Source: Opitutus sp. GAS368 (lineage in GTDB: Bacteria; Verrucomicrobiota; Verrucomicrobiia; Opitutales; UBA953). From it: a DNA stretch of 64,000 nucleotides. Numbering within the stretch: the stretch's first letter is position 1; each line of letters starts with the position of its first letter. Shown piece by piece: positions 1 through 64,000 of this stretch. The translations under genes and the position numbers were made by a program. The stretch lies in contig CAMBGQ010000005.1 of the NCBI GenBank assembly GCA_945866215.1, positions 1 through 64,000 of the forward strand, read 5' to 3'. The notes beneath the pieces were generated by a model. It searched no databases. It was not told the DNA's origin and saw nothing but the letters and a program-made list of their open reading frames with translations.

Positions 1-824
1 GTCGCCGCGCTCGAAGCCGGCTGCCATGTCTTTGTCGAGAAGCCCCTGGCCGTTACCGTCGCCGAAGCCGAGCAGATCGTCGCCAAGGCCAAGGAAGTGA
101 AGCGCAAGGTCGTCATCGGCTACATCCTCCGTCACCACCCGGCCTGGACTCAGTTCATCAAGACTGTGCAGACGCTCGGCAAGCCGCTCGTCATGCGCAT
201 GAACCTTAACCAGCAGAGTTACGGTGACATGTGGAAGACGCATATGTCGCTCCTGCAGACTTGCAGCCCGGTCGTCGACTGCGGCGTCCATATGTCGACG
301 TGATGTGCCTCATGACCGGCAGCCGCCCCGTGCGCGTCTCCGGTATCGGCGCCCGCCTCACCGAAGATATGCCGGCGGGCCAAATTAACTACGGCCATCT
401 CCAGGTGACCTTCGCTGATGGCTCCGTCGGTTGGTATGAGGCTGGCTGGGGCCCGATGATGTCCGAAGAAGCCTTCTTTGTGAAGGACGTGATTGGACCG
501 AAGGGATGCGTCTCCATCGTCGCCGGCAAGGCCTCGCAGGCTGGTAATTCCGCCGACGTCGATTCGCACTCCGCCGCGCAGGCGCTCAAGGTGCACTCGT
601 CGCAACTCGGTGCCGACGGTAAGTTCACCAAGCCTGACGAGATTGTCCCGACCGACGCCGATCCCGGCCACGACGGTTTGTGCGAACGCGAGCAGGCCTA
701 CTTCGAGAAAGCCATCCGCGAAGACCTCGACCTCACCGCGCACATGGATGACGCCGTGAATTCGATGCGCATCGTCGCTGCCGCGGACCAGTCGTTCCGC
801 GAAGGACGCACGATTAACCTCTGA
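1..824 (+). pseudogene. Gfo/Idh/MocA-family oxidoreductase, 5'-truncated by window edge and frameshifted
   Basis: Reading frame 1 is open from the first base and contains the family's EKPLA motif near the start, followed by a dinucleotide-oxidoreductase-like stretch ending VVDCGVH before a stop at 301-303. The continuation (YVDVMCLMTG and onward) lies in the frame of the 231..824 ORF. Joining the two frames at about base 291 restores a normal Gfo/Idh/MocA C-terminal half of roughly 275 codons. The junction reads as one missing T (cat-atg instead of cat-tat). The family comprises NAD(P)-dependent sugar or inositol dehydrogenases with an N-terminal Rossmann fold, which lies outside the window. 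A gluconate-kinase gene follows within 10 bases, so a sugar-oxidation role is plausible but inferred. The frameshift may be real decay or a sequencing/assembly indel. The junction bases do not resemble a programmed slippery site. Confidence 0.8.
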
Positions 825-830
825 ACAGTA

Positions 831-1343
831 ATGGCGCACCCGAATCTCGTCTTCATGGGCGTCTGCGGTTGCGGCAAGAGCACCGTGGCGGAGATGTATG
901 CGGCGCGCACTGGCGGTACGCTCATCGAGGCCGATGGTTTTCACCCGCCGGCCAACATCGCGAAGATGAGCGCCGGCACACCGCTGAACGACGAGGACCG
1001 GGCGGGCTGGCTCACCGCCATGGCGGCCCGGCTGGCCGCGGGCATGGCGCGCGGCGAGGTGATGGTCATGACGTGCTCCGCCTTGAAGAAGGCCTACCGC
1101 GATCGCCTTCGCGAGGGTGACCCGGATGTCTTCTTTATCTTCCTCGATGGCAGTCAGGAGCTCCTACAGTCGCGGCTCGATGCACGCAAAGGGCACTTCA
1201 TGCCGCCCGGTCTCCTGGGCAGTCAGCTCGCCACGCTGGAGCGTCCGAACCTCGCCAGCGAGAAGTGCCTGCACGTCAGCATCAGCCTTTCGCCCGAGCA
1301 GATCTGCGCGACCGTCGGCGTGGCCATGCGTCGCTTCGCTTGA
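831..1343 (+). CDS. gntK: Gluconokinase
   Basis: 170 aa, the usual length for bacterial gluconate kinases, which phosphorylate D-gluconate to 6-phosphogluconate for the pentose-phosphate or Entner-Doudoroff route. The Walker A motif GVCGCGKST sits at about residues 10-18 in the variant typical of this family. The ADGFHPPANIAKM segment that follows binds substrate in characterised GntK, and TCSALKKAYRD is also family-typical. The gene starts six bases after the stop of the frameshifted oxidoreductase, so the two probably formed one sugar-acid operon. A strong GC hairpin follows the stop and separates it from the convergent ThuA gene. The assignment to the family is secure. The physiological substrate is by homology. 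Confidence 0.92.
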   Translation: MAHPNLVFMGVCGCGKSTVAEMYAARTGGTLIEADGFHPPANIAKMSAGTPLNDEDRAGWLTAMAARLAAGMARGEVMVMTCSALKKAYRDRLREGDPDVFFIFLDGSQELLQSRLDARKGHFMPPGLLGSQLATLERPNLASEKCLHVSISLSPEQICATVGVAMRRFA

Positions 1344-1349
1344 AAAGCA

Positions 1350-1373
1350 GAAGGCCCGCTTACGCGGGCCTTC
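1350..1373. terminator. GC hairpin between convergent genes
   Basis: A perfect 10-bp inverted repeat (gaaggcccgc / gcgggccttc, loop ttac) lies between the stop of gntK and the stop of the ThuA gene. It could terminate both. The downstream tails are only moderately T-rich, so it is a likely but not textbook intrinsic terminator. Confidence 0.7.
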
Positions 1374-1391
1374 GTCGGTCTGGTAGGTGGC

Positions 1392-2441
1392 TTACTTCTT
1401 CCAGATGACCTTGGACGGCTCGATGACGCTCGTCTTGTCGAGGGTCGGGAAGCCTTCCGGGATGGGCAGGGTGACCTTACCCGTCGCGGCCCATTCGGTG
1501 GAGCGAGCGAGAATGGCCTGGAAGCCCACGCAATGCAGGGCGTCGTAGCTGGTGTCGGCGGCCATGATGTGGCCCATCGAGGTGGTCACGACGCGACCCT
1601 TGCCGAACGGCGCGAACCAGACCATCGGCTCATGCATGTCGGTGCCGCCAAACTCCGGCTTGGAGAAGGAGCTCGCAAGCACGTGCATGTGGTCGGCGGT
1701 GCCGCGCATACGGTGGTAGAGTTCATCGGTGGCGTGGAGCCATTCGACGGGTATCCCTTGCATGACGGGGTGGGCGGCGTCGCGCGACTTGAGCGTGAAG
1801 ACATGCTTGGGGCCGTGGCCGGAGCCGAAGCCCTTGTCCTGAATCTTCTCGGCGGCGTCGTCAAGCGCGACGGCCTGGCCAGTCTTGTCGTCGACCGCGA
1901 TGCGTTTGGCGAAGGTGGCGCCGCGCCAGCCGCAGCAGATCATCTCGTTGAAGTTATCCCAGCCAGTGAAGGCGTTATTGGCGGCGTGGACGTTGACGAG
2001 GCCGCCACCGTTCATCACGAACTCGGTGAAGGAATCTTTCATGTCGGCGCCCCATTCTGGGCCGTTATAGTTGTTCACGATGACCTGATGGTCGGCGAAC
2101 TTCGGGGCCCATTTTTCCCACGCGGCCGCGTTGGCCTGGTTGAAGGCGGCTTCGGCGGCGTTCCACTGCTTCATCGCGGCATCGAAATCTTTCTTCGCGG
2201 CGGGGTCGCCGGCCTTCGGGCGCGCCGGCCTCGGCTGGGCGAAACCCGCGGGAGCGGTGGCGACCGTCACGGTGAAGCGACCGGTGGCTTCGAGGGTGGC
2301 TTTGGTGGACTCGGTCGTGCGGATCCAGTCGTGGTTATTACGTCCGTCGAGCATCAGGACGCGGATTTTCTCGGCGGCTCCGAGCGGCAGGGCCAGGAGG
2401 GCGAGCAGGCAGACGAGCCCGAGCTTGTGCAGGGTTTTCAT
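1392..2441 (-). CDS. Secreted ThuA-like domain protein
   Basis: 349 aa. The N-terminus (MKTLHKLGLVCLLALLALPLGAAEK) is a clear Sec signal peptide with cleavage expected after about residue 23. The mature part starts with IRVLMLDGRNNHDW, and GGGLVNVHAANNAF and GHIMAADTSYDALHC are typical of the ThuA/trehalose-utilisation fold, a glutamine-amidotransferase-like domain common in secreted Verrucomicrobiota and Planctomycetota proteins. An alanine/proline/lysine-rich insert at about residues 70-105 is not part of the core fold. Catalysis is not established for most ThuA proteins, and no substrate can be named. It stands alone between gntK (convergent) and the comM gene, with no operon partner. The bases before ATG are pyrimidine-rich with no Shine-Dalgarno site. 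Confidence 0.85.
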   Translation of the reverse strand: MKTLHKLGLVCLLALLALPLGAAEKIRVLMLDGRNNHDWIRTTESTKATLEATGRFTVTVATAPAGFAQPRPARPKAGDPAAKKDFDAAMKQWNAAEAAFNQANAAAWEKWAPKFADHQVIVNNYNGPEWGADMKDSFTEFVMNGGGLVNVHAANNAFTGWDNFNEMICCGWRGATFAKRIAVDDKTGQAVALDDAAEKIQDKGFGSGHGPKHVFTLKSRDAAHPVMQGIPVEWLHATDELYHRMRGTADHMHVLASSFSKPEFGGTDMHEPMVWFAPFGKGRVVTTSMGHIMAADTSYDALHCVGFQAILARSTEWAATGKVTLPIPEGFPTLDKTSVIEPSKVIWKK

Positions 2442-2488
2442 GGGGAGGTGCCTATTGGAGATATTTCCTGAGGATGTGCGAGCGTTTT

Positions 2489-4012
2489 TCAGTGGCGGTC
2501 CAGCGAGCGATAATGAATGGCCTCCAATAGGTGAGTGGTGGCGATCCGTTCGGCCTCGGCGAGGTCGGCGATTGTGCGGGCAACCCGCAAGATGCGGTCA
2601 TAAGCGCGGGCGGACAGACCCAGCTTTTCCATCGCCTGCTGGAGGAGATCGCCTTGGGCTTTCTCCAGGGCGCAATATTCACGGAGTTCACGCCCGCCGA
2701 GGAGAGCGTTGCACCCGCCTATCCGGCTGCCGAAGCGTTGGCGCTGCCTGGCTCGCGCCGCTTCGACGCGACCGCGGATGGCGGCGGAGGCTTCACCGGG
2801 TGCCGCATCGCGGAGTTCGTCGAGCGTGAGGGCTGGCGCCTCGACCTGGATGTCGATGCGATCGAGGAGCGGTCCGGAGATCTTGCCGCGGTATTTACGC
2901 ACCTGCATGGGCGAGCAGCGGCACTCACGTCGCCGGTCGCCGAGATGCCCGCAGGGGCAGGGGTTCATCGCGGCTACGAACATCAGGCGCGCGGGGAGGG
3001 TGACCTTGGCCGCGGCGCGCGAGACCGTGACCTGGCCGTCTTCGAGCGGCTGGCGGAGCACTTCCAGCGCCGAGCGGCGAAATTCCGGGAGCTCGTCGAG
3101 GAAGAGCACGCCGAGGTGGGCAAGCGAGACCTCGCCGGGTCCTGGGATGCTGCCGCCGCCGATGAGCCCGATGTCGCTGATCGTGTGGTGTGGTGAGCGG
3201 AACGGCCGTTGCCAACCGCGGCGGGGGTCGGCGAGTCCCATACCGGCCGCCGAATGCACGCCGAGAATCTCGAGGAATTCCTCCGCGTCAGGCGCCGGTA
3301 GGATCGTCGGAATCCGTTTTGCGATGAGCGATTTCCCGGAACCGGGCGGCCCGATCATCAGTAGGTTGTGTCCGCCGGCGGCGGCGACTTCGACCGCCCG
3401 GCGGATTGCCAGTTGTCCTTTGACCTCCGCAAAATCGGGCAGGCCCTCGGCCGACGTGACCTCCGGCGCACGCTTTGGCGTCAGCGGTGCGATCTTCGCT
3501 TCGCCCGTGAGGAAACGCAGGGCGCCGTCAAGCGTGTCGGCCGGGATGGCCTCGATGCCGCCGACGAGCGCGGCCTCCTCGGCCGATGCCCGGGGCAGGA
3601 TGACGCCGCGGAGGCCCGACTTGCGGGCCAGGATGGCCATGGCGACACCACCACGGACAGGTCGGGTCGCGCCGCTCAGGCCGAGCTCGCCGGCGATGAG
3701 GTAGTGCTGCAGGAAAGTCCGGTCCAGTTGACCCGTCGATGCGGCGATACCGAGTGCGATGGGCAGATCGTAGATTGCGCCCTCCTTTTTCAGGTCGCCG
3801 GGTGCCAGATTGATGGTCGTACGCGTCTCCGGCAGACGGAGGCCGCTGTTCTGGAGCGCCGACTGCACGCGCTCTTCGGACTCCTTCACCGCCGCATCGG
3901 GCAGGCCGACGAGCCAGAGGCCGAATTCACCCATCTCGCCGGAATTGACCTCGATCTCGACCGGCACGGCTTCGACACCGACCAAAGCGGCGGAACGGAT
4001 GACAGAGAGCAT
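2489..4012 (-). CDS. comM: YifB/ComM-family Mg-chelatase-like AAA+ ATPase
   Basis: 507 aa, the normal length for ComM/YifB. The N-terminal Lon-protease-like domain (about 1-170) shows [20 protein letters not shown]. The AAA+ core carries Walker A GPPGSGKS (about residue 222), Walker [10 protein letters not shown], and [15 protein letters not shown], a zinc-ribbon-like feature of the family. The C-terminal lid contains the [18 protein letters not shown] motif. In transformable bacteria ComM is a hexameric helicase that promotes branch migration during integration of incoming DNA. That function here is by homology only, and no dprA or competence gene is nearby. It is transcribed divergently from the DUF1592 gene across a 135-bp leader with possible secondary structure. 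Confidence 0.93.
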
Positions 4013-4033
4013 GCCGCAGGGCAGGGGTTAAAG

Positions 4034-4100
4034 GGGGATGCCACAATCCCCGACGCTTGGGGCCTAAATCTCAGCATTACCCCCCATTGCTGGGGGTTTT
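4034..4100 (+). promoter_or_regulatory. Candidate attenuator-like leader upstream of the DUF1592 gene
   Basis: The region has alternating G- and C-runs that can pair in mutually exclusive ways: GGGGA (4034-4038), TCCCC (4047-4051), GGGG (4059-4062), CCCCC (4081-4085) and GGGGG (4092-4096). The last pair makes a hairpin followed by TTTT (4097-4100), resembling an intrinsic terminator on the + strand. Regulatory use is inference; no transcription start is known. Confidence 0.35.
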
Positions 4101-4103
4101 GTC

Positions 4104-4136
4104 TTGGCAACTCTTTGGCAGTTTGGCTGTCATAAT
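4104..4136 (+). promoter_or_regulatory. TTGGCA repeats and AT-rich box before the DUF1592 gene
   Basis: TTGGCA occurs at 4104-4109 and again at 4115-4120, one helical turn apart, with a third partial copy (TTGGCT, 4123-4128). A CATAAT hexamer follows at 4131-4136, about 12 bases before the ATG. This could be an operator plus -10 element of a nearly leaderless transcript. No good -35 is present at the usual distance. Confidence 0.3.
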
Positions 4137-4147
4137 ATCTCCTTTTC

Positions 4148-6712
4148 ATGTTTCCCCGTCTCGCCCTCCTTAGCCTGCTCCTATCGCCCCTGGTCTCCTC
4201 CGGCGCTGTCTCCCCGTTCCTCGAGAAGAACTGCGTCGAGTGCCATGACGCCGATGCCAAGAAGGGCGGCCTCGACCTGACTGCCTTGAAGTCCGACCTG
4301 ACCGACCCGAAGTCCTTCGAGACCTGGGTGAAGATCTTCGACCGAACCACCAATGGAGAGATGCCACCCAAGAAGAAGCCGCGTCCCGACGCCTCCCAGA
4401 AGGCCGCTTATCTCGGTGACCTTTCCACGCTCCTCCTCCGTCAGGATACTGCTCGTATCGCCGCCGAAGGTCGCACCGTCGAACGGCGCATGAATCGGCA
4501 TGAGTACGAGAATGCCGTGCGCGACCTCCTGCAGGCTCCCTGGCTCGACCTGAAGGAGATCCTGCCGGAGGACACCGAGGCGTTCCGCTTCAATAAGACC
4601 GGACAGGCCCTCGACGTCTCGCACGTCCAGTTGCAACGCTACCTTACCGCCGCGGAAGAAGGATTGCGCTCCGCCTTCATCTCTTCGGTCGAGAAGCCGG
4701 ACGGCTCAACGATGCGACACTATGCGCGTCAGCAGGGTAGCTACACTGGCAAGATGAAGTTCTCGGAATTCAACCAGTCGCCTGAGCGCGCCACCTTCCC
4801 GACGCTCGGCTTTGCGGGCCAGCCGGATGTGCGCCGTGGTGACGCTAAATTAACCGTTGGAAAGTCGGATCCTAAGCTTCGCGACGAGGAAGGCGTGGGG
4901 GTCGTCCATGGCGCCTATGAACCGGTGGAACCGAGCTTCAGTACGTTCCAAGCTCCGGCCGACGGGAGATATAAGCTGAAGCTCTGCGGCCACTCCGTTT
5001 GGGTTGGCCCAGGCAAGCCGACGGGTAAGGGGCCGACGCGTTGGTATATCCCGGACCTCGATGATATCTCCAAAGGCCGTCGACCCGAGCCCGTGACGGT
5101 CTATGCGCTTAAGCATCAGCGCGTCCTGCGACGTATCGGCAACGTCGACTTCAATCCTGACCCTACGGTCAATGAACTCGATGTCGTCCTCGAGGCTGGT
5201 GAGACCATCCGGATCGACGCCGTCCGTTTCTATCGTTCCCGTCCGGGTGCCAGCCGCGCGCAGAATCCTTTGGCAACGCCGGAAGGCCAGCCTGGCCTAG
5301 TGATGCGCTGGATTGAGGTGGAAGGCCCCATTGCGCCCAAGTGGCCTGCTGCGCCTTACGCTGTATTGTTCGACAATCTGCCGGCGAAGCCTGCCGTGGG
5401 CTCGCTCCTCCGTTATGATGTCGAGACGAAGGATGCGCCCAAGGACGCCGAGCGCCTGCTTCGCCGTTTCGTGAAGCTGGCCTATCGCACCCCGGTATCG
5501 GCTCAGGAAGAAGTCCGGTTCCTGCCCCTCATCCTTGGAGCCATGAAGTCGGGCAGCACCTTCGCCGAGGCCATGTTGACCGGCTATACCGCCGTGCTCT
5601 GCTCGCCTTCCTATCTCTACCTCCAAGAGAAGCCCGGCCGACTGGATGATTATGCTTTAGCCGCCCGCTTGGCTTATTTCCTCTGGAACTCCCCGCCCGA
5701 CGCGCAGCTTCGCTCTCTGGCCGCCGCCGGCACGCTGCATGACCCGAAAACCCTGCGAGCGCAGACGGAACGTCTCCTCGCCGATCCTCGCTCGGCCCGC
5801 TTCGTCGAGACGTTCACCGACTACTGGCTCGATCTGCGTAAGGCCGGCGCCAACGACCCGGATAATCTGCTGTATCCGGACTATTACCTCGACGACCACC
5901 TCGTCGAGTCAGCGCGCGACGAGAGCCATGCCACCTTCGCTGAGATGATTCGCGGCAATCTGCCGGCCCGTAATATCGTCGACGCGGATTTCGTCTTCGT
6001 GAATGAACGCCTCGCGGCACTTTATGAGCTGCCTCCGGTGGCTGGTGCGAAGTTGCAGAAGGTCACTCTCCCTAAGGATAGCGTCCGTGGTGGCTTCATG
6101 ACCCAGGCTGCGGTCCTCAAGGTCACCGCCAATGGTACGACGACCTCGCCGGTTATTCGCGGCGCCTGGATCATGGAACGTGTCCTTGGCCGTAAGCCCC
6201 CGCCCCCTCCTCCCAGCGTACCGGCCGTCGAGCCAGACACCCGTGGCGCCGTGACGATCCGTCAGCAGCTGGATAAACACCGCACGCTGGAGTCTTGTTC
6301 TTCTTGCCACACCCAGATTGATCCGCCCGGCTTCGCGCTCGAGAATTTCGACGTCATGGGCGGCTTCCGGGAGCGCTATCGTGCGCTCGACGGCAAGACT
6401 CCGGAGATCGGCATCGGCAAGAACGGCCAGAAGTATGCCTTCCATAATGCCTTGGCGATCGAGACCTACGGCGACCTCGACGGGAAGAAGTTCAAGGACA
6501 TCCGCGAATTCAAGAAGATCGTCGCCGCCGACGAGCGTCAGCTCGCACGTAATATTATCGGTCAGTTGACGGTCTATGCCACCGGTGCGCCGGTCGGTTT
6601 CGCCGACCGCCCGAAGGTCGAGACCATCCTCGATCAGGCCAAGGAAGGCCATTATGGGGTCCGAAATCTCATTCACGGGCTTGTTTCCAGTGAACTATTC
6701 CTTAACAAATAA
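4148..6712 (+). CDS. DUF1592-family secreted c-type cytochrome protein
   Basis: 854 aa with a Sec signal peptide ([20 protein letters not shown]). It begins with a planctomycete-type cytochrome c domain whose haem motif CVECH lies at about residue 31 and whose distal ligand region is [12 protein letters not shown]. The characteristic order DUF1587, DUF1595, DUF1592, DUF1588 and DUF1585 follows. DUF1592 is seen in [12 protein letters not shown], and DUF1588 in [20 protein letters not shown]. The second motif CSSCH with [13 protein letters not shown] near residue 718 sits at the DUF1588/DUF1585 boundary. These proteins are hallmarks of Planctomycetota and Verrucomicrobiota, are exported, and are thought to be redox partners of the adjacent DUF1552 protein, possibly in polysaccharide or sulfated-glycan use. 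The exact reaction is unknown. Confidence 0.93.
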
Positions 6713-6722
6713 TAATACCCCC

Positions 6723-8060
6723 ATGGCTTCTCCCCTAAACTCGGCCAACACGCCTTACGTCGCCTTCAAGCGTGCCGTCTCCCGTCGTCGCTTCTTGGCT
6801 GGAACTGGTGTGCTGCTCGCGCTGCCGATGCTTGACGCCATGACGCCGGCCTTCGCCGCCGCGCCGGCCCCCTCGGCCAAGCCGCGTCGCATGCTGGGCA
6901 TCTGCAACAATCTTGGCCTGGTGCCCGACTACTTCTTCCCGACCGGCAAGGGTAAGGACTACAAGGCGTCGCCGTACCTCGAGCTCCTGCAGGTGCACCG
7001 TAATGATTTCAGCGTCTTTTCTGGCGTCTCGCACCCGGACGTCGACGGCGGCCACCCGGCCGACAACTGCTTCCTGACCGCGGCTCCGCATCCGAGTAGC
7101 GGCGGTTTCCGCAATACCATTTCGCTGGATCAATTCATGGCGGAGCGTGTCGGCCACTTGACGCGTTTCCCTTCGATGACCCTCGGCGTCAACTGCGCCC
7201 GCGGTTCGCGCAGCCTTTCCTGGACGGCCGGCGGCGTGATGATCCCGACTGAAGAGAAGGCCTCCGAGGTCTTCCGCAAGATGTTCATGGGTGGATCCGC
7301 CTCCGAGGTGCAGGCCCAGGAGCGCCGCCTCCACCTCGGCCAGAGCATCCTCGATGCCGTTGGCGGTCAGGCGGGCGAGCTTCGCCGCTCGATGGGCGGT
7401 CAGGATCGCAATCGTCTCGACCAGTATTTCACCAGCGTCCGCGAACTCGAACAGCGTATGCAGATGTCCAAGGAGTGGGAGCGGAAGCCCCGTCCGGTGG
7501 CCAAGACCTCCGCGCCGCTCGACCCCGGTAGCCCCAAGGAGTACATGGATAAGGTCAGCCTAATGTATGACATGGCCCGTCTCTGCTTTGAGACCGACTC
7601 TTCCCGTGCCGTGACCCTCATGCTGGATAGCGTGAACACGCCAGCCCTCGACATTGACCATGTCCATACCACGACGGACGGCTATCACAGCCTGTCGCAC
7701 CACGGCAAGTCGGCCAAGAAACTTTCGCAGCTCAAGGATATCGACAGCATGCACATGCGTCTGCTCGCGAAACTCATGGCGGACCTCAAGACCTCGAAGG
7801 AAGACGGCGCGCCGCTCCTCGACCGCACGATGATTCTTTACGGCAGCAACCTTGGTAACGCCAGCGCCCACACCACGCACAATCTGCCGACGCTCTTCAT
7901 GGGCGGAGGTTTTAATCATGGTCAGCACCATGTGTTCGACACCGAGCACAATTACCCGCTGCCGAACCTCTTTGTTTCGATGCTTCAGCGCATGGGTATC
8001 GATGCGGACAAGTTCGCTTCGTCGACCGGGTCGATGCGCGGCTTGAACCTGGTCGGCTAA
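6723..8060 (+). CDS. DUF1552-family Tat-exported protein
   Basis: The ORF track starts at 6576, but the first 49 codons overlap the DUF1592 gene. The ATG at 6723 gives 445 aa and places the twin-arginine motif [10 protein letters not shown] near residue 22, followed by a hydrophobic stretch and AFAAAPAPS, a plausible cleavage region. The mature part opens with [21 protein letters not shown], typical of DUF1552, and contains [24 protein letters not shown], reminiscent of the alkaline-phosphatase/sulfatase-like fold shared with DUF1501. It lies 10 bases after the DUF1592 gene and almost certainly forms a transcription unit with it. Tat export suggests folding, perhaps with a cofactor, before secretion. 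The biochemical role is unknown. Confidence 0.9.
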
Positions 8061-8142
8061 TCGGAGGTTTCCTGCCGAATAGGACGGGGATAGGCACTTG
8101 CCCACAGTTGCGCTTCGGGCAGTGTCGGGTGACCCCTTTCCC

Positions 8143-8883
8143 ATGAGAATTCAGAAATCTACTGATGCCGTCGCCATGGGCCAGGCCGCATCCGCGCAAG
8201 GTGCGAAGGTGCTGCGCGATGTCTTGGCTAGGAAGGGCCGGGCAAACATCATCGTGGCCACCGGAGCCAGCCAGTTCGAGACGTTGAAGTGCCTGGTGAA
8301 GGAGTCCGGCATCGATTGGTCCAAGGTCACCGTCTTCCATCTCGACGAATATGTCGGCCTCCCGGAGTCGCATGGCGCGAGCTTCCGCAAGTACCTGCGC
8401 GAACGATTCATCAGCCAGCTTCCCGCCCAGCCTGAGTTCGTCCCGGTCGACGGCGACGCCAAGGATTTGAATGCCGAACTCAAGCGCCTGAATGACCGCA
8501 TCACCGCCTGTCCCATCGATCTCTGCTTCGCCGGTATCGGAGAGAACTCCCACCTCGCCTTCAACGATCCGCCCGCCGACTTTGCCACCGAAGTCCCTTA
8601 CATCGTGGTGAACCTGGATAACGCCTGCCGGGCCCAGCAATTCGGCGAGGGATGGTTCTCCGCCATGTCCGACGTCCCCAAGCAGGCCATCTCGATGTCT
8701 ATCCGTCAGATCATGAAGAGTAGCTGCCTTATCCTGTCGGTGCCGGACAAGCGCAAGGCCGCCGCCGTCAAGGGCACGGTCGAAGGTCCGGTGACGCCGA
8801 CCTGTCCCGCTTCGATCGCCCAGCAGCACGCCGACTGCACGCTGTATGTCGACGCGGCCGCCGCTTCAGAACTTACCCGCTGA
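8143..8883 (+). CDS. nagB: Glucosamine-6-phosphate deaminase (NagB-like)
   Basis: 246 aa from the ATG at 8143. The ORF-track TTG start at 8098 adds only unrelated residues. Family motifs include VFHLDEYVGLPESHGAS (the canonical DEYVGL active-site loop) and CFAGIGENSHLAFNDPP, matching the GIGxDGHIAFNEP region with E-N for D-G. NagB converts glucosamine-6-phosphate to fructose-6-phosphate plus ammonia. nagA begins three bases after the stop, so the two form a compact amino-sugar catabolic operon. The sequence is shorter and more divergent than the E. coli enzyme, so a related aldose-ketose isomerase/deaminase activity is possible, though the nagA partner argues for GlcN6P. Confidence 0.88.
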   Translation: MRIQKSTDAVAMGQAASAQGAKVLRDVLARKGRANIIVATGASQFETLKCLVKESGIDWSKVTVFHLDEYVGLPESHGASFRKYLRERFISQLPAQPEFVPVDGDAKDLNAELKRLNDRITACPIDLCFAGIGENSHLAFNDPPADFATEVPYIVVNLDNACRAQQFGEGWFSAMSDVPKQAISMSIRQIMKSSCLILSVPDKRKAAAVKGTVEGPVTPTCPASIAQQHADCTLYVDAAAASELTR

Positions 8884-8886
8884 CCC

Positions 8887-10044
8887 GTGTCCGCCGCCTC
8901 GTCCCAGCGCATCCTCGGCCGCGATCCCTCGACGGGCAGGGGCGTTGTCGTCACGACCGATGGTGGCCTGATTGCGGCGATTGAATTCCAGGAGCACGGC
9001 GAGAAGCAGTGGTTGAGCGCAGGCTTCATTGACCTGCAGGTTAATGGCTATGCTGGACATGATCTTAACGGGCTCACGCTCGACATCGCGACCGTGCAGG
9101 CTCTTTGCCAAGCGATGCTCAAGGTGGGTGTCACGACTTTCCTGCCCACGATTATTACCGCGCCGGAAGCCCGTATCTGCGCGGCCTTGAAGGCTATCCG
9201 TGAGGCGTGTGGGCAGTATCCTGAAGTCGCCGCGATGGTCGCCGGCATCCATGTCGAAGGACCGCACATCGCTCCCGAGGATGGCCCGCGCGGTGCACAC
9301 CCTGCGGCCGATGTGCGCCCGCCTTCGATCGCCGAATTCGATCGCTGGCAGGTGGCCGCCGGTGGGCTCGTGAAGCTCGCCACGCTTTCCCCGCACTGGT
9401 CGGAGGCGCCCGCTTACATTCGCCATCTCGTGAAGGCCGGCGTGACGGTCTCGCTTGGGCATACTTCCGCCGACTCCGCGCAGATCGCCGCGGCCGTCGA
9501 CGCGGGCGCGACGCTTTCGACGCACCTCGGCAACGGCTCACATGCGATGCTGAACCGTCGTCATAACCATCTCTGGCCTCAGTTGGCGGACGATCGCCTC
9601 ACCGCCATGTTCATCGCCGATGGGCATCACCTGACGCCCGCACAACTCAAGACCATGCTTCGAGCCAAAGGCCTCGAGCGATCTTTGGTCGTCTCTGATA
9701 CGGTCGCCCTGGGCGGACTGCCCGCGGGCAAGTACCATACCCCCATCGGCGGCAAGGTGGAGCTTAAGGCGGATGGCTTCCTCGCCATCGACGACGGTAC
9801 GGGCAATTACCTCGCTGGAGCGTCTTTGCCCATGACCGCCGCTATTCCCGTGCTGGTGAACCAAGTCGGGCTGACCTTAGGTGAAGCCATCACTTTACTA
9901 ACGGCCGCCCCGGGCCGAGTTGTCGGGGGTAGGGGAGTCTTGGCGGTCGGCCAGCCGGCGGACCTTATGGCTTTCCATTGGGATGGTTCCTCGGTCCGGC
10001 CGGAGGTGGGCGGCGTCTGGCTGCGGGGCCGCTCCGTCGCCTGA
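8887..10044 (+). CDS. nagA: N-acetylglucosamine-6-phosphate deacetylase
   Basis: 385 aa, GTG start three bases after nagB. It belongs to the amidohydrolase superfamily: GFIDLQVNGYAGHD near residue 46 is the family signature, HVEGPHIAPEDGPRGAH forms the metal and substrate site, and VSLGHTSA and HLGNGSHAMLNRRHN supply metal-binding histidines. SDTVALGG carries the catalytic aspartate. NagA removes acetate from GlcNAc-6-P to give GlcN-6-P for NagB. Together the pair would feed cell-wall or chitin-derived amino sugars into glycolysis. No transporter or kinase is adjacent. Length and motif set are standard. Confidence 0.95.
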   Translation: MSAASSQRILGRDPSTGRGVVVTTDGGLIAAIEFQEHGEKQWLSAGFIDLQVNGYAGHDLNGLTLDIATVQALCQAMLKVGVTTFLPTIITAPEARICAALKAIREACGQYPEVAAMVAGIHVEGPHIAPEDGPRGAHPAADVRPPSIAEFDRWQVAAGGLVKLATLSPHWSEAPAYIRHLVKAGVTVSLGHTSADSAQIAAAVDAGATLSTHLGNGSHAMLNRRHNHLWPQLADDRLTAMFIADGHHLTPAQLKTMLRAKGLERSLVVSDTVALGGLPAGKYHTPIGGKVELKADGFLAIDDGTGNYLAGASLPMTAAIPVLVNQVGLTLGEAITLLTAAPGRVVGGRGVLAVGQPADLMAFHWDGSSVRPEVGGVWLRGRSVA

Positions 10045-10058
10045 GGGCCGAATGGGGT

Positions 10059-10075
10059 TATCGAAAAATTCGATA
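10059..10075. repeat. Perfect 7-bp inverted repeat downstream of nagA
   Basis: TATCGAA and TTCGATA separated by AAA, about 15 bases after the nagA stop and 55 bases before the DUF2339 gene. There is no T-tract, so it may be an operator or a weak hairpin rather than an intrinsic terminator. Confidence 0.4.
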
Positions 10076-10129
10076 TAAGGTTGGGAAGCTAAACCTCGCC
10101 TCTTCGGAGTGGGGGCCTAGTTTGAGGAC

Positions 10130-12628
10130 ATGGAACCGTTCGCAGTCTTACTAAGCTTTGCCTGCCTTGGACTCGGACTCTTCCTACCAATCCGTTTTTT
10201 CATGCTCATCGGAGAAGTGAAATCGCTGGAGCAGCGTTTAGCGGTTTTGGATAAAAGAATCAGGGTGCCTCTGGCTAATCCAGTCGCAGTGCCTTCGGTG
10301 GCGGCTCCGGTTCCCTCCGTCGCCTCGGCGGTCGTCGCCTCGGCGGTCGTCGCCCCTGCGGTCGTCGCCGAGCCGCCGGCACTGCCAGTATGGTCTCCGC
10401 CGGCACAGGTCGCGCCTGCTCCTTCAGCGCGGGTCGTCGCCCAGCCCGAACCGCTGTTCGAGCGTCTACGTGACCTGAGCCTCCTGCCTCCGGCCGACCT
10501 CAAGGGCGAGTATTCCCTCGGCGCTTGGTGGGCGGTCCGGGTCGGCGGTGTCTTAGCCGTTGCGGCCGTCGTCTTCCTGGGTTTCTGGCTGAATCTAAAT
10601 TGGGACATCCCGGCGATCGTCCGCGTGCTGGAAGTCGCCTTGGTCGGCGCCGGTCTTTTCTGGGGTGGTATCCGTCTTTCGGCGAAGCGTAAGGATCTTG
10701 GGGAAGTGCTGGCCGCCTCCGGTCTCGCCGTCTGGCAGTTCGCCGCCTGGGCGACCTATGGACTCGATAAGATGCGGGTCTGCGACAGTCCGGCACAGGC
10801 TGCGTTGGTCCAGTTCCTCGTGGCGGTGTCGATTGCCGCCATCGCCCTTTGGCGGAACACCAAACTTTTCGGCCAGCTCGCCGTCATCTTCGCTGTTGTC
10901 GCGGTGTGTTTCTCCATTGGTTCAGGGTCTGCGCCTGCCTCTACGGCGACGGGCGCTGGCCTGATCGCCTTGCTGGGCGTCATCCTGATGGTACGTGGTC
11001 CGTGGGGCACCGCTGGCGTGATCGGGTTAATCGGCTCCCAGGTCTGCCTGCTTTTCCTTTATGACGCCATGCCGACGAACGGCGCGAATTATCTGCCGCT
11101 GCAACTCGCTGCGCTGGGTTCGTTTCTCGTACTCTGGCTGGGCGAACGTCTGGTGAAGGACGACGCCGTTCTGCTTGGCCGTGACGCCCGTTCGGCTTTC
11201 CAACTCGCGAGCTTCTTCGCTCCAGCCTGCATTTCGCTCCTTCTTGCGACCGGCGGTGAAAACGACCGCGCGACAGTTTCCTTGCTCATCGCCGCCGTGG
11301 CGAGCATCGCGGGTTATCTGGAACTCCGTCGCAACACCCTCGTCAGCCAAGTGCTCCTCCTGGGCGCCGTCGGCTTCACCGGTGCTGGCTTCGCGTGGTT
11401 GGCGGACCCGCACCTCGTCTGGCTCATCTGGGCGCTCGCCGCCGCGGCTACCTTGGTCGTCGGCACGCGCACGCGCTCGGAACTCGTCCGCTGGTCCTCG
11501 GAAATCCTCGCGGCGGTCTCGGCCTACTCCTTCCTCAACTATCCCTCGGACAATCGTTGGTTTGGTCTTGTAGGCATCGCCGCATTGGGCGTCCTGCTGG
11601 CTTTCCGCGAGGACTGGGAGCGTCCGTCTGACCCCCAGAGGTTCCGGCGCGTCATCGGCATCCTCGGTCTGGCGATTGCCGCGTTGGTCGTCCAAGACAG
11701 GTTAGGGAAAGTGGACGGTGGCTGGACATGGATTACGCTGTTGCTCCTTGCGGCCTTCCGTTTCCGTCCGGCCCTTCTGTGGGCTGCTGTTCCCGGTTAT
11801 CTCCTATCCGCTGGCTGGGTGGTTTTGGCCCCGCTCTCAGGAGGCAATTCCTGGGTGGCCTTCTGGGCTGCGGTGGTGGCCAGCTTGAGCGCCTTCGCTC
11901 TGTGGCCACTCATCGGCCGCGTGGACTCCGGTGCCAAAGCCTTGCGTTATGCGTTGGGTTTCCTGACCGCCCTGGTCGGTATGGCTTTTGTCGCTGAGGT
12001 ATTGCGGGTGTTCTTCTCGATCGCGAACGGGGACTCGTCGCTGTCGGCTTGGCGCATCGCCCTCACGTGGGGCGGTGGCACTGCGTTGCTCGTCGGCGTG
12101 ACTGCGGCCTGGCGGCGACTCGGCGCAGAGGCCTCCGACCTATGCTTGGTGGCTTGGGGCGCGCTCGGCGGCTTCTTTATCAATAGCATGGCCGAAATAA
12201 CTGGAATGCGACAGCTTGGTCTCGCCCACACCCCCGTCATCCTGCTCGGCCTTGCCTGCTTACTCTACGTCCTGGTGATCCATACCCGCGAGCAGGGCTC
12301 CCGGGGCACCCTACAGCGTGCCCTGCTCGGCGCCGTAACGCTGTTCTTCACCGCGTTCCCCATGCTGGCCAACCTCCCTGGCGCCGGCGTCTCGCTCTTC
12401 TGGGCCTTGGCCTCCGTGGTGACGTTCGTCATCGGCCACCTGTTGGCCACGCGTTCGCTGCGCATGGTTGGCCTCGTCGGCCTCGCCATCGCGACGATTC
12501 GGGTGCTTTCATACGATATCACCGACATGCTTGGGCGCATTCTCGCCTGTGCCGCCGTGGCGGTCGCCTTCTTCGGCGTTGCCTGGCTCTATGGCCGGAT
12601 CACCGCCGACAAGAAGGTCGCTTCTTAG
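10130..12628 (+). CDS. Large DUF2339-like polytopic membrane protein
   Basis: 832 aa. It has an N-terminal membrane anchor followed by a short charged, coiled-coil-like stretch (GEVKSLEQRLAVLDKRI) and a low-complexity Val/Ala/Pro linker. The linker is encoded by a 15-bp tandem repeat (VASAVVASAVVAPAVV). From about residue 135 (GAWWAVRVGGVLAVAAVVFL) the rest is a long series of hydrophobic segments, probably about 20 or more transmembrane helices. This layout (anchor, coiled coil, many TM helices) fits the DUF2339 family of unknown function. One of the few credible Shine-Dalgarno-like sequences in the window (gagg) precedes this start. It is not in an obvious operon with the amidohydrolase 24 bases downstream, although co-transcription is possible. 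Confidence 0.75.
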   Translation: MEPFAVLLSFACLGLGLFLPIRFFMLIGEVKSLEQRLAVLDKRIRVPLANPVAVPSVAAPVPSVASAVVASAVVAPAVVAEPPALPVWSPPAQVAPAPSARVVAQPEPLFERLRDLSLLPPADLKGEYSLGAWWAVRVGGVLAVAAVVFLGFWLNLNWDIPAIVRVLEVALVGAGLFWGGIRLSAKRKDLGEVLAASGLAVWQFAAWATYGLDKMRVCDSPAQAALVQFLVAVSIAAIALWRNTKLFGQLAVIFAVVAVCFSIGSGSAPASTATGAGLIALLGVILMVRGPWGTAGVIGLIGSQVCLLFLYDAMPTNGANYLPLQLAALGSFLVLWLGERLVKDDAVLLGRDARSAFQLASFFAPACISLLLATGGENDRATVSLLIAAVASIAGYLELRRNTLVSQVLLLGAVGFTGAGFAWLADPHLVWLIWALAAAATLVVGTRTRSELVRWSSEILAAVSAYSFLNYPSDNRWFGLVGIAALGVLLAFREDWERPSDPQRFRRVIGILGLAIAALVVQDRLGKVDGGWTWITLLLLAAFRFRPALLWAAVPGYLLSAGWVVLAPLSGGNSWVAFWAAVVASLSAFALWPLIGRVDSGAKALRYALGFLTALVGMAFVAEVLRVFFSIANGDSSLSAWRIALTWGGGTALLVGVTAAWRRLGAEASDLCLVAWGALGGFFINSMAEITGMRQLGLAHTPVILLGLACLLYVLVIHTREQGSRGTLQRALLGAVTLFFTAFPMLANLPGAGVSLFWALASVVTFVIGHLLATRSLRMVGLVGLAIATIRVLSYDITDMLGRILACAAVAVAFFGVAWLYGRITADKKVAS
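10318..10369 (+). repeat. 15-bp in-frame tandem repeat
   Basis: Three consecutive copies of about cgtcgcctcggcggt plus a partial fourth lie inside the DUF2339 gene and encode the Val-Ala-rich linker. The in-frame unit means copy-number change would only lengthen or shorten the linker. Confidence 0.75.
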
Positions 12629-12652
12629 GACGGACTCCCCTTTCATACCCCC

Positions 12653-13627
12653 ATGACGACCCCCCTGCGTTACGATTGCCACGTCCACCTCGCTGGTAAT
12701 GGCAAAGACGGGAGCGGCTGCTGGTTGCGCGTCGAAGGACTTTGGTTGAAGGCGCTCAGCGAGGTCATGCGCCGGGCGGTCGGGATGCCGCTACCGCTGA
12801 CGCACAAGGACTTCGACGTGAAGTACGTCGAATCCTTAAGCGAAATGATTCGGAGCTCGTATGTCGACAAGGCCTTGTTGCTCGCGCAGGACGAGGTTTA
12901 CGACGACGAGGGTAAGAAAATGGACTTCGGGTCGTTCCACGTGCCGAACGACTACTTATTCAAGGTCTGCCGCGAGAATCCGGAGTTCGTGCCCGCGGTG
13001 TCGATTCATCCTGGACGCAAGGACGCTTTGGAGGAGCTGGACCGATGCCTGGCGGCCGGCGCGCGCGCGCTCAAGCTCCTGCCTAACTGTCAGAACGTGG
13101 ATTGTTCGCTCCCCCGGTATGAAGCGTTTTGGCGCCGCATGGCGGCCGCGGGTCTCCCGTTCCTCTGCCATACCGGCGGCGAGATGACCGTGCCCGTGAT
13201 CAACCGTTCCTACCAGGATCCCCGCATCCTCCGTCGCCCGCTGGAGCTGGGCGTCAAGGTCATCGCGGCGCACTCCTCGGGCAACAGCCACTTCTTCGAC
13301 CAGAACTACTTCGGCGAGCTCATGAAGCTCATGGACGAATTTCCGAAGTTGTATGCGGACACCAGCGCCCTCAACAGCCCAATCCGCAGCGGCGTCCTGA
13401 AGCAGGTCAAGGAGTCGGGCCGTCTGGAGCGCTTCTTGCACGGCAGCGATTACCCCGTGCCGGTGGGCGCCTTATGGGTGCGCCTGAGGGGTCTCATCAC
13501 CACGGCCCAATGGCGCGCGGCGGGGAAGATTCCTAATCTCATTGAGCGGGACGCCTTCCTCAAGCGGGCGATGGGCTTCGATGAGGCTCACTTCACCCGC
13601 CTCGGCGAGGTTCTCCGTCCGCTCTGA
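12653..13627 (+). CDS. Amidohydrolase-2-like TIM-barrel hydrolase
   Basis: 324 aa. It opens with YDCHVHLAGNG, the HxH metal-binding motif of amidohydrolase_2 (decarboxylase/hydrolase) proteins. ALKLLPNCQNVD, PFLCHTGGEM, VIAAHSSGN and FLHGSDYPVP match the remaining barrel positions, with the last giving the conserved aspartate near residue 267. Members include metal-dependent decarboxylases and lactonases, so no substrate can be assigned. It ends three bases before the convergent stop of the BioD/DRTGG-domain gene, with no terminator visible between. The start is preceded by a run of C (catacccccATG), a pattern repeated in this window. Confidence 0.8.
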   Translation: MTTPLRYDCHVHLAGNGKDGSGCWLRVEGLWLKALSEVMRRAVGMPLPLTHKDFDVKYVESLSEMIRSSYVDKALLLAQDEVYDDEGKKMDFGSFHVPNDYLFKVCRENPEFVPAVSIHPGRKDALEELDRCLAAGARALKLLPNCQNVDCSLPRYEAFWRRMAAAGLPFLCHTGGEMTVPVINRSYQDPRILRRPLELGVKVIAAHSSGNSHFFDQNYFGELMKLMDEFPKLYADTSALNSPIRSGVLKQVKESGRLERFLHGSDYPVPVGALWVRLRGLITTAQWRAAGKIPNLIERDAFLKRAMGFDEAHFTRLGEVLRPL

Positions 13628-13630
13628 GGC

Positions 13631-14776
13631 TTAGAGCGACTTAAGCAGGGTGGGGATGTCGACCGATTCCGAGATCATCTTCTGGATGACGGGAATCTTG
13701 TCGGCGTCCTGCTGCATCGTCTTCACCGACATATTATTGATGCGCGCCGTGACCGCGAAGGACTCTGCTTCGACGGCGGCGATCGGGATGCCGGCTTCCT
13801 TCATGCGGCGGACGAGATCGTCGTTGGGCAGCAGGCCGTTGGAGAAGATGACGCCCGTGAGCGGCTTTGCATCCGCAGCGGCGAGGAAGGCTTCGAGGAG
13901 GTCTTCGCGGTCGCCGGGGACGATCACGAGCGTGCCGGGTATGCGGAGGTATTCGGCGGAGCGGCGGGCGGACATCGCCCCGATGACCACGCGACGGACG
14001 CGGCGGAGTCCGGCGGGCTGGTGGATCCAGCGGGCCTTGGTCTCGTCGGCCACTTGGTCGAGGTTCGGGTAGACGAGCATTTCCTGCAAGGGGACGACGC
14101 CGAGGAGCGGTACGCCGAGCTTGCGCAGACCGCGACCGGCGAAGTCGCGGATGAACTCAATCTTGTCGGGCATCACCTTGTTCAGAATCACGCCGACCAC
14201 TTCCACCCCTGCCTTGTCGAAGAGGGCCTTGTTGAGAGCGACTTCGTCGATCGGCTTCCCGATGCCGCCAGCGGCGACGATGATGGCCTTCGAGCCGAGC
14301 ACCTTGGCGTTGTCGGCGTTGGAGGCGCCGAAGACCGAGCCCACGCCCGCGTGGCCCGAGCCTTCGACGACCACGATGTCCTTGCCGTAGGCCGTTCGGT
14401 CGAAGGCGCGGCAGATGCGGTCTTTGAGCTGCGGGCCGATTTCATCGGGGTTCTCGAGGTATTGCTTCGTGAAGTCGGGGCCGATGGCGACTGGCGACAT
14501 CGCTGCGATCGGGATATCGAGGTCGAAGAGTCCGTCGATGAGGAGCGTGTCCTCGTCGACCTGGTCTTCGCCGGACATCACCACGCGCTGGGCGATTGGC
14601 TTGATGTAGCCGACATGCAGGCCCATCGCCTGCAGGGCGGCCGTGAGACCGAGGCAGGTGGTCGTCTTGCCGTCGTTCATGCGCGTCGCCGCGACGAAGA
14701 TCCGTCGCGTATCGAGGTTCATCGGGCGCGCGAGCAGCCCCGGAACGTTATCGGCGAAACGTTTGCGGACGGGCAT
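13631..14776 (-). CDS. BioD-like P-loop / DRTGG-domain protein (Pta N-terminal-like)
   Basis: The ORF track runs to 15316, but the part upstream of 14776 is the out-of-frame shadow of pta. The ATG at 14776 gives 381 aa; 14722 (MNLDTRRIF) is a possible alternative. The first half is a dethiobiotin-synthetase-like P-loop domain (RIFVAATRMNDGKTTTCLGL, VVVEGSGHAGVGSVFG, VIIVAAGGIGKP). The second half (from about residue 220) has the DRTGG-type fold. This is the N-terminal part of long, E. coli-type phosphotransacetylase, here a separate protein. It starts two bases after the stop of the catalytic pta gene, so the two are translationally coupled. It probably regulates or scaffolds Pta, but standalone roles are unproven. 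Confidence 0.82.
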   Translation of the reverse strand: MPVRKRFADNVPGLLARPMNLDTRRIFVAATRMNDGKTTTCLGLTAALQAMGLHVGYIKPIAQRVVMSGEDQVDEDTLLIDGLFDLDIPIAAMSPVAIGPDFTKQYLENPDEIGPQLKDRICRAFDRTAYGKDIVVVEGSGHAGVGSVFGASNADNAKVLGSKAIIVAAGGIGKPIDEVALNKALFDKAGVEVVGVILNKVMPDKIEFIRDFAGRGLRKLGVPLLGVVPLQEMLVYPNLDQVADETKARWIHQPAGLRRVRRVVIGAMSARRSAEYLRIPGTLVIVPGDREDLLEAFLAAADAKPLTGVIFSNGLLPNDDLVRRMKEAGIPIAAVEAESFAVTARINNMSVKTMQQDADKIPVIQKMISESVDIPTLLKSL

Positions 14777-14778
14777 GG

Positions 14779-15834
14779 TCAGGCAGCGGGACCGTCCTTG
14801 AGCTTCGGGAAGAGGTAGGACTTGTCGACCGCTTGGGCGGCGACAATGACGGCCGTGCCGAAGATATCGTGGGCGCTGGCGCCGCGGGAGATTTCGGCGG
14901 CGGGGCGATCGAGACCCGTGAGGATTTGCCCATAGGCTGGGATATCGGCGATGTGTTGGGCCAGCTTCGAGGCGATGTTGCCCGAGTTGAGGTCGGGGAA
15001 GATCAGCACGCTGGCGCGGCCGGCGACGGCGCCGGCGACTTCCTTGGACTGGGCCGCGAAGGGATTGATGGCCGCGTCGGCCTGCATCTCGCCGTCGATG
15101 TCGCAGGGGATGCCCAGGGCGCGCGCTTTCCGGCGGGCGAGGTCGGTGGCGACCTGGACTTTCTTCACCGCGGCCAGGCGCGGGTTGGCGGCGTGGGTCG
15201 AGTAGGCGAGCAACGCGACCTTCGGGGTCGTGTTGGTCAGGTGGCCGGCGAGACCCGCGGTGGTCACTGCGATGTCGGCGAGCTGTTCGGCGGTCGGTTC
15301 CGGGATGACGCCGCAATCCGCCAGGAAGAGCACGCCATCGATGCCGAACTTACCTTCTTCGGATTCGAGGATCTGCATCGACGAGACCGTCTCGACGCCC
15401 GCTTGGCGGGGCATCACCTGGAGGATGGCGCGCAGGCCAGAGGCGGCGTGCGTGGTGGCCCCCGAAATCAGGGCGTCGGCACCGCCGGTGGCGACCATCA
15501 GGCAGGCGAAGTAATTGGGCACGAGGGCCAGTTCGGTCGGATTGCCCTGCAGGTTCGTCTTGCCGTAGCGCTGGATGGATTCGAGCTTCTCGGCGAAGCC
15601 CTTCAGCTCATCGCTGCGTTCTGGTTCGACGATGCGGATGCCATCGAGGCTGATGTTGAGCCGCGCGGCGTTGACCTTGATGCGCTGGCGGTCGCCGACG
15701 AGGATCGGTACGCCGAGTTTCTTGACGACGAACTGGCGGGCGGCCTGGATGACGCGGGCATCGGCGCCTTCGGGGAAGACGATGCGCTTGGGGTGGTTCT
15801 GGAGGCGGGCGGAAAGGCGGGAAATGAGGGACAT
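14779..15834 (-). CDS. pta: Phosphate acetyltransferase, catalytic domain only
   Basis: 351 aa, the size of short (class I) Pta enzymes that interconvert acetyl-CoA and acetyl-phosphate. Recognisable segments include RIVFPEGADARVIQAA at the N-terminus, GNPTELALVPNYFACLMVATGGADALISGATTHA split across the active-site region, and GRASVLIFPDLNSGNIASKLAQ near the C-terminus, all standard for the PTA_PTB fold. The N-terminal P-loop/DRTGG portion of long Pta is encoded by the next gene, two bases away. No ackA is present in the window. The function is firm. Regulation through the downstream protein is inferred from gene order. Confidence 0.94.
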   Translation of the reverse strand: MSLISRLSARLQNHPKRIVFPEGADARVIQAARQFVVKKLGVPILVGDRQRIKVNAARLNISLDGIRIVEPERSDELKGFAEKLESIQRYGKTNLQGNPTELALVPNYFACLMVATGGADALISGATTHAASGLRAILQVMPRQAGVETVSSMQILESEEGKFGIDGVLFLADCGVIPEPTAEQLADIAVTTAGLAGHLTNTTPKVALLAYSTHAANPRLAAVKKVQVATDLARRKARALGIPCDIDGEMQADAAINPFAAQSKEVAGAVAGRASVLIFPDLNSGNIASKLAQHIADIPAYGQILTGLDRPAAEISRGASAHDIFGTAVIVAAQAVDKSYLFPKLKDGPAA

Positions 15835-15889
15835 GGTCGGTGGACGTCGGTGAGGGCCGACGGGGGCGTATTAAGTTTAAATCGTCCCT

Positions 15890-15916
15890 CAGGGCGAGGC
15901 AGAAGGCTTCGCCCTG
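15890..15916. terminator. Hairpin 3' of the M60-like gene
   Basis: CAGGGCGA and TCGCCCTG form an 8-bp stem with an 11-base loop just downstream (on the minus strand) of the M60-like gene. Its minus-strand tail is AT-rich rather than a clean T-run. It is a possible terminator separating this gene from pta. Confidence 0.45.
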
Positions 15917-15934
15917 CGAACCGTTGCCGCAGCG

Positions 15935-17368
15935 TTACTTAGCGGGCGTGGGCAGGGTCGGCTTGAAGGCGGGGAAGTCCTCCAGGGAGGCTTTGGCGGT
16001 CGCTTCGACGTGGTAGCCCATCTTTTCGAAATACGCGCTCACGTCGGCCTTGGCGGCCTTGCCGTAGCGTTCAGCAAAGAGGCTCTGCAGCTGCTCCTTG
16101 GTCGCACCCTTCTGGGTGGGGTCGGTGGCGTAGGAGCGCAGCGTCGCGCGGAGGGGTTCCCAGCCATGGGCGCGGATCAGGACGACGAAAGTTGCGAGCT
16201 GTTCAAACGGACCCTTGTTGGGTTCGGCGGCGAAGCGCTTCGCCAGCAGCTCATCAATTTTCTCCATCGCCGGGTGGCCGCGGCCCTGGGGCTTGCCAAC
16301 GAGTTTTTCCATGACGTAGAGGGAGAAGAAATTGCAGGTCACTTCCGTCTGGCCTTCGAAGGTCCAATCGCGGCGCTGGTGGTTGTGGCCGAGTTCATGG
16401 AAGAAGCCCCAGTTGCCTTCCTTGGTCAGCTTCGGGAGATCGATGCTGTCCTTCTGTGACGGCTCAATCCAACACATGAACGGGTATCCCGAGTGCATGA
16501 AGCCGGCGGAGATCTGGCGGTCCGGCACGACACGCTCCGGGGCGAGGCGGTTTAGCGCGACGAGGTCGGCTTCGAGGGCCATCGCCTTGTCCCACCATTC
16601 CAGGAGCGCCTGGGGGTCGGCGAGTTTTTTTACCTCAGCGGCTTGGACGTGCAGAATCACATACTTGCCGACGAGCGTGACCCAGGGGGCGGGGTTCTGC
16701 TTGGCCTTCATCCAGGTATCGGGAGTGTCCTTGCCGAGGACGTAGGTGGGCATCGCGACGGCGTTGCTGAATTGCAGCGGAGTGGAAGGCGAGGCCTTCA
16801 CCGGCTTACGCCAGTCCTTGTGCGAGCTCTGGATGAAGAGCTGACCGCCGAACGGATTGGCGATCTTGTTGTCGCCGACCTTCAGTTCGAACGTGCGCGC
16901 GATCACCGGGAAGCGATTCCACTTCTCGAGCTTGAGTAGGCTATCGCGGTGGCAGCCGATGATAACTTTGATCACGCGGTTCTCGGGGAGCGAGGCGACC
17001 TCCACGATGACGACTTCGCCGGGCGCGGCGTAGAGACCGGTCTCCTGCCAGGCGTCCGGGCCGGTGGCGAGGTTGGGGGCGTTGCCGGCGTTGGTGTCCC
17101 AGCGATGGACGAGATTAGAATCATAGGTGACCGTGCGGGCGACGCGCTCCTTAGACTCGACGCTTCCGGGGAAGTCCTGGGCCGCGGCGTGGGCGCCGAA
17201 GGTGCCTGGTTCCTTGGCCATGTAGGTTTTAATCGATTCGTGTAGTTCGCCGCGGTCAGCTTCAGCGGGCTGCTTGAAGGGTGTCTTCTTCGTCGGAGTG
17301 ATCTCTTCCGGAGTAAGGGCGGCGAAAGCGACGGAGCTCGCAAAGAGGAAGGCACAAAGAGGACGCAT
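15935..17368 (-). CDS. Secreted M60-like (enhancin-type) zinc metallopeptidase
   Basis: The start was set at 17368 (MRPLCAFLFASSVAFA), which gives a clean Sec signal peptide; the ORF-track start adds 17 residues without homology. The mature protein of about 455 aa has an N-terminal beta-rich part with RWDTNAGNAPNLATGPDAWQ and a catalytic zinc motif FFHELGHNHQ near residue 330. A downstream glutamate in EGQTEVTCN fits the HExxH(8,24)E pattern of the M60/gluzincin-like family. Such peptidases cleave mucins or other glycoproteins in host-associated bacteria and may act on extracellular glycoproteins in environmental ones. It has no operon partner. The family call is good. The substrate is unknown. 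Confidence 0.85.
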   Translation of the reverse strand: MRPLCAFLFASSVAFAALTPEEITPTKKTPFKQPAEADRGELHESIKTYMAKEPGTFGAHAAAQDFPGSVESKERVARTVTYDSNLVHRWDTNAGNAPNLATGPDAWQETGLYAAPGEVVIVEVASLPENRVIKVIIGCHRDSLLKLEKWNRFPVIARTFELKVGDNKIANPFGGQLFIQSSHKDWRKPVKASPSTPLQFSNAVAMPTYVLGKDTPDTWMKAKQNPAPWVTLVGKYVILHVQAAEVKKLADPQALLEWWDKAMALEADLVALNRLAPERVVPDRQISAGFMHSGYPFMCWIEPSQKDSIDLPKLTKEGNWGFFHELGHNHQRRDWTFEGQTEVTCNFFSLYVMEKLVGKPQGRGHPAMEKIDELLAKRFAAEPNKGPFEQLATFVVLIRAHGWEPLRATLRSYATDPTQKGATKEQLQSLFAERYGKAAKADVSAYFEKMGYHVEATAKASLEDFPAFKPTLPTPAK

Positions 17369-17440
17369 GGGGAGGGGTATGCTCACCATGTATTTATCGC
17401 TCAACCTCGCCAACGCCAAACCCCTCCAGGGAGCCGGTTT

Positions 17441-18295
17441 TTAACGGAAGATAACGGTCTTATTACCAGCGAGGAGAACGCGGTCCTCGACGACGGCACG
17501 CAGGCCGCGGGCGAGCACGACCTTCTCGATATCCTTACCCAGGTGGGCCATGTCTTCCGGCGTGTCCGAATGGTCGATGCGGATTACGTCCTGCTCCACG
17601 ATGGGTCCTTCGTCCAGTTCCGGCGTGACGAAGTGGCAAGTCGCACCGATGAGCTTCACGCCACGGCGATGCGCCTGATGGTAGGGCTTGGCCCCGGCGA
17701 ACGAAGGCAGGAACGAATGGTGGATGTTGATGATTTTGCCGGCGAAGTTACGGCAGAGTTCTTCATCAAGCACCTGCATGTAGCGCGCGAGGACAATGAG
17801 GTCAGCTTTCTCCTGGTGGAAGAGCTGCTCCATCTTGCGGTAAGCCGCATGCTTGGTCTCCGGCGTCACCGGGACGAAGTGGAAAGGAATGCCGTGGGCT
17901 TCGACAATTTTGCGGTGGTCTTCGTGATTGGAGATCACGCAAGGAACTACGAACGGAAAATCCTGGGCGACGTGGCGGGCGAGCAGGTCGTAGAGGCAGT
18001 GCTCCTGCTTCGAGCAGAGGAGGATGACGCGCCGGGGCTTGGTTGAATCGGAGAGGGTCCACTCCATGCCGAACTTTTTTGCGACCGGAGCGAAAAGTTC
18101 GCTGAATTTATCCGCCGGGAAGTCGAGGGAGTCGCCGTTGATTTCGACCCGCATAAAGAATCGTTTTAGTTCGTGTTCGGTATGCTGGCTGGCTTCTGTG
18201 ATCCAGCCCTTGTGGCCGGCGACGAACGCGGACACCTCGGCCACGATGCCGCTGGTGTCAGGGCAGGAGAAGCTAAGGGTGAGGGTGCGGGCCAT
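17441..18295 (-). CDS. purU: Formyltetrahydrofolate deformylase
   Basis: 284 aa from the ATG at 18295; the ORF-track start lies 49 codons upstream with no homology. Residues 1-85 form an ACT regulatory domain (LTLSFSCPDTSGIVAEVSAF). The rest is a formyltransferase-type hydrolase domain with VPCVISNHEDH, ADLIVLARYMQVL, INIHHSFLPSFAGAKPYHQA (catalytic His region) and GATCHFVTPELDEGPI (catalytic Asp region). The enzyme hydrolyses 10-formyl-THF to THF and formate, balancing one-carbon pools and supplying formate to PurT. It is transcribed divergently from leuC across 158 bp. Length and motifs are canonical. Confidence 0.95.
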   Translation of the reverse strand: MARTLTLSFSCPDTSGIVAEVSAFVAGHKGWITEASQHTEHELKRFFMRVEINGDSLDFPADKFSELFAPVAKKFGMEWTLSDSTKPRRVILLCSKQEHCLYDLLARHVAQDFPFVVPCVISNHEDHRKIVEAHGIPFHFVPVTPETKHAAYRKMEQLFHQEKADLIVLARYMQVLDEELCRNFAGKIINIHHSFLPSFAGAKPYHQAHRRGVKLIGATCHFVTPELDEGPIVEQDVIRIDHSDTPEDMAHLGKDIEKVVLARGLRAVVEDRVLLAGNKTVIFR

Positions 18296-18453
18296 GACGG
18301 AGGATGGAAGGGGAGGGGCGCAGGGGTCAAGACACGGTGGCGGTGAAGGCTCACGGCGCCCAGTTTTCGATGAAAAACACGCTGCGACCGTCCCGCCTGC
18401 AGGATTGACCAGCCCTCGCCCCTTCCTACGTTCACTCTTCACCTTTTACACAG

Positions 18454-19860
18454 ATGGCCAAGACCCTGTTCCAGAAAGTTTGGGAAGCGCACGCGGTGCG
18501 CAAGCTGCCTAACGGCCAGACCCAATTGTTCATCGGCACGCACCTCATCCATGAGGTGACGAGTCCCCAGGCCTTCGGCATGCTCCGGGACCTAGGCCTC
18601 CAGGTGAAGTTCCCCCAGCGGACCTTCGCCACGGTCGACCACATCGTCCCGACCAACGAGATCAAGGAGCCCTATTCCGACCCGATCGCCCAGGAGATGA
18701 TCGAGGCCCTCCGTAAGAACACTAAGGACTACGGCATCCGCTTCTTCGACACCACGACCGGTAACCAGGGCATCGTCCACATGGTCGGTCCGGAGCAGGG
18801 TATCACCCAGCCCGGCACCACGATTGCTTGCGGTGACTCCCATACCGCGACCCACGGCGCGTTCGGCGCGATCGCTTTCGGCATCGGCACCACGCAGGTT
18901 CGCGACGTCCTCGCGACCCAGACTCTCGCCCTCAGCCCACTCAAGGTCCGTCGCATCGAGGTCAACGGCAAGCTCGCCCCTGGCGTCTACGCCAAGGATG
19001 TCATCCTGCACATCATCCGCGTCCTCGGCGTCAACGGTGGCATCGGTTACGCTTACGAATACGCCGGCACGACCTTCGACGGCTTCTCCCTCGAGGAGCG
19101 CATGACGGTCTGTAATATGTCCATCGAAGGCGGCGCCCGTTGCGGTTACGTCAACCCAGACCAGAAGACTTTCGACTACATCAAGGGTAAGCCGTTCGCG
19201 CCGAAGGCCGCCGATTGGGACTCTGCCGTCGTTCGCTGGGCTTCCTTCGCTTCCGACGCCGGTTGCCAGTATGACGACATCAAGCCCTTCAGGGCTGAGG
19301 AGATTCGTCCGACTGTCACCTGGGGCATCACCCCGGGTCAGGCTATCTTCATCGACGAGAAGATGCCGGCGCTCGAGACCCTCAACGCCGCCGACCGCCA
19401 GACCGCGGAAGACGCGTACGCTCACATGAAGCTCGCGCCGAACACCCCGATCAAGGGCACGAAGGTCGATGTCTGTTTCCTCGGTTCCTGCACCAACGGC
19501 CGTATCTCCGACCTCCGCGAGGTCGCCAAGTATCTTAAGGGCCGCAAGGTCAGCCCGAGCGTCAAGGCAATCGTCGTCCCTGGCTCGCAGCTCACCGCTA
19601 TCCAGGCCGTCCACGAAGGCCTCGATAAGATTTATATCGAAGCTGGCTTCGAATGGCGCGGCGCGGGTTGCTCCATGTGCCTCGCGATGAATCCCGACAA
19701 GCTGGTCGGCGACCAGCTCTGCGCCAGCTCCTCGAACCGTAACTTCAAGGGCCGTCAGGGTTCGCAGACCGGACGCACGGTGCTCATGAGTCCACTCATG
19801 GTCGCCGCCGCTGCCATCACTGGCCAGGTCTCCGACGCTCGCGAAGTCTTTAAGGTCTGA
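18454..19860 (+). CDS. leuC: 3-isopropylmalate dehydratase large subunit
   Basis: 468 aa, the standard length of the bacterial LeuC aconitase-type subunit. It shows the three [4Fe-4S]-ligating cysteines in the [10 protein letters not shown] segment and the GCSMCLAMN segment near residue 405. Substrate-region motifs include [27 protein letters not shown] and [13 protein letters not shown]. With LeuD it isomerises 2-isopropylmalate to 3-isopropylmalate in leucine synthesis. The stop overlaps the start of a small unknown ORF (TGATG), and leuD follows, so all three form one operon. leuA and leuB are not in the window. Confidence 0.97.
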
Positions 19861-20150
19861 TGTCCGCCTCCGCACCAGTCACCCGCGTGCTCGCCCGTCT
19901 TGCCCAGGGTGATGATCTCGCCGTGGCCTGCTCGGCCGAAGGCCTCGCTTGCCAGCGCGATGTGCGCGTCGACGCCCATTACGACGGCAAGCCCGTGTGT
20001 ACCGTGACCCTCCCTTGGGTCGTGGACGGCCACGCAATCTTGCAGCCCGACGGGACCGTTGCCGCCGCCGTCGCCGAAGAGCGGCTCGCCTCCTTGGCCT
20101 CCGCCCTCGCGATGCCGGTCTGCGTCGTACGCCGTCCCGTCACTGCCTAA
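19860..20150 (+). CDS. Small uncharacterised protein between leuC and leuD
   Basis: 96 aa; its ATG overlaps the leuC stop codon by one base (TGATG), and leuD follows 15 bases after its stop. This indicates translational coupling and a real gene. The protein is acidic to neutral with two short predicted beta strands (VCTVTLPWVV) and an alanine-rich C-terminal helix, contains scattered cysteines, and has no signal peptide or TM segment. No domain is recognised. Its position suggests a role linked to isopropylmalate isomerase, for example assembly or Fe-S handling, but that is inference from context only. Confidence 0.65.
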   Translation: MSASAPVTRVLARLAQGDDLAVACSAEGLACQRDVRVDAHYDGKPVCTVTLPWVVDGHAILQPDGTVAAAVAEERLASLASALAMPVCVVRRPVTA

Positions 20151-20165
20151 ACCCTTCAATCCGCC

Positions 20166-20786
20166 ATGTCCCTCGCCAAAATCACTCAGGTCAAAGCCCT
20201 CGCCCTCGCCGTCCCCGGCGACGACATCGACACCGACCGCATCATTCCCGCGCGCTTTCTCCGCTGCGTGACCTTCGATGGTCTCGGCGAGCACGCCTTC
20301 CGCGATGAGCGCACCGGCCCAGACGGCAAGGAGCGCCCGCATCCGATGAACTCGGCCCAGGCCGCTCGTATCGCCGCCGCCAAGCAGGGCGTCATGGTCG
20401 TTGGTTTTAACTTCGGTTGCGGCAGCTCCCGCGAGCACGCGCCCCAGTCGCTCTGGCGCTTCGGCTTCACCGCGTTCGTCGGGGGCAGCTTTGCGGAGAT
20501 CTTCTTCGGCAACTCCACCACCCTCGGCGTGCCTTGCCTGACCCTCTCCAAGGAAGACCTCGCTGAGTGCGACGCCTTTGTCCGCGCTAATCCGGAGGTC
20601 GAAGTCACCGTCGACGTCGAAAAGCAGACCGTCTCCGCCGGTGCCAAGACCTGGCAGGCCGGCATCGCCGCTTCCGCCCGCGACGGCCTTATTAAAGGCA
20701 AGTGGGACCCCATCGCCGACCTCCTCGAAGGTGCCGACTCCGTGGCCAAGACCGCGGGTGGTCTTGCCTACGTCGAAGGCAAGTAA
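20166..20786 (+). CDS. leuD: 3-isopropylmalate dehydratase small subunit
   Basis: 206 aa, the normal LeuD length. The swivelling-domain motifs are clear: PGDDIDTDRIIPARFL near residue 17 and NFGCGSSREHAPQSL near residue 82. It pairs with LeuC for the leucine pathway isomerase. It is the third gene of the leuC-orf-leuD unit and is followed by a strong terminator. The ATG at 20166 is preceded by a pyrimidine-rich stretch with no Shine-Dalgarno site. Confidence 0.97.
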   Translation: MSLAKITQVKALALAVPGDDIDTDRIIPARFLRCVTFDGLGEHAFRDERTGPDGKERPHPMNSAQAARIAAAKQGVMVVGFNFGCGSSREHAPQSLWRFGFTAFVGGSFAEIFFGNSTTLGVPCLTLSKEDLAECDAFVRANPEVEVTVDVEKQTVSAGAKTWQAGIAASARDGLIKGKWDPIADLLEGADSVAKTAGGLAYVEGK

Positions 20787-20805
20787 GCAGACCATTCAGC
20801 CAAGC

Positions 20806-20833
20806 AAAAGGCCGCCCGATGGGCGGCCTTTTT
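20806..20833. terminator. Strong bidirectional intrinsic terminator after leuD
   Basis: AAAAGGCCGCCC, loop GAT, GGGCGGCCTTTTT. A long GC stem with a T-run on the + strand and a complementary T-run on the minus strand, between leuD and the convergent TM2 gene. Confidence 0.9.
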
Positions 20834-20853
20834 GTTAGCACATAAACTGCGGC

Positions 20854-21300
20854 TTACTTAAAGCGGACGCCATTGGCGTCCTGCGTGACCGTGCAGGCTT
20901 CGATGATGGCCCAGATCCACATGAAGAACCAGAGGATGCCGCAGCTCAGGATGGAAACGAGAAGCTGGATAAGGCCGCGGGTCGTGTACCCGGCGTAGAA
21001 GTTGTGGATGCCGATACCCAGTAGGACCGCTAGTAGCACATAAGGCACGCGGTCCTTGGCGTCGGGGTGATGGTTGACTGTAGTCTGGTGGTAATGAGGG
21101 GTGGCCGGAGCCGAGTGGGTCATGGGCGGCGGGACCGGCAGGCCGGCGGCGAGCTGGGTCTGCTGGAGCGGCGTCCAGTTGGCCATGCCGTTCGTCCAGA
21201 CCAGCGTATCGATGGAGATAGTCCGATTGGCGATGAGGCCGAGCATGGTGGCTTCGTCGACCGGTCCAATGCGATTGCCGTTCTGTTCGTAATACCACAT
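20854..21300 (-). CDS. GYF_2 (DUF4339) and TM2 domain membrane protein
   Basis: 148 aa. Residues 1-45 (MWYYEQNGNRIGPVD, ISIDTLVWTNGMANW) form a GYF_2/DUF4339 domain, a short bacterial fold of unknown ligand that starts with W-Y and ends in the VW..GM..W signature. After a proline- and histidine-rich linker, residues 85-140 form a TM2 domain: two helices joined by a short loop (LLGIGIHNFYAGYTTRG, then GILWFFMWIWAIIEA). GYF_2-TM2 proteins are common in Verrucomicrobiota and Planctomycetota. Their function is unknown. It is monocistronic between two terminators. Confidence 0.88.
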   Translation of the reverse strand: MWYYEQNGNRIGPVDEATMLGLIANRTISIDTLVWTNGMANWTPLQQTQLAAGLPVPPPMTHSAPATPHYHQTTVNHHPDAKDRVPYVLLAVLLGIGIHNFYAGYTTRGLIQLLVSILSCGILWFFMWIWAIIEACTVTQDANGVRFK

Positions 21301-21332
21301 GCGATGGTTATGAGGGGTGGTTGATCTGCTGT

Positions 21333-21362
21333 AAAAACAAAAGAGGCCCGTCGCCGGGCCTC
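21333..21362 (-). terminator. Intrinsic terminator of the sucC-sucD operon
   Basis: On the minus strand AGAGGCCCG, a short loop, then CGGGCCTCT is followed by TTTGTTTTTAC. A good stem and T-tract downstream of sucD. Confidence 0.88.
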
Positions 21363-21387
21363 TTCGTTATAATCTGGAGGCCCCTTT

Positions 21388-22293
21388 TCAGCCCTTCCAG
21401 ATGCGGAGGAGGGCGTCGGCCATGTCGGACGGCGTGGCTGCGACGGAGATGCCGCACTCCTCGAAGATCTTGATCTTCGCGGCGGCGGTATCTTCGGCGC
21501 CGCCGATGACGGCGCCAGCGTGGCCCATACGACGTCCGGCCGGAGCGGTGGCACCGGCGATGAAGCCCGCGACGGGCTTCTTGCAGTGCTCCTTGATCCA
21601 GCGGGCGGCTTCGACTTCGGCGTTACCGCCGATTTCGCCAATCATGATGATCGCGTCGGTTTCTGGGTCATCGTTGAAGAGCTTGATGACGTCGAGGTGC
21701 GAGGTCCCGTTGACGGGGTCGCCGCCGATGCCGACGCAGGTCGACTGGCCCTTGCCGCGGCAGGTGAGCTGCCAGACGGCCTCATAGGTGAGAGTGCCGG
21801 AGCGGGAGACCACGCCGACGTTACCACGCATGTGGATGTAGCCCGGAGCGATACCGATGCGGCAGCCGCCGGAGGACTTGTCGCCGCGACCAGGGGTCAC
21901 GATGCCGGGGCAGTTCGGGCCGATGAGGCGGGTGCGACGACCAGCCATAGCGCGCTTAGCGCGGACCATGTCACGGACCGGGATGCCTTCCGTGATGGCC
22001 ACGGCGAGATCGAGATCAGCGTCGAAGCATTCCAGGATGGCGTCGGCCGCGAAGGGCGGAGGGACGAAGATCGCGGAGACCGTGGCGCCGGTCTGCTTAG
22101 CGGCTTCGGCGACGGTGTTGAAGATCGGGACCTTCTTGCCGGCGTGTTCGAAGACCTGGCCGCCCTTGCCCGGGGTGACGCCGGCGACGACTTGTGAGCC
22201 GTAGTCGAGCGAGAGGCGGGCGTGGCGCGCGCCGAAATCGCCCGTGATGCCCTGGACGAGGATACGCGTATCTTCTTTAACGAGAATAGACAT
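21388..22293 (-). CDS. sucD: Succinyl-CoA synthetase alpha subunit
   Basis: 301 aa. It shows the CoA-binding Rossmann domain ([16 protein letters not shown]), then [15 protein letters not shown] and [18 protein letters not shown], and the phosphohistidine region (GHAGAVIGG) near residue 260. With SucC it forms succinyl-CoA synthetase of the TCA cycle, conserving energy as ATP or GTP. An insertion of about seven residues (GDKSSGG) after the NCPGIVTPG motif is not in the common E. coli-type sequence. It lies 19 bases downstream of sucC in the same orientation and is followed by a terminator, so sucCD is a clean operon. Confidence 0.97.
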
Positions 22294-22312
22294 GAGAGTG
22301 TGCTGCGAGGGG

Positions 22313-23524
22313 TTACTTGGCGTTGACCAGCTTCACGATCTTCTGGGCCGCGTCGGCCATCGAATCGCCCGACACAATCGTCAGGCCCGAAGCGGAGAGG
22401 GTGGCCTTGCCGGCTTCGACGTTGTTGCCTTCGAGGCGGACCACGAGGGGCAGTTTGAGGCCGGTTTCCTTGACCGCTTCGATGATGCCCGTGGCGATCA
22501 CGTTGCAGTCCATGATGCCGCCGAAGATGTTCACCAAGATGCCCTTCACGTTGGCGTCGCCGAGGATGATCTTAAAGGCTGCCGTCACTTGGTCCTTCGT
22601 CGCGCCGCCGCCGACGTCGAGGAAGTTGGCTGGGCTGCCGCCGAAGTGCTGGATGATGTCCATTGTGGACATCGCGAGGCCGGCGCCGTTGACGAGGCAG
22701 GCGATATTGCCGTCGAGGGCGATGTAAGAGAGGCCGAACTTGGAGGCTTCGATTTCCTTGGCGTCTTCTTCGTTGAGGTCGCGGAGGGCGACCACATCAG
22801 GGTGGCGGAAGAGGGCGTTGTCGTCGAACGACACCTTGGCGTCGAGGGCGAGAAGCTTGCCTTCCTTTGTGACCAGGAGCGGGTTCACTTCGACCATTGC
22901 GCAATCCTTCTCCCAGTAGAAGTGGTAGAGCTTCGTCACGAGCGTGACGCACTGTTTGAAGAGGTCGCCGGAGAAACCGAGCGAGAAGGCGATCTGGCGG
23001 GCCTGGAAGGCCTGGAGGCCGACGGCCGGGTCGACCTGCACCTTGAAGATTTTCTCCGGGGTGTGGTGGGCGACGTGTTCGATTTCCATACCGCCTTCAG
23101 TCGAGGCGACGATGACCGGGAAGGACGTCGCGCGGTCGAGGAGGATGGCGAGGTAGTATTCGTCGTCGCGGCCGTCGGGGCGCTTGCCCAGGTTCGCGGC
23201 TTCGGTGAAGTAGATGGTCTGGACCTTGCGGCCGGCTTCGCCCGTCTGGGCGGTCACGAGGGTGTTGCCGAGCATCGCCTGAGCGTTCTCGAGGGCTTTC
23301 TCTTTGGTCGGCGAAAACTTCACGCCGCCCTTGAAGCCGTCGGTGAAAGTGCCTTTGCCGCGGCCACCGGCGTGGATTTGGGACTTCACCATGATGCCAC
23401 CGGAGGTGTCGATCTTGGCGAGCGCGCCTTCGAATTCGGCGGCAGAGGTGACCGCCACGCCCTTGGGCACGGCGACGCCAAACTGTGCGAACAGTTCTTT
23501 GGCTTGGTATTCGTGAATGTTCAT
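22313..23524 (-). CDS. sucC: Succinyl-CoA synthetase beta subunit
   Basis: 403 aa from the ATG at 23524 ([17 protein letters not shown]); the longer ORF runs into the frr intergenic region and adds nothing recognisable. The ATP-grasp N-terminal half ([15 protein letters not shown], then [21 protein letters not shown] split over the metal site) and the C-terminal CoA-ligase half ([31 protein letters not shown]) are canonical. It forms the sucCD operon with the alpha subunit. The genes upstream are frr and pyrH in the same orientation, so read-through from the translation cluster is possible. Confidence 0.97.
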
Positions 23525-23595
23525 GAAAATGAAAGGTCGGCGGCGGTGGGCGGCGTCCCGAGGCGGGGCGTCGTCGGCGGTCGCCGCAGGAGGTC

Positions 23596-24162
23596 TCAGT
23601 TGCCGGTCAGGTCGGTTTCCTTCGCCTTGAGATGCTTCTCGATATCCTTCGTGCAATTGTCCGTGTGGGTCTGGATTTCCTTCTCGGCGCGCTTCAGTTC
23701 GTCGTCGGTGACGGTCTTCTCCTTGTTGCCTTTCTTCAGGAGTTCGAGGGCATCGCGGCGGGCGTTGCGGACGCGGACCTTGCCCTCTTCGGCCATCTGG
23801 GTGGCGCGCTTGGCGAGCTCGAGGCGGCGTTCACCGGAGAGGGAGGGGACTGGGCAGCGCATGAAGTTACCCTGCGGGACCGGGTTGATGCCGACGTTGG
23901 CGGCCATGATGGCCTTGCGGATATCGTCCATCACGCCCTTGTCGAAGGGCTGGACCACGATTGTCTGTGCGTCCGGGGTGGTGATGGCGGCCATGTCCTT
24001 CAGGCGTTGCGTCATGCCGTAGGCTTCGACGTGGACCTGAATATTCTCGATCATGCTGGGCGAGGCCTTGCCAGTGTGGAGCGTAGCGAATTCGTGCGAG
24101 GTGTGGTCGACCGCCTTCTTCATGGCGTTGGCGCCGTCGGCGATGACTTTCTTGAGGTCCAT
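23596..24162 (-). CDS. frr: Ribosome recycling factor
   Basis: 188 aa, close to the usual 185. The three-helix-bundle RRF signature is present: [19 protein letters not shown] near the start, and [19 protein letters not shown] and [15 protein letters not shown] in the hinge and beta domain. RRF with EF-G splits post-termination ribosomes. It lies 31 bases downstream of pyrH in the conserved pyrH-frr order, on the minus strand. No tsf or rpsB is adjacent here; those sit together at 58-60 kb. Confidence 0.97.
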
Positions 24163-24193
24163 AGGAGCGAGTGGGGTGGGTGGGTTGGGAAAA

Positions 24194-24928
24194 TCAGCCG
24201 ACGAGGGTACCGATGCGCTGGCCGAGGACGGCTTTCTTCACGGCGCCTTTCTCGGACATCGAGAGCACGATGATCGGGAGTTTGTTGGCCTCGCAGAGCG
24301 AGAACGCTTCGGCGTCCATCACGCCGAGGCGTTTCTGGAGGGCTTCGGCGTGCGAGAGGCGGACGAAGCGCTTGGCGTCCTTGTGCTTCATCGGATCCTT
24401 GTCGTAGACCCCGTCGACCTTGGTGGCCTTGAGGATGGCGTCGGCGCCGATCTCGTTGGCGCGGAGGGCGGCGGCGTAGTCGGTCGTGCAATACGGGTTA
24501 CCCGTGCCGGCGACGAAGATGACGATGCGGCCGCGCTCGAGGTGGCGGGTGGCGCGGCGCTGGATGAACGGTTCGGCGATACGGTCCATCGGGATGGCGG
24601 TCATCACGCGGCATTCGAGGCCGGCTTTCTCGAGCCGGTCCATGAGGGCGAGCCCGTTGATGACCGTGGCGAGCATGCCCATGTTGTCGCCCGTGGTGCG
24701 GTCGGTGCCGTTGAGGCGGGCGCCGGCGAGCCCGCGGAAGATGTTGCCGCCGCCGACGACGACCGCGACCTGGGTGCCGACTTTCTGGATCGAACGGAGC
24801 TCTTCGGCGAGGCGGTCGAGGACGGCGCTATCGATGGATTCGCCGGTGACGTCGTTGCGCAAGGCCTCACCACTGATCTTCAGCACGATTCGACGATACT
24901 TCGGCTTGGGGGAGGCGGTGGCAGGCAT
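24194..24928 (-). CDS. pyrH: UMP kinase
   Basis: 244 aa, a normal length for the amino-acid-kinase-fold uridylate kinase that makes UDP from UMP. Motifs: RIVLKISGEALRND at the N-terminus, VVVGGGNIFRGLAG near residue 57, GDNMGMLATVINGLAL near residue 80, and TGNPYCTTDYAAALRA, a family-typical acceptor region. It precedes frr, as in many bacteria. The first eight residues (MPATASPK) are probably disordered. Confidence 0.97.
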   Translation of the reverse strand: MPATASPKPKYRRIVLKISGEALRNDVTGESIDSAVLDRLAEELRSIQKVGTQVAVVVGGGNIFRGLAGARLNGTDRTTGDNMGMLATVINGLALMDRLEKAGLECRVMTAIPMDRIAEPFIQRRATRHLERGRIVIFVAGTGNPYCTTDYAAALRANEIGADAILKATKVDGVYDKDPMKHKDAKRFVRLSHAEALQKRLGVMDAEAFSLCEANKLPIIVLSMSEKGAVKKAVLGQRIGTLVG

Positions 24929-25020
24929 ACAGGGGAAATGAGCCGAAGGAACCCCAGCGTCAACCCCGCCTTGGTCTCGCTTGACTCCGACCCATGAGTC
25001 GCTGTTCAGTCGGGGTGCGC

Positions 25021-25091
25021 AGACCCGTGGTGTAACGGTAGCACAAGTGATTTTGGTTCACTTTGTCGGGGTTCGAATCCCTGCGGGTCTA
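25021..25091 (+). tRNA. tRNA-Gln (TTG anticodon)
   Basis: A 71-nt cloverleaf can be drawn by hand. The acceptor stem is AGACCCG/CGGGTCT, the D-stem GTGT/GCAC, the anticodon stem AGTGA/TCACT with loop TTTTGGT giving anticodon TTG, and the T-arm CGGGG-TTCGAAT-CCCTG. CCA is not encoded. It stands alone between pyrH and the EF-P-like gene. Confidence 0.95.
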
Positions 25092-25125
25092 CGCTCTTCG
25101 GGGGAGGTCCTTTCGCCCCAAACAA

Positions 25126-25147
25126 GAACCCCGGCGGGCCGGGGTTC
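25126..25147 (-). terminator. Terminator of the EF-P-like gene
   Basis: A 9-bp stem GAACCCCGG / CCGGGGTTC with a 4-base loop. On the minus strand it is followed by TTGTTTGGGG. It lies just past the minus-strand stop of the EF-P gene. Confidence 0.75.
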
Positions 25148-25169
25148 AGGGCGTCGCTGGAAGGGCGGC

Positions 25170-25733
25170 TTAGGCGCGACCGAGGTATTCCTTGTTCTCG
25201 GTGCTGACCTTGATCTTCTCGCCCTGCTTGATGAAGAGTGGGACGTTGACCTGGAGGCCGTTCTCGCAGGTGACCGTCTTCTGGACGTTGCCGGCGGTGT
25301 CGCCCTTGACGGCGGGCGGGGCTTCCAGGACTTCGACGATGACGGAGGGGGGGAGGTCGACGGTGATGGGCTTTTCCTCGACGAAGAGGACCATGTAGGA
25401 GGTGCCCGAGATCAGGAACTCCCGGGAATCCGCGAGGGAGGCGGTCGAGATGTAGTATTCCTCGTTGGTGTTGGTGTCGACGAAGACGTAGCTACCGTCG
25501 GCCTCATAGGAGAGTTCGAGGGATTTGGTGCTGTTATCGAAGACGTCGAAGCTGACCCCGATGCCGCAGCGGACGGGGATCTTGGCGCCGGTCTTGATGG
25601 AGCGGAGCTCCATCTGGACGTAGGAGGCGTTGTTCGGGGGGGTGCGCACGAGGCATTCAAGGACAATGCAGAGCTCTCCGTTGTAGCTCATGATGTTCTT
25701 CTTCTTGATGCGATTGACGGGGAGGGAGGCCAT
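25170..25733 (-). CDS. efp: Elongation factor P-family protein with atypical loop tip
   Basis: 187 aa from the ATG at 25733; six extra residues in the ORF track are unlikely. All three EF-P domains are present: an N-terminal KOW-like domain with IKKKNIMSYNGELCIV, an OB domain (ADGSYVFVDTNTNEEYYI), and a C-terminal OB domain (PITVDLPPSVIVEV, VNVPLFIKQGEKIKV). EF-P rescues ribosomes stalled on polyproline. In canonical EF-P the loop that reaches the peptidyl transferase centre is PGKGQ with a modified Lys34 (or Arg). Here the aligned residues are TPPNNAS, so Asn occupies the tip. It could be an unmodified EF-P variant or a YeiP-like paralogue. Confidence 0.9.
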   Translation of the reverse strand: MASLPVNRIKKKNIMSYNGELCIVLECLVRTPPNNASYVQMELRSIKTGAKIPVRCGIGVSFDVFDNSTKSLELSYEADGSYVFVDTNTNEEYYISTASLADSREFLISGTSYMVLFVEEKPITVDLPPSVIVEVLEAPPAVKGDTAGNVQKTVTCENGLQVNVPLFIKQGEKIKVSTENKEYLGRA

Positions 25734-25849
25734 GGGAGTAAGGGCGGACACAAGCGGACGCCCTTGATACGGTCAAGCCGGACTTGCCCGAAAGGAGGGC
25801 AGGGGGCGCTTCGCCCCACAAAACGGCGTCGAGGGGGTTGCCTCGCGAC

Positions 25850-26530
25850 TTACTCGAGCGTGAACAGGACCCCGCCGATTTGGGTAATCTTCATCTTGGG
25901 GGCGGTGCCGCCCGCGGCGGTCGCTGCGGCGGCTGCGCCGTTCGACCCTTCGACCGAAGCGCCGTCAACGGCTTCCACTTCGATGCCGGTGTAGAGGGAA
26001 ATCATCTTCGAGTAGAGTTGCTGCAATTCGGCCTTGGTCGTCACGACCATCTCCACCGTCTTGGCGTGGGTGGTGGTCGGGTAGGTCTTCACGACGATGT
26101 CGCTGGTGCTATTGCTCAGGATGTTGTTGGCCTTGGATTCGATGATCGCGAGCGGGCCGGGGATGGGAAGTTTGCTGGCGGCGCTGGGGTCGAGGCCGCG
26201 GTTTTCGGAGTTGGCGGCGCTGGCGCGGTTGGCGCGGTTGGCGACGTCGGCCGTGCCCGGCGGGCGGGCGTTGTAGATACGAAGCTGCTGGGTCGAATCC
26301 TTCATATCGATGACGACTTCGGCGACAATGAAGGATCCGGTGGTGTATTCCTGGAAGGAAATCGAAAGGATGGCGTCCGCGCGGCCGTAGAAGGCCATGT
26401 CGGTATTGGCGACCTTGATGCCGAAGATGCCTTGGTTGCGGATAGCCTTCTTGGTCATCTGGAACGCTTCGGCGTGTGTGGCGAGGGCGGCGGTCACAAG
26501 CAGGGCGGCGGCGAGGGCTTTGGGGCTCAT
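25850..26530 (-). CDS. Exported protein of unknown function
   Basis: 226 aa with a Sec signal peptide (MSPKALAAALLVTAALATHAEA). The mature protein has a predicted beta-rich N-terminal part (ADAILSISFQEYTTGSFIVAEVVIDM), a polar Asn/Arg/Ser-rich central segment, and a C-terminal Ala/Gly-rich stretch before the final residues. No domain is recognised. A credible Shine-Dalgarno-like sequence (AAAGGA) lies 9 bases before the ATG, unusual for this window. It is divergent from the ABCG-like transporter gene with only 47 bp between the starts, so the two may share a promoter region and a function. Confidence 0.6.
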   Translation of the reverse strand: MSPKALAAALLVTAALATHAEAFQMTKKAIRNQGIFGIKVANTDMAFYGRADAILSISFQEYTTGSFIVAEVVIDMKDSTQQLRIYNARPPGTADVANRANRASAANSENRGLDPSAASKLPIPGPLAIIESKANNILSNSTSDIVVKTYPTTTHAKTVEMVVTTKAELQQLYSKMISLYTGIEVEAVDGASVEGSNGAAAAATAAGGTAPKMKITQIGGVLFTLE

Positions 26531-26577
26531 GGCGTTAATCCTTTACCCACGCAGGTGCCGAAGCAAGATTACATCCG

Positions 26578-28275
26578 ATGCTGAGCTGCCAGAACCTCAC
26601 CGTGCAGGCGGGTAATGACGGCCCCGTCATCCTCGACGGCGCCAACGCCCGCTTCCTTCCCCGCGGCCTCAATGCCGTTATCGGGCCCTCGGGCTGCGGC
26701 AAGACGACCTTGATGAAGGCGATCCTGGGCATCTTGCCTTCGAGCGGCGAAGCCTACCTCGCCGATCAACGCATCACCTGCACCGAGGACCTCGTCGGGA
26801 AGGTCGGTTTCGCTCCGCAGTTCACCGCCGCTCAGGCGCAGCTGACCGTCGGCGAGTCCTTGGGGTATGCCCTCGAACTGGCCGTGCCGGATGCCGCCGA
26901 GCGCGCCCGTCGCCTGGAGTCCGTCTTGGGTGTCACCGGCTTAGCGCCGCATCGCGACAAGCGCGTCTCAGCCCTCTCGGGCGGCCAGCTTCGCCGTCTT
27001 TCGCTCGGACTGGAGCTGACCTTGGACCCGCCTTGCATGGTCTGCGACGAGGTCACGTCCGGCCTCGATCCTCAATCCGAGGACCAGATCCTCGCGCTGC
27101 TGCGCAATCTCGCCGAGACGAACCACAAGAGTTTCGTCTGCATCATCCATAATCTCGGCAAGCTCAAGCAATTCGATTGGGTCACGGTCGTCTACCAGGG
27201 GGACGTCGTCTTCCAGGGTTCGCCCGCCGCGCTACTCGGCTACTTCGGCATTCCCGACGGCTTGCGTCTTTATGAAGTGTTGAACGGCGCGGACCTTGCC
27301 ACGTGGCGCGACCGCTGGGCCATCCATCAGGCCGAGTACCCGGATTCCTTCGAGGTCGCCGTCGCCCAGGTCGGTGCGCCCGCCGTGATCGAACCGCTCC
27401 CCGAACCCGACGTCCCTGGCGGCGTCTCGCAGTTCACGACGCTGCTTTCCCGTCGGCTCAAGCTCTTCTTCCGCGACACTGGCTACCTCGGCCTGACGCT
27501 CGCGATCACGTTCGGCTTCCCGCTCCTCGTGATCATCTTCAACCTCGATGGGGTCTGGGATGTCCTGAAAATCCCGATGGACCGTAATACCTCGTCGATG
27601 GCGGAGGTGCAGCAGGCGCTGAAGGTGCAGATGTCGAACGCCCAGCTGGCCGGCCTCGCTGCCGGCTTGGTGATGTTCCAAGTCATCTTGCTGACGCTCA
27701 TGGGCGCCAACAATGGCGGCCGCGAGATTTCCGCCGAGCGCATCCTTTACGAGAAGGAGCGCATGACCGGCCTGCGGCCGTGGGCCTATGCGTTCTCCAA
27801 GATCGTCTTCGTTTCCCTCGTCGCAATTTTCCAGGGGGTTTGGATGTGCTTCTTCGTGAAACTCATCTGCAACTTCCCCGGACCATGGGCCGAGCAGCTC
27901 GCCATCCTCGCCGCCAGCTGCGTCTCGATGTCGATCGTCTGCCTCGGCTTCTCGGCCATGCTGACTTCTCCGGAGAAATCCTCGCTGCTCTCCATCTACC
28001 TCGTCGGTTTCCAGTTGCCGCTCTCTGGGGTGGTGCTCGCCTTGCCCGCCGCGCTGACCTGGGTCTGCCGCCCGTTCATCAATTCCTATTGGGGTTGGTC
28101 CGGCTACATGAAGTCGATGATGGGGCACCCGCTTTACGACGCCTACACGGCGAGCATGCCCAATCAGACGGCCACGGTGGCCAGCACCACCGAAGGGCTG
28201 GCCGTGCTGCTGGTGCAGGGGCTGTTCGGCTTCTGTCTCGTGGTGTATGGTTGTCAGCAAAAGCGCTGGAATTAA
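26578..28275 (+). CDS. ABCG-like half transporter (ATPase fused to ABC2-type permease)
   Basis: 565 aa. The N-terminal ATPase has Walker A GPSGCGKTT near residue 37, signature LSGGQLRRLSLGLE, and Walker B MVCDEVTSGLD with the H-loop in CIIHNLGKLKQF. The DEVTSGLD form and the NBD-before-TMD order are typical of the ABCG/WHITE subfamily. From about residue 300 come a hydrophobic helix (LTLAITFGFPLLVIIF), a long soluble insert, and about five further TM segments. It would act as a homodimer, probably an exporter of a lipid or hydrophobic compound, but no substrate can be read from sequence. An exported protein gene lies divergently 47 bp away, and two unknown genes follow on the same strand. Confidence 0.85.
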   Translation: MLSCQNLTVQAGNDGPVILDGANARFLPRGLNAVIGPSGCGKTTLMKAILGILPSSGEAYLADQRITCTEDLVGKVGFAPQFTAAQAQLTVGESLGYALELAVPDAAERARRLESVLGVTGLAPHRDKRVSALSGGQLRRLSLGLELTLDPPCMVCDEVTSGLDPQSEDQILALLRNLAETNHKSFVCIIHNLGKLKQFDWVTVVYQGDVVFQGSPAALLGYFGIPDGLRLYEVLNGADLATWRDRWAIHQAEYPDSFEVAVAQVGAPAVIEPLPEPDVPGGVSQFTTLLSRRLKLFFRDTGYLGLTLAITFGFPLLVIIFNLDGVWDVLKIPMDRNTSSMAEVQQALKVQMSNAQLAGLAAGLVMFQVILLTLMGANNGGREISAERILYEKERMTGLRPWAYAFSKIVFVSLVAIFQGVWMCFFVKLICNFPGPWAEQLAILAASCVSMSIVCLGFSAMLTSPEKSSLLSIYLVGFQLPLSGVVLALPAALTWVCRPFINSYWGWSGYMKSMMGHPLYDAYTASMPNQTATVASTTEGLAVLLVQGLFGFCLVVYGCQQKRWN

Positions 28276-28395
28276 AGGGGCTGGGCGTAATCCCCTAGGC
28301 CCCGAGCGGCCGACTTATTTCAATTATCAAGGAAATCGCTGGAACTAATCTCCCGCCGGGTTAGGCTTTGGGGAGATCGCCCCCGCCCCTTTTTC

Positions 28396-28791
28396 ATGTC
28401 CAAAATCAACCCCCTCTACTTCGCCCTCGGCATTCCGGTCGTCGTGATCGTCATCCTCGTTGCGCTTGTCGCCCCGCGCATGGGCGGCGGCGGCAAGTTC
28501 GCCGACCTCACGCCGTTCTCGGCCGAGACCTATCGGAAGGACTGGGCCACGCTCCAAGGGAACTCGTATCGGCTCGAGTGCCAGGTCGATCGGCAGCTTT
28601 CGTACGTCGAAGGACGTGGCCGCGTGCTCGCCGTGAAGCCCATCGACAAGGACCCGAGCCGGGCCACCGTCCGCATCCCGATTTTCATCCCCGCCGGCAC
28701 GAGCGACTCGTTTGAAGTTGGCCAGCGCTTCAAGTGCAAGCTGCGCGTCACCCGCGACCTCCTCGTCGTCGAAGCCCTCGAACGTTTCTGA
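28396..28791 (+). CDS. Small membrane-anchored protein of unknown function
   Basis: 131 aa. One N-terminal TM helix (YFALGIPVVVIVILVALVA) anchors a soluble beta-rich domain of about 100 residues (LQGNSYRLECQVDRQLS, ATVRIPIFIP, GQRFKCKLRVTRDLLVVEAL), reminiscent of small OB-like or SHOB folds but not assignable by eye. It is 11 bases upstream of the large exported-protein gene and likely co-transcribed with it. It also follows the ABCG-like gene by 121 bp, a gap rich in G/C runs without an obvious terminator. Confidence 0.6.
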   Translation: MSKINPLYFALGIPVVVIVILVALVAPRMGGGGKFADLTPFSAETYRKDWATLQGNSYRLECQVDRQLSYVEGRGRVLAVKPIDKDPSRATVRIPIFIPAGTSDSFEVGQRFKCKLRVTRDLLVVEALERF

Positions 28792-28802
28792 ACCTTTCCC
28801 CC

Positions 28803-30728
28803 ATGCGTCACATTTTCCTCAGTTGTCTCGGTTGGTGCGCGTTGACCGTGCTCGGCTTCGCCCAGGCGCCACCCCCGGCATCCGCCCAGGGAGGCACGGC
28901 CGGCGATTACAAGAGCTCGACCGCCGAAGGCGGCGCCGACCGTGTCTTCAACGTCAACAGCGACTCCGTGGACATGGAGAATGGCACGATGCAGTGGAAG
29001 GGCACGACGATGAACCTTGGTAACTCGCGCGCTGTCCGCGCCCGCTTCGAACGCTACCTGGCCGCGCCGACCGACAGCGGCGACATGAAGCGCTACGTGG
29101 CCGTTCTGGATCAAATCCAGTTCCTGCTTTCGGCCCAGTCCATCAACCAGGAAAACTATTATCGTAATCAGCAGGAGGCCTTCAATTTGCTCTTCAAGGC
29201 CGCGGAATTCGACATCGACGCCAACAACTCGCTGACCATCGCCTCGCAGGTGCAGAAGGTTTGGGTGATGAAGCAGGAGTTTAAGCAGATTGAGGTCACC
29301 AAGGCGCAGTTGGAGACCCTGCGCAAGGTGCAGGAAGGCATTATCATCAACCGCGCGGACGTGATCGAGGAAGCCAATGCGGCGAATGAGCAGGCGCCGA
29401 AGGGAGCAACAAAGTTAGGTAAGGCCTCCACCGGCGCCACCGAACTCGGCTACAAGGTGAAGGATGAAGCCCGGACGCAGGCGCAGATCTTAGCCAAGGA
29501 TGCGGAGCTGCTCGCGCTCGGACTCAAAGCGAAGATCGAGTTCCAGTCCCAGATGGTCTCCTTCCTGATGGCTCGCCGCTATCGCCATTCCCTGATCACG
29601 AGTTCTTTCTACCGCGTGCTCTTCAAGGGCGGCAGCCAGAATATCGTCGTCGGCGCTAAAGAAGTGAAGGAGTTCTTCCCGATCTCCGACTTCGTCCCGA
29701 CGCTCGAGTCCTTCGACATGCTCTCCCGCGAGGCGATCAAGGATGTCTCGAAGGGGATGCAGACGGTCGACGATCTGGTGAAGCAGGGCGAGCTCTATGC
29801 CGCGTTCGAGCGCCTGCAGGAGACTTATTTCCTCGGTGAGTTCGAACCCGTCGTGATGGCCTACCCGCAGGAGAAGAAACGCGAGATGCTCGCCCTCTGG
29901 CGGGACCTCCGCGAGCTCCAGCGTCTCGGCGACGAGCGCGACCTCGGTAATGTCGAAGGCTACGTGAACAAGATCCGTGGCCGTGCCCGCGACTTTCCCG
30001 GAGCCCCAATCCTCTCGAAGGTCAGCAACGCGATGAACGCCTCGAACATGTCGTTGCTCTCCGCCAAGGGCGCCGTGCTTTCCGGTGATAACGCCAAGGC
30101 CGAGGCCGCCCTCGAGCGCGCGGCCAAGATCTGGCCCCAGAATCCCGGCGTGAAGGATTTTGCGACTCAGGTCGTGAGCCGCCAGGATACGCTCGCCCAG
30201 AAGATCCCCGAGTTCGACCGCCTACTGGCCGAGTCGAAGTGGCGCGATATCTTCAACAAGAAGCTCGAATACGCTTTGGCGCTTGCGCAGGACAAGGAGC
30301 GTTCCGAGAAGCTCCGCAAGGTCGTGAACCGCGTCGGCGAGCTCGACGCCAATATCCAGAAAGCCTCCGTGCTGGCCACGCAGAATAATCCTTACCTCGC
30401 CTGGGACGTGATCGTCGAGGTCTACAAGACCGAGTCCGACGACCTGGTCCTGGCCAAGACCCGTTCCGACATCGCCCCGCTCGTAGCCAATTACGCGCAG
30501 CTGATCGGTCAGGCGGAGAAGCTGGAGAGGGACGGCGCCGAGGCCGCTGCGCTCACGGCCTGGCTGGCCGCGCAGGACCTGAATCCGGCCTCGCTCACCT
30601 GCGACGCCTCGGTCAAACGCCTGGCCAAGTCGGTCGCCGAAAGTGCTGTGATTCGCGCGACGGGCGCCGTGCCCGCCCCGCCTGCGGCCGCCGACGCCGA
30701 GGAAGTGCCGGTCCCGCCGAGCAAGTAA
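28803..30728 (+). CDS. Large exported helical protein of unknown function
   Basis: The ATG at 28803 gives 641 aa with a Sec signal peptide (MRHIFLSCLGWCALTVLGFA); the ORF-track start overlaps the preceding gene. After a short beta region (FNVNSDSVDMENGTMQWKG), which looks like the start of an OstA/LptA-type repeat, almost the whole protein is alpha-helical and charged. The middle may contain TPR-like or coiled-coil repeats (ALERAAKIWPQNPGVKDF is TPR-like), and the C-terminus is Ala/Pro-rich. It is probably periplasmic. It ends three bases before the convergent WalJ-type gene. Family unknown; similar proteins appear Verrucomicrobiota-restricted to my knowledge, but I cannot confirm this without a search. 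Confidence 0.6.
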   Translation: MRHIFLSCLGWCALTVLGFAQAPPPASAQGGTAGDYKSSTAEGGADRVFNVNSDSVDMENGTMQWKGTTMNLGNSRAVRARFERYLAAPTDSGDMKRYVAVLDQIQFLLSAQSINQENYYRNQQEAFNLLFKAAEFDIDANNSLTIASQVQKVWVMKQEFKQIEVTKAQLETLRKVQEGIIINRADVIEEANAANEQAPKGATKLGKASTGATELGYKVKDEARTQAQILAKDAELLALGLKAKIEFQSQMVSFLMARRYRHSLITSSFYRVLFKGGSQNIVVGAKEVKEFFPISDFVPTLESFDMLSREAIKDVSKGMQTVDDLVKQGELYAAFERLQETYFLGEFEPVVMAYPQEKKREMLALWRDLRELQRLGDERDLGNVEGYVNKIRGRARDFPGAPILSKVSNAMNASNMSLLSAKGAVLSGDNAKAEAALERAAKIWPQNPGVKDFATQVVSRQDTLAQKIPEFDRLLAESKWRDIFNKKLEYALALAQDKERSEKLRKVVNRVGELDANIQKASVLATQNNPYLAWDVIVEVYKTESDDLVLAKTRSDIAPLVANYAQLIGQAEKLERDGAEAAALTAWLAAQDLNPASLTCDASVKRLAKSVAESAVIRATGAVPAPPAAADAEEVPVPPSK

Positions 30729-30731
30729 GCC

Positions 30732-31526
30732 TTACCAGAGGCTGACCGGATTGTCTTCGAGGGGATCGACCACCGTGATGCGGAGGTCGGTCTTCCGTTC
30801 GCGGACCTCGTTCATCAAGGCGTCGACGATGATGGTGCGGTTGCACTCCTTGCTGAGGTGGCCGAGGTAGAGCTGCGTCGCCTGCCAATCACGGAGCCCG
30901 AGCAGGAGTTCCTTGGTTTGCACGTTGGAGAGATGGCCGAAGTTACCGCGGATACGTTGCTTGAGCGACGTCGGCCGCTTGGACAGGTCCAGCATCTCGT
31001 CGTCATAGTTCGCCTCCAGCACGAGGATATCGGCGAGCGCGACGTGGTGCTTCACGACCGCCGTGGCGTGCCCGAGGTCGGTCAGCCAGGTCAGGCGTTT
31101 GGCGGGCCGGGCGTCCTCGGCGGGGAGGTCGAAGGCGAACCCGACCGGGTCGGCGGCGTCGTGTGGAATCGGGATTGCGGTGACCTGTAGCCCCTTGAAC
31201 TCGAAGGTCGTACCGGTCTCGAACAGCTGCCAGTCGGGCTGCGACTTCAGGGTATCCTTGATTCGCCGGGCCGTCTCGCGGTTGGCGAAGACCTTGAGCA
31301 GGGGATTCTGACGCAGCAGGGCGGGCAGGCCGACGCAATGGTCCGCGTGCTCGTGGGTCAGGAAGACCGCATCAAGGGCGCGCGCTTCGAGGCCGAGCTT
31401 CTGGAGCGAGGCTTCGAGCCGGGGTCCTTGGAAACCCGCGTCAAGCATCACGCGCACACCGCCCGCCTCGAGCAAGGAGCAGTTGCCGGAACTGCTGGTG
31501 CCAAGGATGTGGAAGGCGAAGGCCAT
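30732..31526 (-). CDS. WalJ/YycJ-type metallo-beta-lactamase-fold hydrolase
   Basis: 264 aa. It opens with FHILGTSSSGNCSLLEAG, the hallmark of YycJ/WalJ-type MBL-fold proteins. The metal-binding motif THEHADHCVGLPAL lies near residue 58, and a second metal region is TDLGHATAVVKHHVALADILVLEANYD near residue 155, quoted in part. Characterised relatives are 5'-3' exonuclease-like hydrolases involved in mismatch repair or in cell-wall two-component regulation. Which of these applies here is not determinable. No walK/walR genes are adjacent. Good family confidence, moderate function confidence. Confidence 0.87.
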   Translation of the reverse strand: MAFAFHILGTSSSGNCSLLEAGGVRVMLDAGFQGPRLEASLQKLGLEARALDAVFLTHEHADHCVGLPALLRQNPLLKVFANRETARRIKDTLKSQPDWQLFETGTTFEFKGLQVTAIPIPHDAADPVGFAFDLPAEDARPAKRLTWLTDLGHATAVVKHHVALADILVLEANYDDEMLDLSKRPTSLKQRIRGNFGHLSNVQTKELLLGLRDWQATQLYLGHLSKECNRTIIVDALMNEVRERKTDLRITVVDPLEDNPVSLW

Positions 31527-31629
31527 GCGTCAGGCGATGCAACCTCGTCACGGGGCCGCCTTCAAGCCGCCATTCGCCCTTTTCCGCTTGAGGGCGAGGG
31601 GGACCGGAGGGATGGTAGGTCATCCCGCC

Positions 31630-32925
31630 ATGCCCTCCCTTCCTCGTGTCATCAGCATCATCATGGGGGGCGGTCGTGGCTCTCGTCTCTATCCCTTGAC
31701 CAAGGATCGCTGCAAGCCGGCCGTCCCGCTGGCCAGCAACTACCGCCTGGTCGACATCCCGATCAGCAATTGCCTGAACTCCGGTTTCAACCAGATCTTC
31801 GTTCTGACGCAGTTCAACACCGCCTCGCTGCATAAGCATATCCAGCAGACGTATAAGTTTGACGGTTTCGGCCGCGGCTTTGTCGACATCCTCGCCGCCG
31901 AGCAAACGGGCGACAAGGAAGCTTGGTATCAAGGTACGGCCGATGCGGTCCGCCAGAACCTCCATCACTACAACCTCAAGGACGAGGACTTGGTGCTCAT
32001 CCTTTCCGGTGACCAGCTTTACCGTCTCGATTTCGACGAGCTCGCCCGCCAGCACATTGAGAACGCCGCCGACGTCACCATCGCCGCCAAGGCCATGCCC
32101 TCCGACCAGGTCAGCGCCCTCGGCGTGATGCGCGTCAACGCCGACCTGCGCATCGTGGAGTTTGTCGAGAAGCCGAAAGATCCGGCGGTCATCTCCTCCC
32201 TCGTCCTCGGCGGTAACGCTCGCACCCGCCTGTCCGACAAGTCCGCTACGCCTTACTGCCTGGCCTCGATGGGGATCTACCTTTTCTCTGGCAAGGTCAT
32301 GCGCGAGGCTCTGGCTGACCCCGACCAGACCGATTTCGGCAAAGAAGTCATCCCTGGCCTGCTCGCCTCGAAGCGCATGATGGCCTACGTCTTCGACGGC
32401 TACTGGGAAGATATCGGTACCGTTGGGTCCTTCTGGGAGTGCAACCTGACCCTCACCGACCCGGTGCCGCCGTTCGATTTCTTCGATGGCCAGAACCCGG
32501 TCTATACCCATGCCCGCTACCTGCCTCCGGCCAAGCTGAACAGCGCCCGCGTGCAGCGCGTTCTGATGGCCGACGGCGCGATTGTCGATGACTCTGAGCT
32601 CCACCGCTGCGTGGTCGGAGTGCGTTCCGTCATCCGTGGCGGCTCCCGGCTCGAGAACGTCGTCATGATGGGCGCCGACGCCTTTGAACGCCCGCACGAC
32701 CTCGCCCGGAACCACGCGCTCGGCCGCCCCGATATCGGCGTCGGCCCGAACTGCCTTATCCGTAACGCCATCATCGATAAGAACGCGCGCATCGGCGCCG
32801 GCTGTCGTCTCGCCCCCACTGGCCTGCCGGAAAAGTGGGAGACCGAAGCCCTGTTCGTCCGTGACGGCGTGATTGTCGTCAAGAAGGGCGCGATTGTGCC
32901 TCCGGGCACTATCGTCGGGGAATGA
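31630..32925 (+). CDS. glgC: Glucose-1-phosphate adenylyltransferase
   Basis: 431 aa from the ATG at 31630; the ORF-track start lies inside the divergent neighbour. The nucleotidyltransferase motif IIMGGGRGSRLYPLTKDR is at the N-terminus, with KPAVPLASNYRLVDIPISN following. LILSGDQLYRLDF and DGYWEDIGTVGSFWECN are diagnostic of ADP-glucose pyrophosphorylase. The C-terminal beta-helix region (ARYLPPAKLNSARVQRVLMADG) is present. It makes ADP-glucose for glycogen. The downstream membrane-protein gene overlaps its stop (ATGA), so they are translationally coupled. No glgA or glgB is in the window. Confidence 0.95.
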   Translation: MPSLPRVISIIMGGGRGSRLYPLTKDRCKPAVPLASNYRLVDIPISNCLNSGFNQIFVLTQFNTASLHKHIQQTYKFDGFGRGFVDILAAEQTGDKEAWYQGTADAVRQNLHHYNLKDEDLVLILSGDQLYRLDFDELARQHIENAADVTIAAKAMPSDQVSALGVMRVNADLRIVEFVEKPKDPAVISSLVLGGNARTRLSDKSATPYCLASMGIYLFSGKVMREALADPDQTDFGKEVIPGLLASKRMMAYVFDGYWEDIGTVGSFWECNLTLTDPVPPFDFFDGQNPVYTHARYLPPAKLNSARVQRVLMADGAIVDDSELHRCVVGVRSVIRGGSRLENVVMMGADAFERPHDLARNHALGRPDIGVGPNCLIRNAIIDKNARIGAGCRLAPTGLPEKWETEALFVRDGVIVVKKGAIVPPGTIVGE

Positions 32926-33983
32926 AGACCTACGCCCGGACTTACTGGTTCACTTGGGCCTTTCTGGTGGTCGCCGCCGCCCTCACCGGCGTGGCGTCAC
33001 TGAAGGACGCTTTCTTCGGCGGGCTTTTCGCGGCCTTGCTTTCGGCCTTACTCACCAAGGCGTATGAGCGAAGCGGGCCCCGTTATGCCGCGTTGATCGG
33101 CGCCGCCGCGGGCTCGCTGTGGGTCGTCGCGATGTTCTTTCGCATCCGTTGGTTCGGCGAACCCGAAAAAATCCAGCAGGCCGAGTGGACGCTCGGGACG
33201 GATATCTCGGTCCATGCGGCCGGTTTCGCCGGCGCGGCCTTGTTGACTGCCTTGCTGACCCGGCACGCCTTTCCGAAGGCGCTCGGCGGCGGCTTGCTAC
33301 TGGCCGCCGCGATGACTGTCGTGCCCTACGGTGTCATCGCTTGGGTCGACCATCGCGTCGCTGGTCCGGTGGAGTTGGTCCTCCTCGTCTCTGCGGAGGT
33401 CGCGCCCGATGAAGGACCGGTCCGTCGCGTGGGCGCGGTGCAGGCCGTCCTCACGGCGGCGGAAATCGGTTTCCTAAAGGAGCATGCGCTCGTCGTGGAA
33501 GGTCCGGGCGGTCCTGAGGTCGTCGACGGAGAAGGGCGCCGCTACTGGCCACTGCTGCGGCGGCGGCTGGTCTATCCCGGCAACCCTGGCGGCCCCGTGC
33601 GCACGGTCTTGCTCCTCCTCCCGCCCGGCCTCCTCACGGACGAGACCTGGGAAATCCCTGTCCACCAAGACCCGCACGGTCTGGCCCTCGTCACGCTGGA
33701 TGCCCAGCAGTCCGCTCGGTTCGCCGGCGGACCTGCCAGCCAAGCGGTGAGGCTCGCGCTCTCCTTGGCGGTCAAGACCTCGGCCGGCGCTTCCGCTTAC
33801 CAGTCGCTGCGGGTCACGACGTTCCGCCAGTCGCCGGTCGGGAACATGTATGCCCCCATCCCGACGCTGGGCCTCTCCGCCGCTTTCCCCACGACGTTGG
33901 TCGATCCCGCGCCGTCGGCGAAGCCGGACGAAAAGATCCGCCCAAGCCGGCCGAGCTTCGGCGACGCCCCGCCGGCCAGATAA
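32922..33983 (+). CDS. Membrane protein of unknown function coupled to glgC
   Basis: 353 aa. The ATG overlaps the glgC stop codon (ATGA). The N-terminal 145 residues hold about four TM helices (FTWAFLVVAAALTGVAS, FAALLSALLTKAY, AALIGAAAGSLWVVAMFF, ALGGGLLLAAAMTVVPYGVIAW). The remaining 200 residues are soluble, with a VLLLLPPGLLTDETWEIPVHQ segment and a Pro-rich tail, and no recognised catalytic motif. The coupling suggests co-expression with glycogen synthesis, but function is unknown. The gene ends seven bases before the convergent ABC-exporter operon. Confidence 0.65.
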   Translation: MKTYARTYWFTWAFLVVAAALTGVASLKDAFFGGLFAALLSALLTKAYERSGPRYAALIGAAAGSLWVVAMFFRIRWFGEPEKIQQAEWTLGTDISVHAAGFAGAALLTALLTRHAFPKALGGGLLLAAAMTVVPYGVIAWVDHRVAGPVELVLLVSAEVAPDEGPVRRVGAVQAVLTAAEIGFLKEHALVVEGPGGPEVVDGEGRRYWPLLRRRLVYPGNPGGPVRTVLLLLPPGLLTDETWEIPVHQDPHGLALVTLDAQQSARFAGGPASQAVRLALSLAVKTSAGASAYQSLRVTTFRQSPVGNMYAPIPTLGLSAAFPTTLVDPAPSAKPDEKIRPSRPSFGDAPPAR

Positions 33984-33989
33984 GCGCTG

Positions 33990-35798
33990 TCAGGTCGTCG
34001 CGCTTAGGAAATCGCGATGCAGGCCAGCGTAAGCTCCTTGCAGGGCGAGCAGTTCCGCGTGCGTGCCGCGTTCGACGACACGTCCGTCCGCGAGGACGAT
34101 TACGCAATCCGCCCGCCGGATGGTGCTGAGGCGGTGGGCGACGACGAAACAGGTGCGGCCCTTCATCAGTTGGGCGAGCGCGACTTGCAGGCGGGCTTCG
34201 GTGAGGGTATCGACCGCGCTCGTGGCTTCATCGAGCACCAGGATGCGCGGATCGGCCATGAGCGCGCGGGCGAAGGCCACGAGCTGCTGCTGGCCCATCG
34301 AGAGCCCGCGGCCTTTTTCGGAGCAGGGCGTGTGGATGCCGGCCGGCAGGTCTTCGATCAGGTCGAGGCACCCCAGGTCGCGGAAGGTCTGGCGAATCTC
34401 CTCATCGGTCGCCTCCGGTCGGGCCGACTTCACGTTCTCGGCGATCGTACCGGCGAAGAGGAAGTTTTGCTGGAAGACGAAGCCCATCTGGCGGCGGAGC
34501 GTTTCCTGACGGAGGTCGGCGAGGTCGTGGCCATCGACGAGGACCTGGCCGGTGAGGGGCAGGTGGAACTTCGCCAGGAGGCCGACGAGGGTGGATTTCC
34601 CTGAGCCCGTGTGGCCGACGAGTGCGATGACTTGGCCGGGGCGGGCCACGAAGGAGATGCCGTGCAGGACCGGGCGGCCGGCCACGTAGGCGAAGCGGAC
34701 ATCGCGGAACTCGACCTCTCCCTTGAGCGGTGGGCAGGGAACGGCCGTGGGCCGGTCCGCCCAGGACGGCGCGGTGTCCAGCAGTCGGAAATAACGCTCC
34801 GCGCCGGCCATCGCGAGGGTCGCTTCGGAGAGCTGCGTGCCGATGATCGTGATCGGCGAGAAGAAAAGGTCGGCCAGGAAGAAGAACGTCACGAGGTCGC
34901 CAAGCCCCGTGCCCGTGCCGGAGAGTGCGGCCCAGCCGCCGACGCCAATCAGCGCGGCCATGAAACCCTGAGCGTTGAGTTCGAGCAGCGGCAGGTAGAG
35001 CGACGTCAGGCTCGCGGTCTTGACGACGTTGTTCGCCAGGCTCTGGACCAGGCGGGTGAAGATACCGGCGTTCGTGTCCTCCCGGGCGAAGCCCTGCGTC
35101 ACGCGAATACCTTGGACGGTCTCGGCGAGCGCCGAGGTCACCCGGGAGAAGGTCTCCTGCTGCACGCGTGAAGCGTGGAGGATCTTGTTGCGGAAGAACG
35201 CGTGGACAAGCAGGAGGCAGGGTACAATGGCCAGCAGCACCAGGAAGAGCTGCGGATTGGCCAGCAGCATGAGGGCGGCCGCGCAGCCCATCTGACCCAC
35301 GGAGACGAAGGTGATGAAGAAGTTATTCTGGATGCCGTTGCGCATCGCCTCGATGTCCGAGATCATGCGGCTGATCAGGCTCCCGTGGCGCCGGGCGTGG
35401 AAAAAGGAGAGCGGCTGCGTGAGCAAGTGGGCCATCAGCCGGTCGCGGAGGTCGCGGAGGACGCTTTCGCCAATCTGGTGGGCGAGGCGGATCCGCCAGT
35501 AGAGGGCGACGTCGGCGATCAGGAAGCAGGCTGTGAATAGCGCGAGGTCGCGGAGGGCCGCGGCGCCGTCGCCGGCGGCCACGGGCCCTCTGATGATGTG
35601 GCCGACGAGCCAGGCGAGGCCGGGCAGGGCCATCGCGCGGAAGACGCAGAGGCCGAGGAGCGCGTTGCGTTGGAACCGGTGAGGACTGGTGAAGGCGAGC
35701 AGACGGGCAATGGTCGACCAGCGCAGCGGGAGCCGGTCCGGTTCCTCCTCGTCGGGGCGGAGGCGGCGGACCGCGATTTCCAGTCGATCTTTGTTCAT
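33990..35798 (-). CDS. ABC exporter half, subunit B (intact catalytic glutamate)
   Basis: 602 aa. Residues 30-350 form an ABC exporter TMD with six helices, and the C-terminal NBD shows Walker A GHTGSGKST, Q-loop FVFQQNFLFAGTI, signature LSMGQ, Walker B ILVLDEATSAVD and H-loop VAHRLSTI. The signature has Met where LSGGQ has its first Gly. Its ATG overlaps the stop of the upstream subunit gene (ATGA), so both are made together and almost certainly pair as a heterodimer. The catalytic Glu is intact here, whereas the partner has Asp. The substrate is unknown; lipid, peptide or drug export are all possible. Confidence 0.9.
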   Translation of the reverse strand: MNKDRLEIAVRRLRPDEEEPDRLPLRWSTIARLLAFTSPHRFQRNALLGLCVFRAMALPGLAWLVGHIIRGPVAAGDGAAALRDLALFTACFLIADVALYWRIRLAHQIGESVLRDLRDRLMAHLLTQPLSFFHARRHGSLISRMISDIEAMRNGIQNNFFITFVSVGQMGCAAALMLLANPQLFLVLLAIVPCLLLVHAFFRNKILHASRVQQETFSRVTSALAETVQGIRVTQGFAREDTNAGIFTRLVQSLANNVVKTASLTSLYLPLLELNAQGFMAALIGVGGWAALSGTGTGLGDLVTFFFLADLFFSPITIIGTQLSEATLAMAGAERYFRLLDTAPSWADRPTAVPCPPLKGEVEFRDVRFAYVAGRPVLHGISFVARPGQVIALVGHTGSGKSTLVGLLAKFHLPLTGQVLVDGHDLADLRQETLRRQMGFVFQQNFLFAGTIAENVKSARPEATDEEIRQTFRDLGCLDLIEDLPAGIHTPCSEKGRGLSMGQQQLVAFARALMADPRILVLDEATSAVDTLTEARLQVALAQLMKGRTCFVVAHRLSTIRRADCVIVLADGRVVERGTHAELLALQGAYAGLHRDFLSATT

Positions 35799-37627
35799 GC
35801 GACGGCTTCCTCCGATTGGACGAGGATGGCGCGGCGGTAATGTCCATCCTGAGCCATCAGTTGGGCATGGGTCCCGGTCTGGACGAGCTTGCCGTGGTCG
35901 AGCACGAGGATCTGGTCGGCGCGGCGGAGGGTGCTTAGGCGGTGGGCGACGATGAAGGTCGTGCGCCCGACCATCGCCGCTTCCATCGCCTCCATGATCT
36001 CCTTCTCGGTCTCCGGATCGATGGCCGAGGTGGGGTCGTCGAGCAACAGCACCGTCGGTTCGAGCAGCAAGGCACGGGCGATGGCGATGCGTTGGCGCTG
36101 GCCACCGGAGAGGTTGACCCCGCCTTCGCCGAGGAAGGTCTCGTAGCCCTCGGCCAGCGCCATGATGAACGTATGGGCGCCGGCGATGCGGGCTGCCCGC
36201 TCGATGCGTTCTTGCGTGGCGTCGGGGTGGCCGAAGGCGATGTTGGCCGCGATGGTGTTCGAGAAGAGGAAGTTCTCCTGAAAGACGATGCCCACCTGGC
36301 GGCGGAGTTCGGGCAAGGGGAGGGTGCGGATGTCGTGGCCGTCGAGCGTCACGCGGCCGGAGCGCGGGTCATAAAAGCGGGGGATCAGCGACAGCAGGGC
36401 GGACTTGCCGGCGCCCGTCGCCCCGGCGATGGCGATGCGCTGGCCGGGTTCTGCGGCGAAGGAAAGCTGGCGCAGCACCGTGGCGTTTTCCTGGTATTCG
36501 AAGCTCACGTCCTCGAAGGCGACGCGCCCGAGGAACCGCCCCGGGGAGGTCGCGCCGGCCTCGGTCGCCACGCCTGGGTCGGTATCCAGAATTTCGAAGA
36601 TGCGCTTCGCCCCAGCCAGGGAGACCTGCGCGTTGTCGACGACGGCCGCAAGGGTCGTCACCTGCGCCGAGAACTGCTGCAGCAGGCCGGCGAAGACGAC
36701 GAGGCCAGTCCCGAGGGCGATTTCCTGCCGGGCGACCATCCAGCCGCCGTAGCCAATGAGGACGGCCATGGATAGGCGGTTCAGTCCGTCGATGACGGGC
36801 CAGAAGAGGGCGACCTCGCCGAAGACTTTGCGCTTCTGGAGGCGGATGGCCTCGCTCCAACCGGCGAAGCGGGCCTGCACCCGCGACTCCAGCGCGAAGC
36901 CTTTCACGACCTGGATGCCCTGCACGTTCTCGGAGAAGCCCAGCACCATGCCGTCCATCAGCTCGCGGTTCTCCTCGTAGGCCGGCCGTACCTTGCGCGA
37001 GAAGCGGATCGCGAACCAGATCTGGATAGGCAGGACCGAGAGGCAGGCGAGCGTCAGCCGCCAATCGGCGCTCAGCATGTAGGCCGCGCAGGCGGCGAGC
37101 GTGATCGCGATGATTGCCAGCTGAAGGATGACGCCTTCGATGAAGAGCCGGATTGCGTGGGCGTCGGAGGTGACTCGGTTGATGATTGAGCCGCTCGCGT
37201 TGGAGTCGAAGAAGCGGAAACTTAGCTGTTGGAGCTTGGCGAAGACTTGGGAGCGGAGGTTGACGACGATGCGGCCATGCAGGAAGCGGACGGAGACGAG
37301 GCCGAAGACGAAAGCGATGAGCGCGCGTAAGATGGCGGCGCCGAGGATGCCCAGGCCGAGCCAGACCAGCACGGCCTTGTCCGTCGCTCCATCCGGGACG
37401 AAGAAGGGGAGGGCCGGAGCGGGGACGGTCCGGTCGGCGCAGTGGCGGACGAAGTCGATACCCACGCCGGCCAGCACGATGGCGGCGACGGTCAGGAACA
37501 CCACCGCCAGCTGGAGGCCGAGGAGTTGGAGGCAATCCGCGCGATACGACCAGGTGATGCGCAGCAGCCGCCGCAGCGTGGCCTCGCGGGGGTCGGCGGT
37601 CGGCGGGGCGGAGTCGGCGGCGGGCAT
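35795..37627 (-). CDS. ABC exporter half, subunit A (degenerate Walker B)
   Basis: 610 aa. Six TM helices (about 30-330) and an NBD with Walker A GATGAGKSA, Q-loop IVFQENFLFSNTI, intact signature LSGGQ, Walker B VLLLDDPTSAID and H-loop VAHRLSTL. The residue after the Walker B Asp is Asp rather than the catalytic Glu. So the site built from this Walker B and the partner's LSMGQ signature is degenerate, while the other is complete: the arrangement of heterodimeric exporters such as TM287/288 and BmrCD. It is the first gene of the two-gene operon and overlaps the next by four bases. Confidence 0.9.
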   Translation of the reverse strand: MPAADSAPPTADPREATLRRLLRITWSYRADCLQLLGLQLAVVFLTVAAIVLAGVGIDFVRHCADRTVPAPALPFFVPDGATDKAVLVWLGLGILGAAILRALIAFVFGLVSVRFLHGRIVVNLRSQVFAKLQQLSFRFFDSNASGSIINRVTSDAHAIRLFIEGVILQLAIIAITLAACAAYMLSADWRLTLACLSVLPIQIWFAIRFSRKVRPAYEENRELMDGMVLGFSENVQGIQVVKGFALESRVQARFAGWSEAIRLQKRKVFGEVALFWPVIDGLNRLSMAVLIGYGGWMVARQEIALGTGLVVFAGLLQQFSAQVTTLAAVVDNAQVSLAGAKRIFEILDTDPGVATEAGATSPGRFLGRVAFEDVSFEYQENATVLRQLSFAAEPGQRIAIAGATGAGKSALLSLIPRFYDPRSGRVTLDGHDIRTLPLPELRRQVGIVFQENFLFSNTIAANIAFGHPDATQERIERAARIAGAHTFIMALAEGYETFLGEGGVNLSGGQRQRIAIARALLLEPTVLLLDDPTSAIDPETEKEIMEAMEAAMVGRTTFIVAHRLSTLRRADQILVLDHGKLVQTGTHAQLMAQDGHYRRAILVQSEEAVA

Positions 37628-37649
37628 GCGCGTCAGGGCGCAGGCGGTC

Positions 37650-38519
37650 TCAGCGGATCATCTGGCCTTCGCGCGACGCCTTCTTGCGGAATTCCGCGAG
37701 GATACGGGCGGTGAGGGGACCAGGCTTGCCCGTGCCGATCTTGCGGGCGTCGACTTCGATGACGGGGATGACTTCCGCGGCGGTGCCGGTCAGGAAGCAT
37801 TCGTCGGCGTTCCAGACGTCATAGCGCGTGATGTTCGTCTCGACGGTGGGGATCCCAAGCGCGGCGGCGATCTCGAGGGAGACCTGGCGGGTGATGCCCA
37901 CCAAGGCGCCAGCGTGGGAGGCCGGGGTGATGAGGCGCCCTTTGTGGATCAGGAAGACGTTATCGCCAGTGCACTCGGAGACGTAACCCTGTTCGTTGAG
38001 CATGAGGCATTCGTGGAAGCCATGCTGCTGGGCTTCCATCTTCGCCATGATGTTGTTCAGGTAGTTGAGGGATTTGATCATCGGCGGCAGGGCGGCCGGG
38101 CTGATGCGGCGCGTCGGCGCGGTGATGATGCGCATGCCCGTGGTGTAAAGTTCCTCGGGGTAGAGCTTGATGGTGTCGGCGATGCAGACGATCGACGGGG
38201 TCGGGCAATTCTTCGGCGACAGGCCGAGGTCGCCGTAGCCGCGGGAGACGACGAGCCGGATGTAGCCGTCGGTGAGGTTATTACGGCGACAGGAGGCGCA
38301 GACGATTTCGGCGATCTCCTGGCGCGTCCAGGGCATCTCGAGGCAGAGAGCCTTGGCGGACATCTCGAGACGCTCGAGGTGCTCGTCGAGACGGAAGACG
38401 CAGCCTTGGTAGAGGCGGATACCCTCGAAGATGCCGTCACCATAGAGGAAGCCGTGGTCGAAGACCGAGATTTTGGCCTCGGCCTTGGGATAGAACTTTC
38501 CGTCGATGTAGACTTCCAT
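37650..38519 (-). CDS. ilvE: Branched-chain amino acid aminotransferase (class IV PLP enzyme)
   Basis: 289 aa, the usual class IV length. VFDHGFLYGDGIFEGIRLYQG near residue 20 (quoted as one motif) and the lysine-containing MIKSLNYLNNIMAKMEAQ near residue 145 (PLP Lys) are diagnostic. ECTGDNVFLIHKGRLITP follows. It makes Leu/Ile/Val from keto acids and glutamate; a D-amino-acid or 4-amino-4-deoxychorismate lyase-like relative is less likely. The start codon lies only 7 bases after a terminator-type hairpin and T-run on its own strand, leaving no room for a separate promoter. It follows the exporter operon on the same strand. Confidence 0.88.
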   Translation of the reverse strand: MEVYIDGKFYPKAEAKISVFDHGFLYGDGIFEGIRLYQGCVFRLDEHLERLEMSAKALCLEMPWTRQEIAEIVCASCRRNNLTDGYIRLVVSRGYGDLGLSPKNCPTPSIVCIADTIKLYPEELYTTGMRIITAPTRRISPAALPPMIKSLNYLNNIMAKMEAQQHGFHECLMLNEQGYVSECTGDNVFLIHKGRLITPASHAGALVGITRQVSLEIAAALGIPTVETNITRYDVWNADECFLTGTAAEVIPVIEVDARKIGTGKPGPLTARILAEFRKKASREGQMIR

Positions 38520-38526
38520 GGTGATG

Positions 38527-38548
38527 AAAAACCCACCTTGGCGGTGGG
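38527..38548 (-). terminator. Terminator-like hairpin immediately before ilvE
   Basis: On the minus strand CCCACC-GCCAA-GGTGGG is followed by TTTTT, then seven bases to the ilvE ATG. It could terminate the upstream PaaK-like gene or act as an attenuator of ilvE. Confidence 0.6.
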
Positions 38549-38600
38549 AGAGGGGTTTTTCCAGCCCGAAAGCCCCCTCCAGGGCGGTAATCTTGGGTGA

Positions 38601-39833
38601 TTAGCTCGGCTCGCGGAGGGTCAGGCGGAATTTCCCTGAATCTTCGGGGGCAATCAGCGCGTCGACCGAGGCCGTGACCACGGCGCCAAGCAGGTCGCCG
38701 AGTCGCTGGATTAGCGCGATCCGAGTCGAGGCCAAGGAGTCGCTGGCGGCCGCGGCCAGGAGGGAGAGATGGGCCGAGCCATCGGGCTTCTGTCGGAGCT
38801 GGTAATGCGCGAGGTCGCCGGTCGCGGCGAAGGCTTGGTCGACCTGGCGGGTGGTGACGAGGCGACCCGCGACGTCGCGGAGAGCGTCACGTTTGCGTCC
38901 ATGGACGTGATAGCCTCCCGCGGTGGGCTCGACGTAATCGCCGATCTCATAGCGCAGCAGCGGCAAGTATGGGTTGGTGAGGGTGGTGACCAGAAGCTCG
39001 CCGATCTCGTCGGCGCCGCTGGCCTCGACGATCGCTGTCTCCGGGCTGGGGAGCATCACGCCATCGTGCTCGACGAGCAGGTGTCCGGTCTCGCTCGAAC
39101 CGTAGAGGTTGATGACTGGCACGCCGAAGACGCGCTCCATGATCGCACGATGGACGACGCTGGTATATTCGTAACTTGTCAGGATGAAACGCAGGGAGGG
39201 GAACCGGATCCGGTGGCGTTCGCAGTGCAAGGCGAACCAGGCCCCATGCACCGGGTCGACGTCGAGGAAGGCCGGTGCCCAGTCGGTGACTTCTTGGACC
39301 ATGCCAGCGAGCTTATCCTCGCCAAGCGTGAACGGGATGCGGGATTGGTTGACGAAAAGGCAATCGCCGAGGGTGCGTTGCTCGAGGCTGAGCCAACGAT
39401 GATAGCAACTGACACCGCTGCAGCCGGGGGTCGTGAGCACGGCGCGCCGCAGGCTGGTCCGACCGCCGAAGAGGTCGGCGAGGAACGGGTTGCGCACTAA
39501 GGCGCGGCGTTCCTGTTCGTACCACCAGGTCTTGCCGAAGACCACGCGCACGCTGGCTCCCGAAGTGCCGGAGGTACTCTCTTCCTCGATCAGCCCACGC
39601 TCGAGCAAAGTCGGGAGCGCCATCCCGACCGGGAGAAAGCCCTCCGGCGAATGCTCGCGCAGCTGGCTTTTGGAGATCCGCGGCAAGTCGGAGAGTTGGG
39701 GTGAAGGCAAAGCAAACGCGGCCTGCCATTCGGGTGCGTCGTAGAAAGCCGCTCCCTTGGTCTGTTCGATGAGGCTCCGCCAGTTCACCGAGCCGTCCGG
39801 AGAGAGGGCGGAAGTCAGGGAAGTTGACGGCAT
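38601..39833 (-). CDS. PaaK/CoF-synthetase-like adenylate-forming ligase
   Basis: The ORF track runs to 41420, but everything upstream of the ATG at 39833 lies antisense to another gene and is spurious. The 410-aa product has STSGTSGASVRVVFG (AMP-binding P-loop) near residue 85, INLYGSSETGHLL near residue 245, LLRYEIGDYVEP, and GRKRDALRDVAGRLV near residue 325, matching phenylacetate-CoA ligase and capsule-K-type proteins. These activate a carboxylate with ATP, usually for transfer to CoA or a carrier. No acyl carrier, thioesterase or biosynthetic partner is adjacent, so the substrate is unknown. A 141-bp region with repeats separates it from the divergent Tat oxidoreductase. Confidence 0.82.
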   Translation of the reverse strand: MPSTSLTSALSPDGSVNWRSLIEQTKGAAFYDAPEWQAAFALPSPQLSDLPRISKSQLREHSPEGFLPVGMALPTLLERGLIEEESTSGTSGASVRVVFGKTWWYEQERRALVRNPFLADLFGGRTSLRRAVLTTPGCSGVSCYHRWLSLEQRTLGDCLFVNQSRIPFTLGEDKLAGMVQEVTDWAPAFLDVDPVHGAWFALHCERHRIRFPSLRFILTSYEYTSVVHRAIMERVFGVPVINLYGSSETGHLLVEHDGVMLPSPETAIVEASGADEIGELLVTTLTNPYLPLLRYEIGDYVEPTAGGYHVHGRKRDALRDVAGRLVTTRQVDQAFAATGDLAHYQLRQKPDGSAHLSLLAAAASDSLASTRIALIQRLGDLLGAVVTASVDALIAPEDSGKFRLTLREPS

Positions 39834-39857
39834 TATCCGAGGGAGGCGGGTTTCCCC

Positions 39858-39912
39858 GAGATTGCAAAATCTCCCGGCCATAAAACGGCGGATTAATGCC
39901 ATAAAACGGCGG
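39858..39912. promoter_or_regulatory. Palindrome and 21-bp-spaced direct repeats between divergent genes
   Basis: GAGATT-GCAA-AATCTC (39858-39873) is a perfect 6-bp inverted repeat. A 15-base sequence gccataaaacggcgg occurs twice (39877-39891 and 39898-39912) with starts 21 bp apart, two turns of DNA. This resembles a transcription-factor operator region, and could serve either gene. Confidence 0.45.
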
Positions 39913-39974
39913 CTTCGAACTGTGGGCGGAACTATCTGGATTGAACGAGGTCTTTTCTCTGCATAACACCCCTT

Positions 39975-41255
39975 ATGCGATACCCCCGTCGTTCTTTCCT
40001 GCGTAAGGCCGCGATCGCCGCCCTCGGCTTCACGATCATCCCGCGCCATGTCCTCGGCCGCGGCTTCGTCCCGCCCAGCGAAACCCTGAACCATGTGATT
40101 GTCGGGTGCGGCGGCATCTCCGCGATGCACATCGAACCGCGCATGACGGGCAAGAACCGGATTATCGGCCTCTGCGACGTTGATGCCCAGCGCATGCAGG
40201 CCAAGTTGGAACGGATCAAGACGGCCGGCGGCGGTACGCCGATGCTGGCCGGAGATTTCCGCGAGGTCATCGCGCTCCCTGATGCCGACGTCGTGCACGT
40301 CTGCACGCCGCCTCACTGGCATGGCGTCATCGCGGCAATGGCCGCCCGCCGTGGCAAGGCGGTCTGGTGCGAGAAGCCGCTGACTCGTACGATCGGCGAG
40401 GGCATCGCCCTGAGCCGCGTCGTGCAGCAGACCGGCGTACCTTTCCGCGTGAACACCTGGTTCCGCCTCAATCGCACCAACTACTACGGCGTGGGCCCGG
40501 CCCGCGAAATCAAGCGGGTCGTCGCGAGCGGCGTCTTGGGCGGTCCGCTGACCGTGCGCCTCGCGCCCGTCGGGGGCATCCAGTGGAAGGTCAATCTTTG
40601 GACCGGTAAGCCGGACCTCAAGCCTGAGCCCGTCCCCGCTCACCTCAACTGGGACATGTATTGCGGCCCGTCGCCGTTGATTCCTTATCACCCGCACCGC
40701 TGCCACGGTTCCTTCCGTGGCTACTGGAACTTCGACCAAGGCGGCCTCGGCGACATGGGCCAGCACTTCCTGGACCCGGTGCAATATTTCCTCGGCAAGG
40801 ACAACGAATCCCCCGTTACCGTCGAATGCGATGCGCCCCCGCAGGACGCCATGGCTTGCGGCGTCTGGAAGACCGTCACGATGACCTACAAGGACGGCAC
40901 GCGCATCATCCTGGAATCCGAACTCGCCGAGCGTAACCCCGAGAGTCCTTTCCTCGAAGGCCCGAACGGCAAGCTGTTCGCGGGTATGCGCTGCAACCGT
41001 CCCGAACTGTTGGCCAAAGCCGCCGAATACCCGCTCCCGGAATATCAGGAAGACGATTTCGATCTCTGTGCTCGGGAGAAGCGGCCATTCGGCTACGGCG
41101 TGAGCGAGGCTTTCCGCAGCTCGACGCTCGTGAACCTCGCCGCCCTGAGTGTCCGCCTCGGACGCCAACTCACGTTTAAGTCCGACACTTTCGTCGGCGA
41201 CGACCAAGCCAACCAGCTCGCATCCCCGGCCCTGCGCGGCAACTGGGCTCTCTGA
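39975..41255 (+). CDS. Tat-exported Gfo/Idh/MocA-family oxidoreductase
   Basis: 426 aa. The N-terminus MRYPRRSFLRKAAIAALGF has a twin-arginine motif and hydrophobic segment, so the enzyme is exported folded with NAD(P) bound, as known for other secreted members. The Rossmann motif NHVIVGCGGISAMH lies near residue 40, EKPLTRTIGEGIAL near residue 132, and the C-terminal alpha/beta domain (GDMGQHFLDPVQYFLG) near residue 258. The family oxidises sugars or cyclitols. No substrate is shown by context. It is co-directional with the exported gene 27 bases downstream. A palindrome and direct repeats precede it. Confidence 0.88.
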   Translation: MRYPRRSFLRKAAIAALGFTIIPRHVLGRGFVPPSETLNHVIVGCGGISAMHIEPRMTGKNRIIGLCDVDAQRMQAKLERIKTAGGGTPMLAGDFREVIALPDADVVHVCTPPHWHGVIAAMAARRGKAVWCEKPLTRTIGEGIALSRVVQQTGVPFRVNTWFRLNRTNYYGVGPAREIKRVVASGVLGGPLTVRLAPVGGIQWKVNLWTGKPDLKPEPVPAHLNWDMYCGPSPLIPYHPHRCHGSFRGYWNFDQGGLGDMGQHFLDPVQYFLGKDNESPVTVECDAPPQDAMACGVWKTVTMTYKDGTRIILESELAERNPESPFLEGPNGKLFAGMRCNRPELLAKAAEYPLPEYQEDDFDLCAREKRPFGYGVSEAFRSSTLVNLAALSVRLGRQLTFKSDTFVGDDQANQLASPALRGNWAL

Positions 41256-41282
41256 GCGAACTTCGCCGAATCCGCCCCGACC

Positions 41283-42170
41283 ATGAAATCCTTCCCGCTT
41301 TTCTTCGCCTGCCTCGCCGGTCTCGTCGGCATGGCCGCCGAAGCCCCGTCCGCCGCCACCTTCGCCGAACTTGCTGTCGCCGAGAAGCGCCTCGCCGCCC
41401 AGCAGGCGATCTTCGACCATGCGCGGACCTTCGTGAAAGCCTCGCCGGAGGCCAAGAGTTGGTTTGCGCGCGTCCGCGATGCGGCGAAGGCCGCTGCGGA
41501 TCCGGAAGTCCAGGCGGCCCTGCAGCAGATCCTGCTGCTGGATCCCAATCGCAAGCCCCTCCTGCCGCTTAATCCGAAGCTACCGAACACCTACGACGAC
41601 CCGGAAGGCACGACACCGGAGACCAAGCTCGCGCACCTCGAGCGCGTGCTCGATCAACGCCGTTCCGGAAAGGAATATCCGTTGACGACCGAAGAACTTG
41701 TCGCCCTCACGAGCCACGCGGACTTTGCGACCGCCCAGCGCGCGAACCGCCTGCTTCGTCGAGTCAAAGCCTCCGTCGCTGCGCCTCTGCTCTGGGATCG
41801 TCTGGCGAAATTGACGCAACGTTCGCAGGTGCAGGAGGTCGAGGATGAGATCCTCCGACTGCCGGTCGGCTTGGCGACGAAGTATTTGCCGACGATGCCG
41901 GCGGGCGAAGCGCTCGCCTCCAAGGCCGCGTGGGCCCGCCTCGTCGCCGTCCGTGCCAGCCGGTCTGGCAAGACGGGCGTCGCCCTCCGGGAAACCCTGC
42001 TGCCCATGCTCAAGGGACCGGCCAACGAGCTGACCGAAGCTGCTTGGGCTGCCGTGCCCCGGTTCTTCGATGAAGCGGACCGCGCCGCCCTGACCGAGGT
42101 CGCGCAAGGTCTTTCCGAACGCTTGGCGCCGAAGGCCAAGGCCGCGCTCGACGCCTTACCTGCCAAGTAA
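41283..42170 (+). CDS. Exported protein of unknown function
   Basis: 295 aa with a Sec signal peptide (MKSFPLFFACLAGLVGMAAEA). The mature part is mainly helical, with alternating short helices (LLRRVKASVAAPLLWDRL, WAAVPRFFDEADRAAL) that could form HEAT-like or armadillo-like repeats, but no family signature is recognised. It is 27 bases downstream of the Tat oxidoreductase, so the two probably share a transcript, and both products should reach the periplasm. Function unknown. Confidence 0.62.
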   Translation: MKSFPLFFACLAGLVGMAAEAPSAATFAELAVAEKRLAAQQAIFDHARTFVKASPEAKSWFARVRDAAKAAADPEVQAALQQILLLDPNRKPLLPLNPKLPNTYDDPEGTTPETKLAHLERVLDQRRSGKEYPLTTEELVALTSHADFATAQRANRLLRRVKASVAAPLLWDRLAKLTQRSQVQEVEDEILRLPVGLATKYLPTMPAGEALASKAAWARLVAVRASRSGKTGVALRETLLPMLKGPANELTEAAWAAVPRFFDEADRAALTEVAQGLSERLAPKAKAALDALPAK

Positions 42171-42223
42171 GCGCCGATTGCTTGTCGCTTGCCGAGAGGC
42201 GGGCAAGGGCTTGCTATGGTCGC

Positions 42224-42793
42224 ATGTCGCCCGCGGCCAACAAAGAGAACTCCCCGAACCTGCTTCTGGCTGGTTTCATGGGCACGGGTAAATCCGCGCT
42301 GGGGCGGAATCTGGCCATGCGTTGGCGCCGGCGTTTTTACGATACCGATGAACTGGTCGAGAAACTGGCGGGTACCTCGGTCGCGGACATCTTCGCTGAA
42401 CATGGCGAGGAGCACTTCCGTGCGCTCGAGCGCCAAGTCGTGGAGAGCCTGCTGCCGGAGCATGGCGCCGTCATCGCCTGCGGCGGCGGCCTGGTCGTCC
42501 CGCCGGGCATGGGAGCGCTCGTCCGCTCGAAGGGCATCATCGTCACGCTGTTCGCCTCGGTGGATACCATCTTACGGCGGACCGCCGGTAATTCGCGTCG
42601 TCCGCTGCTCAAGGGTGACGACCCCGAGGCCACGATTCGTGACCTCATGAAGAAACGCGAGCAGGCTTACCTGAAGGCCGGCATCGCCGTCTACACCGAT
42701 GGCCGCTCGTTGCAGCAGCTCTGCGTGATTGTCGAACGCGTCTACGAACGCGAGGTCCGGGCGTTGCTCAAGTCGCGTTCGAAGTCGGAATAG
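42224..42793 (+). CDS. aroK: Shikimate kinase
   Basis: 189 aa from the ATG at 42224; the ORF-track TTG start adds 14 residues. It has the P-loop GFMGTGKSALG, the shikimate-binding DTDELVE, the region GEEHFRALE (conserved FR), the CGGGLVV glycine-rich loop, and the lid arginine region SRRPLLKG. It phosphorylates shikimate in chorismate synthesis, linking with DAHP synthase at 45.6 kb. Its 3' end overlaps aat on the opposite strand by 26 bases. The C-terminal tail (ALLKSRSKSE) is basic. Confidence 0.95.
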   Translation: MSPAANKENSPNLLLAGFMGTGKSALGRNLAMRWRRRFYDTDELVEKLAGTSVADIFAEHGEEHFRALERQVVESLLPEHGAVIACGGGLVVPPGMGALVRSKGIIVTLFASVDTILRRTAGNSRRPLLKGDDPEATIRDLMKKREQAYLKAGIAVYTDGRSLQQLCVIVERVYEREVRALLKSRSKSE

Positions 42794-43451
42794 GCGCGAA
42801 AGCGTCGCCCGTGGGCGGTTGATCGCGGAACCGCTTCACCGCTTCGAGGAATTCGGTGCGCTCGACCGCGAAGGCGCCGAGGCTGGCGAGGTGCGGTGTC
42901 GGCATTTGGCAGTCGATGAGGACGTAGCCGCAGGCGGCTAACCGGGCGACTATGGTCGCGTAGCCGACTTTCGAGGCGTCGGTCCGGAGTTGGAACATCG
43001 ATTCGCCATGGAAGAGGCGGCCGAGGGCGACGCCGTAGAGGCCGCCGACGAGTTCGCCTCCCCAGCTGACTTCGACGCTATGGGCGATGCCGAGGCGGTG
43101 CAGTTCGCAATAGGCCGTGATCATCTCCTCGGTGATCCAGGTGCCGTGCTGCCCTCGGCGGGGGACTTCGGAGCAGCGACGCATCACCGTCTCGAACTGT
43201 TGGTCGAACGTGATCGACCAGCCCTTCTTGCGCATCGTCTTCTTCAGGCTATCCGTCAGGCGAAAATCCGAGGGCCGCATCACGAAGCGCGGATCTGGGC
43301 AGTACCATTTCACCGGCTCGCCCGCGGAATACCAAGGGAAGATACCGGCCCGATAGGCGACGATTAGGCTGGCGGCATCCAGCTTACCGCCGCGGGCCAA
43401 GGGCGCGCGAGCGGGGGCTTTTGACGGATCGCCTCGAGTCCATTCCTGCAT
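42768..43451 (-). CDS. aat: Leucyl/phenylalanyl-tRNA-protein transferase
   Basis: The ORF-track TTG start at 43487 is possible, but the ATG at 43451, with an AAGG before it, is preferred and gives 227 aa. The family motifs YRAGIFPWYSAGEPVKWYCPDPR, GQHGTWITEEMI, HSVEVSWGGELVGGLYG (N-rule transferase core) and FHGESMFQLRTDASK are all present. It adds Leu or Phe to N-terminal Arg/Lys of proteins, marking them for ClpAP through ClpS. No clpA or clpS is in the window. It converges with aroK with a 26-base 3' overlap. Confidence 0.93.
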   Translation of the reverse strand: MQEWTRGDPSKAPARAPLARGGKLDAASLIVAYRAGIFPWYSAGEPVKWYCPDPRFVMRPSDFRLTDSLKKTMRKKGWSITFDQQFETVMRRCSEVPRRGQHGTWITEEMITAYCELHRLGIAHSVEVSWGGELVGGLYGVALGRLFHGESMFQLRTDASKVGYATIVARLAACGYVLIDCQMPTPHLASLGAFAVERTEFLEAVKRFRDQPPTGDAFAPIPTSNAT

Positions 43452-43489
43452 CGCCGATACCTTCGGCGAGGGGGGAATGGCGGGCAAGA

Positions 43490-43825
43490 TTAGTCCTTGG
43501 TGATATTGTAGACCGACGGAATCGAGATACCGAGCTCAGCGGCGATCTCGCGGACCGGGGCGCCTTTCTTGCGCATGTTCTGGGCCTTGGAGCGCATGCT
43601 GTCCGAGATCTGGGCGCGGGCGCGGTTCGGGCGAGAGAGGAGCTTGATGAGGCGCTTGGCCAACTCGGGCTTCGACAGACCGGCGACCTCGCGCACGATC
43701 TGGGTTTGTCGTTCGCTGTGCAGGTCTACCCAAGTTTGCACCGCGAGGTCGCGAGCCTTAGCGAGGGCGGCGCGGACGTAGGCGTCTTTGGAGGTGAACA
43801 CTGCGGGATTGAGGTCGATTTTCAT
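43490..43825 (-). CDS. Small protein with C-terminal helix-turn-helix
   Basis: 111 aa. The last 45 residues (MRKKGAPVREIAAELGISIPSVYNITKD) form a helix-turn-helix of the Hin-recombinase/HTH_7 type, here without any recombinase catalytic domain. The N-terminal part is basic and helical (KPELAKRLIKLLSRPNRARAQ). It probably binds DNA. The gene lies immediately downstream of an AT-rich island with nested inverted repeats that could be its operator and leader. It may be a small regulator or the remnant of a mobile element. No transposase, att site or integrase was seen. Confidence 0.65.
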   Translation of the reverse strand: MKIDLNPAVFTSKDAYVRAALAKARDLAVQTWVDLHSERQTQIVREVAGLSKPELAKRLIKLLSRPNRARAQISDSMRSKAQNMRKKGAPVREIAAELGISIPSVYNITKD

Positions 43826-43830
43826 GAAGG

Positions 43831-43902
43831 GTTGAGGGTTCTTGTTTCTAGCTAAAGAGTGAATACACGATAGGTAGGTGTGTATATTCGAGAGACCTCA
43901 AC
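43831..43902. repeat. Nested inverted repeats in AT-rich island
   Basis: An outer pair GTTGAGG (43831-43837) / CCTCAAC (43896-43902) encloses an inner imperfect pair GAATACAC (43861-43868) / GTGTATATTC (43880-43889). The region is much more AT-rich than its surroundings and lies just upstream of the small HTH gene. It could be an operator or a folded RNA leader. Confidence 0.5.
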
Positions 43903-43925
43903 ATTTTATAACAAACCGAGTTGTC

Positions 43926-43948
43926 AAACTTTAGTAAAAGTTTTTTTG
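43926..43948 (+). terminator. Orphan intrinsic terminator on the + strand
   Basis: AAACTTT-AGTA-AAAGTTT is followed by a T-run on the + strand, but no + strand gene lies upstream; the neighbours on both sides are minus strand. It could end an unannotated small RNA or antisense transcript from the AT-rich island. Confidence 0.5.
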
Positions 43949-43985
43949 TCACCCTCCATCATTACTAAGTAACGTCGCTTTCGCC

Positions 43986-44963
43986 CTACTTGCTCCACTC
44001 GAGCATGCGGCGGAGTGGAATCTCGGCGGCGACGCGCACGTTTTCGTCCATCAGGATTTCCGGCGAGCCATCGCGTAGGCAATCACGCACTTTTGCTAGG
44101 GTATTCATCTTCATGAACTTGCAATCGTTGCATGAACAACGGTCGGTCGGTGCGGACACGAAGGTCTTTCCGGGCACTTCTTTGCGCAGGCGGTGGATCA
44201 TCCCTGATTCCGTAGTAATGATGATGGTATCGGCCGTCTGCTGCTTGCTCCAGCCGATCATCATTTCGGTCGAGCAAACCATGTCGGCCATGTCGCGCAC
44301 GGCTTCGGTGCATTCAGGGTGGGCCACAATGGGGGCTCCAGGATGCGCGGCCTTGGTGCGGAGCAGGGCTCCCGGCGTGAACTGTACGTGGGCGTAGCAA
44401 TTGCCCGGCCAGAGTTGCATCGAGCGACCGGTCTTGCCGGAGACCCAGCGGCCGAGGTTCTGGTCGGGGACGAACAGGATGTTCCGATCAGCGGGCACGC
44501 GGCTGACGATTTTCGAGGCATTGCCGCTGGTGACGATGACATCGCTGAGCGCTTTCACTGCCGCGCTACAATTGATGTATGCGACGACGTAAAGCGAAGG
44601 GTCCGCGGCTTTCGCGGCGGCGAGCTTCGAGGCGGGGCAGGAGTCGGCCAGCGAGCAACCTGCCGCCATGTCTGGCAAGAGCACGCGCCGCGTTGGGTTC
44701 ACGATCTTGGCCGTCTCGGCCATGAAATGCACGCCGCAGAAGACGATTGTCGACTGTTTCGCCTCGGCGGCCTTGTAGGCGAGGCCGAGCGAGTCGCCGA
44801 CGAAATCGGCGACGTTCTGGATGTCCTCGCACTGGTAGTTGTGCGCAAGGATGATGGCGTCCTTGGTCTTTTTGAGGGCGAGGACTTCTTTCTGCAGGTC
44901 GGACAGCGGCGTACCGCCCAAGGGCAGGGGAGGGAAGACGGCGGCGGCGGGAAACGGATTCAC
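43986..44963 (-). CDS. nadA: Quinolinate synthase
   Basis: The GTG at 44963 overlaps the fur-like stop (GTGA), giving 325 aa, a typical NadA length. The three conserved Fe-S cysteines are in VFCGVHFMAETA, in HPECTEAV, and in the CSCNDCKFMKMNTL region near the C-terminus. AIILAHNYQ at the N-terminus and LPDMAAGCSLADSC are also characteristic. NadA condenses iminoaspartate with dihydroxyacetone phosphate for NAD synthesis using a labile [4Fe-4S] cluster. No nadB or nadC is in the window. The ORF-track start at 45455 is out of frame with the real protein and antisense-like. Confidence 0.95.
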   Translation of the reverse strand: MNPFPAAAVFPPLPLGGTPLSDLQKEVLALKKTKDAIILAHNYQCEDIQNVADFVGDSLGLAYKAAEAKQSTIVFCGVHFMAETAKIVNPTRRVLLPDMAAGCSLADSCPASKLAAAKAADPSLYVVAYINCSAAVKALSDVIVTSGNASKIVSRVPADRNILFVPDQNLGRWVSGKTGRSMQLWPGNCYAHVQFTPGALLRTKAAHPGAPIVAHPECTEAVRDMADMVCSTEMMIGWSKQQTADTIIITTESGMIHRLRKEVPGKTFVSAPTDRCSCNDCKFMKMNTLAKVRDCLRDGSPEILMDENVRVAAEIPLRRMLEWSK

Positions 44964-45439
44964 GGGCGGGCGGCCCCGCGGCGGGGGCAGCGGTCGTTGA
45001 GGCAGGCGGCGGTGACTTGGAGTTTCTGCGAGATGGGACGCATGCCGTGCTTGGCGGCGACGGCCTTGCCGTACCATTCCATGAACGGGGCGTCGACTTC
45101 GACGATGGTCTCGCAGCTTTCGCAAATCAGCTGGGCGCGGAAGTTGGCGCCACCGGCTTCCGCGAGGTAATATTTCTGGTCGCGGCCGACATCGACTTCG
45201 CGGATCACGCTGCTGCCGATAAGCAGGGGGATGGCGCGGTAGATTGTGGCGCGGGAGACGCTGCGGTCCAAGGAGCGGGCTTTCTTGAGAAGGTCTTCCG
45301 CGGTGTAGTGCCCGGAGACGGTCCGGGCGGCCTCGAAGACCGCCATGCGTTGCCGCGTGGCGCGGAGGCCTTTCTGGGCGATGAACGCTCGGAAGGCTCC
45401 GGATTGCTCCGATGATTCGCTGGCGGTTGGCTTGGGCAT
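44960..45439 (-). CDS. Fur-family transcriptional regulator with altered metal-sensing site
   Basis: 159 aa. The N-terminal winged helix (RATRQRMAVFEAARTVSGHYTAEDLL) and SRATIYRAIPLLI follow the Fur/Zur/PerR fold. Two cysteine pairs (CESC and CLNDRC) match the structural zinc site. Where Fur proteins usually have the HHDHLIC sensory cluster, this sequence has NFRAQLIC, so the usual histidine ligands are missing. The next gene, nadA, starts within its stop codon. It may therefore regulate something other than iron, for example nadA itself. This is inference. The region upstream, divergent from aroF, has an AT-rich stretch but no clear Fur box. Confidence 0.85.
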   Translation of the reverse strand: MPKPTASESSEQSGAFRAFIAQKGLRATRQRMAVFEAARTVSGHYTAEDLLKKARSLDRSVSRATIYRAIPLLIGSSVIREVDVGRDQKYYLAEAGGANFRAQLICESCETIVEVDAPFMEWYGKAVAAKHGMRPISQKLQVTAACLNDRCPRRGAARP

Positions 45440-45559
45440 CCTCGAATTGAGACACTTTTGATACTTAAACCGTTCGCGTCAATACGGGACGCGTCATTGA
45501 CACCCCCCGCTTTAACCCCTTCATTTGCCCTCTTTTCCTTCAAGAAAGCCCATCTCCCG

Positions 45560-46630
45560 ATGACTCATAACACGGACGACCTTCGCATCCGCAGCCAGCT
45601 CCCCCTGCTGGCTCCTTCCCGCGTGCTCCAGGAGCTGCCCGTCTCAGAAAAGGCCGCCGAGGTCGTTGCGACAGCCCGCCGAGACGCCGCTAAGGTGATT
45701 TCCGGCCAGGATGACCGCCTGTTGGTCATCGTAGGCCCCTGCTCGGTGCATGACCCCAAGGCCGCCTTGGAGTATGCCGCGCTTCTGCAGGCCGAGGCCC
45801 GGAAGCATGCCGCCGACCTCCTCATCATCATGCGCGTCTATTTCGAGAAGCCGCGCACCACCGTCGGGTGGAAGGGCCTGATCAACGACCCGCAGGTCGA
45901 TGGCTCCTTCCATATTAACGACGGCCTTCGCCTCGCCCGTGGCCTGCTCGCGCAGATCGCCGAGATGGGCCTGCCGGCCGCGACCGAGTTCCTCGACCCC
46001 ATCACGCCCCAATACTTGGCCGACCTCGTCGGCTATGGCGCCATCGGCGCGCGCACGACCGAAAGCCAGATTCACCGCGAGCTCGCTTCAGGCTTATCGA
46101 TGCCCGTCGGTTTCAAGAACGGTACCGATGGCTCGGTCCAGGTCGCCGTCGACGCCTGCCTCTCGGCCCGCGCCTCCCATTGGTTCCCGTCCGTCACCAA
46201 GGAGGGCAGCGTCGCGATCTTCCAGACCGCCGGTAATCCGGATGCGCATGTCATCCTGCGCGGCGGTTCGCGGACTGGTCCGAACTACGGCGCCGAGTTC
46301 GTCACCGACGCCGCCGCCCGCATCCAGAAGGCTGGCCTGAATACCCGCCTCGTTGTCGATTGCTCGCATGGCAACAGCTCCAAGGACCATCGCCGTCAGC
46401 CGCTCGTGGCGGCCGACATCGCTGCCCAGGTGGGCGCCGGCACGCGCGTGATCGCCGGCGTGATGATCGAAAGCCACCTCGTCGAAGGCCGGCAGGATTG
46501 GAAAGGCCAAGAGGCCTCCGCCTACGGGTGCAGCATCACCGACGCCTGTATTTCCTTCCCGGAGACCGTTCCCGTCCTCGCCGGGCTCGCCGCCGCCGTC
46601 CGCGCCCGGCGCGTCCTCACTCCCGCCTGA
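45560..46630 (+). CDS. aroF: 3-deoxy-7-phosphoheptulonate synthase (class I DAHP synthase)
   Basis: 356 aa from the ATG at 45560; the ORF-track start adds 34 residues with no homology. Class I DAHP synthase motifs are clear: LLVIVGPCSVHDPKAALEYA near residue 55, MRVYFEKPRTTVGWKGLINDP near residue 95 (substrate Arg/Lys and metal Cys-like region), AIGARTTESQIHRELASGLS, GFKNGTDG and VDCSHGNSSKDHRRQP (metal His). It catalyses the first step of the shikimate pathway. The regulatory specificity (Phe, Tyr or Trp) cannot be read by eye. The downstream Lrp-type regulator starts 8 bases later. aroK is nearby but on another transcript. Confidence 0.94.
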   Translation: MTHNTDDLRIRSQLPLLAPSRVLQELPVSEKAAEVVATARRDAAKVISGQDDRLLVIVGPCSVHDPKAALEYAALLQAEARKHAADLLIIMRVYFEKPRTTVGWKGLINDPQVDGSFHINDGLRLARGLLAQIAEMGLPAATEFLDPITPQYLADLVGYGAIGARTTESQIHRELASGLSMPVGFKNGTDGSVQVAVDACLSARASHWFPSVTKEGSVAIFQTAGNPDAHVILRGGSRTGPNYGAEFVTDAAARIQKAGLNTRLVVDCSHGNSSKDHRRQPLVAADIAAQVGAGTRVIAGVMIESHLVEGRQDWKGQEASAYGCSITDACISFPETVPVLAGLAAAVRARRVLTPA

Positions 46631-46638
46631 TTTCCGCC

Positions 46639-47121
46639 ATGAACTCCGTACTCAAGCTCATCCTCGACGGGGAAGCCCTCGATACCCACCAGATTGGCCA
46701 GATCCTCGGACTCGGCGCCGAAGCCGTCGAGCGAGAGCTCACGGCCCTGCGCAAGCAAGGCGTCCTGCTGGGCATGCGTCCGGTACTCAACCCGAGCTAC
46801 GAGTCCGAACACCGCGTCCGCGCCGTCATCGAGATTAAGATTCGTACGGAGGGCGTCGGCGGCTTCGACGGCATCGCCGAACGCATCTCCAGTTTCGAAC
46901 AGGTAGAGAGCTGCTACTTGATGTCCGGCGGCTACGATCTCCTCGTCGTCGTCGCGGCCGACAACCTTTACAAAGTGGCCGGCTTCGTCCACGAACGCCT
47001 CGCTCGCATCGACGGCGTGCAGGGCACCTCGACGCACTTCTTCCTCCGTGCTTACAAGAAAGACGGTTTCATCGTGACCGCCGAGGGCTCCCGTCGCGAC
47101 CAGCCCTCGGTCAGCCCCTGA
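46639..47121 (+). CDS. Lrp/AsnC-family transcriptional regulator
   Basis: 160 aa from the ATG at 46639; the ORF-track start extends into the DAHP synthase gene. Residues 1-60 form a helix-turn-helix (LDTHQIGQILGLGAEAVERELTALRKQGVL), and residues 75-150 an RAM/AsnC ligand-binding domain (VESCYLMSGGYDLLVVVAA). It is 13 bases upstream of an aminotransferase gene. Lrp-type regulators often control such neighbouring amino-acid genes, so the aminotransferase and/or aroF are probable targets (inference). Confidence 0.88.
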   Translation: MNSVLKLILDGEALDTHQIGQILGLGAEAVERELTALRKQGVLLGMRPVLNPSYESEHRVRAVIEIKIRTEGVGGFDGIAERISSFEQVESCYLMSGGYDLLVVVAADNLYKVAGFVHERLARIDGVQGTSTHFFLRAYKKDGFIVTAEGSRRDQPSVSP

Positions 47122-47134
47122 GCCCTGCCTGACC

Positions 47135-48310
47135 ATGGATGCTTCCGGCCGTTTCGTGGCGCGACATGTCGCGACCTTGCCCAAATCGGGCATCCGTGAC
47201 TTCTTCGCCATCGTGTCCCAGATGAAGGACGCCGTGACCTTGGGTATCGGGGAGCCGGATTTCGTCACGCCCTACCATATCCGCGAGGCCGCGATCGCCT
47301 CCCTCGAAAAGGGTCGCACCTCCTATACGGATAACCGCGGCACCCAGCAGTTCCGCGAGGAGATTTCCCGTTACGTCGCCAAGAACTACGGCCCCGAATA
47401 TAATCCCGACACCGAGATCCTCGGCACCATCGGCGTTTCCGAGGCCCTCGATATCCTCCTGCGCGCGACCCTGAACCCCGGCGACAAAGTCCTCTACCAC
47501 GAGCCCTGCTATGTGAGCTACGCCCCCAGCGTCACGCTTTGCCACGCCGAGGCCATCCCGGTGCGCACCATCGCTGCCGACCAGTTCGCGCTTGATCCGG
47601 CCGCGCTCCGCGCCGCCTGGCAGCCGGGCTGCAAGATGCTCATCTTAAACTTCCCGACGAACCCCACCGGTGGGACCGCTGAGCGGGCCAAGCTCGAGGC
47701 CATCGCCAAGTTCGCCATCGAGAAGGACTTGCTGGTCGCGTCCGACGAAATCTACTCCGAGCTCACCTTCGAAGGAGACCACGTCTCAATCGCTTCGCTG
47801 CCGGGCATGCGCGAGCGCACGGTCTTCCTCCACGGCTTCTCCAAGGGTTTCGCCATGACTGGCTTCCGTATCGGCTACGCCTGCGGTCCCGCCGCCGTCA
47901 TCGACGGCATGCTCAAGGTGCACCAATACGCGATCATGTGCGCCCCGATCATGAGCCAGGAAGCCGCCGTCGAGGCGCTTCGTAATGGCCGCGACTCGAT
48001 GCTGCACATGCGCGACAAGTATCGCGAACGCCGCGACTTCATCGTCCGGCGCTTCAACGAGCTCGGCCTGAACTGCCATCTCCCCCGCGGCGCCTTCTAC
48101 GCCTTCCCGGACATCACGTCCACGGGCTTGGATTCCATGACTTTTGCCCGGAAGCTGCTCGAAGAGCAGAAAGTGGCCGTGGTCCCGGGGACGGCCTTCG
48201 GCTCGGCCGGCGCGGGTTTCTGCCGCGCGTCCTTCTCGACCAGTTACGAACGCATCCACGAGGCTGGTGAGCGGATTGCCCGCTTCCTGGAAGCCCTCCC
48301 GCGTCGCTGA
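47135..48310 (+). CDS. Class I/II PLP-dependent aminotransferase
   Basis: 391 aa. It has LGIGEPDFVTPYHIREAA near residue 35, NFPTNPTGG near residue 170, SDEIYSELTFEG near residue 205, and the PLP lysine in HGFSKGFAMTGFRIGYACG near residue 235. It resembles the AspC/AlaT/PatA group that pairs with Lrp/AsnC genes in Firmicutes and other phyla. Likely substrates are alanine, aspartate or aromatic amino acids. The context (aroF, Lrp regulator) slightly favours an aromatic or alanine enzyme. The exact specificity is unresolved. Confidence 0.88.
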   Translation: MDASGRFVARHVATLPKSGIRDFFAIVSQMKDAVTLGIGEPDFVTPYHIREAAIASLEKGRTSYTDNRGTQQFREEISRYVAKNYGPEYNPDTEILGTIGVSEALDILLRATLNPGDKVLYHEPCYVSYAPSVTLCHAEAIPVRTIAADQFALDPAALRAAWQPGCKMLILNFPTNPTGGTAERAKLEAIAKFAIEKDLLVASDEIYSELTFEGDHVSIASLPGMRERTVFLHGFSKGFAMTGFRIGYACGPAAVIDGMLKVHQYAIMCAPIMSQEAAVEALRNGRDSMLHMRDKYRERRDFIVRRFNELGLNCHLPRGAFYAFPDITSTGLDSMTFARKLLEEQKVAVVPGTAFGSAGAGFCRASFSTSYERIHEAGERIARFLEALPRR

Positions 48311-48355
48311 GCATCCTTGCTTGCTAGGCGGGCGGGTAGCCCCGACTGTCCGCCC

Positions 48356-50011
48356 ATGGAACGGAATACCGAAATCTCCCGCGCAGTCGCTATCGTGGGC
48401 CGTCCCAACGTCGGGAAAAGCCGCCTTTTCAACCGCCTCGTGGGCCGCCGTATCTCGATTGTACACGATCAGCCGGGGGTCACGCGCGACCTCATCACGT
48501 CCGACATCTTCGAAGGTCGCTACACCCTGATGGATACCGGTGGCATCGGCCTTTATCGTGCCGAGCTGACGCCTAAGCTCATTGCTGACGCCGTGGAAGA
48601 GCAGGTCGACTTCGCCCTCGCCGCCGCCGCGCTCGTACTTCTCGTCGTTGACGCTTTTGAGGGCTGTACCGCCCTTGACCTCGAAGTCGCCGCCATGCTG
48701 CGTCAGGCCGGCAAGAAGGTCGTCGTCGTCGCCAACAAGGCAGACACCGAAGAACGCGACGGCCTGATGTCCGAATTTTTTGCTCTTGGTTTCGGCGAGC
48801 CTCTCCTCATCTCCGCCGAACACGGCCGCGGCATCCCGCAGCTCCAGACGCTGATCATCAAGTTGCTCGGGCCAGAGCCTGCGACCCCACGCGAGGAGGG
48901 CCCGCGTCCGATCCGCCTCGCCCTCGCCGGCCGCCCGAACGTCGGCAAGAGCTCGCTCGGCAACCGCCTGCTCGGCGCCTCTCGCCTGATTGTCAGCGAA
49001 GTCGCCGGTACGACGCGCGACCCCGTCCGCGCCGGACTTTCCCGCACCAAAGCCGACGGCTCCCAGGCGAAGTTCTCGCTCGTCGACACCGCTGGTCGGC
49101 GCACCGCCAACAAGCGCGACACCCTTGATTTCTTCTCGCAGGTCCGTTCCGACGAGATTCTCGCCGAGACGGACGTGGTCTTCCTCGTGCTCGATGCCGG
49201 CCAAGGTGTGACGCGTATCGATAAGCAGCTGGCGGGCGAACTCGCCTTGCTGGGCTGCGGCCTCGTCCTCGTGGTCAACAAGTGGGACCTCGCAAAGAAA
49301 GCCTTCCGCGACAAGAATATCGACGGTTTCGAGGACGAAGAGGAATTCCGCGCCAAGTTCCGCTCCGCCATCCGCCGCGAACTTTTCTTCCTCCCCGAGC
49401 CTCCGATTCTGTTCGTCTCCGCCCAGACCGGCCTCCGTGCTGAAGACATGCTCGATGCGGCCGAAGGCGTCTTCGTCCGCGCCGGCACTGCTATCTCCAC
49501 CGGCCGCCTCAACCGCGTCGTGCAGGACCTGATGATCAAGCGCCCTCCGCGCATGGTCTCCGGTAAGCGCTTCAAGTGCTATTACGTGACGCAGGTTTCG
49601 AAGCGCCCCATCCGTTTCCGCCTTTTCTGTAATTCCGAGGAACGCCTCGAGGACGCCTACCAGCGCTTCCTCGTGAAAGGGGTGCATGAGAGCTTCGATC
49701 TGGCCGGCGTCCCGCTGTTCCTGGACATCGTCGGCAAGCCGAAGCAGACTGGTCGGCGGGCCGGCGGCCCCGGTTCGGCTGCCGGTGCCCTGCCGCCCGA
49801 GGAGGGTGAAGTTCGGCGGCCGCTGACGAAGGTGCCTAGCCAAGCCGCCGACAAGACCGCGCCCAAGAAGGCCCTGGGCCCGTCGGGTCCTCGCCTCGGT
49901 AAATCCAAGAACCCGCGCAGCAAGGTCGGCCCCGTTCGCAAGAAATCCTACACCCGCTGGGATAAGCCGCGCTCGCTGAAAGGTCGCGCCGCGCGTCAGG
50001 CCCGCAAGTAA
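48356..50011 (+). CDS. der: Ribosome assembly GTPase Der (EngA) with basic C-terminal extension
   Basis: 551 aa from the ATG at 48356. Two G domains are evident: the first with VGRPNVGKSRLFNRLVG, DTGG and NKAD; the second from about residue 185 with GRPNVGKSSLGNRLLG, DTAGRR and NKWD. The KH-like domain follows (PPRMVSGKRFKCYYVTQVS). About 90 residues beyond the usual end form a basic, disordered Lys/Arg/Pro tail (KNPRSKVGPVRKKSYTRWDK), likely to bind rRNA. Der promotes 50S subunit maturation. fmt starts three bases after the stop. Confidence 0.95.
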   Translation: MERNTEISRAVAIVGRPNVGKSRLFNRLVGRRISIVHDQPGVTRDLITSDIFEGRYTLMDTGGIGLYRAELTPKLIADAVEEQVDFALAAAALVLLVVDAFEGCTALDLEVAAMLRQAGKKVVVVANKADTEERDGLMSEFFALGFGEPLLISAEHGRGIPQLQTLIIKLLGPEPATPREEGPRPIRLALAGRPNVGKSSLGNRLLGASRLIVSEVAGTTRDPVRAGLSRTKADGSQAKFSLVDTAGRRTANKRDTLDFFSQVRSDEILAETDVVFLVLDAGQGVTRIDKQLAGELALLGCGLVLVVNKWDLAKKAFRDKNIDGFEDEEEFRAKFRSAIRRELFFLPEPPILFVSAQTGLRAEDMLDAAEGVFVRAGTAISTGRLNRVVQDLMIKRPPRMVSGKRFKCYYVTQVSKRPIRFRLFCNSEERLEDAYQRFLVKGVHESFDLAGVPLFLDIVGKPKQTGRRAGGPGSAAGALPPEEGEVRRPLTKVPSQAADKTAPKKALGPSGPRLGKSKNPRSKVGPVRKKSYTRWDKPRSLKGRAARQARK

Positions 50012-50014
50012 AGC

Positions 50015-51007
50015 ATGCCCCGGAGACTGGTCCTGCTCGGTTCGGATGAAATCGCGCTCCCGGCCTTCGCCGCGGCCCGCGCCTTACCTGACACCGAGGT
50101 GGTGGCCGTGTATTCGCAGCCAGACCGTCCCGCCGGGCGCGGTCAGGAGGTCCGGTCGAACCCCGTCGCCGCCTGGGCGCGCGTGGAGGGCCTCAACCTG
50201 CTCCAGCCCGAGAAACTGGAGGCCGCCGACGCGGCGCAACTCGTCGCGCTCCGGGCTGATCTCGGCGTGGTGATGGCCTACGGTCAGCTTCTGAAAGAAG
50301 ATTTCCTCGCGGCCCCGCGCCTCGGCTTCGTCAATTTCCATGGCTCGCTGCTGCCGGCCTTGCGCGGCGCCACGCCCGTCGAGGGCGCCCTCGCGCTCGG
50401 ACTCGTCGAGACGGGCGTCTCCTTGCAGCAGATTGTTCGCAAGCTCGACGCTGGTCCGATCCATGCCGCTGTGCGGACCGTAGTCCGACCTGGTGAGGGC
50501 CGGGTGGCCTTGCGCGCGCGCTTGGGCGTCCTCGCTGGCGAGCTCGCCGCCGGCGCGTTGCCAGCGGTGCTGGCCGGGACTTCGCCCGCCATCCCGCAGG
50601 ATGAGACCCAGGCCACCTTCGCGCGGCGCCTCGCGCGCGAGGACGCTCCTTTAGACTTTCGTCAGCCAGCCTCCACCCTGAGTCGGCGGATCCTTGCCGT
50701 CGCAGGCTGGCCTGGTTCCACCTTTGGCCATTGCGGCGTGTCGCTCAAAATTGGTGCCGCCTACGCGGAGGACATCGCGGCGCCCGCCTCACCTGGCACG
50801 CTCGTCGCCGCCGATCGCACTGGCGTGCGCATCGCGTGCGGCCAGGGCGTGCTCGTCGTCACGCAGCTGCAGCGGCCGGGCGGCAAGATGCTGTCGGCAG
50901 GAGAATTCCTGGCCGGCTATCCGCTCGCCTTGGGCGAGTCGCTGGACTCCGCCGAGATGCCTGCCTTCGTCTCCGACCAGCCGTTTCCGCGGGTACCCAA
51001 GGCATAA
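50015..51007 (+). CDS. fmt: Methionyl-tRNA formyltransferase
   Basis: 330 aa. The N-terminal formyltransferase domain shows LVLLGSDEIALPAFAAA, YSQPDRPAGRGQEVR, VVMAYGQLL and FVNFHGSLLPALRGATPVEGAL with the catalytic Asn-His. The C-terminal OB-like domain (from about residue 210) is typical. It formylates initiator Met-tRNA. Three bases separate it from der, so they form a unit. The gene is followed, after 39 bp, by the OstA-like lpt gene. Confidence 0.95.
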   Translation: MPRRLVLLGSDEIALPAFAAARALPDTEVVAVYSQPDRPAGRGQEVRSNPVAAWARVEGLNLLQPEKLEAADAAQLVALRADLGVVMAYGQLLKEDFLAAPRLGFVNFHGSLLPALRGATPVEGALALGLVETGVSLQQIVRKLDAGPIHAAVRTVVRPGEGRVALRARLGVLAGELAAGALPAVLAGTSPAIPQDETQATFARRLAREDAPLDFRQPASTLSRRILAVAGWPGSTFGHCGVSLKIGAAYAEDIAAPASPGTLVAADRTGVRIACGQGVLVVTQLQRPGGKMLSAGEFLAGYPLALGESLDSAEMPAFVSDQPFPRVPKA

Positions 51008-51045
51008 TCGCTTGATTAGCCCCCGCCGCTGGTTGTCATAAAGGC

Positions 51046-53118
51046 ATGCGAGCCGTCCTTCTCTGCCTCTGCTTGGCCGTGGGTGCTGTGGCGCAGCAGA
51101 AAGACCTCACGTTCCGGCAGGTCGTGGGCGGTTCTTTTTCAGGTTTCTCCGAAGATGCGAAGGCCGAGAAGGTCTTCGAGGCGACGGCTAAGCTCATGAG
51201 TCCGACCGCCGAAGCGGGCGTCTGGGACATGGAAGCGATTCAAGTTCAGTCGTTCCGTGACGGCAAACCTTGGGCGGTGTTCACGAGTCCCCGCGGCATG
51301 ATGGTGCCCGCTAAGCGGGCGGCGCAGGGTGCGGACGTGGTCCGCTCCTCGTCGCCGTCGTTCAATGTCGCCGGCAAGGGCTGGAGCTGGCGTTCGACGC
51401 CCCAAGGCGACAGCTTCGCAATCCTCGCCGACGTCGTGGCCGAACTTGATCTCGCCAAGCCGCCTTCCCGCCGTCTCCGCTTGCGCGCCCCCCGCATGGA
51501 CGCCTCTCCCGTCGAGGGCGGCACGCTCATGATCTTCCAAGGCGGTGTGGTCGCCGAACGTCTCGGCGAGCGCATCACCTGTGAGCGCCTGGAATGTTTG
51601 GTCAGCGACGGCCCCGGCGGTGACGCCGGCTGCCGCTCACTTGTCGCCTCGGGTCGCGTGGTCCGAGTGCTCGAACGGCAGACCTTGCGCGGCGATAGCG
51701 CGACGTTCGACCCTAAGGACGAATCCGCCGAATTATTCGGTCGGGTCGAGCTCGAGGAACCGGAACTCAAGGCCTCTGCACAACGCTTGCGTCATGAGCC
51801 CAAGCTCGGTCTGACGCAGCTCTTCGCCGGCGACGGCCAGCCGGTGAAGATGCAGCTCAAGCGCAAAAAGCAGGAGCCGGCTGATCTCGCCGGCGAACGC
51901 GTCACGGTCCGCCGCGACGCCGCCACGGGGCGTTCGCAGGTGGAAGTGCAGGACAACGCCTCATACCTTTCGGGCCCGTCCCGCCTCACCGCCCGGCGGC
52001 TCATCGCCTCCGAAGCCCGGGACGGAGCGAGCGAACTGTTCGCCGAGGGCGGCGTGAAGGGCCGACTCGAGGGCAATGATTTCGAAGCCGGTAAAGCCCG
52101 CTGGGATCGCGATAAGCGCGTCTTGGACTTACAGGACCTGCCTCGTATGCGCGAAGCCCGCGGGCTCGAGGCGGCGGGCTTTTCGATTCGCACCGACGCG
52201 CTCAAGGACCGTGTCGAGATCCGTTCCGGTCCCGGCATCCGCGCCGCCGTCCGCTTGCCCGCGGCCGAAGCCGGGGCGGCTCCCGGATTGGCGGAAGCCG
52301 ACCAGATTGTGATCGTCACCGAAGAGGGCGCGATGCAGGTCGAACTATCAGGCAACGTACGCTACGTCACCGGAGCAGTCACTACGGAGTCGGACCAGAT
52401 GGTGGCGTTCGCGACGCCCGTCCCGCAGAAGAAGTCCGAATATGAACTCAACAAGGCAATCTTGTCCGGGCGTGTCCGTTACGCCCAGCCGGGGCTGCGC
52501 TGCGCCGCGGAGCGCATCGACCTGACGCCGGCGGTGCAGATCGAGGAGATCCTCGTCCGGGACGCTCTCGTAGGGCGGCCGCGCTTGCTGACCTTATCCG
52601 GCGGCGCTGGTCCCACGCGCCCATACCTTTCCCTCACCTCGACCGGCGGCAAGAACACCGAATTCGTGGCGGATGCGCACGAGGTGCTCACGACGCCTGC
52701 GCTTACGAAATTCTTCCTGCGCGGCGCGGTGGCCATGAAGACCGATGGTACGGACGCGACCTGTGATCTGCTCGAGGGGATGGCTTCACCGGACAAAGCT
52801 GGCAACCTCGTGGCCCGTCAGATTGTCGGCCGCGGCAACGTGGTCGTCGTCGCGGATGGGACGAGGGCGAAGGGTCGCACGCTTGAGATGCTGCCGGAGA
52901 AAGGCACGGCACGGCTGAACGGTGACGCCCGCATCGTCGACAACCAGGGTAACGAGGGCGTGCCGGCGAAGGAGGTCACCTATGATCAAAAGACCAAGTC
53001 CTGGCGCATGGAGTCCGCGCCGGATGATATCAACCCCGGACAAGTGGTGCGTCCGAAAATCTTCCTCGGTCGCGACTTCACCTTGCCGGCGGTCAAAAAT
53101 CTCGACAACGGACGCTGA
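51046..53118 (+). CDS. Large exported OstA/LptA-LptC-like protein
   Basis: 690 aa with a Sec signal peptide (MRAVLLCLCLAVGAVAQQ). The mature part is beta-rich with repeated OstA/LptA-type segments (FQGGVVAERLGERITCERLEC, GRVVRVLERQTLRGDSATF, LSGNVRYVTGAVTTESDQM, GRGNVVVVADGTRAKGRTLEM). The N-terminal 150 residues look LptC-like. The lptB gene follows 18 bases later, so this is very probably a periplasmic bridge component of LPS transport, in effect a fused and enlarged LptA/LptC. Length is about three times that of E. coli LptA. Direct binding of LPS is inferred from family. Confidence 0.78.
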   Translation: MRAVLLCLCLAVGAVAQQKDLTFRQVVGGSFSGFSEDAKAEKVFEATAKLMSPTAEAGVWDMEAIQVQSFRDGKPWAVFTSPRGMMVPAKRAAQGADVVRSSSPSFNVAGKGWSWRSTPQGDSFAILADVVAELDLAKPPSRRLRLRAPRMDASPVEGGTLMIFQGGVVAERLGERITCERLECLVSDGPGGDAGCRSLVASGRVVRVLERQTLRGDSATFDPKDESAELFGRVELEEPELKASAQRLRHEPKLGLTQLFAGDGQPVKMQLKRKKQEPADLAGERVTVRRDAATGRSQVEVQDNASYLSGPSRLTARRLIASEARDGASELFAEGGVKGRLEGNDFEAGKARWDRDKRVLDLQDLPRMREARGLEAAGFSIRTDALKDRVEIRSGPGIRAAVRLPAAEAGAAPGLAEADQIVIVTEEGAMQVELSGNVRYVTGAVTTESDQMVAFATPVPQKKSEYELNKAILSGRVRYAQPGLRCAAERIDLTPAVQIEEILVRDALVGRPRLLTLSGGAGPTRPYLSLTSTGGKNTEFVADAHEVLTTPALTKFFLRGAVAMKTDGTDATCDLLEGMASPDKAGNLVARQIVGRGNVVVVADGTRAKGRTLEMLPEKGTARLNGDARIVDNQGNEGVPAKEVTYDQKTKSWRMESAPDDINPGQVVRPKIFLGRDFTLPAVKNLDNGR

Positions 53119-53136
53119 CCGCCTCCTCCTACCCGC

Positions 53137-53877
53137 ATGGCCGAAACGAGCGAGAAGGGCGTCATCCGCGCGCAAGCTTTGGCCAAGCATTATGACGCCA
53201 AGGTCGCCGTCCAGGACGTCAGCCTGACGCTGCACGCGGGGGAAATCGTCGGCCTGCTCGGTCCCAATGGTGCGGGCAAGACGACGACCTTCTACATGGT
53301 CGTCGGGCTCATCCCGGCCTCGCACGGCCGCGTCTTCCTCGATGGCCGTAACGTGAGCGGCCTACCCATGTGGCAACGGGCGCGCCAGGGCGTCGGCTAC
53401 CTTCCGCAAGAGGCGTCCATCTTCCGCAAGCTTACCGTCTGGGAGAACGTCATGGCCGTGGTGGAGACCCTCGGTCTCGACGCTGCCACGAGCCGGGACC
53501 GCGCCGCTCAGCAGCTCACGGATCTCGGGCTCGAGAAGCTCGCCCGCCAGCCCGCCTTCACGCTTTCCGGCGGCGAACGGCGGCGGCTGGAAATCGCCCG
53601 CGCTCTCGCGACCCAGCCCCGCTTCCTGCTCATGGACGAGCCCTTTAGCGGCGTGGACCCCATCTCGGTCGCCGAGGTCCAGGCGATCATCCGGAAGCTC
53701 AAGGCCCGCGGCATCGGCATCCTGATCACCGACCATAACGTCCGGGAGACCCTCGCGATTGTGGACCGGGCCTATCTGATTCACCAAGGACGCGTGCTTG
53801 TGTCTGGCACTCCCTCCGAAATTATCAATAATCCTGAAAGTCGCCGGCATTACCTCGGCGAAAGTTTTAAACTCTGA
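53137..53877 (+). CDS. lptB: LPS export ABC ATPase
   Basis: 246 aa. It has Walker [16 protein letters not shown]-loop [22 protein letters not shown], signature [17 protein letters not shown], Walker [16 protein letters not shown] and H-loop [12 protein letters not shown], all as in LptB. It powers LptBFG extraction of LPS from the inner membrane. lptF/lptG are not in the window. It lies between the OstA-like gene and hprK, an order partly shared with proteobacterial lptA-lptB-rpoN-hpf-ptsN-hprK clusters. Confidence 0.96.
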
Positions 53878-53881
53878 CGCC

Positions 53882-54856
53882 ATGTCCGACCCCTCCCCCG
53901 AAACCCGCCCGGAATCCGTCTCGGTGCGCGAGTTCTTCGACTCCTTCAAGGACATGCTCCAGATGGAGCTCCTCGCCGGCGAGGAGGGGCTCGACAACAT
54001 GGTCTCCGAGAAATCGCTTAACCGTCCCGCCCTCGCCGTGACGGGCTATTTCAAGGAATTCGCCTTCAAGCGCTTGCAGCTCTTCGGCGCGGGCGAGATG
54101 GCCTATCTCTCCGACCAGACCGCACCCTTGCGCGAGAAGCTGCTGGACGACGTCTTTTCGCGGAAGATCCCGGCCGTGGTCGTCTCGCGCGGGCTGCCGG
54201 TCGATGACCTCCTGCTGCGCATCGCCAACCGCCATCGCGTACCGTTGATCCGCACCCAGCTCAAATCCAAGGATTTCTCGGCCGAGGCGACCGTGCTCCT
54301 GGAGGAGAAGTTCGCCCCACGGACCAACCTGCACGCCACCTTGGTCGACATCAAGGGCGTCGGCGTGATGCTCCGCGGCGCCTCCGGTGTCGGGAAGAGC
54401 GAATGCGCTTTGGCGCTCATCGAACGCGGCCACTCCCTCGTGGCGGATGATTTCGTCATCGTGACGCTCATCGCCGACCGTGAGCTGCAGGGCACCTCCA
54501 AGGAACTTAACCGCGGCTACATGGAATGCCGGGGCATCGGCATCATCAACGTCGCCTCGATTTTCGGCATCCGTTCCGTGCGTCGCGAAAAGCGCGTGGA
54601 CCTCGTGGTCACCTTCGTGCTCTGGCAGCCGGGTATGGACGAAGAACGCTCCGGCCTCGAAGTGGAAACCTTTGAGATTCTCGGCCGCAAGGTGCCGCAC
54701 ATGACGATCCCGGTCCGCCCGGGTCGCGACATGGCGCGCCTCGTCGAGGTCGCCGCAATGGTGCAGGCCTTACGCGGCATGGGCCATGATTCCGCCAAGG
54801 AATTCAGCGAACGCCTCATCGATTTCATGGCCAAGGAGAAGCGGGGCGAGGTCTGA
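53882..54856 (+). CDS. hprK: HPr kinase/phosphorylase
   Basis: 324 aa from the ATG at 53882, four bases after lptB; the ORF-track start overlaps lptB. The N-terminal domain of about 135 residues precedes the kinase domain with Walker [26 protein letters not shown] and [16 protein letters not shown] (the HprK signature). HprK phosphorylates and dephosphorylates HPr at Ser46, controlling carbon use. No HPr or PTS gene is in the window; in Gram-negatives without full PTS it can act on other envelope or nitrogen-control circuits. The gene order next to lptB echoes proteobacteria. Confidence 0.95.
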
Positions 54857-54860
54857 GGCC

Positions 54861-55520
54861 TTACTTCTTCTTCCCGTCCCACCGGCAATCCGCCATCACG
54901 CGGAGGCAGACTTCGCGCAAGTCGAACAGCGTCGCTTCGATATCCTGGGCAGCTTCGGCGGAGGAGAGGCGCACACCGCTCGAGATGCTTGCGGTGAGCC
55001 CGATCGAATAGTTGATCGCGGCGAGGGCCCGCTTCATGTGCACGAGCGCGAGCGGCAGGTCGCCGGTGTCGGTGGCGTTGATCGCCATGACCATCTGATG
55101 CTGCGCATCCCAGAAGGAGAGCATGATATTGGCCGAGTCGACCGCGGTGAGCTGCGTGCCGGCGCCCACGCAAAGCCGGTGAAACGAGTGCGTCAGCTGC
55201 AGGCAGAGGGCTCGCGCCACCACGTAGACGGGGTGCTGGTGGATGCAATAGGGCAGGTCCGGCCCGTCCTCGTCTGCGTCGTTGACTTCTTCCGGCCCGT
55301 CGCCCGGCGCCCAGTCGGCGTTTTCCCAACCCATGCGCCGGGCGCTAATATCCAGCCGGTCGGGCAGGTGCTTGACTTCGGTGTAGTAGGAAAGAAAACG
55401 GCCGACTTCGAGGTCGTTGCGCTGGAGGTAGGTGGCCCAGTCCGCCTCGCCCCACGAGGCGTTGCCGGATCCGTCGAAGTCGCCCTGGGGTTGGTCGCCA
55501 TCGTCCATGGGGCTTATCAT
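54861..55520 (-). CDS. Conserved-looking cytosolic protein of unknown function
   Basis: 219 aa, acidic, with no signal peptide or TM segment. The N-terminal 45 residues are Asp/Gly-rich (DDGDQPQGDFDGSGN). The rest is helical with two conserved-looking parts (HQHPVYVVARALCLQLTHSF and HMKRALAAINYSIGLTASI). No domain is recognised. It ends five bases from the convergent hprK stop and is divergent from trpD (80 bp). The ATG at 55508 is an alternative start. Probably a real gene, judged by its compact placement and residue composition. Function unknown. Confidence 0.6.
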   Translation of the reverse strand: MISPMDDGDQPQGDFDGSGNASWGEADWATYLQRNDLEVGRFLSYYTEVKHLPDRLDISARRMGWENADWAPGDGPEEVNDADEDGPDLPYCIHQHPVYVVARALCLQLTHSFHRLCVGAGTQLTAVDSANIMLSFWDAQHQMVMAINATDTGDLPLALVHMKRALAAINYSIGLTASISSGVRLSSAEAAQDIEATLFDLREVCLRVMADCRWDGKKK

Positions 55521-55599
55521 TAGGTGTTTTCACCCCGTTGCAAACCCCTTGTGGCAAAAAAGCCCTTGTCCCCGTCGCCCTGAGCGTGGCTAATCCGGC

Positions 55600-56646
55600 A
55601 TGGCTTCAGACCTCTCTGCCCTGACCGCCGCGCTGACGGCCGGCCGCGACCTCGCGCCAGACGAAGCCGTGGTGGCGGCCGCCGCGATGGCGGATGCGCA
55701 GGTGGCCGACGCTGCCAAGGAGGCTTTCCTGCTGGCGCTCGCCCGCAAAGGCGAGACCGCCGCCGAAGTCACCGGGTTCGCTCAGACCTACCGGGCGCTG
55801 GCGCGTACGGTCGACTTCGGCGACTGGCCCGCGCGGGGCATCGACATCGTGGGCACGGGCGGCGATCGTTCAGGTAGCTTCAACATCTCCTCGGCGAGCG
55901 CGCTCATCGTGGCCGCCGCCGGGGTGCCGGTGCTCAAGCACGGCAACCGCTCGATCACCTCGAAGTCGGGCAGCGCGGATTTTCTCGCCGGCCTGGGCGT
56001 GGTCCTTGAGGCCACGGACGCCCAGTTGCGCCACGCCCTGACGCAGGCGAATTTCTGCTACCTCTTCGCGCCCGCTTTCCATCCGGCCTTCAAGTCCGTC
56101 TTGGGCGTGCGTAAGAAGATCGCCGAGGGCGGCCAGAAGACTGTCTTCAACGTCCTTGGTCCGTTGATCAATCCCGCCCGTCCGGCGCACATGGTGGTCG
56201 GCGTCTACGACGAACGTTGGGTCGAACCCATCGCGGCCACGCTCGGCGATCTCGGCGTGAAGCGCGGCTTGGTGACGCACTCCCGGGCCGGCGGCGGTAT
56301 GGATGAAATCACCACGGCCGGCGAGGTGCGCGTGCGCGGGTGCGGCGAGCTGGCCGGGGTCGATGCCGTCTGGCTACCTGGAGATTTCGGCTTCAAGACC
56401 TGCACGGTCACGGACCTGCGCGGCGGGACGCCCGAAGAGAATATCGCGATGTTCAGCGACTTGCTGGTCGGCGGAGTTTCCGACGGCCTGCTGGACACGC
56501 TTTGCCTCAGCGCCGGCGCTTCCTTATGGGTCGCGGGCAAGGTGGCGGATCCGGCGGCGGGCGCCCGGCGGGCGCGCGAGATCATCCTCGGGGGCGAACT
56601 GCGCGAGCAAGCGCGCCGTCTGCGCGAAGCCTATCGGGCCGACTGA
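55600..56646 (+). CDS. trpD: Anthranilate phosphoribosyltransferase
   Basis: 348 aa, the usual length. Family motifs: DIVGTGGDRSGSFNISSASA near residue 85, KHGNRSITSKSGSADFLAGLG near residue 108, VFNVLGPLINPARPAHMVVG near residue 183 and HSRAGGGMDEI near residue 225. It joins PRPP and anthranilate in tryptophan synthesis. It stands apart from other trp genes in this window. The 3' end overlaps waaA on the other strand by 16 bases. Confidence 0.95.
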   Translation: MASDLSALTAALTAGRDLAPDEAVVAAAAMADAQVADAAKEAFLLALARKGETAAEVTGFAQTYRALARTVDFGDWPARGIDIVGTGGDRSGSFNISSASALIVAAAGVPVLKHGNRSITSKSGSADFLAGLGVVLEATDAQLRHALTQANFCYLFAPAFHPAFKSVLGVRKKIAEGGQKTVFNVLGPLINPARPAHMVVGVYDERWVEPIAATLGDLGVKRGLVTHSRAGGGMDEITTAGEVRVRGCGELAGVDAVWLPGDFGFKTCTVTDLRGGTPEENIAMFSDLLVGGVSDGLLDTLCLSAGASLWVAGKVADPAAGARRAREIILGGELREQARRLREAYRAD

Positions 56647-57923
56647 TTGTCCTGCAGCCAGGCCAACGTCCGCTCGGTAGCGCCGCGGTTACTCTGATGC
56701 CAAGCTGCGCCGTGGCGGCCCATCGCAGTCCGGGCCGGCTCGTCCTCGGTCAGCCGGGAGAGCAGGGTGGAGAGCTCGGCGGCGTCCCTGGCGCGGAGCG
56801 CGGCGTTCGCTTGCTCCAGGCCGCGGCAGATGTCGCGGAAGTTAGACATGCGCGGTCCGTACACGATGGCCACACCGGCGGCGGCGCCTTCGACGGGCGT
56901 TTGGCCGCCTTCGTGCGGCGCGAGGCTCTTACCGCAGAAGATCAGGTCCGCCGCGCGGGTGAGGCGGCGCAATTCGCCCGTGGTATCGGCGAGGTGGATG
57001 ATTGTGCCGGCTGGTGCACCGGAGCCGCCGGTGGAGCGTTGGTGCCACGATAGCCTGCTGGCGCTGGCCTCGGCGGCGACTTCGGTGCGGCGTTCGGAAT
57101 GGCGGGGCGCCAGTAGCAGGCGGACGTCGCGGCCGGCGGCGCGCAGCTCGCGCACGCACCGGATGAGTAGGGTCTCCTCGCCGGGCCAGGTCGAGGAGCC
57201 GAGCAGGACCACCGTGCGCGGGTCGGCGTCGAAGCCGAGCTCGAGCCGGAGACGCGCGCGTTCATCGGCGGCCATCGGCGCGTCGCCGGCGACGTCGAAC
57301 TTGAGGTTACCCATCGACGTCGCGACGAAGCCGAGTTCACGGAAGCGCCGGACGTCTTCCTCGCTGCCGGCGGCGATCCGGCGGAAATGGCCGAGCACGT
57401 AGGCGGAGAAATTACGGAAGCGGAGATGGCGCGCGAACGACTTGTCCGAGATGCGGCCGTTGATGAGGTCGGCGGGCACACCACGGGCGCGCGCCTGGGC
57501 GAGGTGTTCGGGCCAGAGCTCGCCTTCGACGAGGATGACGCCATCCGGGCAGATGCGATTCCAAGCGAGGGCGCTGCAGGGCCAGAGGTCGGTCGGGAAG
57601 ATCCCGATGCGATCGGCGACGTCAGCGTAGCGTTCTTGGGCCAGCTGGTATCCGGTGCTGGTGGTGGTCGTCAGGATAATTTCGGCCGCCCCGGAGGCCT
57701 GGAGGCGGCGGAGCAGGGGGCCGATGGCCTCCAATTCGCCGACCGAGACCGCCTGAATCCATAAACGGCGCTTGCCCGGGGTCTTGGGGCCAAGTTTGGG
57801 GAAAAAGCCTAGCCTTTGGCTGAAACCCGGGCCGTACCCCCCACGTCGGAGCATCCGCCAAAGATAGTAGGGCAAGGCCGGAATCAGCAGCAATGGGAAG
57901 AGGATCCGGTAGGCCCAGGACAT
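56631..57923 (-). CDS. waaA: 3-deoxy-D-manno-octulosonic acid (Kdo) transferase
   Basis: 430 aa from the ATG at 57923 (MSWAYRILFPLLLIPAL); the ATG at 57959 is an alternative, while the ORF-track start 53 codons upstream is unlikely. One N-terminal TM helix anchors a GT-B fold. QAVSVGELEAIGPLL (with the catalytic Glu of the SVGE motif), LTTTTSTGYQLAQ, GELWPEHLAQARARGVP and NGRISDKSF follow. FCGKSLAPHEGGQTPVEGAAAG in the C-terminal half binds CMP-Kdo. It adds Kdo to lipid A, supporting an LPS-bearing outer membrane together with lptB. It converges with trpD. Confidence 0.93.
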   Translation of the reverse strand: MSWAYRILFPLLLIPALPYYLWRMLRRGGYGPGFSQRLGFFPKLGPKTPGKRRLWIQAVSVGELEAIGPLLRRLQASGAAEIILTTTTSTGYQLAQERYADVADRIGIFPTDLWPCSALAWNRICPDGVILVEGELWPEHLAQARARGVPADLINGRISDKSFARHLRFRNFSAYVLGHFRRIAAGSEEDVRRFRELGFVATSMGNLKFDVAGDAPMAADERARLRLELGFDADPRTVVLLGSSTWPGEETLLIRCVRELRAAGRDVRLLLAPRHSERRTEVAAEASASRLSWHQRSTGGSGAPAGTIIHLADTTGELRRLTRAADLIFCGKSLAPHEGGQTPVEGAAAGVAIVYGPRMSNFRDICRGLEQANAALRARDAAELSTLLSRLTEDEPARTAMGRHGAAWHQSNRGATERTLAWLQDNQSAR

Positions 57924-58147
57924 CGTGATACGCCGACCCTGCGGAGGGGCGGGAGTCATGTCAGTTCCAAAGCAGGCGGTTTGGGCTGATTTTCCCGCTT
58001 GCACCAGAGGGGCAGGGATGTTTGAACCCACTTTCCACCGTTTGAAGCGACCGCCGATTGCTTCGGACATAAAACCCAAACCCAGTCAGTCCTACCAGAT
58101 CCAATGTCCCCTCCTTCGGCAGGAAACGGGATACGGAGCCAAACACC

Positions 58148-59002
58148 ATGAACATCACAGTCAAAGACCTCCTCGACGCCGGCGTCCACTTCGGACACCA
58201 GACCCGTCGCTGGAATCCCCGCAGCCGTCCGTTTATTTTCGACCACCGCAACGGCGTGTCGATCATCGACCTCGAGAAGACGCACGCTTGCCTCGTTGAG
58301 GCCGTCGCCTTCGTCGAGGAAACCGCCGCTAAGGGCAAGGAAGTGCTCTTCGTCGCCACCAAACCGCAGGCCCAGGAAGTTGTGCGTCAAGCCGCCAAGT
58401 CGACCGGCATGCCCTTCGCCGTGAACCGCTGGCTCGGCGGTACGCTGACCAACTTCGCCACCATCAAGCGCTCCCTCGACAAATACCGCACCTACCTCCG
58501 CATGGAGCAGGACGGCTCCCTCGCCAAGATGCATAAGAAGGAAGCCGCCGCCGTGAAACGCGAGATGTCGCGCATGTCACGCAACTTCGAAGGCCTCCTC
58601 GAATACCGCGAGCTCCCGGCCGCGATGATCGTCGTCGACACCAAGCTCGAGGAAATCGCCGTCAATGAGGCCGCCCGCCTCGGGATCCCCGTGATCGGCC
58701 TCTGCGATTCAAACTCCGATCCGACCCTCCTGAAGTACCCCGTCCCGGGTAACGACGATGCTGCGAAGTCCATCCGCCTCGTGGTCGAAGTCCTCACCCA
58801 AGCCGTCCAAGCCGGTCTTTCCCGTCGCAAGGCGGTGACCCAAGATCGCAAGACCGTGACCCCGGTCGCCCGCCAGAACGATGGTGAGTCCGTCCAGCCC
58901 GAAGTCCAGATTTCCGAGGAACTGCTCAAGGCCAACGAAGGCGTCGAAGTCGTCGAAGGCGGCGCACCGGCGAAGCGTCCCAGCCCGCGCAAGTCCAAAT
59001 AA
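58148..59002 (+). CDS. rpsB: 30S ribosomal protein S2
   Basis: 284 aa. NITVKDLLDAGVHFGHQTRRWNP at the start, FVATKPQAQEVV, RWLGGTLTNFATIK, and DTKLEEIAVNEAARLGIPVIGLCDSNSDP (the S2 signature, quoted in parts) are canonical. The last 60 residues form a longer-than-usual charged tail (TVTPVARQNDGESV onwards). tsf follows seven bases after the stop, the conserved rpsB-tsf order. A GGAG 11 bases before the ATG is one of the few Shine-Dalgarno-like sites in the window. The 225-bp region upstream, facing waaA, probably contains the promoter and leader. Confidence 0.97.
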   Translation: MNITVKDLLDAGVHFGHQTRRWNPRSRPFIFDHRNGVSIIDLEKTHACLVEAVAFVEETAAKGKEVLFVATKPQAQEVVRQAAKSTGMPFAVNRWLGGTLTNFATIKRSLDKYRTYLRMEQDGSLAKMHKKEAAAVKREMSRMSRNFEGLLEYRELPAAMIVVDTKLEEIAVNEAARLGIPVIGLCDSNSDPTLLKYPVPGNDDAAKSIRLVVEVLTQAVQAGLSRRKAVTQDRKTVTPVARQNDGESVQPEVQISEELLKANEGVEVVEGGAPAKRPSPRKSK

Positions 59003-59009
59003 TCCGGCC

Positions 59010-60050
59010 ATGTCCGCTATCACCGCTCAGACGGTCAACGATCTGCGCCAGCGTACCGGCGCCGGGCTGATGGACTGCAAGAAGGCCCTCGTCGAAGCCA
59101 ACGGCGACACCGAAAAAGCCGTCGAGATTCTGCGCATTAAGGGTGTCGCTACGCGCAACAAGAAGGCCGACCGCAAGGCCAGCGAAGGAATCCTCACGGT
59201 ACAGGTCTCCGCCGACGGCCGCACCTCGACGCTCCTCGAGCTGAACTGCGAGACGGATTTCGTGGCCAAGAACGAGGCCTTCATCGCCCTCGCTAAGGAA
59301 CTCGTGGCTCAGGCCGCCGCCCACGGCGTCGAGGGTTTCCTCGAGCAGCCTTACCACGCCGACAAGGCCCGCAAGGTGAACGACTATCTGAATGACCAGG
59401 TGCTCAAAATCGGCGAGAACCTCAAGGTCTCGCGCGTCCTGAAGTTTGAAGCCACCGGCGTGGGACGCGTCTCCGCCTACGTTCACACCGGCGCCAAGAT
59501 TGCCGTCCTCCTCGAACTGGGTCTGAAGACCCAGGCCGCCGCCGCCAACCCGGACGTCGCTGAACTGGCTCGCCAGCTCGCGATGCAGGTCGTCGCCAAC
59601 AATGCCCGTTTCGTCCGTCGCGAAGATGTCTCCCCCGACGTCGTTGCCAAGGAGCGTGAAATCGCTGCCGAGTTCACGAAGTCCGAAGCCGACAAGGCCA
59701 TCGACGAGGCCAAGCGCATCGTCGAAGACTACAAGGGTCAGCTCGTCGAGCAGAAGGCCGCCAACGACGCGGAAGCCGTCGCCGAACTCGAAAAGCGTAT
59801 CGGCGTAGGTGAGAAGCAGGTCATCGCCGCCGAAGGCCGCAAGAAGGGCCAGCTCTCCAACATGGAAAAGATTATCTCTGGCCGCGTGGATAAGTTCTTC
59901 GCTGAATCTTGTCTGCTCGAGCAGGCCTATTTCCGCGATCCGGAGCAGAAGATCCAAGCCTTGCTCGCTGCCGCCAAGACCAAGGTCGGCGAAGATGTCT
60001 CGATTGTGCGTTTCACCCGCTTCCAAGTGGGCGAGACCGCCGCCGAGTAA
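59010..60050 (+). CDS. tsf: Elongation factor Ts
   Basis: 346 aa from the ATG at 59010 (MSAITAQTVNDLRQRTGAGLMD); the ORF-track start lies in rpsB. The UBA-like N-terminus with GAGLMDCKKALVEANGD and the TDFVAKNEAF motif near residue 82 are diagnostic. The core dimer modules follow with AMQVVANNARFVRRED. The protein is about 60 residues longer than E. coli EF-Ts; part of this is a Lys/Glu-rich helix insert (AVAELEKRIGVGEKQV). It recycles EF-Tu. A terminator follows. Confidence 0.96.
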   Translation: MSAITAQTVNDLRQRTGAGLMDCKKALVEANGDTEKAVEILRIKGVATRNKKADRKASEGILTVQVSADGRTSTLLELNCETDFVAKNEAFIALAKELVAQAAAHGVEGFLEQPYHADKARKVNDYLNDQVLKIGENLKVSRVLKFEATGVGRVSAYVHTGAKIAVLLELGLKTQAAAANPDVAELARQLAMQVVANNARFVRREDVSPDVVAKEREIAAEFTKSEADKAIDEAKRIVEDYKGQLVEQKAANDAEAVAELEKRIGVGEKQVIAAEGRKKGQLSNMEKIISGRVDKFFAESCLLEQAYFRDPEQKIQALLAAAKTKVGEDVSIVRFTRFQVGETAAE

Positions 60051-60073
60051 GCTCTCCTCAGGGCAGCCTCATC

Positions 60074-60105
60074 AAGGCCGGACGCCGCGAGGTGGCCGGC
60101 CTTTT
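60074..60105 (+). terminator. Intrinsic terminator of rpsB-tsf
   Basis: AAGGCCGG, 14-base loop, CCGGCCTTTT directly downstream of tsf. Confidence 0.8.
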
Positions 60106-60146
60106 GCTTGGCTTGCCAACGCGGGCGTCAGGATTAGGCTGAGTTC

Positions 60147-60551
60147 ATGCAGTTCCGGTCGGATATATTTTGGAAATCGAGCTGCGGCCGCTGTCCCGAC
60201 TGCGGTGCGAAGGTGCGTGGCTCGGCCGATCGTCTGGGCTGGTTCGCGCGGCTGTGGGATACCCCGGCTCACTGTTCCGGCTGCGGCATGACGCTGCGTC
60301 GTAAGGAAGGCTTCTTCCTCGGCGCCATCGTCTGGAACTACGGACTCACCGCCTTCGGCGTGCTTCCTTTGGTGCTGCTGGCCCAGTGGTTCGGATGGGT
60401 CGGCTCAGTCTGGGCGATTCGTCTCGCGATCGGCACGATCTTCTTGGTGCCGCCGCTCATCCATGCCTTCGCCTGGCGCCTTTGGATCGGCACCTACTAC
60501 GCCTTCCTGCCCGATCAGTTGCCGTCGGGTGGTCGTCGCCTCGACGACTAA
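60147..60551 (+). CDS. DUF983-like zinc-ribbon membrane protein
   Basis: 134 aa. Residues 12-47 carry two CxxC pairs (CPDC and CSGC), a zinc-ribbon arrangement. Two TM helices follow (FFLGAIVWNYGLTAFGVLPLVLLA and AIRLAIGTIFLVPPLIHAFAW). This fits DUF983-type small membrane proteins of unknown function, sometimes near cytochrome oxidase genes, though none is nearby here. It is convergent with ispA with adjacent stops. Confidence 0.78.
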   Translation: MQFRSDIFWKSSCGRCPDCGAKVRGSADRLGWFARLWDTPAHCSGCGMTLRRKEGFFLGAIVWNYGLTAFGVLPLVLLAQWFGWVGSVWAIRLAIGTIFLVPPLIHAFAWRLWIGTYYAFLPDQLPSGGRRLDD

Positions 60552-61433
60552 TCAGCGGCGGCGCGCCGCCATCTGGCGCACCAGTTCGACGAGGAAGACC
60601 GTGTCGCCTGCGGTCGCCCGGAGGTGACCGACGGTCTCGACGGTCAAAGCCTCGATGCGCTGTCTCGTCGCACCGACGCCGTGCAGGTCGGCGTAGGTGG
60701 ATTTTCCATTCTCGGCATCGGCCCCGACGGGCTTACCCAGCGCGGACGCATCGGCGGTGAGGTCGAGTAGGTCGTCGGCAAGCTGGAAGGCGATGCCCGC
60801 GGCCCGTCCCGCTCGGCGGAAATGTTCGACGTCGATCGCGGAGGCCCCGCCGACCATCGCGCCCATCGCGAACGAGGCGCTGAGCATCGCGGCAGTCTTG
60901 CCGAGCAGGATGAATTCGACCCGCTCCGGATCCCCCTGCTGCCCGTCCATGTCTTCGGTCTGTCCGCCGACGAGCAGGGTCGAGCCCGCGGTCACGGCGA
61001 GTTCGCGGACGAGCGCGGTGGCGAGGGTCGGCTTGGCGGCGTAGCCGATGGCAAGGAGTTCGAAGGCCAGCGGAAGCAGGGCGTCGCCGGCGAGCAGGGC
61101 GGTGGCCTCGTCGAAGGAAACGTGGCACGAGGGGCGGCCGCGACGCAGGTCGGAATCATCCATGCACGGCAGGTCGTCATGGATCAACGAGTAGGTGTGG
61201 ATGCACTCGAGCGCTGTCGCCGCGTGGGAGGCGTCGGCCTTCGGCGCAAAGGCCTCGGCGGAGGCGAGGCAGAGGACCGGCCGTAGGCGCTTGCCACCGG
61301 CTTCGAGCGAGTAGCGCATCGCTTCGTGCAGCCGGGTTGGGCGCACGGTAGCGTCGGGCGTCAGTTCACGCAGCGCGGTTTCTGCCTGAAGAACGAATGC
61401 CTCGTGCCGTGACTGAAACAGCGAGGCGTCCAT
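60552..61433 (-). CDS. ispA: Polyprenyl diphosphate synthase (farnesyl/geranylgeranyl type)
   Basis: 293 aa. The first Asp-rich motif DDLPCMDDSDLRRGRPS near residue 92, preceded by LIH, and the second QLADDLLDLTAD near residue 218, are the FPP-synthase signatures. GGKRLRPVLCLASAEA is the substrate-binding GKxxR region. It condenses IPP with allylic diphosphates to C15-C20 products for quinones, undecaprenyl and hopanoid precursors. The chain length is not predictable by eye. yhbY starts upstream on the same strand with three bases between them. Confidence 0.93.
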   Translation of the reverse strand: MDASLFQSRHEAFVLQAETALRELTPDATVRPTRLHEAMRYSLEAGGKRLRPVLCLASAEAFAPKADASHAATALECIHTYSLIHDDLPCMDDSDLRRGRPSCHVSFDEATALLAGDALLPLAFELLAIGYAAKPTLATALVRELAVTAGSTLLVGGQTEDMDGQQGDPERVEFILLGKTAAMLSASFAMGAMVGGASAIDVEHFRRAGRAAGIAFQLADDLLDLTADASALGKPVGADAENGKSTYADLHGVGATRQRIEALTVETVGHLRATAGDTVFLVELVRQMAARRR

Positions 61434-61436
61434 CGT

Positions 61437-61736
61437 TCATTCGGCGTCGGCGCCGAGCTTGAAGAACGTCGCCGTGCGACCGACGCGGCCAATCACTTCG
61501 CTTTCGGTGAGCTGGGCTAGTTCCAGGGCCTGCTTATCCATTGCCTCGCGTTCGGCCGTGAAGCGGACCTTGACCAAGTCGGCGTTACGGAAGGCTTCCT
61601 CGAGCAGGTGGGCGATGCCGGCGTTCACGCCGGCCTTGCCGACGAACACCTTGGGGTCGAGCGTCTGGGCGAGGCTGCGCAGCTTGCCGCGTTCGGCGCC
61701 AGTGAGGCGGGGCTGGTCTTCAGAGCCTGATTCCAT
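61437..61736 (-). CDS. yhbY: CRS1/YhbY-type RNA-binding protein
   Basis: The ORF track runs to 62162; the ATG at 61736 (MESGSEDQPRLTGAERGKLR) gives 99 aa, the YhbY length. It shows LRSLAQTLDPKVFVGKAGVN near residue 21, EALRNADLVKVRF-like EEAFRNADLVKVRF, and GRVGRTATFFKLG near the end. This is the CRM domain that associates with pre-50S ribosomal subunits. It is co-directional with ispA, three bases away. Confidence 0.9.
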   Translation of the reverse strand: MESGSEDQPRLTGAERGKLRSLAQTLDPKVFVGKAGVNAGIAHLLEEAFRNADLVKVRFTAEREAMDKQALELAQLTESEVIGRVGRTATFFKLGADAE

Positions 61737-61811
61737 GCCCGCTATGACGCTCTGGCGGGGCAGGGGAGTCAACGGACTAATCGGCCGCGCCTTGCCGTCC
61801 TTGCTCCGCTG

Positions 61812-61825
61812 GGTATCATGATACC
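61812..61825. repeat. Perfect 14-bp palindrome at a start codon
   Basis: GGTATCATGATACC is a complete palindrome centred on the upstream candidate start (61818) of the small + strand gene. If it is an operator, the second ATG at 61830 is the more likely start. Chance occurrence in 64 kb cannot be excluded. Confidence 0.4.
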
Positions 61826-62219
61826 ATCGATGAGCCCGACCTCCCCTTCGCCTGCGCCCATCGTGCTTCCTGTCGTGGAAATCGCCGCGGAAGTCCGTCC
61901 CTTGGACCCCGTCGTCGTGCACGTGCGCTGCGCTCCGAATTACGGCCACTCCCTGCGGATCTGGCAGAGCACGTTCCTGCTGGACCGTGATTCCGCCCAC
62001 ACGAGTTCGATGATCGGTTTCGAGAACATCTCCCTCTACCCTCATTGGATGTCCATCCCGCACGGACGGGCCCATCAGTTCACCCTGTTTTTCGAGCCCC
62101 TGCCCAAAATGGTCCGGGTCTTTGATCTGTCGGAAATCATCCCCGAGCCGCGTGGCTGGCACTTTCCGGCCATCCGGAGGAACCAGGAAGACGTCTACTG
62201 GCTGGACCTGCCTAACTGA
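61818..62219 (+). CDS. Uncharacterised small cytosolic protein
   Basis: 133 aa (129 aa if the ATG at 61830 is used). After a Pro/Ser-rich N-terminus comes a beta-rich domain (VEIAAEVRPLDPVVVHVRCAPNYG, IWQSTFLLDRDS, HQFTLFFEPLPKMVRVFDLSEIIPEP) ending in YWLDLPN. No signal peptide, TM helix or known domain was recognised. It is divergent from yhbY with about 81 bp between starts. A palindrome overlaps the first ATG. Probably a real gene, judged by conserved-looking aromatic and hydrophobic residues. Function unknown. Confidence 0.6.
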   Translation: MIPSMSPTSPSPAPIVLPVVEIAAEVRPLDPVVVHVRCAPNYGHSLRIWQSTFLLDRDSAHTSSMIGFENISLYPHWMSIPHGRAHQFTLFFEPLPKMVRVFDLSEIIPEPRGWHFPAIRRNQEDVYWLDLPN

Positions 62220-62324
62220 CGGAAAACGCCCCTATATTTCCCTTTGCCGGGGCATGGTCGGGGTAGTTCCTTCTTGCTAAGCCCCCGACGGTTCTTCATT
62301 TCCATGGGTCATCTTCGTTAGGGA

Positions 62325-62408
62325 GAGGGGCGGAGTCCTTCTCACGCTGGTCGGTAGGCGAAAGCCTATTCCAGACGGAGAGTCCGGCTAAACGGCGGGG
62401 CTCTCGGG
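62325..62408 (+). promoter_or_regulatory. Candidate structured rpsO leader RNA
   Basis: Upstream of rpsO is a 235-bp non-coding stretch with foldable elements: CTGG-TCGG-TAGGC-GAAA-GCCTA-TT-CCAG (a GNRA-capped hairpin, 62347-62374), then GAGAG/CTCTC (62378-62382 with 62401-62405) enclosing CCG/CGG. In other bacteria S15 represses its own mRNA through such leaders. Autoregulation here is inference. Confidence 0.5.
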
Positions 62409-62454
62409 AATTTCTCCCAAGTCGGCCATCATCAACCCAAAACTAACCCCCACC

Positions 62455-62715
62455 ATGTCGGTCAATAAGTCGGAAGTCATCAAGAAGCACCAGCAGGACG
62501 CCAAGGACACCGGATCACCTGAAGTCCAAGTCGCCCTCATCTCCGCCCGCGTCACCCACCTGACCGAGCACTTGCGCACCCACCGCAAGGATTTCCACTC
62601 TCGTCGCGGCCTGATCATGCTGACGAACCGTCGTCGCAAGCTTCTGGCGTACCTGAAGTCGACGGATCTGGATCGCTACAACGCGCTCCTGGCCAAGCTC
62701 AACCTTCGCAAGTGA
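62455..62715 (+). CDS. rpsO: 30S ribosomal protein S15
   Basis: 86 aa, close to the standard 89. [44 protein letters not shown] (quoted in parts; the SRRGL signature) and LLAKLNLRK at the end are canonical S15. It binds 16S rRNA early in 30S assembly. pnp follows 125 bases later, the conserved rpsO-pnp order. A strong hairpin lies between them. Confidence 0.97.
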
Positions 62716-62747
62716 ACGGCGCCTCCGGGCGACCTCGTTCACCGAGC

Positions 62748-62776
62748 GTCCCAGCCTAGGCTGGGACGTCCGTTTT
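62748..62776 (+). terminator. rpsO-pnp intercistronic hairpin
   Basis: GTCCCAGCC-TA-GGCTGGGAC, then GTCCGTTTTT. It resembles the rpsO terminator and RNase processing site known between rpsO and pnp in enterobacteria. Confidence 0.8.
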
Positions 62777-62840
62777 TCACCCACCCAACCACAACCCGCC
62801 GAGCACTCCCGCCCGGCACCAAGCCACACCGCAAAACACC

Positions 62841-64000
62841 ATGAAACAGAAACACTCCGTGACCATCGAAGAACTCGGTATCACGATCAACACGGGCTCC
62901 ATCGCCCGCCTCGCCAACGGCGCGGTCACCATCAGCAAGGGCGAAACCACGCTCTTCGTGTCGGCTACCGCCGCCGAAGACCTGCGCTCCCCCGACCAGG
63001 ACTTCTTCCCCCTGACCGTCGACTACCGCGAGAAGTTCGCGGCAGCCGGCCGTTTCCCGGGCGGTTACTTCCGTCGCGAAGGTAAGCCTTCCGACAAGGA
63101 AATCCTGACCTCGCGCCTCTGCGACCGTCCCCTCCGCCCGCTCTTCCCCGAAGGCTTCCTCAACGAAGTCCAGGTGATCGGCCTCCTCCTCTCGGCTGAC
63201 CAGATCAACGACTCCGACGTGCTCATGGTGAACGGCGCTTCCGCCGCTCTCCTTTGCTCCGACATTCCTTGGAACGGACCGATCGCCGGTATCCGCCTCG
63301 GTCGCGTCGCCGGCCAGTTCGTCGTCAACCCGACCCACGAACAGCAGTATGAGTCCGACCTGGACCTCATCTACGTCGGCAACGAGAGCGACATGATGAT
63401 GATCGAAGGTTCGGCTGACCAGCTGCCTGAAGCCGATTTCATCGCCGCCCTCGAATACGCCCAGAAGGCCATCCAGCCGATCATCGCCGCTCAGCGTAAG
63501 CTCGCCGCGATGTACTCCAAGACCAAGCGCGTCTTCCCGCTCGTTGTCTGCGAACCGAAGGCTCTCGCCATCTGCGAACGCGTGGCCGCCGAAGGCGACC
63601 AGCTCAAGAAGGCAATCTTCCTCGCTTCCAAGAAGGAACGTGGCGACGCCGTCAAGGCCGTGGTCGAGAAGTCCAAGGCCGCCTGTAAGGCTGAGCTCGG
63701 CGACGTCTTCGACTCCCGTCAGATCAAGATGGCCTTCGAAAAGCTCCAGGAAAAGGTCTACCGCAACGCCATCATTCAGAACGGCGAACGTGCCGACGGC
63801 CGCAAGCCGCTGGATCTCCGGGCAATCTCCTGCGAAGTCGACGTGCTTCCTCGCGTCCATGGGTCCTCGCTCTTCCAGCGCGGTGAAACCCAGGGTCTCG
63901 TCCTCGCGACTCTCGGTACCTCCAAAGATGCCCAGGAAGTCGACGCCATCACCGGCGGCCCGAGCAAGCGCTCGTTCCTCCTGCACTACAACTTCCCGCC
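62841..64000 (+). CDS. pnp: Polyribonucleotide nucleotidyltransferase (PNPase), 3' end beyond window
   Basis: The frame is open from the ATG at 62841 to the window edge, giving about 386 codons; it is absent from the ORF track because its stop lies outside. It starts [13 protein letters not shown], and the first RNase PH domain has [21 protein letters not shown] and [16 protein letters not shown]. The linker helical domain ([26 protein letters not shown]) and the start of the second RNase PH domain ([19 protein letters not shown]) follow. PNPase degrades RNA processively with phosphate and is part of the RNA degradosome in many bacteria. The KH and S1 domains would lie to the right of the window. 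Confidence 0.95.

Follow-up and report, generated by a model that had tools for sequence, protein, structure and literature searches.

The AT-rich gap between nadA and a small helix-turn-helix (HTH) gene, at 43826-43985 of the window (the whole 64,000-nucleotide stretch of Opitutus sp. GAS368 analysed here), is very probably, to judge from its sequence and that of its relatives, the minus-strand promoter/operator region of a two-gene unit composed of the HTH gene and aat. The locus is composed as follows.

42768-43487, minus strand: aat (leucyl/phenylalanyl-tRNA-protein transferase; Pfam Leu_Phe_trans, 4e-70; synteny), directly downstream of the HTH gene.
43490-43825, minus strand: HTH gene, 111 aa, start at 43825 (Pfam HTH_23, E = 6e-7, above the cut-off).
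43826-43985: gap between nadA and the HTH gene, AT-rich, both flanking genes on the minus strand.
43986-44960, minus strand: nadA (quinolinate synthase; Pfam NadA, 4e-113; synteny), stop at 43986, upstream neighbour.

As called mechanically, the HTH and aat open reading frames are separated by 2 bp, and the two genes probably form one operon. The order nadA-gap-HTH gene-aat is syntenic in about 30 relatives of the genus, and the HTH gene of relatives is almost always located between nadA and aat. The initial annotation was right that the gap adjoins a small HTH-only protein gene on the minus strand and that no plus-strand gene precedes the hairpin in it, the neighbouring genes all being on the minus strand. 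The sharp AT-richness it reported was likewise borne out: GC content is 39% in the 166-bp stretch against about 63% in the genes of the region, and 0.41-0.43 in local windows against 0.60-0.68 in the flanking genes. At least as AT-rich were 11 of 368 upstream regions from 1.25 Mb of the own genome, the gap ranking 12th.

Comparison of orthologous gaps revealed a conserved element on the minus strand, with two adjoining features.

43904-43928, minus strand: conserved core TTTGACAACTCGGTTTGTTATAAAA, with a TTTGAC box at 43928-43923 and a TATAAT-like box within 43913-43904 (footprint, 28 orthologous gaps).
43896-43902, minus strand: third element, GTTGAGG (consensus NTTGAG), its TTG 27 nt past the start of TTTGAC.
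43929-43948, minus strand: A-tract plus CTTTTACTAAAG, an A/T-rich stretch abutting the core on its upstream side.

TTGAC(A/T) is followed after 7-10 bases by TATWATAAA in the 28 gaps; of 32 relatives, 23 (distant clades included) have the TTG of the NTTGAG box at offset 27 and seven more have it within 2 nt of that position, counts that rest mostly on metagenome-assembled genomes (MAGs) of relatives that are not independent of each other (loci with organism names belong to Opitutae/Verrucomicrobia, mostly MAGs). The NTTGAG box keeps its offset whereas the AT-rich box appears to shift, and the element is therefore better described as an ungapped core of about 30 bp, with the consensus TTTGACA-N8..10-TATWATAAA-NTTGAG preceded by an A-tract, read on the minus strand in the direction of the HTH gene. 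The core is asymmetric, without a clean palindrome; in most relatives 80-100 bp separate it from the HTH start codon downstream, and the leader between the two is unconserved. Orthologous gaps without the core are those of L011, L069, L074 and L075, the last two from sister genus g16. The A/T-rich stretch may act as an UP element or as a dyad operator. In L014 and L059, the HTH upstream region contains a second TTTGACA (ATTGTTTGACAAAT), about 40 bp further downstream, which may be an additional regulator site.

The core is specific to this place. Own-genome searches covered 1.25 Mb, taken as stretches, in which the position weight matrix (PWM) of the core scored 34.7 bits at the gap and 17.7 bits at the best other site (leaving aside an overlapping read at the gap site), the remaining scores being distributed as in the reversed control; a search allowing up to 3 mismatches gave a single match, the gap site. 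Among 55 genomes of the genus, matches with 0-1 mismatch show the form of the motif found at the HTH gene, and weaker ones are no commoner than in the control. The PWM and mismatch searches for a regulon thus yielded no further sites above background. Footprints of the glmM, cysK and phoB-like upstream regions in the genus contain different conserved blocks; since the core is single-copy and these blocks differ from it, we regard it as gene-specific and not as the generic promoter of the organism.

Several other conserved or repeated elements were encountered. The phoB-like response-regulator gene (L229-L252; in the own genome L115 near 4811, minus strand) is preceded across the genus by a strongly conserved block, TTGNCACCTAACTCTGGCGCT, which resembles a Pho box. 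The cysK start codon (L201-L227) is immediately preceded by conserved TAATCYATTAATCATTACTYAACTACT repeats, and these in turn by a terminator-like hairpin that is also conserved. Outside the window, the own genome carries at L091:11646, L121:4793, L142:15815 and elsewhere a dispersed repeat of the form CCCGCCACCTGCCACCCGGGGCCGCCACCCGCCACCTGAAA; CAGGTGGC was counted 144 times in 1.25 Mb, with a 14-fold excess in upstream regions. This looks like an interspersed intergenic repeat family.

The initial annotation had centred on inverted repeats and on what it called a clear terminator hairpin with T-run on the plus strand.

43831-43837 and 43896-43902: GTTGAGG and CCTCAAC, arms of the outer inverted repeat.
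43861-43868 and 43880-43889: GAATACAC and GTGTATATTC, arms of the inner inverted repeat, pairing only with a 2-base bulge.
43926-43932 and 43937-43943: AAACTTT and AAAGTTT, arms of the hairpin, with a T-run to about 43947.

The repeats are present, but gave no sign of exceeding chance: 19% of dinucleotide shuffles give a 7-bp inverted repeat with the wide spacing of the outer pair, any 7-bp repeat arises in 47%, and the inner pair is bulged. Gap alignment showed that neither the outer nor the inner repeat recurs in 30-odd syntenic relatives, both being private to the own genome, which answers in the negative the conservation check proposed with them. The inverted repeats of the gap are mostly chance. 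The right outer arm CCTCAAC is the third box, NTTGAG, read on the plus strand, and the supposed terminator is the plus-strand view of the A-tract and dyad upstream of TTTGAC. Stem and T-run of the hairpin exist, and only 0.4% of shuffles produce a 7-bp stem with a T-run, which is the point in favour of a small structured RNA or an orphan terminator on the plus strand; that reading is very unlikely. An intrinsic terminator follows a transcribed unit on its own strand and consists of a G+C-rich stem and a T-run, a combination not found here: the 7-bp stem contains one G-C pair and fails a terminator scan requiring at least 3. Outside this genome, the perfect hairpin was seen in just L005, L008 and L064, each without the same T-run; near kin retain the hairpin in part and have lost the T-run, and CTTTTACCAAAG is common to near kin only. 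As for an RNA, the gap lacks conserved pairing with covariation: the hairpin helix is 80% paired in the alignment without two-sided changes, paired cells over 14 close relatives amount to 60.5% versus 58.5% in shuffles, RNAalifold predicted zero pairs and no consensus structure for the gaps of relatives, Rfam gave no match at the gap, and fold z-scores (+0.13, plus strand; -1.04, minus strand) are no better than those of shuffles on either strand. A mobile-element remnant, suggested by an AT-rich stretch with inverted repeats, is scarcely credible, as about 30 species have a gap of similar length at the corresponding position, neither a transposase nor a target-site duplication is present, and the inverted repeats are confined to this genome.

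Operator for the HTH protein is the only function proposed by the initial annotation that gained support, from a conserved single-copy motif before the gene in most relatives; binding of the protein to it is what we infer. Such a conserved site linked to the gene of the regulator is what an autoregulatory operator would present. Transcription would start at TATWATAAA, a -10-like box, and proceed towards the HTH gene; TTTGAC and NTTGAG, whose TTG boxes are about 26 bp apart and flank TATWATAAA, would be contacted by a dedicated regulator. They are read as regulator contacts since an ordinary sigma-70 -35 box would need a wider spacing than the 11-13 bp between TTGAC and TATAAT; this short distance suggests an operator and not a standard -35 box. 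The regulator would most simply be the HTH protein itself, and its autoregulation through the core is a tentative possibility. Somewhat unlikely is that the core serves RNA polymerase alone, through an alternative sigma factor or a spacing of the group's own, without a dedicated regulator. The -35/-10-like letters and the A-tract upstream favour it, as does the faint resemblance of some relatives (e.g., L023) to the Bacteroidota promoter; one copy per genome argues against it, as does the finding that, among 400 upstream regions, neither TAnnTTTG nor TTGAC-N-TAnnnT at any spacing is enriched. Tests of spacing and k-mer enrichment over these 400 regions gave no clear vegetative promoter consensus; since none emerged, an unusual promoter is possible. 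A scan for sigma-70 promoters (16-18 bp spacing) found none in 41000-47000, and a literature search for start-site maps of Verrucomicrobiota found nothing for that group.

Leaving the own genome aside, the first search detected the HTH protein in 23 of 24 genomes of the genus; more were found in the genus and in g16, and the orthologues are 67-91% identical. The AlphaFold model of the protein (mean pLDDT 81, pTM 0.35) shows a long helix at the N-terminus and a three-helix HTH at the C-terminus (helices 13-48, 52-64, 75-86, 91-98, 102-109). Foldseek with this model gave nothing at E<=0.001 and weak, non-significant matches to TrpR, IstA and other HTH proteins; a PDB sequence search gave chance matches only. 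The protein is outside any named regulator family, and to our knowledge no operator is known for this HTH family. That it is a genus-restricted, one-target regulator of its own operon with aat, acting at a single site of two TTG boxes flanking the -10, is an unlikely reading of the sequence. aat belongs to the N-degron pathway. If autoregulation holds, the gap would offer a small pair of regulator and site for aat in freshwater Opitutae, whose promoters have hardly been described; otherwise it would be an ordinary promoter region, and the main lesson that repeats seen by eye were chance.

Three known systems bear comparison. Like autoregulated promoters of small HTH regulators in bacteria generally, the gap has a single-copy conserved site directly upstream of the HTH gene, overlapping a -10-like box; it differs in that its HTH protein is in no named family and the operator role is a prediction. 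The sigma-70 promoter is TTGACA-N17-TATAAT with a spacing of 16-18; the cores of relatives show nearly perfect letters in both boxes, whereas their spacing is 11-13 bp (to TATAAA) or 8-10 bp (to TATWAT). The Bacteroidota promoter is TTTG-N19-TAnnTTTG; in the core, as in that promoter, a TTTG box has a TTG box about 26 bp downstream of it, but the position of its TA varies among relatives and the motif is unenriched genome-wide (400 upstream regions).
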